Source: Jatrophihabitans sp. GAS493 (lineage in GTDB: Bacteria; Actinomycetota; Actinomycetes; Mycobacteriales; Jatrophihabitantaceae). From it: DNA of 64,000 bases. Below, piece after piece: positions 1 to 64,000 of the stretch; position 1 is the stretch's first letter, and every line of letters begins with the position of its first letter. Below the pieces are notes generated by a model, which saw only the letters and a program-made list of their open reading frames with translations, was not told the origin of the DNA and made no database searches. The DNA lies in the NCBI RefSeq assembly GCF_900230215.1, contig NZ_LT907982.1, forward strand, positions 434,001-498,000. Reading direction: 5' to 3'. Made by a program: the position numbers and the translations under genes.

Positions 1-193
1 CTACCCGATCGTCCTGGTGACCTACGAGATCGTCTGCACCAAGTACAACGACTCGAACATCGGGGCGATGGTGAAGGCCTTCTTCAGCTACACCTCGGGC
101 GCGGGACAGGGTTCCCTCAACGACCTGGGCTACGCACCGCTCCCGTCGGACCTGGTCACCAAGGTCCAGTCCTCGGTATCGGCCATCAGCTAA
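1..193 (+). CDS. pstS: Phosphate ABC transporter substrate-binding protein PstS, C-terminal end (partial)
   Basis: Only the last 63 or so codons are in the window; the reading frame starts at base 2 and ends with TAA at 191-193. The tail (YPIVLVTYEIVC, then SYTSGAGQ and GYAPLPSDLV) matches the C-terminal lobe of actinobacterial PstS, the extracytoplasmic lipoprotein that captures phosphate for PstCAB. The assignment is strengthened by pstC, pstA and pstB following on the same strand. The signal peptide, lipobox and any Pho box lie upstream of the window and cannot be judged. Confidence 0.9.
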   Translation, partial: YPIVLVTYEIVCTKYNDSNIGAMVKAFFSYTSGAGQGSLNDLGYAPLPSDLVTKVQSSVSAIS

Positions 194-259
194 CTCCGAC
201 CGGCCGGAAGTCTCCGGCCGCCGGTACTTGCAGAACAGGTAGTTGAAGACCAACGATGT

Positions 260-311
260 AGCAGTCCCACCGGTGACCGGTCGAGACCCTCGACACGCCG
301 GTGGGACTGCT
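260..311 (+). terminator. Strong stem-loop between pstS and pstC (attenuator or mRNA-stabilising hairpin)
   Basis: Bases 260-273 (AGCAGTCCCACCGG) are perfectly complementary to 298-311, a 14-bp outer stem. An inner GTCGAG/CTCGAC stem (280-285 with 289-294) closes on a 3-base loop. No T-run follows, so it is not a classical rho-independent terminator. Its place just after pstS suggests partial termination or protection of the pstS 3' end, giving more binding protein than channel subunits. That role is inferred. Confidence 0.7.
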
Positions 312-505
312 CATTGCGAGCCACCAGCTTCGCCGGCTCGCACGAGCCCCAAGAGGAACAGATGGTAGAGCGGGAAACAGTGACTGAGAGCGCAGACGAC
401 AAGTCTGATGACGCCGGCAGCTCCGCCAGCGGCGGCGGCGCGCACCGATCTGCTCGTCCGGAGCCCGGTCCGGTCTTCCCGCCGCGAGTCGGTGGGGAGT
501 CAGTC

Positions 506-1615
506 ATGAGCACGGGACCAATCGGCGATGAGCTGGGCGATGGCGACGAAGCCACGGCCGTCCGTTACTCGGCCGACCCGGGGCCGACTCGGCTCGCCCC
601 GGACATCGAGGAGAGCCACCTCGAAGCGGTGCTCATCGGCGCCGAAGGCACGGCGAACACCCTCCAGGCGACCGGCGTCACCCTGGGCGGCGACGGCCGG
701 AGCAAGGTGCGCCTCGGTGATCGGCTCTTCTCCGGTCTCGCGGCCGGCAGCGGCCTCTTCGTCGTCCTGCTGATCGGCCTGGTCGCAGCCTTTCTCATCG
801 TCAAGGCCGTCCCGGCCATCGCGGCCGACAAGGCCAACTTCCTCACCTCCACGAAGTGGGACCTCAGCACGCCCGGCCACTTCGAGTTCGGCATCGCCTC
901 GCTGCTCTGGGTCACCATCATCATCTCGCTCGAGGCGATGGTCATCGCGGTGCCGATCGCCGTCTGCATCGCGCTCTACGTCTCGCACTACGCCCCGAAG
1001 CGGATAGCCAGCGGCGTCGCCTTCGTGGTGAACCTGCTGGCCGCGGTTCCCTCGATCATCTACGGCCTCTGGGGCTTCACCGTCTTCGCTCCGGCCATGG
1101 AGCCGGTGCAGCGGGCGTTCTACCACCTGGGCGGTGTCATCCCGCTCTTCAAGTACGCCTCCGGTGACCCGTTCACCATCTTCATCGGCGGAATCGTGCT
1201 GGCGATCATGATCCTGCCGATCATCACCGCGGTCAGCCGGGACGTCTTCGAACGCACCCCGCGGGCCAACATCGAGGCCGCCCTGGCGCTGGGGGCCACC
1301 CGCTGGGAGATGATCCGGATGGCCGTGCTCCCCTACGGTCGGGCCGGCGTCACCAGCGGCGCCATGCTCGGCCTCGGCCGCGCGCTCGGCGAGACCATCG
1401 CGGTGCTGCTCATCCTGCACGTCCCGTCGACCTTCTCCTTCTCGATCATGCAGGGTGGACTCACCTTCGCCTCCCGCATCGCCCTGGACGCCGGCGAGAT
1501 GAGCGCCGCGCAGGCCCCGGCCTACATAGCCGCCGGCCTGGTGCTCTTCGTGCTGACCTTTGTCGTCAACGCGGCCGCCCGGGCCATCGTCAACCGTAAG
1601 AAGGACTTCGTATGA
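506..1615 (+). CDS. pstC: Phosphate ABC transporter permease PstC
   Basis: Inner-membrane channel subunit of the high-affinity phosphate importer, pairing with PstA. From the chosen ATG the protein has 369 residues: a hydrophilic head of about 75 residues, a first membrane helix near 80-105, then a binding-protein-dependent permease domain with the cytoplasmic EAA loop (EAALALGATRWEMIRMAVLP) that docks on PstB. The start at 506 has a good ribosome site (GGGGAG at 494-499, spacing 6). An in-frame ATG at 362, preceded by AGAGGA, would add 48 low-complexity residues and remains possible. The stop overlaps the pstA start (ATGA), so the two are translationally coupled. Confidence 0.92.
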   Translation: MSTGPIGDELGDGDEATAVRYSADPGPTRLAPDIEESHLEAVLIGAEGTANTLQATGVTLGGDGRSKVRLGDRLFSGLAAGSGLFVVLLIGLVAAFLIVKAVPAIAADKANFLTSTKWDLSTPGHFEFGIASLLWVTIIISLEAMVIAVPIAVCIALYVSHYAPKRIASGVAFVVNLLAAVPSIIYGLWGFTVFAPAMEPVQRAFYHLGGVIPLFKYASGDPFTIFIGGIVLAIMILPIITAVSRDVFERTPRANIEAALALGATRWEMIRMAVLPYGRAGVTSGAMLGLGRALGETIAVLLILHVPSTFSFSIMQGGLTFASRIALDAGEMSAAQAPAYIAAGLVLFVLTFVVNAAARAIVNRKKDFV

Positions 1616-2508
1616 CCACGGCAACCGTCTCGTCACTGCAGTCAGCGCCCGGGCTGGGGCGTCGCAAGGCGAAGAACAACATCGCCACCGCGGTGATCAC
1701 CGGCTCCTTCCTGCTCGCCCTGATCCCGCTGGTCTGGCTGCTCTGGACGGTTATCAGCAAGGGCTACTCGGTGATCATCCAGCAGGGCTGGTTCACCGAG
1801 GATCAGTCCGGCATCACCAACCGCCGCGCGGGGGGCGGCGTCCTGCACGCCGTCATCGGCACCCTGCAGCAGGTCGCGGTCGCCTCGATCATCGCCATCC
1901 CGATCTCGATCATGGTCGCGATCTACCTGATCGAGTACGGCAGCAACAGCCGGCTGGCGACCTGGGCCAGCTTCATGATCGACATCCTCACCGGTATTCC
2001 GTCGATCGTGGCGGCGCTGTTCATCTACGCCGTCTTCGTCACCAGCTTCGGCGGGGTGCAGCAGGGCTTCTACGTCTCGCTGGCCCTGGTGATGCTGATG
2101 ATCCCGGTGGTGGTCCGCTCCACCGAGGAGATGCTGAAGCTCGTCCCCAATGAGCTGCGGGAGGCCTCCTACGCGCTCGGGGTGCCGAAGTGGAAGACGA
2201 TCGTTCGGATCGTGCTGCCGACCGCGCTGTCGGGCATCGTCACCGGCGTCATGCTCGGTGTCGCCCGGATCGCCGGTGAGACCGCACCACTGCTCGTGCT
2301 CGTCGGGTACTCCCAGACCACCAACTGGGACCTCTTCTCCGGCTCGCAGGGATCGCTGCCCGGCATGATCAACGACCAAGCCCCGAACTACACCCTCCCG
2401 CACCCGGCCGACCGGATGTGGGGTGCGGCCCTGACGCTCATCCTCATCGTGATGGGCCTCAACCTGCTCGCTCGCTTCTTCACCCGCTTCAGCAAGATCA
2501 CCAACTAA
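1612..2508 (+). CDS. pstA: Phosphate ABC transporter permease PstA
   Basis: Second channel subunit of PstSCAB, 298 residues, the usual size for PstA. A hydrophobic N-terminal helix near residues 25-45 is followed by the permease core. The EAA loop reads REASYALGVPKWKTIVRIVL, and IAGETAPLL is a recognisable PstA segment. The start ATG overlaps the pstC stop by four bases. About 60 bases separate it from pstB, so the operon order is pstS-C-A-B. Confidence 0.94.
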   Translation: MTTATVSSLQSAPGLGRRKAKNNIATAVITGSFLLALIPLVWLLWTVISKGYSVIIQQGWFTEDQSGITNRRAGGGVLHAVIGTLQQVAVASIIAIPISIMVAIYLIEYGSNSRLATWASFMIDILTGIPSIVAALFIYAVFVTSFGGVQQGFYVSLALVMLMIPVVVRSTEEMLKLVPNELREASYALGVPKWKTIVRIVLPTALSGIVTGVMLGVARIAGETAPLLVLVGYSQTTNWDLFSGSQGSLPGMINDQAPNYTLPHPADRMWGAALTLILIVMGLNLLARFFTRFSKITN

Positions 2509-2570
2509 ATGCCGCACGTCCGGCCCCTTAACTCGACCCCGATTTCCCACTCGCACAGGAGTAATCACTG

Positions 2571-3350
2571 ATGGCCAAGCGCATCGACGCCAAGAACCTG
2601 AACATCTACTACGGCAAGTTCCTGGCCGTCAGCGACGTCAACTTCACCATCGCGCCCCGTTCGGTCACCGCCTTCATCGGGCCGTCCGGCTGTGGCAAGT
2701 CGACGGTGCTGCGCACCATCAACCGGATGCACGAAGTGATCTCCGGGGCCCGGGTCGAGGGCGAGATCCTGCTCGACGGCGACAACATGTACGCCTCCTC
2801 GGTCGACCCGGTGGACGTGCGCCGCACCATCGGGATGGTCTTCCAGCGCCCGAACCCGTTCCCGACCATGTCCATCGCCGACAACGTCGTCGCCGGGCTG
2901 AAGCTGCAGAGCGGGCGGATGAAGAAGTCCGACCTGGAGAACGTGGTGGAGAAGTCGCTGCGTGGAGCGAACCTCTGGGAAGAGGTGAAGGACCGGCTCA
3001 ACAAGCCCGGCGCCGGCCTCTCCGGTGGTCAGCAGCAGCGCCTGTGCATCGCCCGGGCCATCGCCGTCGAGCCGCAGGTGCTGCTCATGGACGAGCCCTG
3101 CTCGGCGCTGGACCCGATCTCGACGCTGGCCATCGAGGACCTGATTCAGACGCTGAAGGAGAAGTACACGATCGTCATCGTCACCCACAACATGCAGCAG
3201 GCGGCTCGGGTGAGCGAGCGCACCGCCTTCTTCAACCTCTCGGCGGTGGGCAAGCCCGGGCAGTTGGTGGAGATGGACGACACCGAGAAGATCTTCGCCA
3301 ACCCCTCCGATCAGCGCACCGAGGACTACATCTCCGGTCGCTTCGGCTGA
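2571..3350 (+). CDS. pstB: Phosphate ABC transporter ATP-binding protein PstB
   Basis: Cytoplasmic ATPase that drives phosphate import through PstC-PstA. The 259-residue protein has Walker [10 protein letters not shown] at residues 37-45, the PstB-typical Q-loop VFQRPNPFP, signature LSGGQQQR and Walker [13 protein letters not shown]. The ribosome site AGGAG (2557-2561) sits 9 bases before ATG. The last codons overlap the 3' end of the convergent regulator gene by 25 bases, leaving no room for a separate terminator. No phoU follows. Confidence 0.96.
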
Positions 3351-4384
3351 GTTCGCTGCTCAGTTGGGCCCGTCGGGTTGGTTGAGCCCGTCTGGTTGTT
3401 CGACCCCGACTGGGCGGCGGCCACCAGCCAACCCGCCTTGGCGGCCTGCCAGCCGAGCTGAACGCGTGACTGCGCGCCCACCTCGTCCATCATGCGTCGG
3501 ACGTGGCGCTGGATACTCCGCTCGGACGTCTTCAGAATGCCGGCGATCGCCCGGTCGGTGAAGCCCGCGACGAGCAGGTTCATCACCCGGTTCTCGATGG
3601 CGCTGATGCCGCTGCCGGGCGGTATCGAGTGATTCACCGGCAGCGCCACGGCCCAGAGCATGTCGAAGAGCCCGACCATCGCGTCCAGCAGACCGCTCGG
3701 ATGCACGATGAGCGCGGCGCCGACCTGATTCAGATGTCGATCGTCCAGGGCGACCAGCCCCAGCCGATGATCGGCGATCATCATCCGCGCCGGCACCGAC
3801 CCGAAGACCCGGATATCGGAGTTGCTCTCGGCCACTTGGCGGATGCCCCAGCTCAGTTCGGAGGGGTCCAGGCCGTCTCCCTCGAAGATCATCCGGTTCA
3901 GTACGCCGCGTTTTGAGGCGTCCACGTGATTGGCCGCCAGCTCACGTGATCCGCGCAGCATCGGGTTCTTGAACGTGGTGCTGATCTGCTGCTCGGCCGC
4001 CTCGTTGACCTGATAGCCGCGGCGCTGTACCTCCTCCCAGCCGGAGACCACGTCGATGACATCGGTGGTGACTCGACTGGCGCCGCCCAGGTGATAGATA
4101 CGGGCCAACGCCGCCACCTCGGCCTCCGCGCGGTGCAGATCGGCCTGACGGGCCACCAGGGCCCCACGCAGGGCCAGATCAGGCGCCACAGCGACGTAGG
4201 CCCCGGGGTAGGTGAGCGACGGGCTGGCCAGACCGCGGGCCTCCAGCTGCTGCAGCAGCTGCGCGCATTCGGCCTGAGTGGTTTCGAGGACCGCCGCCAG
4301 CTGCTCCACCTCGGCCACCGGGATGGCTACCAGCTCGCGGTAGAGCGCGGACTCCTCCTGGGTCAGACCAATGGCTGTCAGCAT
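3326..4384 (-). CDS. TrmB-like/LuxR-family transcriptional regulator
   Basis: A 352-residue predicted DNA-binding regulator. The N-terminal 65 residues ([16 protein letters not shown]) resemble a TrmB-type winged helix. The middle part, about 100-260, resembles the TrmB ligand-sensing region. The C-terminal 65 residues form a LuxR/GerE helix-turn-helix ([20 protein letters not shown]). A polar, Thr/Pro-rich tail of about 25 residues overlaps pstB antisense. A shorter relative with the same plan lies at 50607-51392. Ligand and targets are unknown; being convergent with pst does not make it the phosphate regulator. Confidence 0.8.
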
Positions 4385-4891
4385 TGTTTACGGATCTTTT
4401 CTATTCGTAATGCTCTTGAGTAGTCGCGTTGATACACGTGGTGACGCATAAGCGTCATGTCGTATACCCGCCATGTTACTTCGTCTATTGCTGTGCCATA
4501 TTTACGTCATCACCAATAGAGCACGGCGTGTCGTAATCGATCCGCCAGAGCCAGGGTGATTGTGCGGCGCTAACCCCCGAGCGCCGCCCTGCGCGTGGCT
4601 CGCCCCGGCTCCCCTGCCGGGGCGAGCACCGCCACTTTCTCATCACCCGTACGCGAAGGCCCTGTTAAATCCGGCCGATCCACTTTTAACGCCTGGATCA
4701 ACCGGTGGGCGATCGACGGGACCAACGGTCCGTCGATCGATCTGCGTTTGGCAACCACGAACCAGGTACCGCAGCCGGGGGCGCAGTCACATTGACCCAA
4801 CTCCCCACAGCCCATACCCTTTCCTTCGTTGACTCTTTGTCAATAGTCTGATTTCTCCGCAACGGGGCCGCGGACACAACGATTTGGCGAG
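4385..4891. other. Intergenic region of 507 bases with promoters and inverted repeats
   Basis: No convincing gene is seen. The first 175 bases are AT-richer than the surroundings and presumably hold the promoter of the minus-strand regulator. A hairpin GATCGACGG-GACC/GGTC-CGTCGATC (4711-4738, one bulged G) and a short inverted repeat TTGAC-N5-GTCAA (4829-4843) lie nearer the GMC oxidase start and could be regulatory. Short open frames here have no recognisable domain and I treat them as chance. Confidence 0.5.
4442..4457. promoter_or_regulatory. Palindrome upstream of the TrmB/LuxR regulator
   Basis: TGACGCATAAGCGTCA is a perfect 6-bp inverted repeat with a 4-base centre, 58 bases upstream of the regulator's ATG in AT-rich DNA. 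It has the size of an operator, possibly for autoregulation. This rests on position and symmetry only. Confidence 0.4.
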
Positions 4892-6634
4892 GTGGATGCC
4901 GCGGTGGGCGACTATGACGTACTGGTCATCGGTTCGGGATTCGGCGGCAGCGTCACCGCGCTGCGACTGACCGAGAAGGGCTACCGGGTCGGCGTAATCG
5001 AGGCCGGTCAGCGCTTCACCCCGCACACCCTCCCCAAGACGTCCTGGGACCTGCGCAACTTCCTCTGGGCACCGAAGCTCGGTATGCGCGGCATCCAGCG
5101 CCTACACCTGCTCAAGGACGTCGTGGTGATGGCCGGCGCCGGCGTCGGCGGCGGTTCGCTGAACTACGCGAACACCCTCTACGAACCGCCCCAGCCCTTC
5201 TACGACGACCCGCAGTGGCGTGACATCACCGACTGGCGCTCCGAGCTCGCCCCGTTCTACGCCCAGGCCCGCAAGATGCTCGGCGTCACCGTCAACCCGA
5301 GCACCACCCGCTCCGACGTGCAGATGCTCCGCCTGGCCGAGCAGTTCGGTAAGGGCGACACCTTCCACATGACCCCGGTGGGCGTCTTCTTCGGCCGGGA
5401 CGGCCAGAAGGAGCCCGGAAAGCGGGTCCCGGACCCGTTCTTCGGCGGCGCCGGCCCGGAGCGCACCGGCTGCATCGAGTGCGGCTCGTGCATGACCGGC
5501 TGCCGCTTCGGCGCCAAGAACACCCTCAACGAGAACTACCTCGGCCTGGCTGAACGAGCCGGCGCGCAGGTACACCCGCTCACCACGGTGACCAACGTGC
5601 GTCCGCTGCGCGGCGGCGGCTACGCGGTCGACACGGTACGCACCGGACGCTGGTTCACCCGGCGCCCCGACCGCACCTTCACCGCCGATCACGTGGTCTT
5701 CGCGGCCGGCTCCTTCGGCACCCAGACGCTGCTGCACAAGCTGAAGGCGACGACTCTGCCGAAGATCTCCGGCCGTCTGGGCTACCTGACCCGCACCAAC
5801 TCCGAGGCACTGCTCGGAGCCCGAAGCAGCGAGAAGGCGGCTGACTACACCCAGGGCGTGGCCATCACCTCCTCCTGGCACCCGGACGAGAACACCCACA
5901 TCGAGCCGGTGCGCTACGGCAAGGGCAGCAATCTGATGGCCCTGCTCAACACCGGACTGACGGACGGCGGCTCGCGCCCGCAGCGACTGGCCGCACTGGT
6001 CAAGCAGTTGGTCACGAGGCCGAAGATGATCCTGGCGCTGCGGCCACGGAAGTGGTCCGAGCAGGTGATCATCCTGCTGGTGATGCAGTCGCTGAACAAC
6101 TCGATCACCGTGATGCGGCGCAAGTCGCGCTTCGGCTTCGGCGGCCTCACCTCGACCCAGGGCGACGGCGAGCCGAACCCGACCTGGATTCCGGTGGCGA
6201 ATGAGGCGGCCCGCACCCTGGCCAAGAACATCGACGGTGAGCCCGGCGGTCTCTGGAGCGATCTGCTCAACATCCCGATGACGGCCCACTTCATCGGTGG
6301 CTGCACGATCGGGGCCTCGGCCGCGGACGGCGTCATCGATCCGTATCACCGCGTCTACGGCTACGAAGGCCTGCACGTGGTGGACGGCTCGGCACTGTCG
6401 GCCAACCTCGGCGTGAACCCGTCACTCTCGATCACCGCCCAGGCCGAGCGGGCCATGAGTCTCTGGCCCAACGCCGGCGAGCGGGATGAGCGGCCACCGC
6501 TGGGTTCGGCCTACACCCGGATCACGCCGACCTTCCCGAAGAATCCCGCGGTTCCGGCTCACGCTCCAGCCGCGCTGCGCTTCGACGCGACACCGAACCT
6601 GGCCATCGTCACCCCGACCGCCGCCAAGTCCTGA
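4892..6634 (+). CDS. GMC-family FAD oxidoreductase, ChoD/cholesterol-oxidase-like
   Basis: A 580-residue flavoprotein that oxidises an alcohol, probably a sterol or related lipid. The N terminus carries the FAD Rossmann motif GSGFGGSVTA, and the GMC C-terminal part ends with HVVDGSALSANLGVNPSLSI. Length and plan match the ChoD-type branch. A cysteine cluster CIECGSCMTGC (Cys194, 197, 200, 204) is spaced CxxCxxCxxxC, as in that branch. The start is GTG at 4892 or GTG at 4904; neither has an ideal ribosome site. No signal peptide is seen. It appears monocistronic. The substrate is not proved. Confidence 0.88.
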   Translation: MDAAVGDYDVLVIGSGFGGSVTALRLTEKGYRVGVIEAGQRFTPHTLPKTSWDLRNFLWAPKLGMRGIQRLHLLKDVVVMAGAGVGGGSLNYANTLYEPPQPFYDDPQWRDITDWRSELAPFYAQARKMLGVTVNPSTTRSDVQMLRLAEQFGKGDTFHMTPVGVFFGRDGQKEPGKRVPDPFFGGAGPERTGCIECGSCMTGCRFGAKNTLNENYLGLAERAGAQVHPLTTVTNVRPLRGGGYAVDTVRTGRWFTRRPDRTFTADHVVFAAGSFGTQTLLHKLKATTLPKISGRLGYLTRTNSEALLGARSSEKAADYTQGVAITSSWHPDENTHIEPVRYGKGSNLMALLNTGLTDGGSRPQRLAALVKQLVTRPKMILALRPRKWSEQVIILLVMQSLNNSITVMRRKSRFGFGGLTSTQGDGEPNPTWIPVANEAARTLAKNIDGEPGGLWSDLLNIPMTAHFIGGCTIGASAADGVIDPYHRVYGYEGLHVVDGSALSANLGVNPSLSITAQAERAMSLWPNAGERDERPPLGSAYTRITPTFPKNPAVPAHAPAALRFDATPNLAIVTPTAAKS

Positions 6635-6676
6635 GGTCGGCTCGCGACTGGCGGCTGACGGCAGGCCCCCCGGGCA

Positions 6677-6682
6677 TATGCT
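6677..6682 (+). promoter_or_regulatory. -10 box of a probable leaderless promoter (DUF5302 gene)
   Basis: TATGCT is followed by six bases and then the ATG at 6689, so transcription would begin at or next to the start codon. No ribosome site precedes that ATG. The TANNNT-N6-ATG pattern recurs at 7111, 27293 and 43158. Confidence 0.5.
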
Positions 6683-6688
6683 GACCGC

Positions 6689-6886
6689 ATGAGTGAATCC
6701 GACACGAACACGTCCGAGTCCGGATCCGCGGCGGACGACGCCAAGGCGAAGTTCCGCGAAGCCCTGGACCGCAAGCGGGGCAAGCAGGCCGACCGGCAGT
6801 CGCATGCCGACGCCGAGTCGAAGGTGCACGGCGAGCACGCCGCCGCCGCCACCCAGCGCAACTTCCGTCGCAAGAGCGGCGGCTGA
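6689..6886 (+). CDS. DUF5302 family small protein
   Basis: A 65-residue, very hydrophilic protein: an acidic Ser/Thr-rich start, then a charged helix (AKAKFREALDRKRGKQADRQ) and a basic end (NFRRKSGG). This matches the actinobacterial DUF5302 family, whose role is unknown. The -10-like box six bases upstream makes a leaderless mRNA likely. It stands alone between the GMC oxidase and the molybdate locus. Confidence 0.8.
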   Translation: MSESDTNTSESGSAADDAKAKFREALDRKRGKQADRQSHADAESKVHGEHAAAATQRNFRRKSGG

Positions 6887-7110
6887 CCGGCACCGCTCAG
6901 GCCGATTGGCCGCGGCGGGTTCGCGGTCGCCCGTCAGCTCTGCCCCGCGCTTCGTCGATATGTTCCGGCGGGGCGACGCTTCGCGGGACATGGGCACGGT
7001 TCACCGATGCGCAGCGGGACATAGAAGTGCTTCCCGCGCGAGCGGCCCGCCATCGGTTACTGAATCCTTAACTGCGGAGTGCAGCGAACAATACGACCGT
7101 AGCTGCGGGA

Positions 7111-7116
7111 TATAGT
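7111..7116 (+). promoter_or_regulatory. -10 box of a probable leaderless promoter (mod locus)
   Basis: TATAGT lies six bases before the ATG at 7123, and no ribosome site precedes that codon. The transcript of the molybdate locus would therefore begin at the start codon. A clear -35 is not seen. Confidence 0.55.
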
Positions 7117-7122
7117 TCGCGC

Positions 7123-7560
7123 ATGCCGACCTACCGGATACGCCACGCCGCTGACCTCCTCGGGGTCAGCGACGACACGCTGCGACGCTGGATAGACGCC
7201 GGGCGCATCGCCACGATCGTCGTCGACGGCCGTCAGGCCATCGACGGTGCCACGCTGGCCGGATTCGCGGTTGAGCAGAACACCGCGCCGCCCCACCCCG
7301 ACATCTCGGCCGCCATTCCGGCGGTGCGCGAATCGGCCCGCAACCGGTTCCTCGGCCTGGTCACCAAGGTCACCCGTGACACCGTGATGGCCCAGGTGGA
7401 GATCCAGTCCGGCGCCAATCGCATCGTGTCGTTGATGAGCCGAGAGGCGGCCGACGAGTTGGCCCTGGAACCAGGGGTCCTGGCCTACGCCAGTGTCAAG
7501 GCCACCAACGTCGTCGTAGAACTCGCCCAACTCACCACCAAAGCCGGAAAGGCCGAATAG
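7123..7560 (+). CDS. HTH and TOBE-domain molybdenum-binding regulator
   Basis: A 145-residue protein joining an N-terminal MerR/excisionase-like helix-turn-helix (residues 1-45, ADLLGVSDDTLRRWIDAGRI) to one TOBE/Mop domain (about 68-135), the fold that binds molybdate or tungstate. By analogy with ModE it should sense cytoplasmic molybdate and control the transporter. The domain plan differs from ModE, which has a winged helix and two Mop units. The stop TAG is directly followed by the modA ATG, so the genes form one operon. Confidence 0.85.
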   Translation: MPTYRIRHAADLLGVSDDTLRRWIDAGRIATIVVDGRQAIDGATLAGFAVEQNTAPPHPDISAAIPAVRESARNRFLGLVTKVTRDTVMAQVEIQSGANRIVSLMSREAADELALEPGVLAYASVKATNVVVELAQLTTKAGKAE

Positions 7561-8367
7561 ATGCGCACCTCCGTCACCACCGTTGTCTTGCTGAGCGCCG
7601 CAACCCTGACGCTGGCCGGGTGCAGCTCCTCCTCGACCAGCAGCGGGTCGAGTGCGACCACCGCGGGCACGAGCTCGTCACCCGCGGTCACCGGCACCGT
7701 GACGGTGCTGGCCGCCGCGTCGCTCACCGAGGCCTTCACCACGCTCGGCAAGCAGTTCGAGGCCGCTCACCCCGGCACCACCGTGAAGCTCAGCTTCGGC
7801 GGTAGTTCGGCCCTGGCACTGCAGATCAACGAGGGAGCGCCGGCCGACGTCTTCGCCTCGGCCGCCACCAAGAACATGACCCAGGTCGTGACGAAGGGCG
7901 GCGCCGCGGAGGCGGACGTGAAGAACTTCGCCTCCAACGTGCTCGAGATCGCCACTCCCCCGTCGAACCCACAGAACGTCACCGGCGTCAACGACCTGGC
8001 CAAGACGAGCGTCAAGGTCGCGGTCTGCCTGCCGGCCGTCCCCTGCGGAGCGGCGGCGGTCACGCTCTTCAAGAACGCCGGGATCACCGTCAAGCCGGTC
8101 ACCCAGGAGGCCGACGTGAAAGCCACGCTGGCCAAGGTCGAGTCGAACGAGGTTGACGCCGGAGTCGTCTACGTCACCGACGTACTGGCCGCCGGTACGA
8201 AGGTGAAGGGCGTCGCCATCGACCCGTCGGTGAACGTCTCCACCGAGTACCCGATCGCACCGCTGACCAAGGCGTCCAACGCCGCCGGCGCCGACGCCTT
8301 CGTCGCCTACGTCCTCTCCGACGCCGGACAGAAGGTGTTGGCCGACGGCGGATTCGCCAAGCCGTAG
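7561..8367 (+). CDS. modA: Molybdate ABC transporter substrate-binding lipoprotein ModA
   Basis: A 268-residue lipoprotein with a signal peptide and lipobox LAGC (acylated Cys21), then a Ser/Thr-rich linker to about residue 45. The mature part has the ModA hallmarks VLAAASLTEAFTTL and FGGSSALALQINEGAPADVF, which form the oxyanion pocket. It captures molybdate (or tungstate) outside the membrane for ModBC. It begins immediately after the regulator's stop codon and is 10 bases from modB. Confidence 0.95.
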   Translation: MRTSVTTVVLLSAATLTLAGCSSSSTSSGSSATTAGTSSSPAVTGTVTVLAAASLTEAFTTLGKQFEAAHPGTTVKLSFGGSSALALQINEGAPADVFASAATKNMTQVVTKGGAAEADVKNFASNVLEIATPPSNPQNVTGVNDLAKTSVKVAVCLPAVPCGAAAVTLFKNAGITVKPVTQEADVKATLAKVESNEVDAGVVYVTDVLAAGTKVKGVAIDPSVNVSTEYPIAPLTKASNAAGADAFVAYVLSDAGQKVLADGGFAKP

Positions 8368-8377
8368 CCTGAAACGG

Positions 8378-9253
8378 ATGGAGACCCTCCGCCGTCAGCT
8401 GTCGGGCCGACGCGCCGGGCGGCGCGCGGGCCCACACACGGCTCGGCGCGGTACGGCGCGGCGCAGCACTGCCCCGCCGCTGCCGCTGGGGATCGGCGCC
8501 GCGATCGCGCTGCTCTTCCTGCTGCTGCCGCTGGTTGCGATCCTCATCCGGGCGCCGTGGTCGTCACTGACCACGCTCTGGCGCAGCAGCGATGTACTCA
8601 CCGCTCTGCGCCTCTCGCTGATCTGCGCCACCGCGGCCACCGGCATCTCGCTACTGCTCGGCGTGCCGCTGGCCTGGGTGCTGGCCCGGGTGCGATTTCC
8701 GGGGATCCGGCTGGTGCGCGCGCTGGTGCTGCTACCGCTGATCCTGCCGCCGGTGGTCGGCGGGGTGGCGCTGCTCTACGGGTTCGGACGAAACGGTGTC
8801 TTCGGCCGCTACCTCGACCAGTGGTTCGGGGTAACTCTGCCCTTCACCACGGCCGGCGTGATCGTCGCCGAGACGTTCGTGGCGATGCCGTTCCTGGTCG
8901 TCGCGGTGGAGGGGGCGCTGCGCTCGGCCGACGTCGGGCTGGAGGAGGCCGCGGCCACCCTCGGCGCCTCCCGGATGCGGATCTTCCGCACCGTGACGCT
9001 GCCGTTGATCGCGCCGTCGCTGCTGGCCGGGTCGGTGCTCTGCTGGGCTCGGGCCCTCGGCGAGTTCGGCGCGACCATCACCTTCGCCGGCAACTACCCC
9101 GGCACCACCCAGACGATGCCGCTGGCCGTCTACAACGCGTTGGAGTCTGACCCGGAGGCGGCGATCGCGATCAGCCTGGTGCTGCTGGCGGTGGCCGTGG
9201 CCGTGCTGGTGGCTCTGCGCGAACGCTGGCTGCATCCGGGGCTCACCTCATGA
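8378..9253 (+). CDS. modB: Molybdate ABC transporter permease ModB
   Basis: A 291-residue inner-membrane permease with an Arg-rich cytoplasmic start of about 35 residues, then five or six helices. The EAA loop reads EAAATLGASRMRIFRTVTLP, followed by the typical ALGEFGATITFAGN segment of ModB. Its stop overlaps the modC start (ATGA). The ATG has no clear ribosome site. A TAGCCT hexamer seven bases upstream overlaps the modA stop and might act as an internal promoter, but coupling to modA is the simpler reading. Confidence 0.93.
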   Translation: METLRRQLSGRRAGRRAGPHTARRGTARRSTAPPLPLGIGAAIALLFLLLPLVAILIRAPWSSLTTLWRSSDVLTALRLSLICATAATGISLLLGVPLAWVLARVRFPGIRLVRALVLLPLILPPVVGGVALLYGFGRNGVFGRYLDQWFGVTLPFTTAGVIVAETFVAMPFLVVAVEGALRSADVGLEEAAATLGASRMRIFRTVTLPLIAPSLLAGSVLCWARALGEFGATITFAGNYPGTTQTMPLAVYNALESDPEAAIAISLVLLAVAVAVLVALRERWLHPGLTS

Positions 9254-10344
9254 GCCTGCGGGCGGAGGTGGTCGTGCGTCGCGGACCGTTCGAGCTCGAC
9301 GTCGAACTCTCAATAGAAGACGGGGAGATCCTGGCCGTGCTCGGTCCGAACGGCGCCGGGAAGACGACCCTGCTCCGCGCGCTGGCTGGTCTGGAGCCGC
9401 TACAGGCCGGGCGGATCGTCGTCGGCGCGAGCACCTACGCCGGGCCCGGCCCGGCCGACGAACGGGTCGATCTCGCGCCGGAGGATCGGCGAATAGCCTA
9501 CGTTTTCCAGGACTATCGCCTCTTTCCACACCTCAATGCCCGCGACAACGTTGCCTACGGGGCGCGCTCACGGGGTGCCTCCCGGCCGCAGGCCCGCGCC
9601 GATGCCGACGGTTGGCTGCAGCGCCTGGGGATCGCTGAGGTCGCCGGCAACCGGCCGGCGAAGCTCTCCGGCGGTCAGGCACAGCGGGTGGCGCTGGCTC
9701 GGGCCCTGGCCACCGATCCCGCCCTGGTGCTACTCGACGAGCCGCTGGCCGCCCTCGATGCCCGCACCCGGGGCGAGGTGCGGGCGCTGCTCAAGTCGCA
9801 GCTACGGGCAGTCGGTGCGCCCACCGTGCTGGTGACCCACGAAGCTTTGGAGGCGATGGTGCTGGCCGATCGGCTGCTGGTGCTGGAGAACGGGCGGGTG
9901 GTTCAGCAGGGCACGCCGAGCGAGGTGGCGCGCCGCCCGGCTACCGCCTACGTCGCCAAGTTGATGGGGCTCAACCTCTACGCCGGCACCCGCTCGCCGC
10001 TCGGGCAGATCACGGTGGACGGCGGCGGCACATTCATCTGCGCCGAGGCGGGTCCCAACTCCAGTGCCGCGTCGAGCGGGCGGGTGCTGGTCGCGCTTCG
10101 TCCCAGTGCGATCACCGTGCACGCGGGGCAGCCGGTCAACGCCAGCCCGCGAAACGTCTGGCCGGCCCGGATCGGTGGCCTCGAACTGCTCGGCGACCGG
10201 GTGCGGCTGGAGACCTTCGGGTCCCCGAACGCGCTGGTCGACATCACCAGCGACGCGGTGGCCGAACTCGATGTGGCGCCCGGGCGGCAGGTCTGGCTCT
10301 CGGTGAAGGCGACGGAACTGGACGTCTACCCCGAGGCCGGCTGA
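9250..10344 (+). CDS. modC: Molybdate ABC transporter ATP-binding protein ModC
   Basis: A 364-residue ATPase. Walker A GPNGAGKTT lies near residues 33-41, then VFQDYRLFPHL in the Q-loop region, signature LSGGQAQR and Walker B LVLLDEPLAALD. The C-terminal 100 residues form the TOBE/Mop regulatory domain seen in ModC, where molybdate binding inhibits transport. The start overlaps modB by four bases. This is the last gene of the operon; the next gene starts 71 bases later. Confidence 0.94.
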   Translation: MSLRAEVVVRRGPFELDVELSIEDGEILAVLGPNGAGKTTLLRALAGLEPLQAGRIVVGASTYAGPGPADERVDLAPEDRRIAYVFQDYRLFPHLNARDNVAYGARSRGASRPQARADADGWLQRLGIAEVAGNRPAKLSGGQAQRVALARALATDPALVLLDEPLAALDARTRGEVRALLKSQLRAVGAPTVLVTHEALEAMVLADRLLVLENGRVVQQGTPSEVARRPATAYVAKLMGLNLYAGTRSPLGQITVDGGGTFICAEAGPNSSAASSGRVLVALRPSAITVHAGQPVNASPRNVWPARIGGLELLGDRVRLETFGSPNALVDITSDAVAELDVAPGRQVWLSVKATELDVYPEAG

Positions 10345-10415
10345 GGCCTGCGACGGCGAACCTCCACCCTTTTCTGCTCTGTGGGTCACAGCGCGGAGCA
10401 GGCCCGACGGGGATC

Positions 10416-11645
10416 ATGGTTTCAGTGACCGCAGTGCCCACCCGACACAGCCAGCTAGCCTCACCGGGGCTGCGGGTCGGTGACCCTGGCTTCCGCCGGA
10501 TCGTGGTGGCCCTCTTCGTCGCCGGGGTCGCCACCTTCGCGTTGCTCTACGCGCCGCAGCCGCTCCTCCCGCTGCTGGCGGCCGACTTCGACGTCACCCC
10601 GGCCGCCGCCACCCTCACCCTCTCGCTCAGCACGCTGGCCCTCGGGATCAGCATGATCGCGGCGGCGGCCATCTCCGACCGGACCGGGCGGACCAAGTTG
10701 ATGTTCGGATCACTGCTGAGCGCGTCGGCGATCGGGCTGGCCACCGCGGCCGCGCCGACGTGGGACACCCTGCTGGCGCTGCGACTGCTGGAGGGGGTCG
10801 CGCTGGCCGGGTTGCCGGCGGTGGCGATGGCCTACCTGCGCGATGAGATCCACCCGGAGGCGCACGCCCGGGCGACCGGGCTGTACATCGGCGGGACCGC
10901 ACTGGGTGGCATGCTCGGACGAATTCTCTCCGGCCTGCTGGCCGACCTCGGTGGCTGGCGGCTGGCCACGGCTGGGATCGGGCTGCTCGGACTGGCCTGC
11001 GCCGTGACGGTGATCGCCCTGCTGCCACCGTCGCAGAACTTCGTCCCGCAGGCCGGGTGGAGCGCCGGCCAGTTGGGGGTGCTGCTGAGCGCGCCGATGC
11101 TCCCGCTGTATGCCGTCGGCGGGTTGATGATGGGCAGCTTCGTCGCCGTCTACAACGCCATGTCCTTCCGCCTGGCCGCCGCTCCCTACCTGCTCTCGGC
11201 GGGCGTGGCCGGGCTCGTCTTCTTCGTCTATCCGATCGGCAGCATCGGTTCGGCCCTCGCCGGCCGGGTCGCCGATCGGGTCGGCCGGGCCCAGGTGGTG
11301 CTGGCCGGGATCGGTATCACTGCGCTCGGCGTGCTGCTCACCGTCGAGTCGAGCCTGGTCTGGGTGGTGATCGGATTGGGCGTGATGACCGGCGGGTTCT
11401 TCGCCGCCCACGGGGTGGCCAGCGGCTGGGTGACGGCGCGGGCCCATCGGATCGGAGCGCCGGTCGGGATGGCGGCCTCGCTGTACCTCTTCTCCTACTA
11501 CCTGGGCTCCTCGATCTTCGGCTCACTGGCCGGCGCGCGGTGGGCGGCCCAGGGCTGGTCAGGGGTGGTGGTGATGTCACTGCTGCTCATCGCGGCGAGT
11601 GCCGGCCTCGCGCTGGTGGCCGGTCGGCACTCACCGGCCAGCTAG
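10416..11645 (+). CDS. MFS transporter (YnfM/AraJ-like exporter)
   Basis: A 409-residue major-facilitator protein with 12 predicted helices and the motif-A loop SDRTGRTKLMFGS between helices 2 and 3. A repeat of it (GRVADRVGRAQVV) occurs in the second half. Features resemble the YnfM/AraJ group of drug or sugar exporters, but the substrate cannot be read from sequence. The ATG at 10416 has GGGGA just upstream; a GTG at 10425 has better spacing. The stop codon TAG shares the tetranucleotide CTAG with the stop of the convergent ligase. Confidence 0.85.
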   Translation: MVSVTAVPTRHSQLASPGLRVGDPGFRRIVVALFVAGVATFALLYAPQPLLPLLAADFDVTPAAATLTLSLSTLALGISMIAAAAISDRTGRTKLMFGSLLSASAIGLATAAAPTWDTLLALRLLEGVALAGLPAVAMAYLRDEIHPEAHARATGLYIGGTALGGMLGRILSGLLADLGGWRLATAGIGLLGLACAVTVIALLPPSQNFVPQAGWSAGQLGVLLSAPMLPLYAVGGLMMGSFVAVYNAMSFRLAAAPYLLSAGVAGLVFFVYPIGSIGSALAGRVADRVGRAQVVLAGIGITALGVLLTVESSLVWVVIGLGVMTGGFFAAHGVASGWVTARAHRIGAPVGMAASLYLFSYYLGSSIFGSLAGARWAAQGWSGVVVMSLLLIAASAGLALVAGRHSPAS

Positions 11646-13228
11646 CTGGAGACCGAGTGTTTTGCTCGTAGTTCTCCCTTGAGCACCTTGCCGCTGGCGT
11701 TGCGGGGTAGCTGGTCGACCAGCACCACGTCGCGGGGTCGTTTGTAGCGGGCCAGCTTCCCACCGCACCAGAGATCGAGGTCGGCGGTGGTCATGGCGCC
11801 AGTGGCGACGACGATCGCGATCGGCACCTCACCCCAGCGTTGGTCCGGACGCCCGATGATCGCCACGTCGTCCACCAGCGGGTGGCTGGCGATGATGTCC
11901 TCCACCTCGGCGCAGTAGATGTTCTCCCCGCCCGAGATGAGCATGTCCTTCTTGCGATCGACGACGTAGACGAAGCCCTCCTCGTCGCGGCGCACCAGGT
12001 CTCCGGAGTGGAACCAGCCGCCGTGGAAGGACTCGGCCGTCGCCACCGGATTGCGCCAGTAGCCGGCCATCAGGGTGGGGCCTCGGTAGACGATCTCCCC
12101 GACCTCGCCGGTGGGCACGTCGTTCATCTCGTCGTCCACCACCCGGATCGAGAGGGTGGAGATGGGCTTGCCGACCGAGCCGATCTTGCGGATCGCGTCG
12201 GCCCCGTCCAGGACGCAGGTCACCGGCGACATCTCGGTCTGCCCGAAGAGGGCGACGTTCTCGGCGTCCGGGAAGACCTCGGCCATCCGCTGCAGCAGCG
12301 CCGTGGTGGCCGGCGCCGCGCCCCAGGACATCGTGCGGATGCGCAGCTTGCGGGAGGTGATGTCAGGCAGCGCGCAGACGGCCTGCCACTGGGTGGGCAC
12401 CAGGAAGACGCTGGTGACCCCCTCGCTCTCCAACGCATCGACCAGCACTACCGGGTCGAAGTTGCCGCTGGGCATCAGCACCGTCGGCGCGCCGGCCAGC
12501 AGGCTCGGCCCGAAGAGCCCGATGCCGGCGATGTGGAAGAGCGGTGCCGCGCAGATGTTCAGGTCGTCGTCGTGGATGAGCCCCAGCGATCGCACCAGGG
12601 TGATCGTCTGCATCTGCATGTTGAGGTGGGTGAGGACCGCTCCCTTCGGGCGGCCGGTCGTGCCGGAGGTGTACAGCAGCAGGGACGGCGAGTCATCGGG
12701 GACGTCGACCAGCGGGTGCGGCGGTGGGTTCGCCGCTATCTCCTCGTCGAGGCTGGGCAGGTGAACCCCGGACGGGACGTCGCCGACGATGAGGGTGGCC
12801 GGCGGCGCGGCCAGGTTGGCGGTGGCGGCGATCGCCACCGAGGCCAGCGACGAGTCGACGGCCAGCACGGCCGGTTCGCAGTCACTGAGGATGAACTCGA
12901 TCTCGGTCGCGGTGAGGCGGAAGTTGACCGGCACCGCCATCGCCCCGAGGGTATGCGCGGCGAAGACAATCTCCAGGAATTCAGGGCGATTCAGCATCAG
13001 GATGGCCACCCGCGAACCCGGCATGACGCCGTTGCGGGCGAGCACGTCGGCGGTGCGTTCCACTCGTTCGTGCAACCGCCGCCAGGTGATGTCGGCACCG
13101 AGGAAGCGCAGCGCCACGCCGTCTGGATTCTGGTGGGCGTGCCGGGCGATCTGGTTGGGCCAGTTGTTTCGCCTGGCAATCATGGGCTGTTCGGTCGCGT
13201 TGAGCTGTCCAACACCGATGTCGGTCAT
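11642..13228 (-). CDS. Fatty-acid/acyl-CoA ligase (FadD-like, ANL superfamily)
   Basis: A 528-residue AMP-forming ligase that activates a carboxylic acid to the acyl-adenylate and then the CoA thioester. Motifs in order: P-loop YTSGTTGRPKGA, the adenine-site segment SWGAAPATTALLQ, FGQTEMSP, YRGPTLMAGYWRN, HSGDLVRRDEEGFVYVVDRKKDMI (hinge aspartate) and the C-terminal LPRNASGKVLKGELR with the catalytic lysine. The start is uncertain: ATG 13228 or ATG 13183, neither with a good ribosome site. Two long inverted repeats lie upstream (13269-13374). The substrate is unknown. Confidence 0.88.
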   Translation of the reverse strand: MTDIGVGQLNATEQPMIARRNNWPNQIARHAHQNPDGVALRFLGADITWRRLHERVERTADVLARNGVMPGSRVAILMLNRPEFLEIVFAAHTLGAMAVPVNFRLTATEIEFILSDCEPAVLAVDSSLASVAIAATANLAAPPATLIVGDVPSGVHLPSLDEEIAANPPPHPLVDVPDDSPSLLLYTSGTTGRPKGAVLTHLNMQMQTITLVRSLGLIHDDDLNICAAPLFHIAGIGLFGPSLLAGAPTVLMPSGNFDPVVLVDALESEGVTSVFLVPTQWQAVCALPDITSRKLRIRTMSWGAAPATTALLQRMAEVFPDAENVALFGQTEMSPVTCVLDGADAIRKIGSVGKPISTLSIRVVDDEMNDVPTGEVGEIVYRGPTLMAGYWRNPVATAESFHGGWFHSGDLVRRDEEGFVYVVDRKKDMLISGGENIYCAEVEDIIASHPLVDDVAIIGRPDQRWGEVPIAIVVATGAMTTADLDLWCGGKLARYKRPRDVVLVDQLPRNASGKVLKGELRAKHSVSS

Positions 13229-13268
13229 GGGGAGATACTTGCACCGAAGTGGAACCGGCACCAGAGAC

Positions 13269-13326
13269 GACCGGATCCGGTCGGATCAGTACGAACCCCA
13301 GCGGTGTGTGGCACTGATCCGACCGG
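13269..13326. repeat. Inverted repeats upstream of the FadD-like gene
   Basis: CCGGTCGGATCAGT (13277-13290) is repeated perfectly in inverse orientation at 13313-13326, with 22 bases between. The left arm overlaps a second perfect palindrome, GACCGGATCCGGTC (13269-13282). The group lies 40-100 bases upstream of the ligase start. It could be a repressor operator of the kind used for fatty-acid genes, or an mRNA leader hairpin. Confidence 0.55.
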
Positions 13327-13336
13327 ACGTCGGGTG

Positions 13337-13374
13337 GCGATCGCGGTCTGACGAACCCGCGAGACCGCGATCGC
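13337..13374 (-). terminator. Long hairpin between TerC and FadD-like genes
   Basis: GCGATCGCGGTCT (13337-13349) pairs perfectly with 13362-13374 around a 12-base loop. No T-run follows on the minus strand. It lies about 100 bases downstream of the terC stop and could end that transcript in the T-less manner common in high-GC genomes. Confidence 0.45.
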
Positions 13375-13475
13375 AATAATTCCAGCAAATACAAGCTCTC
13401 TACTGCCTCTTTGCACCAGCTACGGTACTCGGAACACCACCCCCGCTACCGCGCGTAAGCGCGACACGCCGCAGA

Positions 13476-14498
13476 TCAATCCATATCCACAGGCGTGCGT
13501 CCGGCGAGTTGAGGAGTCAGCTCGCCGCCGCCGACCGCCGGCTCCGGCTCGGGCTCTGGCTCGGATGATTGCGGATGGCGCAGGCTGCCGACGACGGCGA
13601 TCGTGAGGGCAGCGACGATGACGCCGAGGCTGACCAGCGTCGGGATCTCCGGGATGGAGGTGCTGATCGTCTTGTGGGCCGCCTGCAGGAAGAGTTTGGC
13701 TCCGATGAAGGCCAGGATGAAGGCCAGCGCCTTATCCAGCAGGTAGAACTTCTCGAGCATTCCGGCCAGCAGGAAGTACAGCGCCCGCAGCCCCAGGATC
13801 GCGAATGCGTTGCTGGTGTAGACGATGAAGGCACTGTCGCTGACGGCCAGCACGGCCGGCACGCTGTCGACGGCGAAGATCAGATCGGCCGCCTCGACGG
13901 CGACGACGACCGCGAGCAGCGGAGTGCCGATGCGCTTGCCGGCCTCGACGAAGAAGAACTTGGCCCCGTGGTACTCGTCGCTGATCGGGATGACCCGCCG
14001 CAGCAGCCGGACCGCGACGCTCTTACCCGGATCGACCGCATCGTCCTCGCCACCGCGGATGAGCTTGAACGCGCTCCAGAGCAGGATGGCGCCGAAGACG
14101 AAGAGGATGGCGGTGAACTGGCTGACCACCGCGACCCCGGCGCCGAGGAAGATGCCACGGAAGACGAGCGCGCCGATGACGCCGAAGAAGAGGACGCGGT
14201 GCTGGAACTCGCGGGGCACCTTGAAGTAGCCGAAGATCAGCGCGAAGACGAAGAGATTGTCGACCGACAGGCTCTTCTCAAGCAGGTAGGCGGTGGTGAA
14301 GTCGACGGCGGGCCCGGCCCCGAGGGTGAGGCCGACGACGAGGGCGAAGATCATCGAGACGCCGACCCAGATGGCGCTCCAGATCGCGGCCTCCTTGAAC
14401 TTGATCGTGTGCGCCCCGCGATGGGCGAGCAGGTCGATCGCGAGCATGACTACGACAACTGCGGCGAATGCCACCCAGGCCCAGAGCGGGACGCTCAT
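13476..14498 (-). CDS. TerC family integral membrane protein
   Basis: A 340-residue membrane protein with about nine helices and the TerC signature LLEKSLSVDNLFVFALIF, whose acidic residues are thought to bind metal. VDSVPAVLAVS carries the second conserved acidic site. TerC/Alx proteins are linked to tellurite resistance and, in Alx/MntP-type members, manganese export. The ATG at 14498 is preceded by an excellent AGGAGGAGCT ribosome site, so longer upstream frames are rejected. The C-terminal 40 residues are Pro/Glu-rich and cytoplasmic. I could not find a yybP-ykoY manganese riboswitch upstream. Confidence 0.9.
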   Translation of the reverse strand: MSVPLWAWVAFAAVVVVMLAIDLLAHRGAHTIKFKEAAIWSAIWVGVSMIFALVVGLTLGAGPAVDFTTAYLLEKSLSVDNLFVFALIFGYFKVPREFQHRVLFFGVIGALVFRGIFLGAGVAVVSQFTAILFVFGAILLWSAFKLIRGGEDDAVDPGKSVAVRLLRRVIPISDEYHGAKFFFVEAGKRIGTPLLAVVVAVEAADLIFAVDSVPAVLAVSDSAFIVYTSNAFAILGLRALYFLLAGMLEKFYLLDKALAFILAFIGAKLFLQAAHKTISTSIPEIPTLVSLGVIVAALTIAVVGSLRHPQSSEPEPEPEPAVGGGELTPQLAGRTPVDMD

Positions 14499-14600
14499 AG
14501 CTCCTCCTACTGATCTTGGGTCGATATGGTCCGACCCGCTGTCTCCATTCTGATGTGGCGATACTGGCCCGGCCAGGGCGATTCTGGACGTTGTCGGGGG

Positions 14601-14623
14601 GTTAAAACTGCCGGATACCGGCA
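14601..14623 (-). terminator. Intrinsic terminator downstream of the PucR-type gene
   Basis: TGCCGG-ATA-CCGGCA (14609-14623) is followed on the minus strand by GTTTTAA. This fits a rho-independent terminator about 100 bases beyond the PucR stop and upstream of terC. Confidence 0.55.
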
Positions 14624-14725
14624 ATCTGAGCCGGCGGGCTGCGCTCGCTGCTCTGTCCCGGGAAGCGTCGATCCGGCGGCAGATTCCGACGTCCGGCGGG
14701 GCAGAGCCGATCAACCCAGAGAGTG

Positions 14726-15886
14726 TCAGGGCAGCGGGGTGGCCGGCCAATCCAGCAGTTGAGCTCCGAGCACCGCGGCCTGCAACGCGAAGCGCTGCGT
14801 CGAACGGGTGGGGTCCTGCCCGGTCAGCTCCCGCACCCGCTCCAGCCGGTAGGTCACCGCCCGCACCGACAGGTGCAGCCGGCGGGCCGTCTGCGCGGAG
14901 TTTCCGCCCTCCTCGAAGTAGGCGGCGAGCGTCTGCAGCAGCGGCTCGGCCCCGCCCCGGGCGCTCTGCAGCGGCTCCAGCAGCGTCAGCACCAGATCCA
15001 CCATCGCGGCCCGATCACGCAGAAGTACCCGAAAAACAAGGAGATCCGCCGCTGGCACGACCTTCGAGCGCAGCCCCAGCCGGGCCGCCAGCTGCAGCGA
15101 TTCACGGGCCTCGTCGAAGGAGTTCAGCACCCCGGCGCCGCCCCGGCCGGGCCGTCCGACACCGATCTGCCACTGATCGAGTTCGACCCCGAGGACACGA
15201 TCGACGCGCTCCAGCACCTCATCCACGGCAGCCTGGTCGGGGACGGCGAAGATGACGACGAGCTGCCCCTCCTTGCTGGCCACCATCGTCCCGGCGTCGC
15301 CCTTCGAGCCCTGCACTGCCCGCTCGACGGCCGACAGCATCCGCGACCCGTCGGTGAAGATCCGCTCCGCTCGCACCAGGGCGACCGCATGCGGGGCGGC
15401 CAGATCCAGCCCGAAACCGCTCGCCCGCTGCAGCAACCCGGCCACGTCGCCCCGTCCGGAGAGCAGGTCGTCGATGAACTCCCGGCGCTGCGCCTCCTGC
15501 TCGCGGACCAGCCCGCGCCGGGCCAGCTGGTACCCCTCAGCCAGTTCGGCGACGGCATCGTCCACGGCGTGCAGCATCACCTCGCCGGCGGTGACGACGG
15601 CAGCCGGGTCGGCAGCGGCATTGGCCACGGCCGGCAGGTGCCGCCACAGCCGCCACCCGGCCGAGAGGTACAGGTCCAGGAGCGCTCGCAGCGCCACGCC
15701 CTGACGGGCGGCCGACTCCCCGACCGGGCGGAAGCGGCTCACTTCGGCCGCGCTCAGCCGGTCGCCGCCGGCCACCGCGGCCGAGACGACCTCGAGGAAG
15801 TCACCCAGCAGCTCGACCGGCAGGCCACCGGCGTCCGCCGCCGCACCGGCGGCGACGTCGCCCAGTACGCGGGGATCGACGCTCAT
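14726..15886 (-). CDS. PucR/CdaR-type transcriptional regulator
   Basis: A 386-residue regulator from the preferred ATG at 15886 (MSVDPRVLGDV). The C-terminal 60 residues form the PucR-type HTH (NSAQTARRLHLSVRAVTYRL), preceded by a GGDEF-like linker domain (about 160-290). Homologues regulate purine, polyketide or amino-acid genes. An in-frame TTG at 16009 would add 41 residues, including a GDRYGDRYGDR repeat that looks like translated tandem-repeat DNA, so I place that repeat in the leader. No strong ribosome site supports either start. Target genes are unknown. Confidence 0.82.
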   Translation of the reverse strand: MSVDPRVLGDVAAGAAADAGGLPVELLGDFLEVVSAAVAGGDRLSAAEVSRFRPVGESAARQGVALRALLDLYLSAGWRLWRHLPAVANAAADPAAVVTAGEVMLHAVDDAVAELAEGYQLARRGLVREQEAQRREFIDDLLSGRGDVAGLLQRASGFGLDLAAPHAVALVRAERIFTDGSRMLSAVERAVQGSKGDAGTMVASKEGQLVVIFAVPDQAAVDEVLERVDRVLGVELDQWQIGVGRPGRGGAGVLNSFDEARESLQLAARLGLRSKVVPAADLLVFRVLLRDRAAMVDLVLTLLEPLQSARGGAEPLLQTLAAYFEEGGNSAQTARRLHLSVRAVTYRLERVRELTGQDPTRSTQRFALQAAVLGAQLLDWPATPLP

Positions 15887-15924
15887 ACCTGGCAACTCGC
15901 TCCCCGGTGGTTGTTGGCGCGTGA

Positions 15925-15972
15925 ATCGGTCCCCATATCGGTCCCCGTATCGGTCGCCGTATGGGTCTCTGT
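15925..15972. repeat. Four 12-bp tandem repeats upstream of the PucR-type gene
   Basis: Consecutive units ATCGGTCCCCAT, ATCGGTCCCCGT, ATCGGTCGCCGT and ATGGGTCTCTGT. They fill the space 39-86 bases upstream of the preferred PucR start. They could be iterated binding sites or simply a slippage repeat. Confidence 0.75.
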
Positions 15973-16058
15973 GCCCCATTCTCGCGTCTGCGCGGCTGGT
16001 TGGCCCCAAATTTCGTACTCGAAGGCATGAATTACCTGGAAATCTGGATTTCAGTCCG

Positions 16059-16370
16059 ATGTTTAGCGCGAGTGAGTGCAGAATCAGTCAGGTGAGCCCA
16101 GACCCCACGACGGACGATGACGCAGCGACGGCTGCCGATGCTCCGGCGACCTATCACCGCGCGGACGCCGCGGGTGCTGGTGTCGAGAGCGAATCTGTGA
16201 AGGCGGAGCGCCGCGAACTGACGGCGACCCGGGCATTTCAGGTGTACAGCGAGCGCGTGACCGCCACGGCCCGAGCGCTGCAGGAGACACCGACCGAAGA
16301 GCTGCATCGCAAGCATGAGGAGGCGGCGCACAACCGGCGCGGCCTTGAGGGTGGGCATACCCTCCGTTAA
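16059..16370 (+). CDS. Small hydrophilic protein of unknown function
   Basis: A 103-residue frame with normal high-GC codon usage. The first 45 residues are Ala/Asp-rich and probably disordered. The second half is a charged helical segment (AERRELTATRAFQVYSERV, then EELHRKHEEAAHNRRGLEGG). I recognise no domain. It starts at ATG 16059 or GTG 16092, neither with a good ribosome site. It lies 90 bases before the PP2C phosphatase gene, so it may share its promoter region. It could still be a chance frame. Confidence 0.4.
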   Translation: MFSASECRISQVSPDPTTDDDAATAADAPATYHRADAAGAGVESESVKAERRELTATRAFQVYSERVTATARALQETPTEELHRKHEEAAHNRRGLEGGHTLR

Positions 16371-16460
16371 GCCCTGATCACGCTGGTTCGTGATCGTCTG
16401 CACATTGCCGACAAGTGACGGCAGGTGACGCTGAGCGCCGCTTTGTGACATGGTGCGTTC

Positions 16461-18167
16461 ATGACCGAAGACGATGAGGTGCGCGCGGCTGACCTCCTCG
16501 AATCCATGCCGGCCGCCTTCGTCTCGGTCGATCGCGAGTGGCGGCTGACCTACCTCAACGCCGAGGCCGAGAAGTTGAGTGGGGCCGTCCGCAGCGATGT
16601 CATCGGTCATTCGCTGTGGGAGATGTTCCCGACCGCGCTCGGCACGGCATATGAGACGAGCTTCCGGCGGGCGATGGAGTCGGGGAGCCCCGAGACGTTC
16701 GAGGCGATGGGCCCGGGTAACTCCTGGTTCGAGATCCGGGCCTGGCCGACGGCATCGACCCTCTCCATCTACCTCCACGACGTCACCGAGCGGCATCGGG
16801 CTGAGGCGCTGGTCCAGCTGACGGCGCACGCCGGTGAACTGGCCAGCTACCTCGACACGGAGGCGGCGGTCACCGAACTGGCCCGGATCGTGGTGCCGAG
16901 CCTGGCCGACTGGTCGATCGTCTCCGTCATCGACTCCAATGGGGTGCTCCGCGACGTGGCCAGTTGGCACGTCGACCCGCTACTGCGCGAGGCGGTCGAG
17001 GTCTTCGCCAGCAGCCGATTCGACGGCCGAGACGAGCAGGGCCCGATGGGCCTGGCCGCGGCGTCGACGACGCCGGTCATCTCCGACGGCGGCGTGCTCG
17101 CGCTCGCGCTGGCCGCGGTTCGCTCGCCACAGGCCCGGGACGCGATCACCGCACTCGCCCCGGAATCCTCGGCCGCGCTGCCGCTGATCGCCAATGGGCG
17201 GGTGGCGGGTGTGCTGAGCATCTGCCGCGGCGCTGACCGGCCACCGCTGTCGGCCCAGGAGCTCAGCATCGCCACGAGTATCACCGCCCGCGCGGGGATG
17301 GCCCTGGACAACGCCCGCCTCTACACCGAGCAGCGGGAAACGGCCGAACGGCTGCACGAGGCCAACCGCCGGCTGCTGGAACTGGCCCGCCACGAACACA
17401 CGGTGGCCCGCTCGCTGCAGGACGCCATGCTCACCCGGCTGCCCGAACCCGACCATCTGCACCTGGTCGCGCGTTACCTCACCGCCAGTGAGGGCGATCA
17501 GGTCGGCGGCGACTGGTACGACGCAGTGATCCTGCCCAGCGGCCGGACGGTGCTGATGATCGGCGATGTCGTCGGCCACGACATCGGCGCCGCCGCGATG
17601 ATGGGACAGCTGCGCAACATGCTGCGCGCGCTGGCCTGGGACCGGGACGAGCCGCCCTCGCAGATCGTCAAACGCCTGGACCGGGCCATTCGCGATCTCA
17701 AGGTCTCGACACTGGCCACCATGGCGATGGTGCGGGTCGAGCAGGACGCGGAGGACGAGGCGACCGGCAACCGGACGCTGCGCTGGAGCAACGCCGGGCA
17801 CCCACCGCCGGTCCTCGTACACGACGATGGCACGGTGATCGTCCTCGACGGCGCACCTGATGTGCTGCTGGGCGTCGACCCAAGACGACCCCGCCACGAC
17901 CATCTCCATTCGGCGCCGCCGGATTCGACGCTGCTGCTCTACACCGACGGCCTCACCGAGCGACGCGACCGCGACCTCGACACCGGGCAGGCCGCACTGG
18001 TCACGGCACTGAAACGCCACCACCAACTCGAGCTGGACGAGATGCTCGACGCGACGATCTACGACATGGTGGGCACTCAGCCGGCCGATGACGTGGCGGT
18101 GCTGGCCGTACGCTTCCACGACCAGGATGAGCCGCGGCCCGCCGAAGCCGGCCCGTCCCACCGGTGA
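16461..18167 (+). CDS. PAS-GAF sensor with PP2C/SpoIIE serine phosphatase domain
   Basis: A 568-residue soluble signalling protein: PAS domain (about 10-110, FVSVDREWRLTYLNAEAEKL), GAF domain (about 115-285), a short helical linker, then a SpoIIE/PP2C phosphatase (about 325-555). Metal-site motifs are GGDWYDAVIL, MIGDVVGHDIGAA and LLLYTDGLTERRD. Family members act as RsbU-like phosphatases on anti-sigma-factor antagonists in partner-switching stress responses. No anti-sigma or antagonist gene is adjacent. The ATG has no clear ribosome site. A convergent wall-protein gene begins 10 bases beyond its stop. Confidence 0.9.
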   Translation: MTEDDEVRAADLLESMPAAFVSVDREWRLTYLNAEAEKLSGAVRSDVIGHSLWEMFPTALGTAYETSFRRAMESGSPETFEAMGPGNSWFEIRAWPTASTLSIYLHDVTERHRAEALVQLTAHAGELASYLDTEAAVTELARIVVPSLADWSIVSVIDSNGVLRDVASWHVDPLLREAVEVFASSRFDGRDEQGPMGLAAASTTPVISDGGVLALALAAVRSPQARDAITALAPESSAALPLIANGRVAGVLSICRGADRPPLSAQELSIATSITARAGMALDNARLYTEQRETAERLHEANRRLLELARHEHTVARSLQDAMLTRLPEPDHLHLVARYLTASEGDQVGGDWYDAVILPSGRTVLMIGDVVGHDIGAAAMMGQLRNMLRALAWDRDEPPSQIVKRLDRAIRDLKVSTLATMAMVRVEQDAEDEATGNRTLRWSNAGHPPPVLVHDDGTVIVLDGAPDVLLGVDPRRPRHDHLHSAPPDSTLLLYTDGLTERRDRDLDTGQAALVTALKRHHQLELDEMLDATIYDMVGTQPADDVAVLAVRFHDQDEPRPAEAGPSHR

Positions 18168-18176
18168 GAGCCGGGG

Positions 18177-20915
18177 CTAAGCCCGACGACGCTTGAACGT
18201 CAGAGCGCCGGCACCCGCGGCGACACCGGCCACGATGAGGAGCAGGGCCAGCATCAGCGGCAACCGCAGGTCGGTGCCGGTCAGCGCGAGACCTTCACCC
18301 CCACCGATCGGTGCGACCGCGAACTGCTGGTTCACCGGAGTCGAGGTGGCACACGCCGGATTGGCCGCAGTTGCCGGGCAATCCCCGCCGGAGCCGACCG
18401 GTGTCACCGCCGCGTTGGTCAGGAGTTGATCCCCCGGATCGGGCGCCAGGACAGTGACTGAGTACGTCACGGTGACCACGCCGCCGACCGGCAGGGCGCC
18501 GGACCAGTGCAGCTGCGGCGCTGAGTACGTCGCCCCGTGATCGGCATCGTCGTTGTAACTGGCGTCATCGAGTACAGCGGTCAGATCATCAGTAAAAGAC
18601 GCGGGATCGGCTTCGGTGTAGGCGACCTGGCCGGAGTTCTTGACCGTGATCGTGTAGCTGACCGAGTCACCCACGTTGGCCGAGGTGACGGTGGTGGTCT
18701 TGGTGACGTCGTAACTCTGGACGAGCTTACTGACCAGGCAGGTCGCCGAGACCGTTCCGACCGGGCAGTTGGGTCCGACCACCGCGTTGCCGAGCTGGTG
18801 ATCGCCCCGGTCGGGTGCGTTCACGGTGACGGAGTAGGCGACGACGACGCTCGCCCCGACCGGTACCGCCCCGGCCCAGCTCAGCACCGGCGCGGCATAG
18901 CGTGCCCCGTGATCGGCGTCGTTGTCGTAGGTCGCGTCATCCAGCACACCACTGAGATCATCCGTGAAAGTAGCGGGATCGGCCGCCGTGTAGGGCGCCC
19001 CGCCCGTGTTCGTCACGGTCACCTGATACGTCACCCGACCGCCGGCGCGGGCGGTCGTGCCGGGTGAGGACTTGGCGACGGTGTAGCTGCGGACCGGTAT
19101 CGCCGCGGGGTGGCAGCTGGTGACCAGTACCGCCGGCGCGAGCTGAACGTTCGGCGTGGTCGGCGGTCCGGGGCAGCCGCCGAGGCGGGTCGGGGTGACG
19201 AGCGCATTGTCCAGCAGCTTGTCACCGGTGTCGGGATTGTTCACCGTGACGCTGTAGGTCACGGTGACGGTCGCCCCGACGGCGAGCGGGCCGGACCAGG
19301 AGAGCAGCGGCGCGGCATAGGTCGGGGCCGCAGCACCGCCGGAGGCGCTCGCGTCGTCGTTGTACGTGGCATCGTCGAGGACGCCGCTCAGCGAGTCGAG
19401 GAAGCCCACCGGGTCGACCGAGGTGAACTCAACCTGACCGGTGTTGCGCACGACGACGGTGTACCTGATCGTGTCGCCGAGGTCGGCCACCAGATGATCG
19501 TCGGTCTTCACCACGCTGAAGTCCTGCACCTTCACCGGCGGTGGTGCGCAGTCGGCGCCGGCCGTGGCGGACGGGCAGTTGCCGCCTGACCCGGGCGGCG
19601 TCAGCACCCCGTTCGACAGCAGGTGATCACCGGCATCCGGCGAGGCGATCCGCACCGAATAGGTCACCGTCACGCTTGCCCCGACGCCGAGCGGACCCGA
19701 CCAGGAGAGGACGGGCGCGGTGTAGGTCGGGGCCGGTCCGGAGGTCGCGGTCGCGTCTTCGTTGTACTGGGCGTCATCCAGCACGCCGGTCAGATCATCA
19801 GTAAAACTAGCCGGGTTCGTCGATGGGTAGGCCTTCGTGCCGGTGTTCGTGACGGCGATCGTGTAGGTGACGGTGTCGCCCGGATCGGCCGTCGTGGTCG
19901 AGGCGGACTTCACCACCGAGAAGGTCCGCACCGGAACGCTGCTCGAGCAGCGCGGATCCACCGAGGCGGCCGGGCAGCTCCCGCCCGACGCGGGCGGGGT
20001 GACGACGCGATTCTGCAGCGACCCGTCACCGGCGTCCGGGTTCTGCACAGTGACCGAGTAGGTGACGGTCACGGTGGCTGCGACCGGCAGCGGCCCCGAC
20101 CACGACAGGGTGGGAGAGGCGAATGTCGGGCTCGGGCCGGCACTGGCGGTGGCGTCGTTGTTGAACGTCGCGTCGTCGAGGACGCTGGTCAGGTCGTCGG
20201 TGAAGGAGGCCGGAGCGGCGCCCGTGTAGGCCACCTGCCCGGTGTTGGCGACGGTGACCGTGTAGGTGATCTTGGAGCCGGGAGCGGCGTTCGTGGTCGA
20301 GGCCGACTTCCGCACCGAGTACGACTTCACCGCCACCGTGGAGGTGCAGGTCGGCGCTGCGGCACCGAACGGGCAGTCGCCGCCGCTGTCCGGAGGCGTG
20401 ATCACCGTGTTGACCAGGGACTGGTCGCCGTTGTCGGGGTCATCCACGGTCACCGAATAGGTCACCGTGACACTCCCGCCGATCGCGAGGGGGCCCGACC
20501 AGGTCAGGATCGGCCCGGCGAAGACAGCGGCCGGGCCACTGGAGACGGCAATGTCGTTGTCGTAGGACGCGTCGTCCAGCACGCCCGCGACATTGCCGGT
20601 GATCGAGGCCGGGTTGAGCGCGGTGTAGGCAACGGTTCCGGTGTTCGTGATGGTGACCGTGTAGCCGACGACGCTGGCCGGACCGGTTGCACTCACCGAC
20701 GAGGCGATGACCGCCGAGTAGGTCTGCCCGGCGACGGCGGCCTGCGGTGCCACTGGAGCCGCCGCGGCCGGGTTCAGCGGGAGGGCCGAGGCGACCGCGG
20801 TTAGCGCGGCCAGCAGGGCAGCCGTGACGCCACGACCAGGCAGCCGGGTCTGGCGATGTCCCGCCGATGGACGGCTGGGACGACCGCTCGCCCACCGCGC
20901 CAGGTCGAACCGCAC
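18177..20915 (-). CDS. Cell-wall-anchored DUF11 repeat protein with LALTG sorting signal
   Basis: A 912-residue exported protein. An Arg-rich start leads into a hydrophobic signal peptide (about 28-53, ending in an Ala run). Six Ig-like DUF11 repeats of about 115-130 residues follow, each with a YTVTVTNTG-like strand, FTDDLTGVLDDA and LSWSGPL segments. The C terminus has LALTG (876-880), a membrane helix (about 884-905) and a KRRRA tail, a class-E (LAxTG) sortase signal. It should be linked to peptidoglycan and extend from the surface. No sortase gene is nearby. The start is GTG 20915. Its ligand is unknown. Confidence 0.85.
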   Translation of the reverse strand: MRFDLARWASGRPSRPSAGHRQTRLPGRGVTAALLAALTAVASALPLNPAAAAPVAPQAAVAGQTYSAVIASSVSATGPASVVGYTVTITNTGTVAYTALNPASITGNVAGVLDDASYDNDIAVSSGPAAVFAGPILTWSGPLAIGGSVTVTYSVTVDDPDNGDQSLVNTVITPPDSGGDCPFGAAAPTCTSTVAVKSYSVRKSASTTNAAPGSKITYTVTVANTGQVAYTGAAPASFTDDLTSVLDDATFNNDATASAGPSPTFASPTLSWSGPLPVAATVTVTYSVTVQNPDAGDGSLQNRVVTPPASGGSCPAASVDPRCSSSVPVRTFSVVKSASTTTADPGDTVTYTIAVTNTGTKAYPSTNPASFTDDLTGVLDDAQYNEDATATSGPAPTYTAPVLSWSGPLGVGASVTVTYSVRIASPDAGDHLLSNGVLTPPGSGGNCPSATAGADCAPPPVKVQDFSVVKTDDHLVADLGDTIRYTVVVRNTGQVEFTSVDPVGFLDSLSGVLDDATYNDDASASGGAAAPTYAAPLLSWSGPLAVGATVTVTYSVTVNNPDTGDKLLDNALVTPTRLGGCPGPPTTPNVQLAPAVLVTSCHPAAIPVRSYTVAKSSPGTTARAGGRVTYQVTVTNTGGAPYTAADPATFTDDLSGVLDDATYDNDADHGARYAAPVLSWAGAVPVGASVVVAYSVTVNAPDRGDHQLGNAVVGPNCPVGTVSATCLVSKLVQSYDVTKTTTVTSANVGDSVSYTITVKNSGQVAYTEADPASFTDDLTAVLDDASYNDDADHGATYSAPQLHWSGALPVGGVVTVTYSVTVLAPDPGDQLLTNAAVTPVGSGGDCPATAANPACATSTPVNQQFAVAPIGGGEGLALTGTDLRLPLMLALLLIVAGVAAGAGALTFKRRRA

Positions 20916-20976
20916 AAGCCCGAACGTAGCCCGTTACCCAAGCGTTTGGCTATCGAACCCGGAAAATCCGCGGACG

Positions 20977-22224
20977 TCAGTGGGGTGCAACCCCCACCGC
21001 CGCCAGGTCGGTGACGGGCAACGGGGGCCACGAACTGGGCCCCGGCGGGACAACCCGCCCGCCGCGCAGTACCAGCGTCGGGCTGATGGACTCGGCGACG
21101 ATCTCGGCCACCGCGGTGGCGTCGAAGACGTTGAGGTCGCCGCGGCAGCCGACCTCCAACCCATGGCCATCCACGCCGACCACCCGGGAACCGTGAATCG
21201 AGACGATGTCGGCGACGAGTTCGAAGTCGGCGTCGTCATACATTCTCGACTGGTACGCCAGTTGGGTGGCGATCGGCGCCATCGCCGGCACGCCGTAGGG
21301 CGACCAGGCATCGCGGATGCCGTCCGAGCCGGAGATCACCGGCACCCCGGCCGCATGAAGACGCAGCACCGGTGGCGTCATCCCGACCGGACCGTCGGTC
21401 ATGATGCAGATGCCGGCCTCAGCCAACCGGGCGATCACCGGAGCCACCGCGTCGCTCGTCGCGGAACCGAGTGCGTAGGCGTGACTGATCGTCACATTCC
21501 CCTGCATTCCCGAGACAATCGTGCGTTCACAGATCTGCGCTATCTCAGCCAGGCCGTCGGGTCCCTCGTCGTGGAGGTGGATGTCGATGGGTGCGTGATA
21601 CTTCTCGGCCAGCCCGAAGACGACGTCCAGGTGCCCGTCGACGTCACCGTCGATGCCGTGCGGATCCAGGCCACCGACGACGTCGACCCCGCTGCGCATC
21701 GCCTCGTCCATCAAGTCGGCCACTCCCGGGTCGGCCCGGATGCCACTCTGCGGGAAGGCCACCAGTTGCAGATCGACCAGCCCGGCCAGCTTCTCGCGCA
21801 CCTGCACCAGGGTCTCGACACCGCCCAGCCCAACCAGCGTGTCGACGTCGATGTGCGAGCGAATGACACCGACGCCCGCCTCGATCATCCGGGTCGCCAG
21901 GGCCAGTGAGCGGGGTAGTTGCGGCTCGGTGGCGGCAGCGCGGATCGAGCGTTCGCGGTCAATGCACTGGCGAATCGTGGCGCCGGGGAGGTGCGGCTGC
22001 CAGGGCATGCTCCAGAACGTCTTGTCCAGGTGGGCGTGCGCGTTGACGAAGGGTGGCCGCACCACGCGGCCGGCGAGGTCGAGGGTGGCCGCCGATGCGG
22101 GCACGTCCCGGGAGTCATCGAGATCGCTGGCTGGCTCGATTGCGGTGATCATCCCGTCCGTGATGTGGACGTGTCGCAGCGCTCCGTCGATGCGGGCGTT
22201 GCGAAGCACCAGATACTCGGTCAT
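20977..22224 (-). CDS. Amidohydrolase, cytosine-deaminase (CodA)-like
   Basis: A 415-residue metal-dependent hydrolase and the last gene of the ABC-transporter operon. Motifs in order: HAHLDKTFW (metal histidines), RSHIDVD, HLHDEGPDG, a SHA histidine, and SGSDGIRDAWSPYG carrying the aspartate that binds metal and activates water. Length and order match CodA-type deaminases of cytosine and other N-heterocycles. The start ATG overlaps the stop of the preceding amidohydrolase by four bases. The substrate is presumably what the linked transporter imports. Confidence 0.85.
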   Translation of the reverse strand: MTEYLVLRNARIDGALRHVHITDGMITAIEPASDLDDSRDVPASAATLDLAGRVVRPPFVNAHAHLDKTFWSMPWQPHLPGATIRQCIDRERSIRAAATEPQLPRSLALATRMIEAGVGVIRSHIDVDTLVGLGGVETLVQVREKLAGLVDLQLVAFPQSGIRADPGVADLMDEAMRSGVDVVGGLDPHGIDGDVDGHLDVVFGLAEKYHAPIDIHLHDEGPDGLAEIAQICERTIVSGMQGNVTISHAYALGSATSDAVAPVIARLAEAGICIMTDGPVGMTPPVLRLHAAGVPVISGSDGIRDAWSPYGVPAMAPIATQLAYQSRMYDDADFELVADIVSIHGSRVVGVDGHGLEVGCRGDLNVFDATAVAEIVAESISPTLVLRGGRVVPPGPSSWPPLPVTDLAAVGVAPH

Positions 22225-23525
22225 GGGTGAACTCCTTGCAGGATAAGGTCATCGGCTCGAGCGAACGGTTGCGCGGAGTAGGTCAGCATCCCGCCGGAGA
22301 TGGTAGCCAGCACCGCCGGTCCGTCGTGAATGGCCCGCCGCGGATCGGTGGTATCGAGCACCGCGAGGTGGGCGGCGTGCCCGACCTCTGGACCGTGTGG
22401 AGCGCGCCCCAGGATGGCCGCCGGAGCCGTCGTGATCGCATCCAGCAGCAACGCTCGGGCCGGCGGCCCCGGCAACCGTCCGATGATCCCGGCCAGCCAT
22501 GCCGCCTGGATCAGGCTGCCATTGCCATAGGGGGCGAAGTCGTTGGCGATGTTGTTATTGGTCACCGCGGTGCGCACCCCGGCCGCCGCGGCCTCGGCGA
22601 TTGGGGCCAGGCTGCGGCTACCCAGTGACGCTGACTCCTCGTGCGCACCGCCCAGGTAGAGGTCGGTGGCCGGCATGACCACCAGCGCGACCCCGGCATC
22701 GGCCAGCTCGGCGAAGGCGCGCGCCCGGTCGTCGCTGCTCATCGCCGCCAGCTTGGTGACGTGACCGATGGTGACCAGTCCCTGCATCCCCAGCGTGCGC
22801 GTCCGGTCGGCCACGGCTGCGATGAGGGAGCCGGACGGGTCGTCGTCGAAGTCGAGGTGCAGGTCGACCGGCAGTCCATGCTGGTCGGCCAGGCCGAAGA
22901 CCGCATCGAGGTGGGCCAGTGGATCATCCTCGACGTACGGACAGCCGGCGATGACCTGCACCGCTGCGCCGGCGGCGGCAGCGGCCATGTCGGCCCGGAC
23001 GCCTCCGGAGAGTCCGTACTGCGGGAAGGCGGTGATCTGCAGATCGAGGACGTCGGCGAACTCCTGCCGGAGCCGCTGATGGAGCTCGACCAGGGCCAGG
23101 CCGCCGTCACGGTCGATCTCGGCGTGCGCCCGCACGGCGACAACCCCCTTGCGAACAAGGGTATTGACGGCTCGCCGCGCGCCGTCGAGCACCGTCTGTG
23201 CGTCGATTCGCTGCCGGACCTCGGCCATCGCGGCGATGGCACCCGCGACCCCGGCACCGGCCCCAACCCCACCGCGAGCCGACTCACCGGCGTCGAGGAG
23301 ATAGGCCTTGTCCAGATGGACGTGCGCGTCGACCAGGCCGGGAACCAGCACCTGCCCCGCCACGTCCAAGACCCGCCCGGATGCGGGCGAGCCTTGGACG
23401 GAGAGGTCCCCAGCGCTGTCGGTCACCGCGGTGACGACGCCGTCGACCACAACGAGATCGACCAGGCGGCCGTTCGTCAGTCGGGCGCCGGTCACCGCGG
23501 CGAGCGAGGGGAGGGTGTTACTCAC
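22221..23525 (-). CDS. Amidohydrolase, CodA-like paralogue with altered metal site
   Basis: A 434-residue relative of the next gene, keeping HVHLDKAYLL, AHAEIDRDGG and the GHV histidine. It differs where CodA enzymes carry the catalytic glutamate and aspartate: HLDFDDD replaces the HxDE segment and TNNNIANDFAPYG replaces SGSDGIRD. NNxxN variants are known in some CodA-like branches, so this may mark a different substrate rather than inactivity. GTG start; it overlaps both neighbours by four bases, so co-translation with the binding protein and second hydrolase is expected. Confidence 0.82.
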   Translation of the reverse strand: MSNTLPSLAAVTGARLTNGRLVDLVVVDGVVTAVTDSAGDLSVQGSPASGRVLDVAGQVLVPGLVDAHVHLDKAYLLDAGESARGGVGAGAGVAGAIAAMAEVRQRIDAQTVLDGARRAVNTLVRKGVVAVRAHAEIDRDGGLALVELHQRLRQEFADVLDLQITAFPQYGLSGGVRADMAAAAAGAAVQVIAGCPYVEDDPLAHLDAVFGLADQHGLPVDLHLDFDDDPSGSLIAAVADRTRTLGMQGLVTIGHVTKLAAMSSDDRARAFAELADAGVALVVMPATDLYLGGAHEESASLGSRSLAPIAEAAAAGVRTAVTNNNIANDFAPYGNGSLIQAAWLAGIIGRLPGPPARALLLDAITTAPAAILGRAPHGPEVGHAAHLAVLDTTDPRRAIHDGPAVLATISGGMLTYSAQPFARADDLILQGVHP

Positions 23526-24667
23526 TGGTGGATGGATGGATCAAGGTATTCGTTGGTGGCGATGTCGGACGGCTTGAGTCCATCCTGGATCTTGATGTTC
23601 TTGGTGGCGAACATCGTGCCCAGCATGCTGATCGAGTTGGTGAGCCGGGTCGGGTCCATCGAGCCGAGGGTTCCGTCCGTGCCGTTGGCGACGATCTTCT
23701 CCGACAGCTGCACCTTCACCGAGTCGGCGTTGCCGTCAGCCGTGATGGGCGGGCCGTCCTTGATCTTGGCTCCGATGTCGAGGAGGGTCTGGTTGGTCGC
23801 GGCCGGATCCTTGATGTAGTCGAGCTGGGCCTTCTGCAGCAGCGGGACCAACTGCTTCAAGCAGGGCGAGAGCTTCTCCTTCTCGGCACTGCGGATCGCC
23901 ACCTGCTGCGGGTAGACGTCCCACCCGGCGTCAGCAACCAGCAGGTACTTCACCGGCTTGTTCCACTGCGGCACGTTGTGCTCCCAACGGTACGGCTCGT
24001 TGCTGACGTAGCCCTGCTGCATCTCCTTGCCGCCGGCCGCGACGAAGCGGCTCGGGCTGCCGTCGAAGGAGGCGTCAAGCTGGCTCTTCTTCACGATCCC
24101 CTTGGAGACAAGGTAATCCATGTAGGTCAGGCCCTCGGTGTAGAGCACCTTGGCGTTGGTCGGCGCGACGTCGGCCCACGTCTTCACGGTGGTGAGCGTG
24201 GCCGGATCCCACATGACGATCTGCGGATCCTTGTCCAGCGGCGCCACCACACCGAGCGTCGGGAACTTGGCGAAGTCACGGACGGCGGAGTCGGTGGAGA
24301 CGTAGCCGAGGGTGATCGAAGTGTCGGTGTACATCTGCGCGCTCACGGCCTGGTAGCCGATGAAGGGTCCACCGAGGCGGACCTCGACCGAGACACCGGT
24401 GTCACCGATCTTGCCCAGGTACGCACCCTTCTTGGCGTCGACCGTGCCACCCGGCCCGGCGAGCTGGTAGGCCGCGGCCCGCTCCGGGGTGGCGTACCAG
24501 TCGGTCTGGATGACGACCGTCTTCGGGCAGACCGACGCGAGCGTGCCGGCCGCGGCCGACGAGTTTCCGACCGCCGCCGAGGTGGCAGCACTGCTGCATG
24601 CCGTCAGAGCGGTTGCGGCGATCGTGACGGCACCCGCCGTAGCGATCAGTTTCCTTCGTGTGGGCAT
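23522..24667 (-). CDS. ABC transporter substrate-binding lipoprotein (NMT1/ThiY-SsuA-like)
   Basis: A 381-residue lipoprotein with a signal peptide and lipobox LTAC (Cys24). The mature domain begins VVIQTDWYATPERAA, like the NMT1/ThiY/SsuA class that binds pyrimidines, sulfonates and other small organics. The ATG at 24667 has an AGGAG site; in-frame sequence further upstream is antisense to the permease and is discarded. It overlaps the next amidohydrolase by four bases. Binding is inferred to be to the substrate of the two hydrolases. Confidence 0.87.
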   Translation of the reverse strand: MPTRRKLIATAGAVTIAATALTACSSAATSAAVGNSSAAAGTLASVCPKTVVIQTDWYATPERAAAYQLAGPGGTVDAKKGAYLGKIGDTGVSVEVRLGGPFIGYQAVSAQMYTDTSITLGYVSTDSAVRDFAKFPTLGVVAPLDKDPQIVMWDPATLTTVKTWADVAPTNAKVLYTEGLTYMDYLVSKGIVKKSQLDASFDGSPSRFVAAGGKEMQQGYVSNEPYRWEHNVPQWNKPVKYLLVADAGWDVYPQQVAIRSAEKEKLSPCLKQLVPLLQKAQLDYIKDPAATNQTLLDIGAKIKDGPPITADGNADSVKVQLSEKIVANGTDGTLGSMDPTRLTNSISMLGTMFATKNIKIQDGLKPSDIATNEYLDPSIHQ

Positions 24668-24711
24668 GCGTTCTCCTAGTTTTGTTGCTGGATTGGCTGG
24701 ACTTGCTGTGG

Positions 24712-25632
24712 TCAGCTGCGCGCTGGTGAGCGCCGCGCGGTCACCCAGTGGGTGATGCGGTCGAAGAAGATGTAGAGCAGCACGCCGACGGCTGAGCTGA
24801 GCAGCAGCGCGGCGATCATCTTGTCGGTCTCCAGAGATTGCCGGTAGCTGTCGATGAGACGGCCGATGCCGGGCTCCCCCTGCCGGAAGAAGAAGTCGGC
24901 GATGATCGAGCCGACCACCGAGAGTCCGGCCGCGATCGTGCAGCCGGTGAGCGCCGTCGGCAGAGCCGCCGGCAGTTGCAGGTGACGAAGTCGCTGCAGC
25001 CGGGAGGCACGGAAGAGCGAGAACTGATCGTGCAGCGACGAGTCGACCGAGCGAATGCCGAATAAAGTATTGGTGATCACCGGGAAGATCGAGATCAGCA
25101 CACAGACGATCACCCGTGCCGTGAACTCGTATCCGAACCAGAAGCCGAGCAGCGGGACGACGGCCAGGATCGGGATCGTCTGCAGAATGACGGCGTAGGG
25201 GTAGAGGGAGAGTTCGATCCAGCGGGCCTGGCTCATGAGTACGGCCAGCAGCACACCGAAGATGATCGAGAGACTCAGCCCGACGAGGGCCACCTTGGTG
25301 GTGGACCAGAGCGCGTTCAGGATCTCCGCGCGGGTCACGCTGTCGACGATGCCGGCGCGCCATACCTCGAGCGGCGAGGGCAGCAGGAACTGCCTGGTCG
25401 GGTCGAGCACGTGGTCGCTGATGAATGTCCAGATGCCGATCACCACGGCCAGGGTGATCAGCGGCGCCAGCCAGCGGCTGAGGCGGGAGCCGGTGCGGCT
25501 GGCGTGGGCGATGACCTCGACCGGGTTCAGCGAGTTGGTCGTCGGCTCATCGGGAGCGGCTGCTGCGGGGGTGGCGGCGGTTGGCATGCTGGCTGATCCC
25601 GTTGTCCCCGTGGTTCCCGTCGTCCCGATCAC
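24712..25632 (-). CDS. ABC transporter permease (SsuC/ThiX-like)
   Basis: A 306-residue inner-membrane permease with a Thr/Pro/Ala-rich cytoplasmic head of about 50 residues, then six helices and a permease core (FWFGYEFTARVIVCVLISIF, LPAALPTALTGCTIAAGLS). It belongs to the class that partners NMT1/SsuA-type binding proteins. The GTG at 25632 overlaps the ATPase stop (GTGA); an in-frame ATG lies 15 codons later. The first codons include a GTTGTTGTTG-type amino-acid repeat. Confidence 0.9.
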   Translation of the reverse strand: MIGTTGTTGTTGSASMPTAATPAAAAPDEPTTNSLNPVEVIAHASRTGSRLSRWLAPLITLAVVIGIWTFISDHVLDPTRQFLLPSPLEVWRAGIVDSVTRAEILNALWSTTKVALVGLSLSIIFGVLLAVLMSQARWIELSLYPYAVILQTIPILAVVPLLGFWFGYEFTARVIVCVLISIFPVITNTLFGIRSVDSSLHDQFSLFRASRLQRLRHLQLPAALPTALTGCTIAAGLSVVGSIIADFFFRQGEPGIGRLIDSYRQSLETDKMIAALLLSSAVGVLLYIFFDRITHWVTARRSPARS

Positions 25633-26396
25633 GCGGCCTCACCCCGCGCCAGTGAGGATGCGGCGAGCGCGTCGGATAGTTGACGGCAGAGGTCGGCGAA
25701 CTCGGTCGAGTAGCGCAGCGACGCGGGGCGCGGCCGGGCGAATGGCACGCGAATATCGGCGATAACTGAGCCCGGTCGCGCCGAGAAGACAACCACCCGG
25801 TCGGCCAGGAAGACCGCCTCGGTGATGGCATGGGTGACGAAGACACCGCAGAACGGCCGCTGGGCCATCAGCTGGTCCAGCTCTTCGTTGAGCTTCTGCC
25901 GGGTGATCTCGTCCAGGGCGCCGAAGGGCTCGTCGAAGAGGAACACCTCCGGTGACTCGGTGAGCGCGCGGGCGATGGAGACGCGCATGCGCATGCCGCC
26001 GGAGAGTTGAGCCGGACGGAGCTTCTCGTAATCGGCCAGTCCGACACGCTTGAGCGCCTCGCGCGCGGTGGCGTTCGCCTCCCGGCGGGGGCGGCCGGCC
26101 AGCCGCAGCGGGAGCGTCACATTCTGCAGGGCGGTGAGCCAGGGCAGCAGCGTCGCGTCCTGGAAGACGTAACCGACGTGGGAGGCCGCGCTCTCCACGC
26201 TGCCGGTGGTGGGGGCGTCGAGTCCGGCCAGCATGCGCAGCAGCGTGGACTTCCCGCAGCCGGAGGGGCCGACGAGGGCGACCATCTCGTCGGGCGCCAG
26301 TTCAAGCGACGTCCGCTCGATGGCCACCGTTCCGTTCGGGAAGACCCGCGTGACGTCGGTGAGCCGCGCTGCCGGCTGTGTATACGAGATGCCCAT
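25629..26396 (-). CDS. ABC transporter ATP-binding protein (SsuB/ThiZ-like)
   Basis: A 255-residue ATPase with Walker [10 protein letters not shown] (near 43-51), Q-loop YVFQDATLLPWL, signature LSGGMRMR and Walker B EVFLFDEPFGALD, the pattern of nitrate/sulfonate/taurine-type importers. First gene of the transporter operon. No ribosome site precedes the ATG. Two GTATAC half-operators flank or overlap the start codon (26379-26407), so transcription may begin very close to it. Confidence 0.92.
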   Translation of the reverse strand: MGISYTQPAARLTDVTRVFPNGTVAIERTSLELAPDEMVALVGPSGCGKSTLLRMLAGLDAPTTGSVESAASHVGYVFQDATLLPWLTALQNVTLPLRLAGRPRREANATAREALKRVGLADYEKLRPAQLSGGMRMRVSIARALTESPEVFLFDEPFGALDEITRQKLNEELDQLMAQRPFCGVFVTHAITEAVFLADRVVVFSARPGSVIADIRVPFARPRPASLRYSTEFADLCRQLSDALAASSLARGEAA

Positions 26397-26407
26397 TCAC
26401 GTATACA
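26379..26407. promoter_or_regulatory. GTATAC-type inverted operator at the start of the transporter operon
   Basis: TGTATACG (26379-26386) and CGTATACA (26400-26407) form an 8-bp inverted repeat with a 13-base spacer around the ATPase start codon. GTATAC cores are typical of GntR/FCD-family operators (established for several FadR-group regulators). The GntR/FCD gene 84 bases upstream is the obvious candidate to bind here. Confidence 0.6.
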
Positions 26408-26480
26408 ACGATGGCTGTGTTTCGGCGCTGTTGCCTCGCTGTGCTTGGGCTGTAAACGTCGCGTCGGGGGGCGGCCCGCT

Positions 26481-27128
26481 TCAGTCGCGGGTCAGCAGGA
26501 TCTCGAAGAGGAGCTTCTCGTCGCGCACCACGTCTTCCCGCATGGCGGCGGCGGCGGCCTCGGGATCGCCCTGCAGGATGGCCTCGGCGATGAGGGCGTG
26601 ATGGCGCCAGGAGTCGGGCGAGCGCTGTTCGAGGTTGTACTCGAAAATCCAGCTGACCTGGCTGCGGACCGTCTGCAGCAGGGTGGCCAGCTCGGCGTTG
26701 CCGGAGGCCTGAGCCACCAGCTCGTGGAAGCGATCGACCAGGCCGGCGACGTGGTCGAACTGCTTGCGGGCGGTCGCCGACGACCCCTGCTTCAGCACCG
26801 ACCGCAGCTCGGCGGCGACGGGAGCGCCCTGCCGCTCGGCGGCCAACCGGGCCGCCAGCTCCTCGAGGTTCTGCCGGATGACCATCAGCTCGCGGGTGCG
26901 TCGCGGCGACGGCAGCGCGACGGTGGCTCCGCGGCGCGGAACGATCTCGATGAAGCCCTCGTGGGCCAGCAGTTGGAGCGCCTCGCGGGCCGGTACGCGG
27001 GAGACGCCGTGCTGCTCGGCCAGCGCGTGCTCGAGAATGCGGGTGCCCGGCACCAGCTCGCCGGAGATGATCTCGGCCCGCAGCGACCGGGCGATCGAAT
27101 CCCGCAACGGCTCCACAGTGGCGCTCAC
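26481..27128 (-). CDS. GntR-family transcriptional regulator with FCD domain
   Basis: A 215-residue repressor-type regulator. The winged helix at residues 5-75 includes LRAEIISGELVPGTRILEHAL and SRVPAREALQLLAHEGFI. An all-helical FCD ligand domain spans about 80-205 with the usual histidines (FHELVA, WRHHALIAEAI). GTG at 27128 is chosen; longer in-frame sequence upstream runs into the divergent gene and lacks domain similarity. It sits just upstream of and co-oriented with the ABC-amidohydrolase operon, so I infer it senses that operon's substrate and acts at the GTATAC repeats. Confidence 0.88.
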   Translation of the reverse strand: MSATVEPLRDSIARSLRAEIISGELVPGTRILEHALAEQHGVSRVPAREALQLLAHEGFIEIVPRRGATVALPSPRRTRELMVIRQNLEELAARLAAERQGAPVAAELRSVLKQGSSATARKQFDHVAGLVDRFHELVAQASGNAELATLLQTVRSQVSWIFEYNLEQRSPDSWRHHALIAEAILQGDPEAAAAAMREDVVRDEKLLFEILLTRD

Positions 27129-27292
27129 TGGCTGGTACCTCGGCTCGGCGTTGACACGTCCAACAGTCTGCCGCACGCCGCGGAGGTGGTTGCTCCCGAA
27201 TCGCCCGTCGCCAGGCGTCGTCGTACCGGGCGGGCGAGTCTTGGCGCCCGCGTCCGCGGCCTTCCCAATTCGCCGGGCCTTCTTCGTGCCCA

Positions 27293-27298
27293 TAACAT
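27293..27298 (+). promoter_or_regulatory. -10 box of a probable leaderless promoter
   Basis: TAACAT followed by six bases and the ATG at 27305; no ribosome site is present. Same geometry as at 6677, 7111 and 43158. Confidence 0.45.
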
Positions 27299-27304
27299 CT
27301 GGGC

Positions 27305-28198
27305 ATGACGACGCCGCGGGATGCCGACCCTTACGACGAGGGACGCCAATTCTCCCGTCCCTATATGCCAGTGGCGTCCACGCCGGCCGGAGATGCTCCC
27401 ACCGCCTACGGTGTGAGCCCGGCCCCCTACGGATATGCCGCCGCTCCGTGGACGCCGCCGTATTCGTCGGACCCGAGCTACGCCCAGTACCCGTCGGACC
27501 CGAACCACACCCCGTATCCGAACTACACCCCCGACAATCTGCAGGTCGGGGCGCCGTACGCGCCGCAGGGCTATCCCCCACCGTATTGGGCGACCGAGAT
27601 GCCACCGGCCCGGGTGGCTCCACGCCGACGGAAGGGGCTGTGGATCTCGATGGCGGCGGCGGTCGTCCTGATCGGCGGCCTCGCGACGGCGGTTGCGGTC
27701 AGTTCGCAGAGCACGTCCAACTCTGGCGGCAACGCATTCGCTGCCGTCCCGACCGTCGTCGACACCGGGTCAGGAGGCGTCGTTATCAATTCGAGCTCGG
27801 GCCATTTTCGGGCCCGGTTCCCGGCGACACCCGACGAGCAGTCCATCCCACTGACGGTGAGCGGAGTGAAGATCGCCGTCCACGTCGCTGTCACCCGCGA
27901 CCCGCTGACCGCGGTGGAGAGCGAGTCCTACTCCGAAGGGCTACCGACCGACCAGACAGCGGACACTCTGCGGATCGCCCTGCGTTCCTTCGCCGCGTCG
28001 GCGAACCTGACCGTTGACAGCCAGTCCGACACGACGTTCCGGGGCCTGGCTGCCCGAACCGCGACGTACACGGCCCCGGACGGTGAGCACCTCACCGGAG
28101 TCATCTTCATGGCGTCGCCCACCATGTCTTATTTTCTTGTCGCCGATACGGGTGCCCCGTTCGAAGCGCTGGAGAACTCGTTCGAGACTGTTCCTTAG
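27305..28198 (+). CDS. Membrane protein with Pro/Tyr-rich cytoplasmic head, unknown function
   Basis: A 297-residue single-pass protein. Residues 1-105 are a disordered Pro/Tyr/Ala-rich region (PYGYAAAPW, YPSDPNHTPYPNY), then a basic RRRK stop, one membrane helix (about 113-135) and an extracytoplasmic domain of about 160 residues with no signature I recognise. This plan is common among actinobacterial envelope proteins. It is divergent from the GntR gene. A functional call is not possible from sequence. Confidence 0.7.
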   Translation: MTTPRDADPYDEGRQFSRPYMPVASTPAGDAPTAYGVSPAPYGYAAAPWTPPYSSDPSYAQYPSDPNHTPYPNYTPDNLQVGAPYAPQGYPPPYWATEMPPARVAPRRRKGLWISMAAAVVLIGGLATAVAVSSQSTSNSGGNAFAAVPTVVDTGSGGVVINSSSGHFRARFPATPDEQSIPLTVSGVKIAVHVAVTRDPLTAVESESYSEGLPTDQTADTLRIALRSFAASANLTVDSQSDTTFRGLAARTATYTAPDGEHLTGVIFMASPTMSYFLVADTGAPFEALENSFETVP

Positions 28199-28378
28199 CC
28201 GGCGCCCGTTAGCGCATAAGCGACCGATCGAGCGCCCACCGCCCGCGCTGAGCGAGCCATTCCAGCCGTGAATTGGCAATGAACCCCCCATGTTTCGCTG
28301 GGAAAAGTCCTGAGATCACGCCGTGGGCGTTCTCAATCCGATTTTTGCAACAGACGAATCGGTGTTATTTTCCATCTG

Positions 28379-28409
28379 CCCCTCCACCATTTCTGGTGGG
28401 GGCTTTTTG
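28379..28409 (+). terminator. Intrinsic terminator upstream of the GH16 gene
   Basis: CCACCA pairs with TGGTGG around a short loop, extended by a C-rich/G-rich stem and followed by CTTTTTG. It lies 180 bases after the stop of the preceding membrane-protein gene; the 28199-28469 gap otherwise shows no gene. Confidence 0.6.
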
Positions 28410-28469
28410 TTGCCGCGCCCCCAGCGCAATCGGGTCCCCCCGCCCACACCGAACGTTCCAGGAACCTCC

Positions 28470-29792
28470 ATGCACACAACTCGACACCCTCTCATCGCGG
28501 CGCTCCTCGCAGGCGCAGCCTCCGCAGCTGCTCTCATCGCCGTCAGTTCCAGCCCAGCCGCCGCGGCCTCCGCGTCCGTCGATCTGGGCACGGTCAACAA
28601 ATGCGCGAACCCGCTGTTGGCCACCGACACCACCGGTTGGTCATCCACCGACGGGACGATCACGCGCGTTGCCGCATCCGGCCTCAGCGGCGCGTCCTGG
28701 GCAATCTCGACCAACGGCAAGAAGCTCGTCCAGCCCAAGCTGACCGTCGTCGCCCATGAGTCCTGGCAGGTGTCGGGTTGGGTGCGTTCCATCGGCACCG
28801 ACATCACCGTGCGGATCGGCATCGACTGGTTCAACGCCGCCGGCACCGTCATCAGCAATACGTTCAGCGCTTATGTGCCGGTCGCTGCCTCCACAGCGAC
28901 CACCGGAACCTGGACGAAGGTATCCACCGTCGCGGTCGCGCCCACCGGGGCAGTCCGGGGAGCCGTGTCGCAATTCGCGACTGTTCCCACCGGCGCCACC
29001 GCCACACTGCTGGACACCGGCTGCGACTACGAACTCGCATCCCTGGGCGACGTGAAGATCCCGAAGGGCAACCTGCCGGCCGACGATCAGGGTCCGAACG
29101 GCTGGACCCAGACACTCTCCGAGGACTTCAACACACCAGAAGGATCCGCAACGAAAGTCGGCGCACTGCCGGACGGTCTGTGGTGGGGTTACCCCGACAA
29201 CACCAAAATCACCAACAGCACCAACGGCGTCTACGAGCCGACCCAGGTCGTGACGGTCTCCGGTGGCCTGCTGCACTTCAACGGGCACACCGAAGGCAGC
29301 TCCGCGTACGCGGCCAGCGAACTTCCGTTGCCCAAGGCAGGTCAGACCTACGGCCGCTGGGACGTGCGATACCGCTACCTGCCGGGGAGCAACATCGCCG
29401 GCTTCAAATCCGTATGGATGCTCTGGCCGTCGAGCGACGTCTGGGGCGACGGTGAGATGGACTTCGCCGAATTCGACAACGCCGCCGACCGATCAACCGT
29501 CGGCGCCTACAGCCATCGCGCCTGCGGGCAGACTCCACCGGCCTGCCCGACCGACGGCGCCATCGCCAAGATCGACCCGCAGCAGTGGCACACCGCGACC
29601 GCGATCTGGTCGCCCGGCAAATACACCGCTTACACCGACGGGCACCTCATCGTCTCCGCCACTACGCAGATCGCCACGACTCCGCATCACCTGGTCCTGC
29701 AGACCGAGGCGTCCGACTACGGGCCCACCGCCAACCCTGGCGATGTGTTCAAGGTCGACGTTGCGTGGGTCGTCGCCTACACACGGAACTAG
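28470..29792 (+). CDS. Secreted glycoside hydrolase family 16 protein with N-terminal CBM-like domain
   Basis: A 440-residue exported enzyme. Signal peptide at residues 1-33 ending in an Ala run; a carbohydrate-binding-like beta domain (about 36-190, CBM4/9-type); then a GH16 domain (about 200-440). The active-site motif GEMDFAEFD carries nucleophile Glu329, Asp331 and acid/base Glu334, preceded by FKSVWMLWP. GH16 enzymes hydrolyse beta-1,3- or beta-1,3-1,4-glucans, agar or carrageenan; which one is not evident. The ATG has AGGA six bases upstream. Confidence 0.88.
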   Translation: MHTTRHPLIAALLAGAASAAALIAVSSSPAAAASASVDLGTVNKCANPLLATDTTGWSSTDGTITRVAASGLSGASWAISTNGKKLVQPKLTVVAHESWQVSGWVRSIGTDITVRIGIDWFNAAGTVISNTFSAYVPVAASTATTGTWTKVSTVAVAPTGAVRGAVSQFATVPTGATATLLDTGCDYELASLGDVKIPKGNLPADDQGPNGWTQTLSEDFNTPEGSATKVGALPDGLWWGYPDNTKITNSTNGVYEPTQVVTVSGGLLHFNGHTEGSSAYAASELPLPKAGQTYGRWDVRYRYLPGSNIAGFKSVWMLWPSSDVWGDGEMDFAEFDNAADRSTVGAYSHRACGQTPPACPTDGAIAKIDPQQWHTATAIWSPGKYTAYTDGHLIVSATTQIATTPHHLVLQTEASDYGPTANPGDVFKVDVAWVVAYTRN

Positions 29793-29804
29793 CCGAGTAG
29801 CGCC

Positions 29805-30281
29805 ATGGTTTGGAAGCCGCCCTCTCGACCGTCATATGCACGGCGTGCGGCCACGGTGTTGCGCTGGTCGGTCTTCGTCTTTCCTCGTGGGGAGAGTGCG
29901 CCCTACGACGAACATGTTCTGCGTGATCTGCGCTCGTCGCCGGCACGGCTGCTGCGCAGGCTCGACGCCGGCCGCACGGTGCGACTGTGCGTCCACGTTG
30001 ATACCCACCCTGGCTGGTCCCCGGAAGCCGGCCAAATCAATCTGACTCGCAGCGGCGGCGAGCTGTACGTCGGGGCGACTCGGATCCAGTTACCTACTGG
30101 TCCAACCACGAACGTCCGCACTGTCTCGCCGCCGGATCAAGGCGAGACAGAAGTTGGCGGCGACCCTGTCTGCTGGCTTGAAGTCGAGGTCGAGAACCGG
30201 CCTATGACCTTTGGACTACGGGTCAGCTACGCGTCGGCCCTTGGGACCAGTCTCGGCTGGCCGCCGCCCGAAGGCTTCTAG
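29805..30281 (+). CDS. Hypothetical protein
   Basis: A 158-residue frame starting 12 bases after the GH16 stop, with ordinary but less GC3-biased codons. It shows mixed strands and helices (LRWSVFVFPRG, VRLCVHVDTHPGW, VCWLEVEVENRP) and no domain I recognise. It has no signal peptide and no ribosome site. It could be co-transcribed with the GH16 gene, but its soluble character gives no link to secretion. It falls within the accessory stretch that leads to tRNA-Arg. Confidence 0.5.
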   Translation: MVWKPPSRPSYARRAATVLRWSVFVFPRGESAPYDEHVLRDLRSSPARLLRRLDAGRTVRLCVHVDTHPGWSPEAGQINLTRSGGELYVGATRIQLPTGPTTNVRTVSPPDQGETEVGGDPVCWLEVEVENRPMTFGLRVSYASALGTSLGWPPPEGF

Positions 30282-30341
30282 CCAACCTGTGAATCGAGCA
30301 TCGGCGGCTATTGCGTCGATGTAGAGACGGCCTAGTACGGG

Positions 30342-30830
30342 CTACTTCCGACGTTTGGGCTTCGATTCCGGTCCGAGCGGTGCGGCGCCAAAGGCAGCCA
30401 AGCGGGCGCGGACATGCTCAGGCACCTTTGCGCCGAGCCACATGCTGGCGACGGCCTGGCGGAATCGTGGTTGCTGCCGTGCCCTGCGCTCCACATCGTC
30501 GACAAACTTCGAGGCGTGACCGCTGTGACTAACGAGGTCTTCCAAGGGTCCGGCTCCGACAAATTCGAGTTCGGCATCGGTGATGGCGGCGTCGACTAGT
30601 GCCTGGATCGCGTCAATGGCGGCTGGCGAGCCGCTGCGAGTCAGACTGGCCACAAACTCCTGGGCGGGCCCGTACACGCCTTTCGCTCGTCGATAGTCCG
30701 AGTCATTCCAGTACTGAGAAGCGACCTCGGCCATCGATCCCCATAGCACCGGACCGTCGCATCTGGACCATGTGCACACGCCCGACTGATCGACGCTGGC
30801 CTCCGACCACTCGTCGTCCACCTCGTCCAT
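30342..30830 (-). CDS. DUF6869-like protein
   Basis: A 162-residue protein from ATG 30830. The C-terminal part contains ELEFVGAGPLEDLVSHSG followed by a charged helix (FVDDVERRARQQPRFRQAV) and MWLG, a pattern I associate with DUF6869, a family of unknown role often near toxin or immunity-type genes. The final residues are basic (KPKRRK). Longer upstream starts are possible and the ribosome site is weak. Function unknown. Confidence 0.6.
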   Translation of the reverse strand: MDEVDDEWSEASVDQSGVCTWSRCDGPVLWGSMAEVASQYWNDSDYRRAKGVYGPAQEFVASLTRSGSPAAIDAIQALVDAAITDAELEFVGAGPLEDLVSHSGHASKFVDDVERRARQQPRFRQAVASMWLGAKVPEHVRARLAAFGAAPLGPESKPKRRK

Positions 30831-31007
30831 CGACCAATCATCTATCAAGCAACGCCGCGTCGCACAGGCTGCAGGTCGTTGCCCGTTGCGCCTGATGGTC
30901 GGGGTGCATGTCAGGCTTGTCGGACATGCACCCCCCTCGACTCTGACTGGAATGCGGAAGAGCCGGTAGACCGATGACTTGGCGCTTGCGATACTCGATT
31001 GGTGTTT

Positions 31008-31301
31008 ATGCTTCATGGCCGCCTGGCCGCCAAGTCTGGTATGCGCGGGGACCTGCTGGCGATCCTGACCGAAGCCGCGAGCGGCAGCCTCCTGCCCGGT
31101 TGCCGACTATATGTCGTCGGGATCGAGGAAGGCGACTCCGACGGTGTGTGGGCGACGGAGATATGGGAATCGCCGGAGGCTCACGCGGCGTCGCTTCAGA
31201 TGGACAGGGTCCGGGACCAGATTGCTCGGGCGATGCCGCTGATCGATGTCGACGCTTCTACCCAGCAGAAGCTGGACGCGATTGCCGGCATTCCTGCGTG
31301 A
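31008..31301 (+). CDS. Antibiotic biosynthesis monooxygenase (ABM/YgiN-like) domain protein
   Basis: A 97-residue single-domain protein of the dimeric alpha-beta barrel type. It contains HGRLAAKSGMRGDLLAIL, GCRLYVVGIE, VWATEIWESPEAHAASL and a terminal helix, the order seen in ABM/YgiN proteins (quinol or small-aromatic monooxygenases and stress proteins). ATG 31008 is chosen over an upstream TTG (30999). It stands alone in the accessory region; substrate unknown. Confidence 0.75.
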   Translation: MLHGRLAAKSGMRGDLLAILTEAASGSLLPGCRLYVVGIEEGDSDGVWATEIWESPEAHAASLQMDRVRDQIARAMPLIDVDASTQQKLDAIAGIPA

Positions 31302-31428
31302 GACCAGGAGTCACCTGCGCAGCGTGTCGTCACCGCAAGCCAGCCGACCGGCGACACTGAACGCACCGACCCGGCACGTCACACCGTCGGCCGGTCGGAG
31401 CCGGTCGCGCTCGGTCCGTCCGGAGCCG

Positions 31429-32103
31429 TCAGCGGTAGAACGTGAAGATCAACTCGCCGGGGTGCAACTGTTGAGGTGGTGTGTTGAGCCGGTTTACGCC
31501 GACTCGCATGCCAGTTCCTTCGATCCATTCCTCGCAGGACAGTTCTTCGAACCCGGCTTGGTTAAACCATCGGCGGATGTCCGTTCCAAGATCGGGATCC
31601 TGCGCGCCGCGAGTCCAGATGACCGTGGCCCCCGGTGCACATAGCTGACGGGCCACGTGCACGAGCCGCTCGATGTCGGATGCGGAGATGTTGCCCATGA
31701 TCCCGCTGAGGAGCAGGAGGTCGGCCGGGATGAGATCGACATAGGTGGCGGTGGTTCCGGCATCGGCTTGAACAACGTTTAGGGCGAGATCGAGCTGCGC
31801 GATGCGTCGGCGAGCGACGGCGGCGTTTATCGGGTAGATCTCGACCAGGGCGCCGCTCACTCGGGCGCGGTCGTTCCGGCCACGGGCCTGCAGCGCGCCC
31901 AGGATGTCATGGCCTTGGCCGGCGCACACGCTGAGCACGCGTACCGAGCCTGGCGTGCGGTCTAGCCACTCGAGAATGGCCTGCTGGACGTGGCGCAGCC
32001 GGACCGAGAGGCTCGACTCATGGTCGTCGTACGCCGCGTGCCAGGCCACGTAGTCACGCAGCTGCGGATGGTCTGGACCTGGATCGGCGCGATGGTCCGT
32101 CAT
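31429..32103 (-). CDS. Class I SAM-dependent methyltransferase
   Basis: A 224-residue Rossmann-type methyltransferase. Motif I is VLSVCAGQGHD (about 55-65), followed by an acidic turn at ALVEIYP, VVQADAG and LLLLSGIMGN. The C-terminal third has VIWTRGAQDPD and EELSCEEWIEGTG. Glycine-rich motif I is slightly divergent. The acceptor is unknown; nothing in the sequence points to DNA or RNA. It lies in the accessory stretch next to tRNA-Arg. Confidence 0.75.
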   Translation of the reverse strand: MTDHRADPGPDHPQLRDYVAWHAAYDDHESSLSVRLRHVQQAILEWLDRTPGSVRVLSVCAGQGHDILGALQARGRNDRARVSGALVEIYPINAAVARRRIAQLDLALNVVQADAGTTATYVDLIPADLLLLSGIMGNISASDIERLVHVARQLCAPGATVIWTRGAQDPDLGTDIRRWFNQAGFEELSCEEWIEGTGMRVGVNRLNTPPQQLHPGELIFTFYR

Positions 32104-32687
32104 TCTTGGATTGTCCCTGACCGCACTTTAGGACCGGAACATACCGTCGGGGTCGCCAAATTTTGGGTTATTCGCTTCGGCGAACGGCGCCTTAACGGCG
32201 ATCGTCCGGCGCGGCGAGACCGGCCGCCGCAAGCTTTCTCAGCGATCTCGCGCACCGGTGGGGCCAGTCGCCGAGCGGCACACGGCGGAGCTGAGCCACC
32301 AGCCCGCGTGAACAGCACACTCCACCGGCGACATAGTCCGAGCCCTCACCACTGACCGCCCTGCAACCGTCCATTCAAACAGCACGTGTTGCGAAGACGG
32401 CTCGAATCCTCGTCGGCCCAGCCGGGTCCGTTTTCAGACGGCATTACCGACTCGCCGGCGGCGAAAACAGGAGCCAAAGAGGCCGCTCTCCGGCAGCGGA
32501 CACACCAGTTGATACTGCGGCAGAACCACTGACCAAGACTCCACGACCTACATACGCGCCGAAGCACGGTCGCAGTTGTGACGCGCTGCGGCTCTGCCGA
32601 GCACAGTAGCGGCAGCGCAGAAGGTTCCTTCCCACCAGCCGCACCGACACTGTGCATCAGCGCGGGAACATAGTCGGAGATGATGTT
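32104..32687. other. Gene-free stretch of about 580 bases
   Basis: Codon use in all frames looks unlike that of neighbouring genes and no domain is recognisable. It separates two divergent genes and may hold decayed sequence as well as the promoters for the methyltransferase and the DUF2332 gene. Confidence 0.4.
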
Positions 32688-33698
32688 GTGGTGCAACGGC
32701 CTGAGGATGTCCGCGCGGCATTCACCGAACCGGAGGAGTTCTGGAGCTCGCCGCTGTACCGTACGCTGTCGGCCGCGGTGGCCGGTGATCCGTACCTGGT
32801 GGGTTTGGCTGCGCATACTCGCGACGGGCAGGTGCCGACGTTCGCCTTCTTCGGTGCGGTGCACGCGCTGCTGCTCGACGGCGCGGAGCACCCGCTGGGC
32901 GCCTACTACCCGTCGCTGCGCGGCGACGCTGCCCTCCCCCCGGAGGGCGCCGGTCAGCACCTGCTGGCCTTCGCCCGTCATCACGAGACCGCCATCATCG
33001 GCATCGTCTCCACCCGATTCGCGCAAACCAACCAGGTGCGGCGGGCGGTTGGCCTGCGCCTGGGCCTGGCCGCGATCGCGCCGTCGCTCAGTGATCAGCC
33101 AGCACACCTACTCGAGGTCGGCACCAGCACCGGTCTGCTGCTGCGCCACGCGCATTACGGATACCGCCTGGGCGTTCGGCAGTTCGGCGACCGTGATCCG
33201 CCGGTTCAACTGACCACCGAATGGCGCAGTACCCAGCCACCACCAGATCTCGACGCCATACCGGTCCTCGCCTCCACCTGCGGAGTGGACCTGAACCCGC
33301 TCGACGCGACCGTCGAGGCCGACCGGCGCTGGCTGGAGGCGCTGATCTGGCCGGAGGACCGCGACAAAGCAACCCTGCTGCACGACGCGCTCACCCTCGC
33401 CACCCACGAGCCGGTCCAGATCATGGCCGGGGACGCCATCGACCTGTGCCCCGTGTGGTCGACGCGCACCCCCGCCGGCGAACCGCGCATCGTGTTTCAC
33501 TGCGCCACCCGCATGCACGTACCCCTCGATCAGCGCGCGGACTTCGACCGCGCCATCGACAACATCGGCCAGGACGGGCCGCTCTATCGGATCATCATCG
33601 AAGGCGACGGCATTCAGATCACCGAGCCCGGACAGCCGACCTCCCGCCGATTCGACGCAGAGGGCCACCTCGGATGGGCCGCGCCGGCCGATAGCTGA
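32688..33698 (+). CDS. DUF2332 family protein
   Basis: A 336-residue soluble protein. The N-terminal half has the DUF2332 hallmarks SSPLYRTLSAAVAGDPYLV, FFGAVHALLLDGAEHPLG and AYYPSLRG. The middle has LLEVGTSTGLLL, resembling a degenerate SAM-binding loop. Family function is unknown. GTG 32688 is chosen because GGAGA ends seven bases upstream; an adjacent GTG and a GTG at 32652 are alternatives. About 300 gene-free bases follow before the toxin-antitoxin pair. Confidence 0.82.
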   Translation: MVQRPEDVRAAFTEPEEFWSSPLYRTLSAAVAGDPYLVGLAAHTRDGQVPTFAFFGAVHALLLDGAEHPLGAYYPSLRGDAALPPEGAGQHLLAFARHHETAIIGIVSTRFAQTNQVRRAVGLRLGLAAIAPSLSDQPAHLLEVGTSTGLLLRHAHYGYRLGVRQFGDRDPPVQLTTEWRSTQPPPDLDAIPVLASTCGVDLNPLDATVEADRRWLEALIWPEDRDKATLLHDALTLATHEPVQIMAGDAIDLCPVWSTRTPAGEPRIVFHCATRMHVPLDQRADFDRAIDNIGQDGPLYRIIIEGDGIQITEPGQPTSRRFDAEGHLGWAAPADS

Positions 33699-33965
33699 CC
33701 ACGCCTCGTGGGCGCCGGGCGGTTTAGGCTGACGGAGTTCGGCTGACGTTTCCCAGTTTGAGAGCCAGTTGGTCTGGCCAGGCGGACAGGCAGTGAGGCT
33801 TGCGAGGCGCAGAGGTGAGGTTAGCCCAGCCCGAGTCCAAGGTTAGCCAGGATCTACGCTGCACCGAAGGCTGACCATCGCACGCGTTTCGCAAGCGAAC
33901 GAACCACGCTGGGCTGTTCGGTCGGATGCCGGGGGATCAACTAACGTTCGCGACCGACTGGCCGT

Positions 33966-33980
33966 GCACCATAATGGTGC
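33966..33980. promoter_or_regulatory. Palindrome upstream of the antitoxin gene
   Basis: GCACCAT-A-ATGGTGC is a perfect 15-bp palindrome ending three bases before the antitoxin ribosome site. Ribbon-helix-helix antitoxins usually repress their own operon at such sites. Confidence 0.6.
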
Positions 33981-33994
33981 TTAGAGGTATCGTT

Positions 33995-34258
33995 ATGGTT
34001 ATGGCGATGACATTGAGGCTGCCACCGGAACTCGACGCCGCGGTCCGTGTGGCGGCCGACGAAGAGCACCGCAGCGTCCAGCAGACGGTCGTTCACGCCC
34101 TCGAGCTGTACCTCGCCGCTCGCGAGACCGCCGACATCAAAGCCGACCCTGACGCCCTCCGGGCCCTCGCCGAAGCACGCGATGCAGTCCGGGCCGGTGA
34201 CGTTGCGTATGGAACCGACGCGGCGCGAGCGTTGTTGAAGGATCGCCACGCGTCGTGA
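33995..34258 (+). CDS. Ribbon-helix-helix antitoxin (RelB/ParD-like)
   Basis: An 87-residue protein. The N terminus MTLRLPPELDAAVRVAADEE followed by SVQQTVVHALELYL is the Arc/MetJ ribbon-helix-helix pattern. The C-terminal half is charged and likely wraps the toxin. The ribosome site AGAGG (33983-33987) supports ATG 33995. It overlaps the toxin gene by four bases (GTGA) and is preceded by a perfect palindrome, the usual autoregulated arrangement of a type II system. Confidence 0.85.
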   Translation: MVMAMTLRLPPELDAAVRVAADEEHRSVQQTVVHALELYLAARETADIKADPDALRALAEARDAVRAGDVAYGTDAARALLKDRHAS

Positions 34259-35205
34259 GCGACGCCTTCGAGCTCGGAACAGCACCTCCTGCTCGCCGTG
34301 CGATCTCCGAGCGGCTTCCGCCGGACATCGCAGCCGCGGCCGTCGAGTTCATTACTGGACCGCTGCTGGCCAACCCCCACCGCGTGGGCAAGGCACTTAC
34401 CGAAGAACTCACCGGGGTCTACAGCGCCCGGCTCGCCACCAACTGGCGCATCCTCTACGAAATCGATGAGATCAACCGCGTCGTCATCGTCCTCGACATC
34501 CGCCACCGATCCAGCGCATACCGGAGCCGTTGACTGCGCAATACGGACAGACACTGGAAGCGACGAGCCAGTACTGTTGAAGCTAGTTGGCGGGGCGTTG
34601 AATTCGCCCCAGAGCACGATGACCGCCCGCACCCAAGGGGTCCGGCCATTCAATTTGGCGAGTTCGTCGTGAACTTTGGCTGCGTTGCCGCGGGCCTGTC
34701 CAGCCGGATTGAACGTGTAAGCGGGTCGATCTGCGCCCGGGCGGGTCACCGCCAACGTCTCACCTGTGCGCGTGACGGTGCCGTTCGTTGTCTTCGTCTC
34801 CAGCACAAAGACTCCGGCAGGGCCGACGACAAGGTGGTCGACGTTCGCGCCACCGAACGTAGGAAGATCATGCCGCACGGTCCACAACGCCGGGTCGAGG
34901 TCGCTTAGCGCAGCGGCGGTACGTTGCTCGCCGTATGCGCCATTGCGCCAGTTCTCGATCCAGCTCGGCGGACTTTGGCGGACGATCACGGCCGCGGCCA
35001 GCGCCATACCCGCGAACAGCCCCGTCTCCCAGGCGGCGGCCGGCCAGAGTCGACTGCCAGCCAGCGAGCCGATGACCAGCGTCGCGACGACGCCGTTGAC
35101 GATCCGAAAGAAGCGGCGGTTACGTCCGATCCACTCAAGTCGTAGTTCTTCATAGCGCCTCTCGGCGGACTGGCCAGCCCGACTGCGCCCCCGGTGAAAT
35201 CCCAT
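34093..35205 (-). pseudogene. NERD-domain membrane protein, 3' end lost at the toxin-antitoxin module
   Basis: From ATG 35205 the first 200 residues look normal: two membrane helices (about 35-85), then a NERD nuclease-related domain (GEQRTAAALSDL, GGANVDHLVVGPAGVFVLET). After VIVLWGEFNAPP (about base 34600) family-like sequence stops. The frame stays open but is antisense to the toxin and part of the antitoxin, yielding an unnatural tail. NERD proteins normally continue for another domain segment, so I infer a 3' truncation by recombination with the toxin-antitoxin unit. Function is probably lost or altered. Confidence 0.65.
34255..34533 (+). CDS. RelE/ParE-family toxin
   Basis: A 92-residue protein with the RelE/ParE fold pattern: N-terminal helices, GPLLANPHRVGKAL, LTGVYSARLATNWRILYEID and a last strand VVIVLDIRHRSSAYR. 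The conserved arginines and C-terminal Tyr-Arg resemble ribosome-dependent RelE mRNases, but ParE gyrase toxins share the fold. GTG start overlapping the antitoxin stop. Its coding region is antisense to the abnormal 3' extension of the NERD gene. Confidence 0.85.
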   Translation: MSDAFELGTAPPARRAISERLPPDIAAAAVEFITGPLLANPHRVGKALTEELTGVYSARLATNWRILYEIDEINRVVIVLDIRHRSSAYRSR

Positions 35206-35360
35206 GCCTCTAGTGATCGACCGGGTCTCCGATGACCTTTGCCGCGGTCCGGGCACACATTTTTCCGGCAATCCTCTCGCCAGCGTTTGCACGGACCTTC
35301 GGCTGTGGCCGCGTCGCCACATCGAATACGCTGACCGGCAGAACTTTGTGGGAGGAATTG

Positions 35361-36272
35361 GTGACTGATCCCGGCTCGTTTGAACACCGTGTTCGCCAGG
35401 AGGCGATGCGTTGGCTCACGGTCCGAACGAACGACGGGCAGGACGAGATTTCGTCGCAGGATCTCTTGGATTTCGCCATTGATGGTGAACCATTCCGTCT
35501 TCTCGACGCCCAACGCGGGATTCGCAAGCCTGCGGCGTTTGCTGCCGCACTGGCGATCCGGACCACTTACACGTCACCGTCCCAGGAGCGCCCGTACGAC
35601 GACAACGTCGGCGCCGACGGCCTGCTGCGTTACAAGTGGCGCGGCATCGATCCTGACCATCCCGAGAATCGTTCACTGCGCGAAGCGATGCGACTCGAAC
35701 TGCCGCTCATCTGGTTCTTCGGCGTCGGACCCGGCGTGTATCGGCCCGTGTTCCCTGTCTTCCTGCTCTGGGAGGAGGCTGCGAGCCACCAGTTCGTCAT
35801 CGATCCCGACGTAGCGCGTGGCCTCGTCGCGAAGAACAGTCCGGTCGAGGAACATCTGCGCCGGTACATCCTCCGAGAGACGAAGCAACGACTGCACCAG
35901 CCAGTCTTTCGAGCCACCGTTCTGCGCGTCTATCAAAAGCGATGTGCGGTCTGCGCGTTGGGCCATACCGTCCTGCTCGACGCCGCGCACATCATCCCAG
36001 ATCGGCACGAAGAAGGCATCGCCTCGGTCACGAACGGCCTAGCGATGTGCAAGATCCACCACGCGGCCTTCGACAACCTGATCCTCGGGATCACGCCAGA
36101 CCTCATCGTGCAAATCAGACCAGATCTGCTGGACGAGAAGGATGGCCCAATGCTCCAGCACGGCCTGAAAGAACGGCACGGCGAGCGACTAATGGTGATA
36201 CCCAATGCCCGAGCCGAACGCCCAAATGCGGACCTGCTGGCGCGGGCCTACCAGAGATTCAAGACGGCCTAG
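35361..36272 (+). CDS. HNH endonuclease, McrA/COG3440-like predicted restriction enzyme
   Basis: A 303-residue protein. The N-terminal 180 residues (RGIRKPAAFAAALAIRTTY, GLLRYKWRGIDPDHPENRS, LIWFFGVGPGVY) resemble the DNA-recognition half of COG3440 predicted restriction enzymes, some of which read modified DNA. The C-terminal HNH domain has Cys195-x2-Cys198, His210 (DAAHIIP), Asn225 and Cys230-x2-His233 His234: beta-beta-alpha nuclease plus zinc ligands, all intact. The GTG start has a strong GGGAGGA site. No partner methyltransferase is adjacent, which favours a modification-dependent enzyme. Confidence 0.82.
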   Translation: MTDPGSFEHRVRQEAMRWLTVRTNDGQDEISSQDLLDFAIDGEPFRLLDAQRGIRKPAAFAAALAIRTTYTSPSQERPYDDNVGADGLLRYKWRGIDPDHPENRSLREAMRLELPLIWFFGVGPGVYRPVFPVFLLWEEAASHQFVIDPDVARGLVAKNSPVEEHLRRYILRETKQRLHQPVFRATVLRVYQKRCAVCALGHTVLLDAAHIIPDRHEEGIASVTNGLAMCKIHHAAFDNLILGITPDLIVQIRPDLLDEKDGPMLQHGLKERHGERLMVIPNARAERPNADLLARAYQRFKTA

Positions 36273-36375
36273 TCAAGCTATTGGTGGACTCGCTGGTCGG
36301 GTGCCGGTTCCATCGACTCGTCCGCTTCCAAAAATGACATCCGGAGACGCTCTCCTCACTGTGGGACACCACGCT

Positions 36376-36558
36376 CGAAACCGGTTTCACGATGCCCGCC
36401 ACACCTGCGGGACGTTGCTGCACCTTCAGGGAGTGCCTGTCGCAGTTATCTCGGCCTGGCTCGGACACTCCAACGCGGCGTTCACCAGGAAGGCCTACGT
36501 CCACTCCGAGCTGGACGCGTTGCACGACGTCGCCCGGTATTTCGAGCGGGAGCAGTGA
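36376..36558 (+). pseudogene. Tyrosine recombinase (phage integrase) C-terminal remnant
   Basis: About 60 codons of an integrase end: RFHDARHTCGTLLHLQGVP supplies box-II His and Arg, SAWLGHSN the next conserved His, and KAYVHS the catalytic tyrosine, stopping at TGA 36556-36558. No N-terminal or core-binding domain precedes it; upstream in-frame sequence is unrelated and runs into the HNH gene. It lies 125 bases from the 3' end of tRNA-Arg, where integrases of tRNA-targeting elements are normally found. Confidence 0.82.
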
Positions 36559-36638
36559 CATGACTGATGGCAATTTGATGGCATCGGCAGATTTCCCGAC
36601 CGATTCTGACGTCCTATTCGAACAGGACGTACGACAAA

Positions 36639-36660
36639 GGCCCCGAACGAATTCGGGGCC
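36639..36660 (-). terminator. Terminator hairpin downstream of tRNA-Arg
   Basis: GGCCCCGAA (36639-36647) pairs with TTCGGGGCC (36652-36660) around a 4-base loop. On the minus strand TTTGTC follows. It would end the tRNA-Arg transcript and could also act on the integrase remnant from the other side. Confidence 0.65.
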
Positions 36661-36681
36661 CAGGACTGTCTCAACACAGCG

Positions 36682-36754
36682 TGCGCCCGACAGGATTCGA
36701 ACCTGTAACCTCTTGATCCGTAGTCAAGTGCTCTATCCGTTGAGCTACGGGCGC
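36682..36754 (-). tRNA. tRNA-Arg (anticodon ACG)
   Basis: A 73-base tRNA on the minus strand. The acceptor arm GCGCCCG pairs with CGGGCGC, the discriminator is A, the anticodon stem-loop CTTGA-CTACGGA-TCAAG carries ACG, and the T-loop is GTTCGAATC. CCA is not encoded. The 3' end faces the integrase remnant and the accessory genes. Confidence 0.96.
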
Positions 36755-37035
36755 TAGTACTAGTTCGGCACCGAAGCGCCGCAGCGATTCTGTACCGACG
36801 AGTGAGTCTACAGGGCGATTTTCGTTCCTCTGACCAGCCCCGAACCAACCCGGCCAGCACCCCCGAACAGCTCCGGCAACCCCATGAAGCACGACACGCG
36901 GGAGCAAGTTACTACCGAGAGTCACAATTCAGCAGGCGGATCGGACAGAAACCGTTACAGTGACCATAGATACAACATCGCTGACAACTGTTGACGACGA
37001 CAACGTTTCGCAGATCGGACACCTGGTTTCGGGCC

Positions 37036-37761
37036 ATGACCGCCAACGCTGTAACTCAAGACGACAAGCTCATCGACGACTGGCTAAGCATCGTCGATAG
37101 CGTCGAGCGCGCCCAGCGCCGCATGCTCATCGACATCGAGCGCAGCGGCGTCTCTCCGGCGACCTTCCAGGTTTTGCAGCTGCTTCTCCGCGCCGAAGAC
37201 CACCGCCTGCCGATGAGCCGGCTGGCCAAGTCACTCTCGATGACCGGCGGGGGCTTCACCAAGCTGGCCGACCGGATGGCCCGTGACGGCCTCATCGACC
37301 GGCGCCACTCCGACACCGACCGCCGTGTCATCCGCGCCCAGCTCACCGAGGCCGGTGAGCAGCTGGCCATCGAATCCGTCCAGCGCTTCCGCGAGAGCCT
37401 CTCCGACTACCTGCTCCCCTCGATGTCACCGGCGACGGTGCACGCGCTGGCCCAGGCGATGAACGCCCTCAGCGACTCGCTGGCCACCGAATTCATCACC
37501 GGACTCGACGAGACCGTCTTCGAGGTCGTCGCCACCCCGCGCGACCCGTCCCTGCCTGACCGCCGCGGCGGGCGCAACGGACGCGAGCCCTGGACCGACG
37601 CCCAGCGGGCCGCGCATCGCGCCGCACTGGAGGCCGAGATCGAGGCCGCCGAGAACGCCACCCCAACAAACACAGCAAGCTCAGCTAGCCCAGCAACACC
37701 CACTCCCCCGCCCAGTTCTGAACTGTCAAGCCATGACCCTCGTTTCGGGACGTCAGAGTAG
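37036..37761 (+). CDS. MarR-family transcriptional regulator
   Basis: A 241-residue regulator with a MarR winged helix at about 30-150: SGVSPATFQVLQLLLRAEDH, SRLAKSLSMTGGGFTKLADR (recognition helix) and the wing DGLIDRRHSDTDRRV. The C-terminal 90 residues are atypical for MarR: a helix, then a Pro/Thr/Ser-rich disordered tail. ATG 37036 is preferred over a TTG 45 bases upstream. Its stop lies inside the next gene (29-base overlap), so the two are probably co-expressed. Ligand and targets unknown. Confidence 0.82.
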   Translation: MTANAVTQDDKLIDDWLSIVDSVERAQRRMLIDIERSGVSPATFQVLQLLLRAEDHRLPMSRLAKSLSMTGGGFTKLADRMARDGLIDRRHSDTDRRVIRAQLTEAGEQLAIESVQRFRESLSDYLLPSMSPATVHALAQAMNALSDSLATEFITGLDETVFEVVATPRDPSLPDRRGGRNGREPWTDAQRAAHRAALEAEIEAAENATPTNTASSASPATPTPPPSSELSSHDPRFGTSE

Positions 37762-38341
37762 GCCGGGGCGACGAGCCGGCAATCGAGCCACCCTGGTAGT
37801 GCTCCTGGTCGTCCTGCTCGGCGCGTGGCTATCGCATAAGTACGGCGGCAAGAACTCGCCCAGCCCGGCGGCCAAGGACCCGATCATGAGCACCGTGCAC
37901 ACCGCGCTCACCGTCGATCAGACGCTGCACCTGCCGGCTGGACCCCGCCCCACCGCCGCTGACATCGATCTGCAGCGGGCCAGCAGCACGGCTGCGATCA
38001 ACTCCTTCTTCACCGGCACCGCCGCCGCACAGGAGCGGGCCAGCCTTCAGCAGACGCTCTCCAAGGAGGCGGCGCTGCAGCCGACCATCCTCAGTGCCGG
38101 CATCGAGAATCTGACGTTCCGGTCGATCACCATCAAGGGCAACACCGCAACCGTCCTCTGCAGCCTCACCACCTGGACGCGCTACACCGTCACCGATCCG
38201 GCCGGCAACACTGTGCTCACCCAGCCCCGGGCCAACGTGACGGCCAATCTGACGCTGGTCAAGAACACGTCCGGCCGCTGGTTGGTCACCACGTACAAGG
38301 CCGAATCGGCCAACGCCTCCGGCTCGGCCGAACCGCAGTAA
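37733..38341 (+). CDS. Membrane-anchored exported protein, unknown function
   Basis: A 202-residue protein with a basic N terminus, one membrane helix (about 18-36, ATLVVLLVVLLGAWL) and an extracytoplasmic domain of about 160 residues. That domain has a helix-rich first half and beta strands (LTFRSITIKGNTATVLCSL, NLTLVKNTSGRWLVTTY) like Mce-associated or SnoaL/NTF2-like domains. I cannot name the family with confidence. It overlaps the MarR gene and is followed by an 8-bp tandem repeat. Confidence 0.65.
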   Translation: MTLVSGRQSRPGRRAGNRATLVVLLVVLLGAWLSHKYGGKNSPSPAAKDPIMSTVHTALTVDQTLHLPAGPRPTAADIDLQRASSTAAINSFFTGTAAAQERASLQQTLSKEAALQPTILSAGIENLTFRSITIKGNTATVLCSLTTWTRYTVTDPAGNTVLTQPRANVTANLTLVKNTSGRWLVTTYKAESANASGSAEPQ

Positions 38342-38370
38342 CCCAGCAACCCAGCAACCCAGCAACCCAG
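38342..38370. repeat. 8-bp tandem repeat (CCCAGCAA)
   Basis: CCCAGCAA occurs three times in a row plus CCCAG, directly after the stop codon of the preceding gene. It is probably a slippage product with no evident function. Confidence 0.85.
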
Positions 38371-38380
38371 TAGACGAAAA

Positions 38381-38411
38381 AAGTCCCGCAATCGCGAAGA
38401 TTGCGGGACTT
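38381..38411 (-). terminator. Intrinsic terminator downstream of tRNA-Ser(GCT)
   Basis: AAGTCCCGCAATC (38381-38393) pairs perfectly with 38399-38411 around a 5-base loop. On the minus strand a T-run (TTTTTTCG) follows, so it terminates the tRNA. It may also serve the convergent plus-strand gene. Confidence 0.85.
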
Positions 38412-38442
38412 TCTACGTCAAAGAGCACGTCATACAACGTGG

Positions 38443-38532
38443 CGGAGGCTCGGGGATTTGAACCCCGGATGGGCTTGAGACCCAAACCGCATTAGCAGTG
38501 CGGCGCCATAGACCGGACTAGGCGAAGCCTCC
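38443..38532 (-). tRNA. tRNA-Ser (anticodon GCT)
   Basis: A 90-base class II tRNA with a long variable arm on the minus strand. Acceptor GGAGGCT pairs with AGCCTCC, the discriminator is G, the anticodon loop ACTGCTAAT carries GCT and the T-loop is GTTCAAATC. CCA is encoded (38440-38442). Confidence 0.96.
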
Positions 38533-38641
38533 TGTGGCCTCCAAACCAAGAAATCTCTTGCTTTGGCTACCAGCGCGCCAGCTTACCAAGGGATTCGACA
38601 CTCGCCCAACGCAGGGCAACGCGCAAGGACTGCGCAACGAT

Positions 38642-40417
38642 TCAGGAGCGTCCGAAGAGACGCCCGATGAAGTGTGGACGCACCAGAAACGCCTCAGCCT
38701 CCAGCGCTGCGATGACGATCCGGGGCAGATCCCGGGTCGCCGGGAAGGACAGGAAACGGGGCTCCCAGTCGGGGCGGAACTTCACGTTGAAGCGGTAGAG
38801 CGACTCGATCTGCCACCAGCGCGACGCGAACATCAGCACCGAACGCCAAGCCCGCAGAATCGGCCCGGCGCCGATCTTCTCGCCCCGTTCGATGGCATCC
38901 CGGAACACCGCGAAGTTCAGCGACACCCGCCGCACGCCCAGCTGCGGGCCGGCCTGGATCAGGTGCGTGATCATGTACTCGTTCAGCCCGTTGTCGGCCG
39001 TCCGGTCGCGGCGCATCAGGTCCAGCGAGAGGCCGTCCTGACCCCACGGCGCGAAGTTCAGCATCCCGCGCAGCACACCCTCGGAGTGGGCCGTCGTCAC
39101 GACGCACTCGGGATCGGACGGATCTCCGAGCCGGGAGAGCGCCATCGAGAATCCACGCTCGGTCTTGGCCCCGCGCCAGGCATCGGCCACTGCCAGCAGC
39201 TCCCGGAACTCGACCGGGTCGATGTCCTTGGCTCGTCGCACCTGCACTTCATAGCCAGAACGCGCCACCCGCGTGCAGGCCTGCCGCACCCCGCGCATCG
39301 CCCGCCCGTCCAGGCTGAATTCGGCGACGTCGACGATCGCCTCGTCGCCCAGTTCGATCGCGGCCAGGCCGTACTCGCGGCGGAAGACGATCGCGCCGAG
39401 CTCACTGCAGCCGACCACCGCCGGCGTCCAGGCGTAGGACTCCACCATCTCCCGGTAGGCCGCGATCGCCCCCGGCCACGCCTCGGGATCGCCGATCGGG
39501 TCGCCACTGGCCAGCGCCACCCCCTGCACCACCCGGTAGGTGATGGCCGCCTTCCCGGTCGGCGACCAGAGCACCGACTTGTCCCGCCGCAGCGCGAAGT
39601 ACCCCAGCGAGTCCCGATAACCCTGCTTCTCCAGCAGGTCCCGCAGCCGCTGCTCATCGTCGGCCGACAGCCGCGAGATGTGCTCGGACGGGCGCAGCGC
39701 CAGGATCAACACCAGCACGACGGTGAGCAGCGCGAAGCCGAAGAGCGTGTAGTGGAAGATGTCGTCGAATCGTTCGCTCTTGAGCTTCACCTCCCCGTCG
39801 ACGCCGACGAGCCCGTAAAGCACCTCCTGCAGACGCTGCCAGAACGACGGATCCCCGACGACCATCCGCGGATAGAAGTAGAGCATCGCCATGCCGTAGA
39901 CGATCGCGACGGCGAAGAACTGGAAGAAGATCTTCACCGCCACCCAGCGCGTCGCCGGATCCGACTTCGCCGTGAAGCGGGAGCGTGCGGTGATCAGTAG
40001 GACCAGCAGAATAAGGACGAAGAGCGCCTCACCGACGCGCCGCCCCTTGAGAACATGCCCAACGGTGAGCACCACCGTGGCCACTACGGCGACCCGCCAG
40101 GCCAGCCGCTTTCGCTTCCGTAACCCGGCCGCGACCCGCAGCAGTACAAGACCGGCACAGGCGACCACGGCCGTCGCCGCGGCATTCCCCGGCACCGGCA
40201 GGATCCGCACCAGAAACCCGACTCGGAACAGTTCGTCCGGCCAGACCGCATCCAGCAGCGTGAGTAGACCCAGCAGCATCGCGACGGTGGCGATGATGCT
40301 CGGAGAGCGCTCCAGATAGCGAACGCGGAATCGCGCCCACCGGCCGAGGCTCGCGGCGGTCGGGTCGACCGGGCGGCCCGGGCCGCTCTGCCGCTTCTGC
40401 TGCACAACTGCAGGCAC
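38642..40417 (-). CDS. MprF-type membrane protein with DUF2156 (phosphatidylglycerol lysyltransferase) domain
   Basis: A 591-residue membrane protein. About six helices lie in residues 38-240, including SIIATVAMLLGLLTLLDAVW. A soluble C-terminal domain (about 260-590) has GYFALRRDKSVLWSPTGKAA, VALASGDPIGDPEAW and YKLK-like FNVKFRPDWEPRF segments, the DUF2156 aminoacyl transferase fold of LysX/MprF. Such enzymes move Lys or Ala from tRNA to phosphatidylglycerol, lowering surface charge and giving resistance to cationic peptides. No fused lysyl-tRNA synthetase domain is present, unlike mycobacterial LysX. GTG start. Exact reaction inferred. Confidence 0.82.
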   Translation of the reverse strand: MPAVVQQKRQSGPGRPVDPTAASLGRWARFRVRYLERSPSIIATVAMLLGLLTLLDAVWPDELFRVGFLVRILPVPGNAAATAVVACAGLVLLRVAAGLRKRKRLAWRVAVVATVVLTVGHVLKGRRVGEALFVLILLVLLITARSRFTAKSDPATRWVAVKIFFQFFAVAIVYGMAMLYFYPRMVVGDPSFWQRLQEVLYGLVGVDGEVKLKSERFDDIFHYTLFGFALLTVVLVLILALRPSEHISRLSADDEQRLRDLLEKQGYRDSLGYFALRRDKSVLWSPTGKAAITYRVVQGVALASGDPIGDPEAWPGAIAAYREMVESYAWTPAVVGCSELGAIVFRREYGLAAIELGDEAIVDVAEFSLDGRAMRGVRQACTRVARSGYEVQVRRAKDIDPVEFRELLAVADAWRGAKTERGFSMALSRLGDPSDPECVVTTAHSEGVLRGMLNFAPWGQDGLSLDLMRRDRTADNGLNEYMITHLIQAGPQLGVRRVSLNFAVFRDAIERGEKIGAGPILRAWRSVLMFASRWWQIESLYRFNVKFRPDWEPRFLSFPATRDLPRIVIAALEAEAFLVRPHFIGRLFGRS

Positions 40418-40506
40418 CGTCGAATCCGCTCCCGATTTACTGCCGTCTCACTTGCGTACTTGGTCGAGTACGAGGATACGCGGGGCGGGTGTGAAGTCGG
40501 CCTGGG

Positions 40507-41280
40507 TCAGGGTGCGCCCAAGCGGCCCGCGGCCACTGGCTTCGGACGTCCGGACGGGGTCGTATTCGCCAGCAGCGGCAGCAGAATGCCGTCGACGATC
40601 CGCTCGATGTCGGCGTCGGTCACGGCGCGCCCGACGAGCAGCATCTGATGAGTCAGCATCGCCGGCAGCACCTGGGCGATGAGGTCCAGATCAACGCCTG
40701 CGCTGACCTCGCCGCGACGAGCTCCCCGCTCCAGCAGGGCAACCACGGCATCGTGGGTTGGCTCGTGCAGCCGCTCCTTCACCGCCCCGGCCGTCTTCGG
40801 GTCGCGGTTGGCCTCGCAGCTCACCGCCCGCATGGCCTCCCCGGCGACCGAGACGAACTCGACGATGCGCCGACCGAGCGCTATAAGCGCGGCTCGGGTG
40901 GTGACGTTCTCGGGCAGGTTGTCGAAGGTGGCCCGCTCGCTCTCCTCGTCCAGTCGGGCGAAGAGCGCATCGAGCACCAGGTCGAGCTTGTTGGGCCAGC
41001 GCCGGTAGATGCTGGCCTTGCCGGTTTTGGCCCGGGCGGCGACGGCGTCCATCGTGAGTCCGGCGTAGCCCTGCTGGGTGATCTCGACGAAGACCGCCTC
41101 GCGAATCGCCTGCTCCAGCGCCGCCCCTCGCTTGCGGGAGCGCAGGCCGGCGATGGCGTTCATGGCGATCGCGGCGGGGCAGCTCTCCGGCAGCCGGTCA
41201 GTCGGCTTCGACTGGGTGAGCCCGTCCGAGGCAGGCAGAAGGGGGGTTTCGACGTCGACGACCGCCGGCTTACTTCGCAT
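40507..41280 (-). CDS. TetR-family transcriptional regulator
   Basis: A 257-residue regulator. The first 45 residues are an unusual polar extension. The TetR HTH spans about 52-100 (FVEITQQGYAGLTMDAVAAR, KTGKASIYRRWPNKLDLV), followed by an all-helical ligand domain. ATG 41280 is preferred; an in-frame TTG at 41301 is possible. It is divergent from a DHA2 drug exporter across about 160 bases that contain a 24-bp near-perfect inverted repeat, so repression of that exporter is the natural inference. Confidence 0.88.
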   Translation of the reverse strand: MRSKPAVVDVETPLLPASDGLTQSKPTDRLPESCPAAIAMNAIAGLRSRKRGAALEQAIREAVFVEITQQGYAGLTMDAVAARAKTGKASIYRRWPNKLDLVLDALFARLDEESERATFDNLPENVTTRAALIALGRRIVEFVSVAGEAMRAVSCEANRDPKTAGAVKERLHEPTHDAVVALLERGARRGEVSAGVDLDLIAQVLPAMLTHQMLLVGRAVTDADIERIVDGILLPLLANTTPSGRPKPVAAGRLGAP

Positions 41281-41363
41281 CGTTGTCAGACCCCCAGTCA
41301 ATAATCATTGGTGACGATAGTGCACGGTTGCGTACCTTAGAGCAACAGGACTATCTTACTCTT

Positions 41364-41387
41364 TTAAGAGACGATGACGTCCCTTAA
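41364..41387. promoter_or_regulatory. Candidate TetR operator between regulator and exporter
   Basis: TTAAGAGACG-ATGA-CGTCCCTTAA is an inverted repeat with 9 of 10 arm positions matching, in an AT-rich segment 57 bases before the exporter start. Size and place suit a TetR-family operator. Confidence 0.6.
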
Positions 41388-41443
41388 ACGTCTTTCCATC
41401 GCTCGCTTTCCCTAGCTTCACCCGAGTTCGAACGGAGCATCCC

Positions 41444-43111
41444 GTGACCGGGACAGATCAAAAATCCTCTACCTCTGGCTCCACCGCGCGGCGCACTATT
41501 CACCCCGGGCTGGTTCTGCTGATCATCGCCGGCGCCCAGGTGATGGTCGTCCTCGACGCCACCATCGTGAACATCGCACTCCCCTCAATGGGTGAGTATT
41601 TCGGCAAGAACCAGACCGACATGACGTGGGCCCTCAACGCCTACACCCTGGCCTTCGGCAGTGGTCTGCTGCTCGGTGGGCGCTCCGGTGACCTGCTCGG
41701 CCGGCGCAAGATGTTCATCATCGGCCTTGGCCTCTTCACCCTCGGCAGCCTGCTGGGTGGCCTCTCATTCAACTTCGGATTCCTGCTCTTCGGACGGGTC
41801 ATCCAGGGCTTCGGTGGCGCGATCGCCTCACCGACCGCCCTGTCGCTGATCACGACTTCGTTCGACGAGGGCGAGGAACGCAACCGCGCCATCTCCGTCT
41901 ACGCCGCCGTCTCCGGCGCCGGTGCAGCCGTGGGCCTGCTGCTGGGTGGCATCCTCACCGAGTACCTGACCTGGCGCTGGGTCCTCTTCGTGAACGTCCC
42001 GATCGGCATCCTGCTGATGGTCGGAGCCTTCCTCTACCTGCACGAGAGTGAGCGACTCAAGGGGAAGTTCGACTTCATCGGCGCCGTCTCCTCGGCCCTT
42101 GGCATGTTCATGCTGGTCTACGGCTTCATCCATGTGGCCCACGACGGCTGGGCCAACGCCGAGACCTACGCGCTCTTCCTAGCGGCCGCCGTGCTGCTCA
42201 TCGGCTTCGTCGTCTTCGAAGCGAAGGTCGCCAAGGAACCGATGATGCCGATGCGCATCTTCGCCAACCGCAGCCGCTCCGGGGCCTACATCGTGATGCT
42301 GGTGGTGGGCGCGGCGATGTTCGGCCTCTTCTACTTCGTCACGTACTTCATCCAGCAGGTACTCGGCTACAGCGCCCTCAAAGCCGGTTTCGCCTTCCTG
42401 CCGGTGGCCATCACCATCGGCATCACCGCTCAGATCGCCGGCAAGGCGCTACCCAAGGCCGGACCGAAGGCACTGATCACCGGTGGCACCGGGCTGCTGG
42501 TGGTGGCGATGCTGCTGCTCTCGACGGTCACCGCCGAGAGCACGTACCTCGGCAAACTGCTGCCCGGCATGATCATCCTGGCCATTGCCATGGGTCTGAT
42601 CTTCGTCCCGATCACCAGTGTCGCGGTCTCCAACGTCCGCAACACCGACGCCGGTCTGGCCTCGGCACTGCTCAACGTCGGGCAGCAGGTTGGTGGCGCG
42701 ATCGGTCTCTCGGTGCTGGCCACGGTGGCGGCCACCACCGGCAAGAACTACGCCAGCGCTCACATCAGCGACGCCGGCAAGGCCGTGGCCACGCTCCCGC
42801 AGGATCTACAGCAACCGGTCCAGGGCTTCCTCGGCAGCAGTGGCGGGAAGGCTCCGGAACCCGAGCAGATTCAGGCATTCATCCATAGCCAGCCCGCGGC
42901 CGAGCAGGCCACCCTGCAGCACTTCTTCGGACCGGACGGTGCCCTGCAGCAGATGTTCACCGCGCACGTCCAGGCGCACTCCTCGGCGATGGGCTTCCTC
43001 ACCGCCGCCGTCTTCGCGATCGTCGCCCTCGTCGTCGCGGCCACGGTGATCAACGTCAAGAAGGAGGACCTGCCCACGGGCGCCGAAGACAGCGCGCCGA
43101 TGGTCGTCTGA
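41444..43111 (+). CDS. MFS drug exporter, DHA2 family (EmrB/QacA-like)
   Basis: A 555-residue, 14-helix transporter. It has motif C-like VSGAGAAVGLLLGGIL, motif A GRSGDLLGRRKMF, and DATIVNIALPSMGEYFG in helix 1, which carries the conserved acidic residue of DHA2 pumps. It expels hydrophobic drugs or dyes with protons; the substrate is not readable. GTG start with GGAG six bases upstream. The cytoplasmic loop near residues 450-510 is long. Control by the divergent TetR gene is likely. Confidence 0.9.
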   Translation: MTGTDQKSSTSGSTARRTIHPGLVLLIIAGAQVMVVLDATIVNIALPSMGEYFGKNQTDMTWALNAYTLAFGSGLLLGGRSGDLLGRRKMFIIGLGLFTLGSLLGGLSFNFGFLLFGRVIQGFGGAIASPTALSLITTSFDEGEERNRAISVYAAVSGAGAAVGLLLGGILTEYLTWRWVLFVNVPIGILLMVGAFLYLHESERLKGKFDFIGAVSSALGMFMLVYGFIHVAHDGWANAETYALFLAAAVLLIGFVVFEAKVAKEPMMPMRIFANRSRSGAYIVMLVVGAAMFGLFYFVTYFIQQVLGYSALKAGFAFLPVAITIGITAQIAGKALPKAGPKALITGGTGLLVVAMLLLSTVTAESTYLGKLLPGMIILAIAMGLIFVPITSVAVSNVRNTDAGLASALLNVGQQVGGAIGLSVLATVAATTGKNYASAHISDAGKAVATLPQDLQQPVQGFLGSSGGKAPEPEQIQAFIHSQPAAEQATLQHFFGPDGALQQMFTAHVQAHSSAMGFLTAAVFAIVALVVAATVINVKKEDLPTGAEDSAPMVV

Positions 43112-43157
43112 TCCGGCGTTTTGGTGGCGGGGGCTGACGAAACCGGTCATCCCCTGC

Positions 43158-43163
43158 TACCGT
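43158..43163 (+). promoter_or_regulatory. -10 box of a probable leaderless promoter
   Basis: TACCGT precedes the ATG at 43170 by six bases; no ribosome site is visible. Same geometry as at 6677, 7111 and 27293. Confidence 0.4.
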
Positions 43164-45980
43164 CCGCGGATGGGGGAACTTAGATACCAAGTTGAACGCA
43201 AGTTTGGGGCGGCCGAGTTCAAGCGGTCCCGGACGCGCTCTCGGGCGCCGCACATACTCACCACCAGCTCAGACCGCGACCACGTCCACCGTTACGCCGG
43301 GGGCAAGGGACGCAATCTTTACGAGCTCTCCCGGCACGGCCTCCAGCCAGTCGACGGAGGGCAGAGCTTCGCCGTCCCGGGCTGGGCCGCCATCGGCAGC
43401 GACGTCTTCTCCGACGTGGTCGCCGAGCTCCGGCCGGGCGCGCAAGTGGCCGGCTCCGAGACGACCGATTCCAAGGAGACCGGCACCCCGGCGCGGCTGC
43501 GGGAGACGATTCTGCGGCTCGACCTCTCCGCCTCGACACTCGCCCAGATCGACGCCGCATACGCCCATGTCGGCGGCGGGGCCGTGGCCGTCCGCAGCTC
43601 AGCCAACCAGGAGGACGGGGCCAACCTCTCCTACGCCGGCCAGTTCGACACGTGCCTCAATGTCGTCGGCGTCGAGGCCGTCCGGGACGCCGTGCTGCAG
43701 TGCTGGGCCTCGGCCTACTCCGACCGCGCGGTGCAGTACCGGCTGGCCCACGGCATCGGGGTCGATGACGTCGACATGGCGGTGGTCATCCAGCAGATGG
43801 TCCCGGCCCAGACCGCCGGGGTCCTCTTCACCGCGCACCCGACCACCGGCGCCCCGGACCGCTTTCTCCTCTCGGCCGTCTACGGACTCGGCGAGGGACT
43901 CGTCTCCGGACACGTCGACGCCGACACCCTCACCCTCGACGCCGACACCGGCGACGTGCTCGAGGTGGCCATCGGCGAGAAGAGCGAACGCTTCGACCCG
44001 GCCGCCGGACCGGACGAGGGCGGCGGGATCGAACCGACCGACGTCGACCCCGGGCTGCGTGACGCCCAGGCCCTCACCCCGGCCCAGGTCAGCGAGTTGC
44101 ACCGCGTCGGCCAACTCGTCACCAACCACTTCGGCGCCCCACAGGACATCGAGTGGGCCTTCACCGCGGACGCGCTGCACCTGCTGCAGAGCCGGCCGAT
44201 CACCACAGATTTCGTGACGGGTTCGAACCGCTCCGAGAACTGCACGCAGGGTGACCTGCTGGAGGACGTGCAGCTCTGGGACAACTCGAACCTGATCGAA
44301 AGTTTCAACGGCATCACCTCACCGCTCACCTACACCGTCGCCAAGGAGATCTACTTTCGCGCCTACCGCAGCTACGCCAAGTCGCTGGGCGTGCGCAGCG
44401 CCCAACTGCGCCAGATCGACGCCTGGATGCCCGACATGCTGGGCGAGTTTCACGGACGCATCTACTACCAACTGCTGCATCGCTACCGGATGCTGCGACT
44501 CGCCCCGCTCTATAGGCTCACCCGTCGGGTGCTGGAGGTGGCCCTCGGTGTCAGCGAGCCGATGCCGGACGAGATCCTCGACCGGCTACACCCGTTCACC
44601 TTCACCTCCAACCGGCAGCGGTACCTGCGCCGCGGCCGTTCGGCGGCCATCTTCGCCCGCCGGTACCTCACCAACGACCGGGAGATCAGCGCGTTCTCCG
44701 AGCGCTTCTATGCCAGTTATCGCAAGTTCGACCAGCTGAACTACGAGCGGATGAACAGCGAGGCCATCTTCGCCACCTTCCGCCTGATGGAGGAGGAGCT
44801 GGTCGACAGCTGGGGCCCGACCATGATCGGTGACGACAGTGTGCTCATCACGGTCGGCCTCATCCACCTGCTGACCCAGCGCTGGCTGCCACAGGCACCG
44901 GCCTGGCTCATCTACTCGGCCGTGACGCCGGGGGCTGAGGTCGAGTCGGCCGGGCCGGCCGAGGCGATCCGGGCGCTGGCCGCCTACCTGCGCGCACATG
45001 GCGAGCTGGCCCAGCTCGTCTCGACGACACCGCCCAAGCAAGTATACGAACGCCTCGTCGCCGGGGATTACCCCGAGTTTTTCGGCATGTTCAACGACTA
45101 CGTGCGTGACTACGGCTACCGCAGCACCGACGAGCTGAAACTCGAAGTGGCCGACCTGCGCGAAGACCCGACGGTGCTGCTGCCGATGCTGCGTAACGCC
45201 CTCAACGAGCCACCGGCCCGCAGCTCGGCCAATGACCCCGACGCCTACCTCGACGCGCATCTGCACGGCCCGCGCCGCTACCTCTACAACCGGCTGCGGA
45301 GGAAGGGCTCGCACCTGCTGGCCAACCGGGAGCGGCTGCGCTTCTGCCGCACCCGGGCCTTCGGGCTGGCCAAGCGGATGTGCCGGGCAATGGGTCGCGA
45401 TCTGGCCGCCCGCGGCATCCTCGAATCCTGGGACGACATCTTCTACCTGGAGTTCAACGAACTGCGCAGCTACTTCGACGGGATTCTCCCGGCCGAGAAG
45501 CTACCGGGCCTGATCGCCGAGCGCCGGGCCCGGTCAGTCGACGACGCGAAACTCATCGCACCGCCCCGTTTCGAGACCCGGGGTAAACCCCCGAACTACA
45601 CCTGGCGGCACGTCGACGACATCGACCCGCATGCCGAGCAGGTCAGCGAACTGCGTGGCGTCGCCTCCTGCCCGGGCGTCGTCGAGGGGGTCGCGGTCGT
45701 GGCCCAGACGCCTGAGGACGCGAACGGTGGCATCCTCATCAGCTACCGCACCGACCCGGGCTGGATCGCCGCCCTGGCCAACGCCACGGCGCTGCTGGTC
45801 GAGCGGGGCAGCCCGCTCACCCACGTCTGCGTGGTGGCCCGCGAACTCGGCATCCCGACCATCGTGCAGATCCCCGGCCTCACCGAGCGGATCCGCACCG
45901 GCAGTCGGCTGCGCATCGACGGGGCGACCGGAGTGATCCAGATTCTCACCGAACCAGAACAGCCAGTAAAAGAAGCGACA

Positions 45981-47351
<1,371 letters not shown>

Positions 47352-47386
47352 CGGTTCATCATGCGCCTGCCAACGACGTGAAGGGG

Positions 47387-47809
47387 CTAGACGACTTCCA
47401 GCGTCACGTTGATGTTCCCCCGGGTCGCCTTCGAGTACGGGCAGAACTGGTGCGCGAGCTCGACGAGCTCCTGGGCCTTCTCGTCCTCGACGCCGGGAAT
47501 GTTCACCTTCAACGTGACCGCGATGCCGAAGCCACCATCCTCGGACGGGCCGAAGGAGACCTCGGCGGTGACGGTCGAGTCGGAGGTGTCGAACCCCTGC
47601 GTCTTGGCCCGGTTGGCCAGTGCGCCCTGGAAGCAGGAGGCGTAGCCGGCGGCGAAGAGCGTCTCCGGGTTCACCTTGTGCTCGGCGCCGGAGCCCGGCT
47701 GCCCCAGGTCGAAGTCGATGAGGCCGTCACTGCTGGTGACGTGTCCGGCTCGCCCACCCTTCGCGGTTGCGGATTCGGTATAGGCGACCTTGGTCAGCTC
47801 AATTGCCAT
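47387..47809 (-). CDS. Organic hydroperoxide resistance protein Ohr (OsmC family)
   Basis: A 140-residue thiol peroxidase reducing organic hydroperoxides. The two redox cysteines are present: Cys59 in YASCFQGAL and Cys123 in [11 protein letters not shown], with Glu50 in the [11 protein letters not shown] segment that typifies Ohr rather than OsmC. The ATG at 47809 has a GAGGAG ribosome site. No adjacent OhrR gene; the upstream 63 bases are shared with a divergent siderophore-interacting protein gene. Confidence 0.93.
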
Positions 47810-47872
47810 GCTGGGGAACTCCTCGGATTGTGATTGTTTGTGTTCCTACCTCCCACATTAGGGTGAACGGCG

Positions 47873-48616
47873 ATGACCTCGATACGCCGCACCCCTCTGC
47901 ACACCGCTACCGTCACCGCGGCCAGCGACCTCACGCCGCGGATGCGCCGGGTGACGGTGACCGCGCCGACGCTGGTCGGGGTGGCGGTGAATCCGGCGCA
48001 GGACGTCGAGCTGGTGCTGGCCGAGCCCAGCGGGCGCCGGGTGAAACGCCGCTACACGATCCGCTTCGCCCGACCCGAGATCGGGGAGTGGGACCTGGAC
48101 ATGCTGCTGCATCAGGAGGGTCCGGGCTCCCAGTGGGCGGCTGACGCGAAGCCCGGAGACGCGATCACCTTCTTCGGACCCCGCGGCCGGCTCAAACTCA
48201 CCGAAGCCGACTGGGACCTCTTCGTCGGCGACGAATCCTCCTTGCCGGCGATCGCCGCCCTTCTGGAGGCGCTGCACGGGGACGGGCCGGGCGGCCAGCC
48301 CCGCCGCGCTCGCGCCTTCATCGAGGTGGAGGGAGCTGGCGACGAGCTACCGATCCAGGCCGGTGATGGGGTCGAGTTGGACCTGCGCTGGATCCACCGT
48401 GGAGGGCTCGCCGCCGGGACGCCGACCGCGCTCGCCCCGCAGCTCGATGGCTTCGTCAGCGACGGCTGGACCGCCTCCGGCATCGGTCACGCCTACCTCC
48501 TCGGCGAGAGCCGCACCGTAGTGGCGCTGCGGGCGCATCTGGCCCCGCTCCAGCTGAGCACCGAACAGATCTTCACCAAGGGCTACTGGAACCTTCCGCT
48601 CGGCTCAGACCGTTAG
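47873..48616 (+). CDS. Siderophore-interacting protein (FAD-dependent ferric reductase type)
   Basis: A 247-residue protein with an N-terminal FAD-binding barrel (about 1-110, including [15 protein letters not shown]) and a C-terminal SIP domain (about 120-245; [17 protein letters not shown] is the NAD(P)H-side motif, [11 protein letters not shown] follows). The family reduces ferric siderophores in the cytoplasm to release iron. A TAGGGT box eight bases before ATG suggests a leaderless transcript. No siderophore transporter is adjacent. Confidence 0.9.
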
Positions 48617-48699
48617 CCAGCCCCGTCGACCGGCGGTTCGTGGTCAGTTCAGGTGTACGAGCTGTTCCGCATCGAGGCGGGTGGTGTAAGGATCAACTG

Positions 48700-50349
48700 G
48701 TGAACAGCCCGCGGGCCGGTCAACCGGCGCAACCATCGGATCTCGTCGACGTACCCCGCCTGGTGACGGCCTACTACTCCGAACATCCCGATCCGAGCGT
48801 CGTCGAGCAGCGCGTCGCCTTCGGTACCTCCGGGCATCGTGGCTCCGCCTTGAACACCACCTTCAACGAGGATCACATCCTCGCCACCAGCCAGGCGATC
48901 TGCGAGTACCGCCAGGCGCAGGGCATCGACGGGCCGCTCTTCCTGGGGGCGGACACGCATGCTTTGAGCGCTCCGGCCACCGCCTCGGCGCTGGAGGTCT
49001 TCGCGGCCAACGACGTCACCGTCCTCATCGACTCCCGCGACGGCTACACCCCGACCCCGTCGATCTCGCGGGCGATCCTGTCGCACAACTCTGCCAATAC
49101 CGCCGCGGCCCACCGGGCCGACGGGGTGGTGGTCACCCCGTCGCACAACCCACCGCGGGACGGCGGCTTCAAGTACAACCCACCGGACGGCGGCCCGGCC
49201 GGCACCGAGATCACCGGCTGGATCCAGGACCGGGCCAACGAGATCATCGCCGGCGGGCTGAAGGAGATCAGGCGCACCACGCTGGCCCGGGCCCTGGCCG
49301 CCGACACGACGCAGCGCTACGACTTCCTCGACGCCTACTGCGCCGCGCTGCCCGAGGTGATCGACCTGGAGAGCATCCGCCGGGCCGGCGTCCGGATCGG
49401 CGCCGACCCGCTGGGCGGGGCCAGCGTGGCCTACTGGGGCGAGATCGGTTCGCGCTTCGGCCTGGACCTGACGGTGGTGAATCCGAACGTCGACCCCACC
49501 TTCGGCTTCATGACGCTGGACTGGGACGGGAAGATCCGGATGGACTGCTCGTCGCCGTCGGCGATGGCTTCGCTGATCAGCCGGCAGCAGGATTTCGATA
49601 TCGCGACCGGCAATGACACCGACGCCGACCGGCACGGCATCGTCACCCCGGACGCCGGGCTGATGAACCCGAATCACTACCTGGCCGTCGCGATTCAGTA
49701 CCTCTTCGCCAACCGCCCCGACTGGCCGGCCAGTGCCGCCATCGGCAAGACGCTGGTCAGCTCGTCGATGATCGACCGGGTGGCCGCGTCGCTGGGACGG
49801 ACGCTGCTCGAGGTGCCGGTCGGCTTCAAGTGGTTCGTCCCCGGCCTACTCGAGGGATCGGTGGCCTTCGGCGGTGAGGAGAGCGCCGGGGCCTCCTTCC
49901 TCAAGCGGGACGGCTCGATCTGGACCACCGATAAGGACGGCATGATTCTCTGCCTGCTGGCGTCGGAGATCACCGCTGTCACCGGCCGTTCCCCCTCGCA
50001 GCACTACGACGCCCTCACCGCGCAGTTCGGCGCTCCGGCCTACGCCCGGGTCGATTCGCCGGCCTCGCGAGAGCAGAAGGCGCTGCTCGGAAAGCTCTCC
50101 CCCGAACAGGTGAGTGCCACCGAGCTCGCCGGCGAGACGATCACGGCCAAGCTCACCGCCGCCCCCGGCAACGGCGCCGGCATCGGCGGCCTCAAGGTCA
50201 CCACCGAGTCCGGCTGGTTCGCCGCCCGCCCGTCCGGCACCGAAGACGTCTACAAGCTGTATGCCGAGTCCTTCCGTGGCGCTGAGCATCTGGCCGAGAT
50301 CCAGGAGGAGGCGCGGGGCATAGTCGCCTCCGCTCTCAACGTCCGTTGA
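48700..50349 (+). CDS. pgm: Phosphoglucomutase (alpha-D-glucose-specific)
   Basis: A 549-residue enzyme interconverting glucose-1-phosphate and glucose-6-phosphate. Motifs in order: FGTSGHRGS, the phosphoserine loop [13 protein letters not shown], the metal loop [10 protein letters not shown], the sugar loop [11 protein letters not shown] and the phosphate-binding loop ARPSGTED. Length suits the bacterial glucose-specific form. GTG at 48700 with AAGG eight bases upstream is chosen over an earlier in-frame start. It links glycogen or trehalose metabolism to glycolysis. Monocistronic. Confidence 0.95.
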
Positions 50350-50364
50350 GACTGAAAATCTGAT

Positions 50365-50381
50365 TTAGACGAAACGTCTAA
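50365..50381. repeat. Palindrome downstream of pgm
   Basis: TTAGACG-AAA-CGTCTAA is a perfect 7-bp inverted repeat with a 3-base centre, 15 bases after the pgm stop. No T-run follows. It may be a weak terminator, or an operator in the AT-rich 257-base region that leads to the next regulator gene. Confidence 0.5.
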
Positions 50382-50606
50382 GGTCAAGACCGGAGCTACC
50401 GGACAAATATCCATGGCAACCCGCGGAGATCGCGACCTTTGCGCGGTATGCCGGATAATTGGTTGCCCGCGAAACGACATAACTAGGTGGATCTGTTGCA
50501 CAATGTGTCAGTAACGGACACCGGATCGCAGCAGCAGAACATCGCGTAACAGCGCGGGCGGAGTACGCAACTACCGAATTGCGGTCATCTGACGTCGGGG
50601 GAGCTC

Positions 50607-51392
50607 ATGAGTGCGGTGCGGACGCCTCACCGAGAAGACGACGATGCCCTCTACGCGTCGCTGACCGTCGAGCCGACCTCGCCGATCCATCCGCTCCAGT
50701 TCACCGCACTACGGGCAGAGGACACCGTCGAGGTGGTCCACGGCCGAGCCGGCGTGGAGCAGGCGCTGCTGCAGGCCGTTGCTGACTGCCGCACCGAGTT
50801 GACCGCTCTCTCCGCCGGCCGCGGACAGGGACGACTGGCCCCACCGATGCGGCAGGCCGGCGAGACTGCCCGGCAGAACGGCGCCGTCAACCGGGCGATC
50901 TTCCACTACGCCGAACTGCGGGACGAGGCCACCGCCGACTACCTGCGCGAGATGACCCGGGACGGGGCGCAGGTGCGGCTCACCCGGGTGGTACCCGGGC
51001 AGGGGCTGGTGATCGACCGCCGGATCGCGCTAATCCCCTTCTCCTCGGACGAGTCGCCGGAGGAGGTCTCGCTGGCCATCGTCCGGGAGACCGCGACCGT
51101 CGGGTGGGCGCTGGCCTGTTTCGAACAGTTCTGGATGACCGCCACCCCGATCGAGGAGGTGCCGGGCTGGGCCGAGTGCGCCTCACCGGCCGGGCGAGTG
51201 CGCCTGGACCCGACCCGGGTGAAGATTCTGCGGTTGATGGCCGACGGCGAGAAGGACGAGGTGATCGCCCGCCGGCTGTCGATCTCGGTACGCACCTGCC
51301 GGCGGCACATCGCCGACTATCTGGAGCAGGTCGGCGCGGCCAGCCGCTTCCAGGCCGGTGTCATCGCCGCCCAGAGTGGGCACCTGCGCTAG
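50607..51392 (+). CDS. LuxR-type regulator related to the 3326-4384 protein
   Basis: A 261-residue protein with a sensing region at about 40-185 (TVEVVHGRAGVEQALLQAVAD, VIDRRIALIPFSSD) and a C-terminal LuxR/GerE HTH (about 195-255, KDEVIARRLSISVRTCRRHI). The plan matches the longer regulator at 3326-4384, but the N-terminal TrmB-like helix is missing, so it may be a shortened relative. ATG 50607 lies in a region with AT-rich upstream DNA. Signal and targets unknown. Confidence 0.78.
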   Translation: MSAVRTPHREDDDALYASLTVEPTSPIHPLQFTALRAEDTVEVVHGRAGVEQALLQAVADCRTELTALSAGRGQGRLAPPMRQAGETARQNGAVNRAIFHYAELRDEATADYLREMTRDGAQVRLTRVVPGQGLVIDRRIALIPFSSDESPEEVSLAIVRETATVGWALACFEQFWMTATPIEEVPGWAECASPAGRVRLDPTRVKILRLMADGEKDEVIARRLSISVRTCRRHIADYLEQVGAASRFQAGVIAAQSGHLR

Positions 51393-51398
51393 CCGTCT

Positions 51399-51454
51399 CC
51401 CCGCATTCAGATCCCCGAGTTCAGGTCCCCGCGTTCAGATCCCCGCGTTCAGGT
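51399..51454. repeat. 14-bp tandem repeats between convergent genes
   Basis: Four units of the pattern CCCCGCRTTCAGRT run head to tail (51399-51412, 51413-51426, 51427-51440, 51441-51454), followed by a decayed fifth. They occupy the gap between the regulator stop and the ligase stop. Confidence 0.8.
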
Positions 51455-51476
51455 CCGCAAGAACAGATCTGCAAAC

Positions 51477-53102
51477 TCAGACGTCGAGGGCGCGCAGTTC
51501 GTTCTTCAGCACCTTGCCGGTGGCGTTGCGCGGCAGCTTCTCCAGGAAGCGGACGTCGCGGGGAACCTTGTAACGGGCCAGGTTCTCCTTCACGAACGCA
51601 CGGGCCCCCTCGTCATCCAGCTTGGCGTCCGGCTTCAGCACGATGAACGCCGCCAGCCGCTGCCCGAAGGCGTCATCTTCGACCCCGAGGACCGACACGT
51701 CGAGCACGTCCGGGTGGCTGATGAGCAGGTTCTCCACCTCGAGCGGGAAGACGTTCTCGCCGCCAGAGACGATCATGTCGTCGTCGCGGCCGTCGACGAA
51801 CAGGCGCCCCTTCTCATCGAAGTGGCCGACGTCGCCGCTGGAGAGCAGCCCGTCGATGATCTGCTTGTTACCCCCGTCGGTGTAACCGCCGAAGGCGAGG
51901 CTGCTGCCGGCGAAGATGCGACCGACGGCGCCAACCTCCTTGATTTCCTTGCCATTCTCGTCGTATAGGCGGACCGTGCAGCCATGCGGCGGGTACCCGA
52001 CGGTGCCCGGCGCCTCGCGCCAATCCTGCGGGGTGGCGACGCTGATCACGGCGACCTCGGTCGAGCCGTAGAGGTTGTGGATGACATCGCCCCAGAGCGC
52101 GGTGACGCGCTGCCCCAGTTCCGGCGACAGTGCGGAGCCGGCCAGGAAGATGATGCGCAGCGGTGAGAGGTCGTAGCGCTTGATCGTCTCGTCCGGGAGG
52201 TCGGCCATCCGCTGCAGCATGGTGGGCACGGCCACCAGAGCGGTACAGCGATGCTCGGCCATCGCGGCCATCGTCGCCTCGGGGTCGAAGCGGCGACGCA
52301 CCACCAGCTTCGCGCCGAGGGAGAAGGCCATGATGAACTGCGAGAAGCCGGTCGCGTGGAAAAGCGGGGCGGCGATGAAGATCGGCTCGCCCTTCCCCAG
52401 TGGGATGCGCTCCAGGAAGTAGGCGGCGGCCAGCGGCGAGGTGACCTGCCGGGGCGCGCCCTTCGGCGTTCCGGTGGTGCCGCTGGTGAGCAGCACCAGG
52501 CCGCCGGAGTCCTTCGGCGGGGCGGCGACCGGTGCGTCGTCGGTGCCCTGGATCAGCGATTCGATATCGCGCAGCCCGTCGCTCTGGGCCCCGGGCACGT
52601 CCTGCCACCCCAGATAACGAGTGACGTTAGCCGGCAGCGCAGAGAGCAGGTCGGTGAACTCCTCGTCGTAGACGATCACATTGACGCCCTCGCGGGCCGC
52701 GACATCGGCCAGCTGCGGCTTGCTGAAGCCGGTGTTCATCAGCAGCAGCTTGGCCCCGACCTTGGCCGAGGCGATGATCGAGTCGACCAGGCCGCGATGA
52801 TCGCGGCAGAGCACCGCGACCACTGACTTCTCGTTGACCCCGGCGGCCATCCAAGCCCGGGCCAGCGCGTTCGAGCGGCGATCCAGGTCGCCGTAAGTGA
52901 GGACGCCGCGCTCGTCGGCCAGTGCGGAGTGATCTCCGTGACGCATGGCGCTGGCCGCGGCGGCTCCGGCGACCGGGCCGAGGCGGCGCATGGCGATGAG
53001 CGACTGGAGGCCGTGGTCGAGGCGTAGCGGCACGATTCCCCGCCGGACCAGTACACCGGCGTTGTGTGCGGAGTCGGTCATTTTCGCCAGAACGCTTGGC
53101 AT
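51477..53102 (-). CDS. Long-chain acyl-CoA synthetase (FadD-like)
   Basis: A 541-residue ANL ligase forming acyl-adenylate, then acyl-CoA. Motifs: LTSGTTGTPKGA (P-loop), NLYGSTEVAVISVA, GGYTDGGNKQIIDGLLSSGD, GRLFVDGRDDDMIVSGGENV and the C-terminal LPRNATGKVLKNELR with the catalytic lysine. ATG 53102 has AGGGA upstream; an earlier in-frame ATG is less well placed. It is divergent from the acyl-ACP desaturase gene, pointing to membrane-lipid or fatty-acid metabolism. Distinct from the ligase at 11642-13228. Confidence 0.9.
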   Translation of the reverse strand: MPSVLAKMTDSAHNAGVLVRRGIVPLRLDHGLQSLIAMRRLGPVAGAAAASAMRHGDHSALADERGVLTYGDLDRRSNALARAWMAAGVNEKSVVAVLCRDHRGLVDSIIASAKVGAKLLLMNTGFSKPQLADVAAREGVNVIVYDEEFTDLLSALPANVTRYLGWQDVPGAQSDGLRDIESLIQGTDDAPVAAPPKDSGGLVLLTSGTTGTPKGAPRQVTSPLAAAYFLERIPLGKGEPIFIAAPLFHATGFSQFIMAFSLGAKLVVRRRFDPEATMAAMAEHRCTALVAVPTMLQRMADLPDETIKRYDLSPLRIIFLAGSALSPELGQRVTALWGDVIHNLYGSTEVAVISVATPQDWREAPGTVGYPPHGCTVRLYDENGKEIKEVGAVGRIFAGSSLAFGGYTDGGNKQIIDGLLSSGDVGHFDEKGRLFVDGRDDDMIVSGGENVFPLEVENLLISHPDVLDVSVLGVEDDAFGQRLAAFIVLKPDAKLDDEGARAFVKENLARYKVPRDVRFLEKLPRNATGKVLKNELRALDV

Positions 53103-53248
53103 CGAGGTCCCTTCGCGCGGCCGATCGGCCACCATCCTGAGTTGTTCCGTACGGACGGTACCGTGTATTTCCCCGGCACGGAAGACGAAGCGGATCAGCG
53201 CCGTCAGTCAGGGTCCGATGGCCAGCATTTCGTTAGGTAACGCGTACT

Positions 53249-53276
53249 GCGCGTACTACTTACGCAAGCGTAGGTT
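53249..53276. promoter_or_regulatory. Palindrome in the ligase/desaturase divergent promoter
   Basis: ACTTACGCAAGCGTAGGT (53258-53275) is an 18-bp inverted repeat with one mismatched pair, preceded by a GCGTAC direct repeat. It lies 42 bases before the desaturase start. Size suits a TetR-family fatty-acid regulator such as DesT or FasR types; no such gene is adjacent. Confidence 0.5.
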
Positions 53277-53317
53277 AGACGTGCGAAGGACTGACCACTT
53301 CGGCTTGGAGACCTCAT

Positions 53318-54277
53318 ATGACGATCACCGCCACCGGTCTGGGCACCGGCCCAGCGGCGAACCAGACCCGGCTTCTGCATGAGCTGGAGCAGGTTGTGGA
53401 GACGAACCTCGAGCGGCACCTGAGCGTCGCCAAACCGTGGCAGCCACATGACTACATCCCGTGGAGCCGTGGGCGTGACTTCGCGTTTCTCGGCGGCGAG
53501 GACTGGCAGCCGGAAGATTCCCCGCTGGACCCGGTGGCCAAGACGGCGATGATCGTCAACCTGCTCACCGAGGACAACCTCCCCTCCTACCACCGCGAGA
53601 TCGCCACCCGCTTCGGGCGCGAAGGCGCCTGGGGGCAGTGGGTCGGGCAGTGGACGGCCGAGGAGGGGCGGCATGGCATCGCGCTGCGCGACTACCTCGT
53701 GGTCACCCGCGGGGTCGATCCGGTGAAGCTGGAGGCCCTGCGGATGGAGCACATGACGGCCGGCTACGACTCCGGCGACAAGACGATGCTGCAGGCGACC
53801 GCCTACGTCTCCTTCCAGGAGCTGGCCACGCGGGTCTCCCACCGCAACACCGGCAAGGCCACCGGCTGTCCGCTGGCCGAGCAGTTACTCAGCCGCATCG
53901 CCATGGACGAGAACCTGCACATGATCTTCTACCGCAACCTCGTCGAGGCGGCGTTCCAGATCGACGCGGACGCCACCATGTCGGCCATCCGCGACGAAGT
54001 GGTCGGCTTCCAGATGCCGGGGGCGGGCATGACCGACTACCTACGCAACTCGGTGATCATCGCCAAGGCCGGAATCTATGACCTGCGCCTGCATCACGAT
54101 GCGGTGGTCGCACCGATCCTGAAATACTGGCGCGTCTTCGAGCGCGACGACTTCGGCCCGGAGGGTGAGCAGGCTCGCGAGGAGCTGGCCACGTTCATGG
54201 CCACCCTGGATGCGCAGGCGACGAAGTTCGTCGAGCAGCGGGACCGCATGCAGGCTCGCGCCGCCGCCCGCGCCTGA
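53318..54277 (+). CDS. Acyl-ACP desaturase (stearoyl-ACP desaturase type)
   Basis: A 319-residue soluble di-iron enzyme that inserts a cis double bond into acyl-ACP. Iron ligands are seen in EDNLPSYH (Glu85, His92 region), EEGRH (115-119), QELATR (Glu168) and DENLH (197-201), the two ExxH-type sites of this family, DesA1/DesA2-like in mycobacteria. ATG has GGAG upstream. The divergent acyl-CoA synthetase shares its promoter region. An 8-bp inverted repeat (54302-54337) follows and may terminate it. Confidence 0.92.
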   Translation: MTITATGLGTGPAANQTRLLHELEQVVETNLERHLSVAKPWQPHDYIPWSRGRDFAFLGGEDWQPEDSPLDPVAKTAMIVNLLTEDNLPSYHREIATRFGREGAWGQWVGQWTAEEGRHGIALRDYLVVTRGVDPVKLEALRMEHMTAGYDSGDKTMLQATAYVSFQELATRVSHRNTGKATGCPLAEQLLSRIAMDENLHMIFYRNLVEAAFQIDADATMSAIRDEVVGFQMPGAGMTDYLRNSVIIAKAGIYDLRLHHDAVVAPILKYWRVFERDDFGPEGEQAREELATFMATLDAQATKFVEQRDRMQARAAARA

Positions 54278-54367
54278 CTAGTCGCGTCTCCGGCGAACGA
54301 TCCTGCACTCTGGGGGCTCTGGGCCACATAGTGCAGGAGGTTCAGCGCGCGTTTGCCCGACCTGGCC

Positions 54368-54928
54368 TCAGATCAGCTGGCGGTGGTCGCTCGGTTCGGG
54401 GTCCGGCGTCACCGGGTCGTCCTCATCCCGCCCGTCGCCGCCCTGGCACTGGGGGCACCAAGGCTGCAACCGTCGGTGCGTCGAATATGAGGCGATCAGG
54501 TAGATCATGCTCAGCTGTAACGCGGCCCAGAGAATCCGGGTGGCGGCGTTTGGATCGACACTGACCAGCAGGTTCACCGCGACCAGGGCCAGCAGATAGC
54601 CGACGACGATCTTCTTGTTCCCCCCGGCGTGGGCCACCCGGAAGCGGTTCTGGTAACGCGCGGCACTCTCGCTCGGGTTCAGTGGCATCGAGGACATGCA
54701 GCGTTCACAGAGGCGACGGTCGTGCTGGCGCATCAACGTCCAGGTGCCCAGAACGACAAACATCAGCAAAACAGGGAGTGTTATCGCCAGCGTCGAGGTG
54801 CCGTCCTCGATCGGGTGCACGCCGAGCGCGACCGCGGCGATGATCGCGGCAACCAGAATCTGCGGAGCGAAGTGGCCGAGTTGCCAGCCGATGCGACGCG
54901 GCTGCGCGCCGCCGTATGTGTATGTCAT
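54368..54928 (-). CDS. Four-helix membrane protein with CxxC pairs, unknown function
   Basis: A 186-residue protein with helices at about 24-40, 48-66, 105-122 and 130-147. Two CxxC motifs (CERC near 74-77 and CPQC near 159-162) could bind zinc. The C-terminal tail is acidic. I do not recognise the family. Monocistronic; it converges on the desaturase gene. Confidence 0.72.
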   Translation of the reverse strand: MTYTYGGAQPRRIGWQLGHFAPQILVAAIIAAVALGVHPIEDGTSTLAITLPVLLMFVVLGTWTLMRQHDRRLCERCMSSMPLNPSESAARYQNRFRVAHAGGNKKIVVGYLLALVAVNLLVSVDPNAATRILWAALQLSMIYLIASYSTHRRLQPWCPQCQGGDGRDEDDPVTPDPEPSDHRQLI

Positions 54929-55094
54929 CTCTGATGCCCCCGCACCTCGATGGTGGAGCTTTCCACTGTAGGCGGAGGTGCGGCTCCGGTCTAGGAGCTG
55001 GGCGGTAGTTGAGACGTTGCCCTCAGCGCCCGGACGGAACCGGTCGCCGATCCTTCGACGACCGGAATGTCCATAAATACAAGGGCTATACGAA

Positions 55095-55550
55095 CTACGC
55101 GTCCGGTAGCGCCTGATTGAAGAGGCGAACCTGCCCGCGGGCGATCGCCTTCCCCGCGCTGTTGGTGAGCTCGGCCGACCAGAGCTGAAGCGTCCGTCCC
55201 TGCTGGATCGGAGTGCTCACGACGTCCAGGCGGCCGCGGACGTGCGGGCGAAGGAAGTCGGTCTGATTGTTCACCCCGACGGCGAACATCCCCTTATCTT
55301 GTACGGCGAATGAGGCCCCGACGCTGGTGACGCTCTCGATGACCGTTGCGTACAGTCCGCCGTGGGTGATCCCCCACGGCGTGTGATGCTCCTCGGTTAC
55401 CTCCAGATGCGCACGCACCTCGGTCGCCGTGATCAGGTCGAACTGCAGGCCCACGGCCTGCAGGAATAAGCTGGCTCGACCCAGCTCCACCGCCTGCAGC
55501 GGGTCGGAGATGGGGCCAACCGCAGGGTCAGTCAGAGGTGCTTGCGTCAT
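55095..55550 (-). CDS. PaaI-family hotdog-fold acyl-CoA thioesterase
   Basis: A 151-residue hotdog protein. HHTPWGITHGGLYATVIESV carries the conserved HGG and glutamate region of PaaI-type thioesterases, followed by the strand pattern FLRPHVRGRLDVV and LQLWSAELTNSAGK. It would release a free acid from acyl-CoA. ATG has an AGGAAG site. It is 90 bases downstream of the thiolase on the same strand, separated by a 25-bp inverted repeat. Confidence 0.87.
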   Translation of the reverse strand: MTQAPLTDPAVGPISDPLQAVELGRASLFLQAVGLQFDLITATEVRAHLEVTEEHHTPWGITHGGLYATVIESVTSVGASFAVQDKGMFAVGVNNQTDFLRPHVRGRLDVVSTPIQQGRTLQLWSAELTNSAGKAIARGQVRLFNQALPDA

Positions 55551-55588
55551 CTATTCTTCCTTGTTTCATTGTCGATACTCGAACTATT

Positions 55589-55613
55589 CGATCGTCGAAC
55601 TCTTCGACGATCG
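55589..55613. repeat. 25-bp perfect inverted repeat between thiolase and thioesterase
   Basis: CGATCGTCGAA-CTC-TTCGACGATCG, an 11-bp perfect stem with a 3-base loop, about 30 bases after the thiolase stop and just upstream of the thioesterase. No T-run follows on the minus strand. It could attenuate or end the thiolase transcript, or act as an operator. Confidence 0.65.
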
Positions 55614-55640
55614 TCGGAGTGGAGAGAACCCGGACTGGAG

Positions 55641-56837
55641 TCAGTCGAGTCGCTCGATGATCGTGGCGTTGGCCAACCCGCCCGCCTCACACATGGTCTG
55701 CAGGCCGAACCGGCCGCCGGTCTGCTCCAGCACCGACAGCAGGGTGGTCGCCAGCCGGGCGCCGCTGGCGCCCAGCGGGTGACCGATCGCGGTGGCGCCG
55801 CCATTGACGTTCACCTTGGCCAGGTCGACACCGGTCTCGGCCTGCCAGGCCAGCACCACACTGGCGAACGCCTCGTTCACCTCGAAGGCATCGATGTCAC
55901 CGATCGACAGGCCGGCCCGGGCCAGCACCTTGCGGGTCGCCGGGATGACCCCGGTCAGCATCATCAGCGGATCGTCGCCGACCACGGCGAAGGAATGTAG
56001 CCGAGCTCGCGGTCGTAGCCCGAGACGGGCCGCCGTCTCGCTACTGGCGATGAGCACGGCGGCCGATCCGTCGGTTATCGGGCTGGAGTTGCCGGCGGTG
56101 ACACTCCAGTTGATCTGCGGGAAGCGCTCGGACATCGCGTCACTGTAGAAGGCCGGTTTGAGACCGGCCAGCACCTGCACCGAAGTTCCGGCCCGGACGG
56201 CCTCGTCCCGGCTGAAGTCGATCACCTCGCCACTGGCCGTCTCCACCTTCAGCGGAGCCACCTCGCGGTCGAAGCGGCCGGCGGCGGCGGCGTCGGCGGC
56301 GCGCCGATGGCTCTCTGCGGCGAACTCGTCCAGCTGGGTGCGGGTGAAGCCCCACTTGGCGGCGATCAACTCGGCGCTGATCCCCTGCGGGATCAGTCCG
56401 TCCGGGTAGCGGGCCTGGACCCCGCTGCCGAACGGGTTCTGCCCGATGAGGTTTGCCCCCATCGGTACCCGACCCATCGACTCCACGCCGGAGGCGATGA
56501 CCAGGTCGTAGGCCCCGGCGATGACACCCTGGGCGGCGAAGTGGATGGCCTGCTGGCTGCTGCCGCACTGCCGGTCCACCGTGGTGGCGGGCACGCTCTC
56601 GGGGAGCCCGGCGGCCAGCGCAGCCCACCGGGTGGTGTTGTTGCTCTGCTCCCCGACCTGACCGACGGCACCACCGATGACGTCGTCGATGAGGGCCGGG
56701 TCGATGCCGGTGCGGGCGACGAGCTGACGGATCGAGTGAGCGTGCAGGTCAACGGAGTGCACCCCGGCGAGGCCGCCGTTCGGCTTCCCCTTCCCGATCG
56801 GGCTGCGTACCGCGTCGATGATTACCGCGTCTGTCAT
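55641..56837 (-). CDS. Thiolase (acetyl-CoA C-acyltransferase, FadA-like)
   Basis: A 398-residue thiolase. Catalytic Cys91 sits in DRQCGSSQQA, His353 in GHPLGASG and Cys383 in CEAGGLANA; NEAFAS is also present. All active-site residues are intact. The degradative type (FadA) is more likely than the biosynthetic one from length and motifs. ATG has a GGAAG site. It is divergent from an HxlR regulator across 155 bases that hold a clear palindrome, and is followed by a thioesterase gene. Confidence 0.92.
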   Translation of the reverse strand: MTDAVIIDAVRSPIGKGKPNGGLAGVHSVDLHAHSIRQLVARTGIDPALIDDVIGGAVGQVGEQSNNTTRWAALAAGLPESVPATTVDRQCGSSQQAIHFAAQGVIAGAYDLVIASGVESMGRVPMGANLIGQNPFGSGVQARYPDGLIPQGISAELIAAKWGFTRTQLDEFAAESHRRAADAAAAGRFDREVAPLKVETASGEVIDFSRDEAVRAGTSVQVLAGLKPAFYSDAMSERFPQINWSVTAGNSSPITDGSAAVLIASSETAARLGLRPRARLHSFAVVGDDPLMMLTGVIPATRKVLARAGLSIGDIDAFEVNEAFASVVLAWQAETGVDLAKVNVNGGATAIGHPLGASGARLATTLLSVLEQTGGRFGLQTMCEAGGLANATIIERLD

Positions 56838-56911
56838 GACTGACTTCCTTCGAAAGCGACTGAAGAAGCAAGCAGGCGACTCCCCGGACGCATACCCCTG
56901 CGATGCGAGCG

Positions 56912-56928
56912 GGTTTGAGAATCAAACC
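56912..56928. promoter_or_regulatory. Candidate HxlR operator
   Basis: GGTTTGA-GAA-TCAAACC is a perfect 17-bp palindrome in the divergent promoter between thiolase and HxlR genes. A second half-like GTTTGATTT lies near 56955. Likely bound by the HxlR protein. Confidence 0.65.
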
Positions 56929-56992
56929 TACTGATCGGAACGCTAGCAGAGCGAGTTTGATTTCACTACCCACCAGGGGCGAGAATTGTGGA

Positions 56993-57466
56993 ATGTCAGG
57001 TACGACCGAGATTCATCAGCTGCCGACCCTGCCGGCCACCCCGGAGCCGTACGTCCGCGAGTGCACCATCGCCGACGCCCTCGCCGTCATCGGCGATCGC
57101 TGGTCGCTGCTGGCCATCCGGGAGATGTTCTACGGGGTGCACCGCTTCAACGACATCGCGCGTAACACCGGCGCGCCGCGGGACATCCTGACCAGCCGGT
57201 TGCGCAAACTCGTCGATACCGGAGTCCTGACCCGGGAGCAGTACAGCGAGCGCCCGGCCCGCTTCGAGTACCAGCTGACCGACGCCGGGCGCGCCCTCTC
57301 ACCAGTGCTGCTCACCTTGAAGGAATGGGGGGACACCTACCTCATCGAGGGGGTGCCGCCCGTGCGCTACCGGCACTCCTGCGGCTCGGAGCTGCACGCG
57401 GTGGTCACCTGCCAGAACTGCGAGCAGCCGCTGGCTGACCGATCACTGCGCCTCATCCGAGACTGA
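56993..57466 (+). CDS. HxlR-family transcriptional regulator
   Basis: A 157-residue winged-helix regulator. ECTIADALAVIGDRWSLLAI is the HxlR start with conserved Cys24; FNDIARNTGAPRDILTSRLR is the recognition helix and YQLTDAGRAL the wing. The C-terminal tail adds Cys130, Cys140 and Cys143 (CQNC), a possible zinc knuckle or redox site. ATG 56993 is chosen; upstream in-frame sequence covers the operator. It probably controls the divergent thiolase gene and itself. Confidence 0.9.
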   Translation: MSGTTEIHQLPTLPATPEPYVRECTIADALAVIGDRWSLLAIREMFYGVHRFNDIARNTGAPRDILTSRLRKLVDTGVLTREQYSERPARFEYQLTDAGRALSPVLLTLKEWGDTYLIEGVPPVRYRHSCGSELHAVVTCQNCEQPLADRSLRLIRD

Positions 57467-57515
57467 CCCTGCTCTCGTCGCCTCACTGCCGAGTACGCAT
57501 ATTTCCGCGCTTGGA

Positions 57516-57548
57516 GAGTTTTGTTCCCGGATTCCGGGAACAAAACTC
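57516..57548 (+). terminator. Strong terminator after the HxlR gene
   Basis: GAGTTTTGTTCCCGG (57516-57530) pairs perfectly with 57534-57548 around a 3-base loop, a 15-bp stem. It is symmetrical, so it can act on both convergent transcripts. Confidence 0.75.
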
Positions 57549-57620
57549 CCCAAGAACTACGGACGGGCGTCGAGTCGCGAGCACGGGCAGACCGTTCAGC
57601 TAAGCGACCTGGAAATGGAC

Positions 57621-57652
57621 CACGCCTGGCCGTCGACGGACGGCCAAGCGTG
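57621..57652 (-). terminator. Second hairpin between HxlR and DUF6458 genes
   Basis: CACGCCTGGCCGTC (57621-57634) pairs with 57639-57652 at 13 of 14 positions, loop GACG. It lies 35 bases beyond the stop of the minus-strand DUF6458 gene and probably terminates it. A GCGTGATGAGGGGGG direct repeat follows. Confidence 0.6.
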
Positions 57653-57686
57653 ATGAGGGGGGCGTGATGAGGGGGGAGGGAGGAGC

Positions 57687-57926
57687 TTAGATGCGCGGCT
57701 CAACCGTGCTAGCCGGCTCGACGTAGGTCGCACCGTCGGGGCGGTACACGACGTCAGTACGGCGACGGGCCGTCATCATGATCAGGGTAAGGACCAGGCC
57801 GGCGGCACCGACGACCATCAGCACCACGCCAACGGTCGAGAGGTCGATCCCGTTTACCTGTTTTGTCACCGCGAAAGTAAGGATCGCGCCGACTGCGATG
57901 AGAAAGAAGCTTGCACCGATTCGCAT
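57687..57926 (-). CDS. DUF6458 family small membrane protein
   Basis: A 79-residue protein with two membrane helices (about 3-20 and 31-50, TVGVVLMVVGAAGLVLTLIM) joined by NGIDLSTVGV, then a basic stretch and polar tail. This is the plan of the actinobacterial DUF6458 family, role unknown. ATG 57926 has a GGGGAG site; the longer frame upstream lacks family sequence. Confidence 0.82.
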   Translation of the reverse strand: MRIGASFFLIAVGAILTFAVTKQVNGIDLSTVGVVLMVVGAAGLVLTLIMMTARRRTDVVYRPDGATYVEPASTVEPRI

Positions 57927-58037
57927 GATTACTCCCCGTGTCTGACCCCGGTGGGGGTCGCTTGATTGACTCAGAGGCTCCATGCCTCGGGGAGTTTGAT
58001 ACCCAGCTCGCAGAACATCCAAACCGCCGGATATCGA

Positions 58038-58090
58038 CTAGGGAGGGCTAGGGAGGGCTAAGGAGGGCCTAAGGAGGACCTAAGGAGGGC
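58038..58090. repeat. 10/11-bp tandem repeats (CTARGGAGGG) after the lipoate-ligase gene
   Basis: Five head-to-tail copies: two CTAGGGAGGG, one CTAAGGAGGG and two CCTAAGGAGGR. They lie directly beyond the stop of the minus-strand ligase gene, in the gap to DUF6458. Confidence 0.85.
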
Positions 58091-58100
58091 GAGCCAGTGA

Positions 58101-59150
58101 CTAGGGAATGCGGTTGGTCCACTCGGGTGTGCCGAACTTCGTCTCGACGAGCTCCGATGCCCGTAGCAGTTCGGCGTCGGTCACCTCGTCCGGCTTGAGC
58201 CCGTAGCGACGAGAGAAGCTGGCCAGCATCACGTCGATGACCGTCTCCCGCGGCAGCCCGGTCTGGGAGCGCAGCGGGTCGACCCGCTTGGCCGCGCTGG
58301 CCGTTCCCTTCATCGACAGCTTCTCGCCGCCGATTCGCAGCACCTGAGTCATCTTCTCCGCATCGATGTCATACGACATCGTGACGTGATGCAGCACGGC
58401 CCCGGTTCCCAACCGCTTCTGGGCGGCGCCGGCTATCTTCCCGTCCGGGGATGCGATGTCGTTGAGCGGCTGATACCAGGCCTTGATCCCCAGTTCGTGC
58501 AGCGCCGCCAGCACCCAATCGTCGAGAAATGCATAGGAATCCTGGAATGAGAGTCCCTCGACCAGTGAGCCCGGGACGTAGAGCGAGTAGGTGATCGTGT
58601 TCCCCGGCTCGACGAACATCGCGCCGCCGCCGCTGATTCGACGCACCACCTGGATGCCGTAGCGTTCGGCACCCTCGGCATTCACCTCATTACGGACCGA
58701 CTGGAATGACCCGATAACCACGCAGGGTTCAGACCACTCCCAGACCCGCAGGGTGGGTGGCCGACGCCCGGCGGCGACCTCCTCCAGCAGCGTCTGATCC
58801 ATGCTCATGTGGTAGAGCGGCGAGCGCGGGGGCTCGTGAATGAGCTGCCAATCGTGATCGGTCCAGCTGGTCGCCGCCGCCAGCGCCCGCCGGACCGCGG
58901 TGGCCACGCTGGCTGTACTGAAGCCGTACATGACGGTCTCCGGCGGGAGGGCGCGCTGCACGACGGCGGACAGTGACTCGCCGGTGGAGTTCGCCGGTTG
59001 GCCGTCGAGGGCTTCGTTGATCAGCAGCAGAGCCTCATCCGGTTCGAGGAAGAAATCGCCGGATACCCGTACATTCCTCAGGGTTGCGTCGACGACGTCG
59101 AGGTCGACCACGACCAACTTGCCCCCTGGCACCTTGAACTCGCCGTGCAC
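58101..59150 (-). CDS. Lipoate-protein ligase A family protein with N-terminal accessory domain
   Basis: A 349-residue protein. The N-terminal 90 residues (GEFKVPGGKLVVVDLDV, VRVSGDFFLEPDEALLLIN) resemble the accessory domain that in E. coli LplA sits at the C terminus. The catalytic LplA/BirA fold follows from about 105 (RISGGGAMFVEPGNTITYS, then DGKIAGAAQKR with the expected lysine). It should attach lipoate, octanoate or a similar acid to a carrier lysine. GTG start. No lipoate-dependent enzyme is adjacent. Family sure; substrate not. Confidence 0.85.
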   Translation of the reverse strand: MHGEFKVPGGKLVVVDLDVVDATLRNVRVSGDFFLEPDEALLLINEALDGQPANSTGESLSAVVQRALPPETVMYGFSTASVATAVRRALAAATSWTDHDWQLIHEPPRSPLYHMSMDQTLLEEVAAGRRPPTLRVWEWSEPCVVIGSFQSVRNEVNAEGAERYGIQVVRRISGGGAMFVEPGNTITYSLYVPGSLVEGLSFQDSYAFLDDWVLAALHELGIKAWYQPLNDIASPDGKIAGAAQKRLGTGAVLHHVTMSYDIDAEKMTQVLRIGGEKLSMKGTASAAKRVDPLRSQTGLPRETVIDVMLASFSRRYGLKPDEVTDAELLRASELVETKFGTPEWTNRIP

Positions 59151-59168
59151 TTCGACCCCACTCCCGGT

Positions 59169-59188
59169 AGTTACTAGTTCAAGTAACT
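59169..59188. repeat. Inverted repeat upstream of the lipoate-ligase-like gene
   Basis: AGTTACT-AGTTCA-AGTAACT, 7-bp perfect arms, 18 bases upstream of the GTG start. It could be an operator or a leader hairpin. Confidence 0.45.
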
Positions 59189-59230
59189 CACGAATACGGT
59201 CGAAATAGTCCCAACCTGTGGGCTATCAGC

Positions 59231-60583
59231 CTACTTTCCGGCAGAGTTCGGGCCCTGTTCACCGATGCTGGCCAGTTCCTTGATCACATCCGCGATCTGC
59301 GATGCGCCGTCGGCAACATGCCCGAACGTGTCCCGGGTCTGGGCGGTGATCACCGACTGCTCCTCGACGGCCGCGGCGATGGTCGTGGTGTAACCGTCGA
59401 TCTGGTCGATGACCTCGGAGACCTGCACCATCGACTCCAGCGCATTGCCGGTTCCGGAGGTGATACGCGCGGCGATGGCGCTGATCGTGTCGGTTGCCGT
59501 CGCGGTGTCCCGGGCCAGATCCTTCACCTCGGCGGCGACAACCGCGAAGCCCTTCCCCGCCTCACCGGCTCGAGCGGCCTCGATAGTGGCGTTGAGGGCG
59601 AGCAGGTTCGTCTGCGCGGCGATACCGGTGATGACCCCGACCAGGCGGGTGATGTCCTCGACCTCGTCGCCGAGGGCGGAGATGACGGTGCTGGTTCCCT
59701 TCACCAGGTCGACCGCACCGGTGGTGACGACGGAGACATTGCTGACGTTGGTCGAGATCTCGCGGATCGCCGAGTCGATGGAGGCGACCGCGGTGGCCGC
59801 AGCCGAGACACCCTCGGAGACGTTGCCGGATGCGCCGCTGAGTGAGTGGATCTGCTCGTCGACGCTCTCCCGGCTCTCGCGGGCCTGGGCGTCGGCCGCG
59901 GCGAGAGCCCGGTCGTTCTCGAGACGCTCGGCGTTGTTACGGCGTTCGGCGTCCAGCTGGTCGGCGAGGGCCTCACGGGCCTGGGTCTCGGCGACGGTCG
60001 CATCGATCTGGGAGGCCTCGGCGAAGCGCCAGAAGGTGATCTGCGCGGCGGCCGCGCCAAGAACGAAAGCGGCGTGGATGAGGGCCCAGAGAACCGGCTT
60101 CTGCGCCTCGGTGCTGCCCATCGAGAAGAGGTGCATGGGCATCCAGATCGCCATCGCGAGGTGGTGCACGGCGGTGAAGGCTACGGCGATGAGGTAGACC
60201 GACCAGCTCTGGTAGAGCGCGATGAAGCCGAGGACGACGAAGAATTCGAAGTGCGCCGAGACGGAGCCACCCATCAGTTCGACCAGCGTGCTGGCGCTGC
60301 CGAGGAGGGCGATCGAGGTCGCAATCGAGGCGACGGCGCGGTTCTGCGTGATTCCGGCGATGGTGGCCGGCAGCAGGATGAGGACGGCGCCCTCGATGAG
60401 CGCGCCGCGAGTCCCGAACGAGCCGAAGAGGGCGAGCCCGACCAGTAGCGGAACGTGCAGCAGCAGCACGGCCTGGACCACCCGGTGCCGCTGCTTCCAG
60501 GCGGCGTCGCTGAGCGGCAGACCGATCGGCAGGAGCGCGAGCAGACCGGTGCGGTGCTGGTTGGCGCTGGCTGGCTGAGTCAA
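59231..60583 (-). CDS. Methyl-accepting chemotaxis protein
   Basis: A 450-residue receptor with six predicted helices in residues 20-195 and no large extracytoplasmic sensor, so it probably senses within or through the membrane. The cytoplasmic signalling domain is at about 235-450, with [25 protein letters not shown] at the hairpin tip, the CheA/CheW contact region. TTG start at 60583 is chosen for its GAGGA site; longer frames are unconvincing. No other che or flagellar gene is in the window, so it is an orphan here. Confidence 0.88.
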
Positions 60584-60945
60584 GACAGTTCCTCGTCTGG
60601 GTAGGGACGTTTCCCCCTCTATCGGCAGGCCACGATCGGACGTTAGGCGAGCTATTGGCCGGTCAAATAATCGGCGAGTAGTCGGACGGCAGTCGGCCGA
60701 TACGGGGCGGCAGTCTTGCCCGGAGTGGCCGACCGTTGCCCGGCAGAACGTCGAATCCGGCGACCCGAACGACGTTTCGCGGGGCGGAGCGCCAGTAGAG
60801 CGGTCAGCAGAGCGGTCAGATGAATCTTTCGGCCGAACAGGCTGTACACGCCGACGGCTCTTGACCGGCCACCTACTCATGGGTGAAAGTCAACTAAGAA
60901 TTCGCAATGAGCTGATCAACCGATCCGGGCCCTTGGGGGATTTTC
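60584..60945. other. Gene-free stretch of about 360 bases
   Basis: Separates the divergent chemoreceptor and hydrolase genes and must hold both promoters. A GAGCGGTCAGCA-type direct repeat is near 60795. A TTGACC near 60860 might be a -35 element for the hydrolase. No gene or RNA fold is convincing. Confidence 0.4.
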
Positions 60946-62583
60946 GTGAGGAAGTTAATCGCTGCGTTCATCGCGGCCGTAGTTTTGCTCGGTTTCGCCG
61001 CCACGGCCCAGGCCAGTCCGGTCGCTAAATCGCCCGCGCCGGCCGCTGAGTACACCCCGGCACCGATAGTCTGGGGCCCGTGCGACAGTCCGACGCTGCA
61101 GTCCTTCGGGGCCCAGTGCGGCATGCTGACCGTTCCGATGGACTACGCGAAGCCCAACGGCACGAAGATCCAGCTCGCTGTGTCGCGGGTGTTGCACACG
61201 ACAACCGACTACAAGGGCGTCATGCTCGTCAATCCAGGTGGCCCCGGCGGCTCGGGGCTCATCTACTCCGTCTTCCAGACCTTCGTTCCGAACGGTGGCG
61301 GGGCGCCTTACGACTGGATCGGATTCGACCCCCGTGGCGTCGGTTCCAGCGTCCCGGCGCTGACCTGCAACCCGAACTTCTTTCACGGTGACCGACCCCC
61401 GTACGAGCCGACCACGTCCAAGATCTACAAGCAGTGGATCAACCGCTCGAAGGCCTACGCTGCCGACTGCAAGGACGCGGCGAGCAGCGCGCTGTTCAAG
61501 CACGTGAAGACCACCGACTCGGTGGCTGACATGGAGAGCCTGCGCATCGCCCTCGGCCAGCAGAAGACCAACTACTACGGCTTCTCGTACGGGACGTACC
61601 TGGGCTCGGTCTACGCCACGCTGCACCCGACGCGCGTGGGCAAGTTCATCTTCGACGGCACCGTCGACCCGCAGCGGGTCTTCTACAAGAGCAATCTGGA
61701 TCAGGACCGCGCGTTCCAGAAGACCTTCGACATCTACTTCACCTGGCTCGCGAAGTACAACAGCATCTACCACGTCGGTGCGACTCAGGCGGCGGTCCGG
61801 GCGAACTACTTCAAGGCATTGCGTCAGCTCGACCAGAAGGCAGCGGGCGGCATCCTTGGCGGCGACGAACTGATCGACGTCTTCACCTCCGCCGGGTACT
61901 ACGTCTACGACTGGGAGGACATCGCTCAGGCGTTCTCGGACTACATCAACCAGGGCGATGCGACGGCGCTGATCGCTCGCTACGTAGATGCGAACCCGAC
62001 CACGACCGGTGCCGACAACGGCTACGCGATGTATCTGGCCACGCAGTGCACCGACGCGCCGTGGCCGCAGAGCCAGCAGAAGCTGGACCAGGACAGTTAC
62101 AAGCTGGTGAGCCAGGGTTACAACTACTTCACCTGGAGCAACGCCTGGTTCAACGGTCCCTGCGCGTACTGGAAGTTCCAGGCGAACCAGCCGGTGGACG
62201 TCACCGGCGCGAAGGTCAAGACTCCGATCCTGATGATCGGCGAGACCTACGACGCCGCGACGCCGTTCGCCGGCAGTCTGGTCGTGCGCAAGCTCTTCCC
62301 GACCGCCTCCCTGATCGAAGGCCTGGACGGGTCGACGCACGCGGGGTCGTTGTCGGGCGTGGCCTGCACGGACGACACGATTGCCACCTATCTGCTCACC
62401 GGCGCGGTGCCACCACGCAAGAGCGGCAACCAGTCGGACAAGATCTGTCCGCCGGTGCCGCAGCCGACCCCGACCCCAGCGACGGCCGCGGCGGCGTCCT
62501 CCGCGTCACGGGCCGGGACGGGCCGGGCGCAGGTGCTCGACCAGCTACGGGCGACGGTCGCATTCTCGGCCACCCACGGCTGA
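60946..62583 (+). CDS. Secreted alpha/beta hydrolase, TAP-like (tripeptidyl-aminopeptidase family)
   Basis: A 545-residue exported hydrolase. Signal peptide 1-24 ends at AQAS. An oxyanion segment NPGGPGGSG is followed by DWIGFDPRGVGSS and nucleophile Ser214 in GFSYGTYLG; the C-terminal TAP-like domain has ILMIGETYDAATPF and GSTHAGSL with the likely Asp and His. Family members include Streptomyces SlpD/SlpE and mycobacterial CaeA/Hip1-like proteases. The last 45 residues are Pro/Ala/Ser-rich. GTG start with GGGGGA upstream. Not an obvious lipoprotein. Confidence 0.88.
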   Translation: MRKLIAAFIAAVVLLGFAATAQASPVAKSPAPAAEYTPAPIVWGPCDSPTLQSFGAQCGMLTVPMDYAKPNGTKIQLAVSRVLHTTTDYKGVMLVNPGGPGGSGLIYSVFQTFVPNGGGAPYDWIGFDPRGVGSSVPALTCNPNFFHGDRPPYEPTTSKIYKQWINRSKAYAADCKDAASSALFKHVKTTDSVADMESLRIALGQQKTNYYGFSYGTYLGSVYATLHPTRVGKFIFDGTVDPQRVFYKSNLDQDRAFQKTFDIYFTWLAKYNSIYHVGATQAAVRANYFKALRQLDQKAAGGILGGDELIDVFTSAGYYVYDWEDIAQAFSDYINQGDATALIARYVDANPTTTGADNGYAMYLATQCTDAPWPQSQQKLDQDSYKLVSQGYNYFTWSNAWFNGPCAYWKFQANQPVDVTGAKVKTPILMIGETYDAATPFAGSLVVRKLFPTASLIEGLDGSTHAGSLSGVACTDDTIATYLLTGAVPPRKSGNQSDKICPPVPQPTPTPATAAAASSASRAGTGRAQVLDQLRATVAFSATHG

Positions 62584-62680
62584 TTCCCGGATTGGGCGGT
62601 CGACAGTGGGTGTGGTGGATGCCGACGCCTACCGGTAACTCATTCGCGTGAGCGACCGGTACGGCGATCGGACGCCTGAG

Positions 62681-62768
62681 CGGAGGGCGTGGGATTTGAA
62701 CCCACGGTTGGGGATCACCCAACAACGGTTTTCAAGACCGTCGCACTCGGCCACTATGCGAGCCCTCC
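62681..62768 (-). tRNA. tRNA-Ser (anticodon TGA)
   Basis: An 88-base class II tRNA on the minus strand. Acceptor GGAGGGC pairs with GCCCTCC, the discriminator is G, the anticodon loop CTTGAAA carries TGA, with a long variable arm and GTTCAAATC T-loop. CCA is not encoded. Confidence 0.96.
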
Positions 62769-62908
62769 AAGTTGCCGGTCCAGCCTAGCCGACGGCGATC
62801 GGGGCGGATTCCACCAGAAATTCTGCCGCCGCTGTCGATCCGCCGCCACCTCACGCGTCGATACTGTGTGAGGCCCCAAAAAAGCGGGCCGCGACGAAAG
62901 GACAGCCC

Positions 62909-63262
62909 ATGTCGCAGTACCTCATCCTGATCTTCGGAGACGAAGCCGAGTACGCCGCCGCCGACGAGCAGACCACCAAGGAGATCCACGCCGGGCACGG
63001 CGAATTCGCCGACATCGCCGGGGCCGCCATGGTCGGCGGCAACGCGCTGTACCCGACCGCCACCGCCACCTCGATCCGTAAGGGAGCCGATGGCGAGTTC
63101 ACCGTCACCGACGGCCCCTTCGCCGAGATCAAGGAGGCGCTCGGCGGCTACTACCTGGTCGAGGCGGAGGACCTCGACGCGGCCATCGCGCTGGCCAAGG
63201 CCGTTCCGGCACCGTGGGGCGGTGTCGAAGTTCGCCCGATTCAGGTAATCGATATGTCGTGA
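62909..63262 (+). CDS. YCII/DGPF-domain protein
   Basis: A 117-residue protein with the YCII fold (QYLILIFGDEAEYAAADEQ at the start, LGGYYLVEAEDLDAAIALAK in the middle) and the TDGPFAEIKEA motif that defines DGPF proteins. ATG has an AAAGGA site. Its stop overlaps the GTG of the sigma-factor gene (GTGA). Genes of this kind are the known companions of ECF42 sigma factors and are usually in their regulon. Biochemical role unknown. Confidence 0.92.
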   Translation: MSQYLILIFGDEAEYAAADEQTTKEIHAGHGEFADIAGAAMVGGNALYPTATATSIRKGADGEFTVTDGPFAEIKEALGGYYLVEAEDLDAAIALAKAVPAPWGGVEVRPIQVIDMS

Positions 63263-64000
63263 CCGGTTCGGCTACGGTCACGGCCGCAGTCGCGGACGCG
63301 CACCGTCGCGAGTGGGCCTTCGTGCTCGCCGCGACCGTGCGCGTCACCCGCGATCTGGACCTCGCCGAGGAGTGCGTCCAGGACGCCTACGCCAAGGCTC
63401 TGGACACCTGGGGAGCGCGCGGTGTCCCGGCCAACCCCGGCGCCTGGCTGACCACGGTGGCTCGACGCCGGGCCCTGGACGTGCTGCGCCGCGACTCGCT
63501 GTGGCGCCGGGCGGTACCGCTGCTCATCGAGGAGGCGGGGGCAGCCGGCGATCACATCGGCGATGATCGTGACGAGATCCCGGACGACCGGCTGCGCCTC
63601 ATCTGCACCTGCTGCCACCCGGCCCTCTCGCCGGAGGCGCAGGTGGCCCTGACGCTGCGCCTGGTCGGCGGCCTGAGCACGCCGGAGGTGGCCCGCGCCT
63701 TCCTGGTGAGCGAGTCGACGATGGCCGCCCGCATCACCCGGGCCAAGAAGAAGATCAGCGGCGCCGGCATCCCCTACCGCATCCCGGACGTGCATGAACT
63801 GCCGAGCCGGATCAGCGCCGTCCTCGAGGTCATCCACCTCGTCTTCACCGCCGGACACACTGCGGCCGCGGGCGAGCAGCTACAGCGCAGTGACCTCTGC
63901 GAGCGGGCCATCGATCTCGCCCGCATGCTGCACTCGCTGCAGCCGAAGAACGGCGAGGCGACCGGCCTGCTCGCCCTCCTGCTGCTCACCGACTCGCGAC
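63259..64000 (+). CDS. ECF sigma factor, ECF42 type (partial, runs off the end)
   Basis: 247 codons are visible without a stop. Region 2 (about 15-75) includes DLDLAEECVQDAYAKAL and AWLTTVARRRALDVLRR. Region 4 (about 125-180) has LTLRLVGGLSTPEVARAFLV and STMAARITRAKKKI. A C-terminal extension follows from about 185 (VLEVIHLVFTAGHTA), as in ECF42 factors, where it replaces an anti-sigma factor for control. No anti-sigma gene is seen. GTG start, four-base overlap with the DGPF gene. Confidence 0.92.
   Translation, partial: MTGSATVTAAVADAHRREWAFVLAATVRVTRDLDLAEECVQDAYAKALDTWGARGVPANPGAWLTTVARRRALDVLRRDSLWRRAVPLLIEEAGAAGDHIGDDRDEIPDDRLRLICTCCHPALSPEAQVALTLRLVGGLSTPEVARAFLVSESTMAARITRAKKKISGAGIPYRIPDVHELPSRISAVLEVIHLVFTAGHTAAAGEQLQRSDLCERAIDLARMLHSLQPKNGEATGLLALLLLTDSR

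Follow-up and report, generated by a model that had tools for sequence, protein, structure and literature searches.

The closest described counterparts of the two hydrolases considered here are CodA, the cytosine deaminase of E. coli, and AtzC, N-isopropylammelide isopropylaminohydrolase. Subtype III deaminases use a metal-ligand Asp and a Glu (PMC12828455). Kinetic data for AtzC show that its D303N variant turns over ammelide (kcat 90.4 vs 26.2 per s, Km 6.1 vs 3.1 mM) and that H249A is dead (PMC4577212). Among pathways for small nitrogen compounds, the one through oxalurate and allantoin (AllD, FdrA/AllG/AllH and AllK; PMC11326118) also bears on the present locus. We describe here an operon in which an AtzC-like enzyme is encoded beside a CodA-like protein with a differently composed active site.

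Organization and conservation of the operon

The window, a stretch of 64,000 nucleotides from Jatrophihabitans sp. GAS493, contains the following features.

26481..27155, minus strand: GntR/FCD transcriptional regulator, 224 aa, GTG start uncertain (Pfam FCD 83.9 bits, GntR 59.1 bits)
26380..26406, no strand assigned: paired GTATAC-N15-GTATAC site, a predicted operator, spanning the ATPase start codon
25629..26396, minus strand: ABC transporter ATPase, NitT/TauT-like, 255 aa (Pfam ABC_tran 114 bits)
24712..25632, minus strand: ABC transporter permease, 306 aa (Pfam BPD_transp_1 87.2 bits)
23522..24667, minus strand: substrate-binding lipoprotein (SBP), 381 aa, NMT1/THI5-like fold
22221..23525, minus strand: AH1, amidohydrolase of the "N-type" clade, 434 aa, CodA-like fold, Pfam Amidohydro_3
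20977..22224, minus strand: AH2, canonical AtzC-like amidohydrolase, 415 aa, NCBIfam PRK05985, Pfam Amidohydro_3

All six genes are read from the minus strand. As a first-pass annotation had proposed, the ATPase, permease, lipoprotein and two amidohydrolase genes form an operon, with four-base overlaps at three of the four junctions (ATPase/permease, 25629-25632; SBP/AH1, 23522-23525; AH1/AH2, 22221-22224) and a 44-base gap without overlap at the fourth, permease/SBP. The regulator gene that it had placed upstream of the ATPase gene is likewise borne out, the product having both the wHTH and the FCD domains by Pfam and thus belonging to the FCD subfamily of GntR. The top NCBIfam models were those of taurine, SaoA and nitrate ATPases for the ATPase and SaoP, SsuC and NtrB for the permease, and every score was below cut-off.

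We observed that the operon is kept in Nocardioides and in three Glycomyces, where transporter, AH1 and AH2 co-occur as expected of the single transport-and-hydrolysis unit that had been suggested, and in part in Frankia. In Frankia nepalensis an 8-oxoguanine-deaminase-like gene is placed between the SBP and AH1 genes, and AH2 was not found within the 11.4 kb covered. Because the same gene order recurs in other genera, the arrangement is not a matter of chance; hydrolases that never stand beside the transporter, which the annotation had named as contrary to its proposal, are not what we found. SBP relatives of at least 597 bits gave 4 matches in 345 genomes, each within 5 kb of an AH1-type gene, and none was found apart from such a gene among these genomes; it should be noted that 3 of the 4 are search-profile members reached via AH1, so that only G1007 is independent. 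The paired GTATAC site occurs once in the window, against no occurrence in 100 shuffles, and lies at the ATPase start with identical spacing and position in the window, Nocardioides and Frankia (loci L006 and L007); control loci totalling 999,048 bases contained no match.

Active sites of AH2 and AH1

AH2 scored 434.7 bits against NCBIfam PRK05985 (cut-off 408), which places it in the AtzC-like family, and its top PDB match was 6nbo (E 1.7e-76), annotated with the same activity as AtzC, with AtzC itself (2qt3) at E 4.4e-51. Like AtzC, it carries the metal residues, an HxHxDK motif and the catalytic Asp, and differs in having a Gly immediately after that Asp (SDGIRD) where AtzC has the substrate residue Asn304. 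Judged by its residues, AH2 is a canonical AtzC-like enzyme.

AH1 presents a different picture. Its AF2 model (pLDDT 87.1) has the CodA-like barrel, matching 3g77 with a VIA Z of 49.7 over 401 residues at 2.6 A, and CodA is its best fold match; AtzC shares the fold (Z about 46). The HxH on beta1, the His on beta5 and the His on beta6 are all present in AH1, and CodA H61, H63, Q156, H214 and H246 correspond to AH1 H68, H70, Q169, H223 and H255. In contrast, the beta8 Asp that serves as metal ligand and base (CodA D313, AtzC Asp303) is N324 in AH1, and the Glu after the beta5 His (CodA E217) is F226; the beta5 motif also departs from that of AtzC. D288 is new, standing at CodA N279, and D314 and W319 of CodA are replaced by N325 and F330 (position pairs counted by hand on the alignment, the CodA number being the chain number minus one). 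AH1 scored 151.5 bits against the cytosine deaminase model PRK07572 (cut-off 438) and 178.6 bits against its top NCBIfam model, PRK05985 (cut-off 408), and lay below the cut-off of every one of the 25 NCBIfam models listed (of 26). The suggestion of two paralogous deaminase-type enzymes is not supported in that form: AH2 is canonical, but AH1 lacks both acids of the standard deaminase mechanism and should not carry the name deaminase.

The N-type clade

AH1 belongs to a single clade, whose members occur in Actinomycetota, in Alpha- and Betaproteobacteria and in Enterococcus. N324, N325, N328, D288, H223, D225, H255 and Q169 are kept in 61 of 61 N-type loci, although, the clade having a single origin, these counts are not independent events; H68 and H70 are kept in all 60 loci with letters there. 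A smaller count gave the same residue set in 59 of 59 rows, L014 and the partial L023 having been lost to alignment gaps (L014 is N-type among the 61). The F226 column holds F in 57 and L in 4 of the N-type loci as opposed to E in 95 and D in 15 of 110 canonical rows, and the N324 column holds D in every one of the 110 canonical rows, a contrast true by definition since this residue served to divide the groups. The groups are told apart best by five columns (N324, F226, N328, D288 and E136), all of which lie in active-site motifs, in a comparison that used 52 N-type rows after removal of seven repeated loci and excluded columns filled in fewer than 80% of N-type or 60% of canonical rows. Asn and Asp are exchanged reciprocally between beta7 and beta8. 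With the separating columns removed, the N-type clade still formed one side of one branch, with an SH-aLRT of only 85, in a tree of 38 of the 52 N-type rows, 44 of 107 canonical rows, AH1 and AH2. Database labels in the clade read "amidohydrolase family protein" and, in one case seen, "cytosine deaminase"; searches of the literature at title and abstract level found no described Asp-to-Asn clade.

Might AH1 be a pseudoenzyme, that is, a folded but catalytically dead paralogue that joins AH2, or another hydrolase of its operon, in a complex as scaffold or regulator? Its lack of the Asp and Glu assigned to subtype III deaminases in PMC12828455 speaks for this, as do the overlap of the AH1 and AH2 genes and the other hydrolase genes that often adjoin N-type genes: on the same strand and within 400 bases of N-type matches, the 61 loci showed GGT 9 times, amidase-type genes 9 times, deaminase-type genes 7 times and AH2 3 times. 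However, these partners come from different families, no aligned N-type position shows loss of the metal His, the shuttle His or the substrate Gln, and AtzC D303N remains active (PMC4577212), and we regard a dead paralogue as unlikely. AH2 was found in 13 of the 61 loci (14 when a longer Enterococcus stretch is counted) and not in the other 48 within the stretch covered, so that two hydrolases of the CodA/AtzC family per pathway are not general; an obligate AH2 subunit was for the same reason discounted. These locus numbers were obtained by searching stop-to-stop frames with profiles, the gene caller having missed AH1 in several loci. A decaying AH1 gene was also discounted: dN/dS was 0.08-0.20 across 15 close N-type pairs, all from one order (short matches L014 and L077 excluded), and the listed N-type rows have no in-match stop, although the dN/dS frames were cut at stops and their lack of stops is itself uninformative. 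Since AtzC D303N is active and the AH1 site is strictly conserved, we take AH1 to be a functional enzyme whose site has been rebuilt; a catalytic role is more probable than that of an inactive partner to AH2.

Neighbours of AH1 relatives

Transporter class is not constant across the N-type loci, and an ABC ATPase was not found in 22 of the 61 within the stretch covered. The gene order in a Ramlibacter MAG is AllG (C-terminus), membrane protein, AH1, AH2, AllH and an AllS-like gene, and an Enterococcus locus contains fdrA, AllH, carbamate kinase, allD, a membrane protein, AH1 and an AH2-type gene. Genes of the oxalurate/allantoin pathway therefore adjoin relatives of AH1 and AH2 in both, and we know of no CodA-like enzyme in that pathway in E. 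coli. An 8-oxoguanine-deaminase-like gene adjoins AH1 in two Frankiaceae loci. HpxW-like GGT was present in 13 of the 60 N-type loci and in none of the 65 canonical ones, a contrast confounded by taxonomy in that the order of Rhizobium supplies all 13 carriers. The one rhizobial GGT tested (L091) matched HpxW (PDB 5hft), a GGT-fold protein known as oxamate amidohydrolase, best by both chains summed (180.1 + 172.6 bits), and 2i3o by single chain (184.4 bits); no GGT was found in the window genome. AllH (OXTCase subunit) gave 0 matches there as well, E. coli alone matching among 14 control genomes. The window genome being without AllH and GGT, the oxamate end of the pathway is not shared by that genome, and an operon ending in oxamate was discounted.

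Some labels were withdrawn. AtzF, for a cluster containing the allophanate hydrolase L162, was dropped when the other three scanned members proved to be amidase PRK08310; the gene end at L013 is not FdrA and is AllG by Pfam, matching the distal part of the long protein encoded by Enterococcus fdrA. Another frequent cluster, c2, resembled an antisense reading and was not used.

The named neighbours of the relatives (oxamate-carbamoyltransferase, HpxW-like, amidase and 8-oxoguanine-deaminase-like genes) appear to be pointing to ureides or oxidised purines, and the pyrimidine, creatinine or triazine substrate proposed earlier found no direct support. An ordinary two-step deaminase/aminohydrolase operon of the atrazine or cytosine type, in which the residue changes merely tune specificity, can draw on CodA and AtzC being the best solved-structure matches for AH1 and AH2 and on the tolerance of AtzC, acting on ammelide, for loss of its metal Asp (PMC4577212). 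Yet AH1 falls below the family cut-offs noted above, both catalytic acids are changed across its whole clade, some relatives stand beside ureide and oxamate genes, and no triazine or cytosine pathway gene was among the neighbours examined; such an operon seems to us improbable. Parabanic acid is only a lead as substrate: a 1965 title cited in PMC11326118 has it inducing oxamate transcarbamylase, but according to the abstract of PMC5703782 parabanate hydrolyses to oxalurate at neutral pH.

The binding lipoprotein

The SBP sequence has a lipobox, LTAC. It had been called NMT1-like, which is upheld by fold and not by sequence: no Pfam (NMT1 included) or NCBIfam model matched at E 0.001, and the sole PF09084 match of the window genome sits at another locus, whereas the AF2 model (pLDDT 77.3) has the NMT1/THI5 fold, with VIA matches to thiamin-binding protein 4nmy (Z 24.6), ThiY 3ix1 (Z 23.3) and Thi5 (Z about 21; 4esx, Z 21.1). 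Import of a thiamin-related pyrimidine for salvage by the hydrolases, which these thiamin-, FAMP- and HMP-related folds might suggest, is very improbable, given only 10-16% identity to them, nitrate, bicarbonate and sulfonate binders close behind (Z 17-19), a fold that does not give the ligand, and no thiamin gene noticed in the annotated regions examined.

A model for the operon

In the aggregate, the first-pass interpretation is partly supported. We propose, with the chances for and against about evenly balanced, that the operon, induced by its substrate, serves to take up and hydrolyse a small nitrogen compound, in all likelihood a ureide or oxidised-purine-type heterocycle, with AH1 as second hydrolase. 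The GntR/FCD protein would act as a repressor at the predicted paired operator at the ATPase start as long as no ligand is present; the THI5-fold lipoprotein would then capture the compound for import by the NitT/TauT-class ABC transporter. AH2, with a standard three-His-plus-Asp site, would probably carry out one metal-dependent C-N hydrolysis, and AH1 may perform a second, chemically different one. The AH1 site retains three metal-ligand His, a proton-shuttle His and a substrate Gln and has neither the beta8 Asp nor Glu217; possibly, His255 activates the metal-bound water by the carbonic-anhydrase-like mechanism suggested for AtzC, and the new Asp288 assumes the role of CodA Asp313.

More tentatively, and as a possibility that we would not yet favour, AH1 may represent an unrecognised, cross-phylum amidohydrolase branch whose catalytic acid has changed position, carrying out a hydrolysis of ureides or cyclic ureides of which the canonical site is incapable and feeding ureidoglycolate or oxalurate metabolism in some hosts. 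The move would comprise beta8 Asp to Asn, the Asn after beta7 to Asp, and loss of the beta5 Glu. N-type proteins are at present named amidohydrolase or, in the one case noted, cytosine deaminase, though both acids used in cytosine deamination are absent from them. Should they prove active, they would show that evolution can shift a textbook catalytic residue within the barrel and still retain the metal histidines, and N-type enzymes could fill gaps in purine-derived nitrogen pathways of soil bacteria, rhizobia and enterococci.

Operon structure and conservation

The five operon genes and the upstream GntR/FCD regulator were found at the positions claimed in the first-pass annotation, and the 4-base overlaps at three junctions were confirmed; a 44-base gap separates the permease gene from that of the binding lipoprotein (SBP). 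The description of this lipoprotein as NMT1-like held for its fold, since the AF2 model (pLDDT 77.3) best matched the THI5 fold group (4nmy: Z 24.6, 3.5 Å, 283 residues; 3ix1: Z 23.3), with nitrate, bicarbonate and sulfonate binders next (Z 17–19), but sequence-model scans gave no Pfam or NCBIfam match. On the minus strand at 18177-20915 we also observed a long ORF (912 aa) whose translation contains several tandem 'YTVTVTNTG...DDLTGVLDDA'-type repeats, resembling surface repeat proteins, and a hydrophobic C-terminus.

The proposed operon was borne out by gene order in other genomes, where the transporter recurs with both amidohydrolases, AH1 and AH2, in Nocardioides and three Glycomyces. The order GntR-ATPase-permease-SBP-AH1-AH2 is identical in Nocardioides sp. 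YR527 (locus L006), and AH2 is located before the ATPase in the Glycomyces loci (L008, L009, L011). Between SBP and AH1 lies an 8-oxoguanine-deaminase-like gene in Frankia nepalensis (L007; 517.6 bits) and in a Frankiaceae MAG (L010; 489.7 bits), with both scores below the cut-off of 532; AH2 was not found in either stretch, and L010 is a 3.6 kb contig from which little more can be inferred.

When 345 genomes were searched with an SBP profile, 4 matched strongly (631.8, 608.9, 605.9 and 596.5 bits), and in each of them an AH1 of the N-type described below lies no more than 5 kb away, although only genome G1007 is independent, because G400, G401 and G991 supplied profile rows L008, L007 and L010 and were originally reached via AH1. 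In G1007, on a contig shared with G051, AH2 and SBP lie on the strand opposite to AH1. The remaining 34 genomes with a match scored at most 405.9 bits, and in one of these, G1076, some 110 kb separate the match from an N-type gene. The search is informative in that it revealed no strong SBP match lacking AH1 in any of the 345 genomes.

Active site of AH1

AH1 was under the cut-off for all NCBIfam models listed (25 of 26). In an alignment to 3o7u, with residues paired by hand count on the printed alignment, CodA H61/H63/Q156/H214/H246 correspond to AH1 H68/H70/Q169/H223/H255, whereas CodA E217/N279/D313/D314/W319 are replaced by F226/D288/N324/N325/F330. Passages of PMC4577212 and PMC12828455 describe the beta8 Asp as a metal ligand (in AtzC) and water base, and the Glu as a proton carrier. 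AtzC His219 is paired there with CodA Glu217, but one position nearer the beta5 His, and H219A retains activity (PMC4577212); AH1 has D225 at this position. PMC4577212 lists CodA Val278 and Leu282 among the active-site positions at which AtzC and CodA are not alike; the position of AH1 Asp288 (CodA 279) falls between these two.

That AH1 is a pseudoenzyme we consider the less likely reading, though one of appreciable probability. Among the AtzC mutants of PMC4577212, D303N and D303A are active and H249A is dead, with kcat 90.4 per s for D303N on ammelide against 26.2 for wild type (Km 6.1 and 3.1 mM); a beta8 Asn alone is therefore not enough to eliminate catalysis. That the site is strongly constrained in the AH1 clade likewise argues that this Asn is compatible with catalysis.

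The N-type clade

Among 171 profile matches, the beta8 residue is Asn (N-type) in 59, Asp (canonical) in 110 and a gap in 2. On a tree built without columns 136, 226, 288, 324, 325 and 328, a single branch (SH-aLRT 85) set the 39 N-type rows apart, and the trait needed 1 change, compared with 28 in shuffles. As far as these data show, the trait has a single origin, so that the following residue counts are not independent: N325, N328, D288, D225, H223, H255 and Q169 are invariant in the 59 Asn rows, where position 226 is always F or L, whereas in the 110 Asp rows position 226 is always E or D, 288 is N in 88 of the 97 rows ungapped there, and 328 is D in 107; on rechecking each N-type locus against the profile, all eight of N324, N325, N328, D288, D225, H223, H255 and Q169 were present in 61/61. 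When 52 N-type sequences (7 repeated loci removed) were compared with the 110 canonical ones, the best five separating columns were 324, which separates by definition, as the groups were split on this residue, 226, 328, 288 and 136; each of the five falls within or next to the catalytic motifs. Values of dN/dS (crude NG86 on matched stretches) were 0.08–0.20 in 15 close N-type pairs, all from the order of Rhizobium locus L015.

The top PDB match of the N-type profile was a canonical deaminase, 4r7w (285 bits), the one entry in which residues were inspected. Matches at E 1e-100 or better occurred, centre genome included, in 47/249 genomes in the order of Rhizobium, 2/321 in the class of the Ramlibacter MAG and 7/345 in the class of Glycomyces; the 30 loci taken from the first set are N-type, and the two weakest of the 7 Glycomyces-class matches (L160, L161) are canonical. 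An N-type protein without the catalytic Asp and Glu (L090, 8869-10113) is annotated codA/cytosine deaminase, likely a misannotation.

AH2

AH2 is above the PRK05985 cut-off (434.7 vs 408), has 6nbo and AtzC as its nearest PDB entries, and retains the metal histidines and catalytic Asp. The AtzC substrate residue Asn304 is, in contrast, replaced by Gly, so that AtzC activity is not implied.

Neighbours of N-type genes

Gene families in stretches around 61 N-type loci, window excluded (in brackets, same strand and within 400 bases)
AH2-type: 13/61 (3)
GGT: 13/61 (9)
Deaminase-type AHS: 21/61 (7)
Amidase-type: 18/61 (9)
GntR: 22/61 (1)
ABC ATPase: 39/61 (0)

One further AH2-type gene came from a wider Enterococcus stretch (AH2 profile 284 bits, N-type profile 164 bits). 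GGT was found at 13/60 N-type and 0/65 canonical loci, a contrast confounded by taxonomy because all 13 carriers are from the order of Rhizobium. The sole GGT compared with the PDB (L091) was nearest by summed chains to 5hft, which is HpxW, an oxamate amidohydrolase; its best single chain was 2i3o.

In Pseudonocardia (L012, 4997-6757) and Rhodococcus (L087), N-type genes lie near luciferase-like monooxygenase (in L012, NtaA/DmoA family) and flavin reductase (in L087) genes, whose products are possible ring-opening partners.

Oxalurate-type clusters

In the 5.9 kb Ramlibacter MAG locus (L013), the C-terminal part of AllG is followed, in order, by a membrane protein, AH1, AH2 and AllH, and then by the first part of an AllS-like LysR gene that is broken by the contig end (146 bits against a cut-off of 372). 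The Enterococcus AH1 cluster includes fdrA, AllH (Pfam, 101 bits), carbamate kinase and allD; passages of PMC11326118 give FdrA/AllG/AllH as the E. coli oxamic transcarbamylase. The two AH1 proteins are sisters on the tree (100), and directly upstream of each lies a membrane protein (Enterococcus L089, 7507-8859; Ramlibacter L013, 728-1918; 61% identity over 397 residues) with many hydrophobic stretches by eye and no Pfam match, a candidate importer. AllH was seen in at least 2/61 N-type loci on reading through them, and neither AllH nor GGT was found in the window genome; the oxalurate link holds as one limited to the Enterococcus/Ramlibacter branch.

Two observations concern Enterococcus faecalis L202. 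The far end of its long 'fdrA' product (10339-13350, 1003 aa) matches Ramlibacter AllG, and this may be an FdrA-AllG fusion. The 747 kb 'plasmid' NZ_CP143580.1 may be a chromosome mislabelled as a plasmid: housekeeping genes such as ezrA and aspartate kinase are found on it.

Predicted operator

A pair of GTATAC palindromes in the arrangement GTATAC-N15-GTATAC has a single copy in the window, at 26380-26406 (0/100 shuffles), and recurs with identical spacing where the ATPase gene starts in L006 and L007; the spacer contains the ATPase ATG in all three. The pair was absent elsewhere in the 918,936 bases of the 61 N-type loci and from 999,048 bases of other comparison loci, and GTATAC copies in Glycomyces loci differ in spacing. 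We predict that the paired site is an operator. No ribosome-binding sequence was seen upstream of the ATPase ATG, so that the ATPase mRNA possibly has a leaderless start.

Function of the operon

The most economical reading is that a nitrogen compound would be imported and then cut in two steps, of which AH1 would carry out the unusual one.
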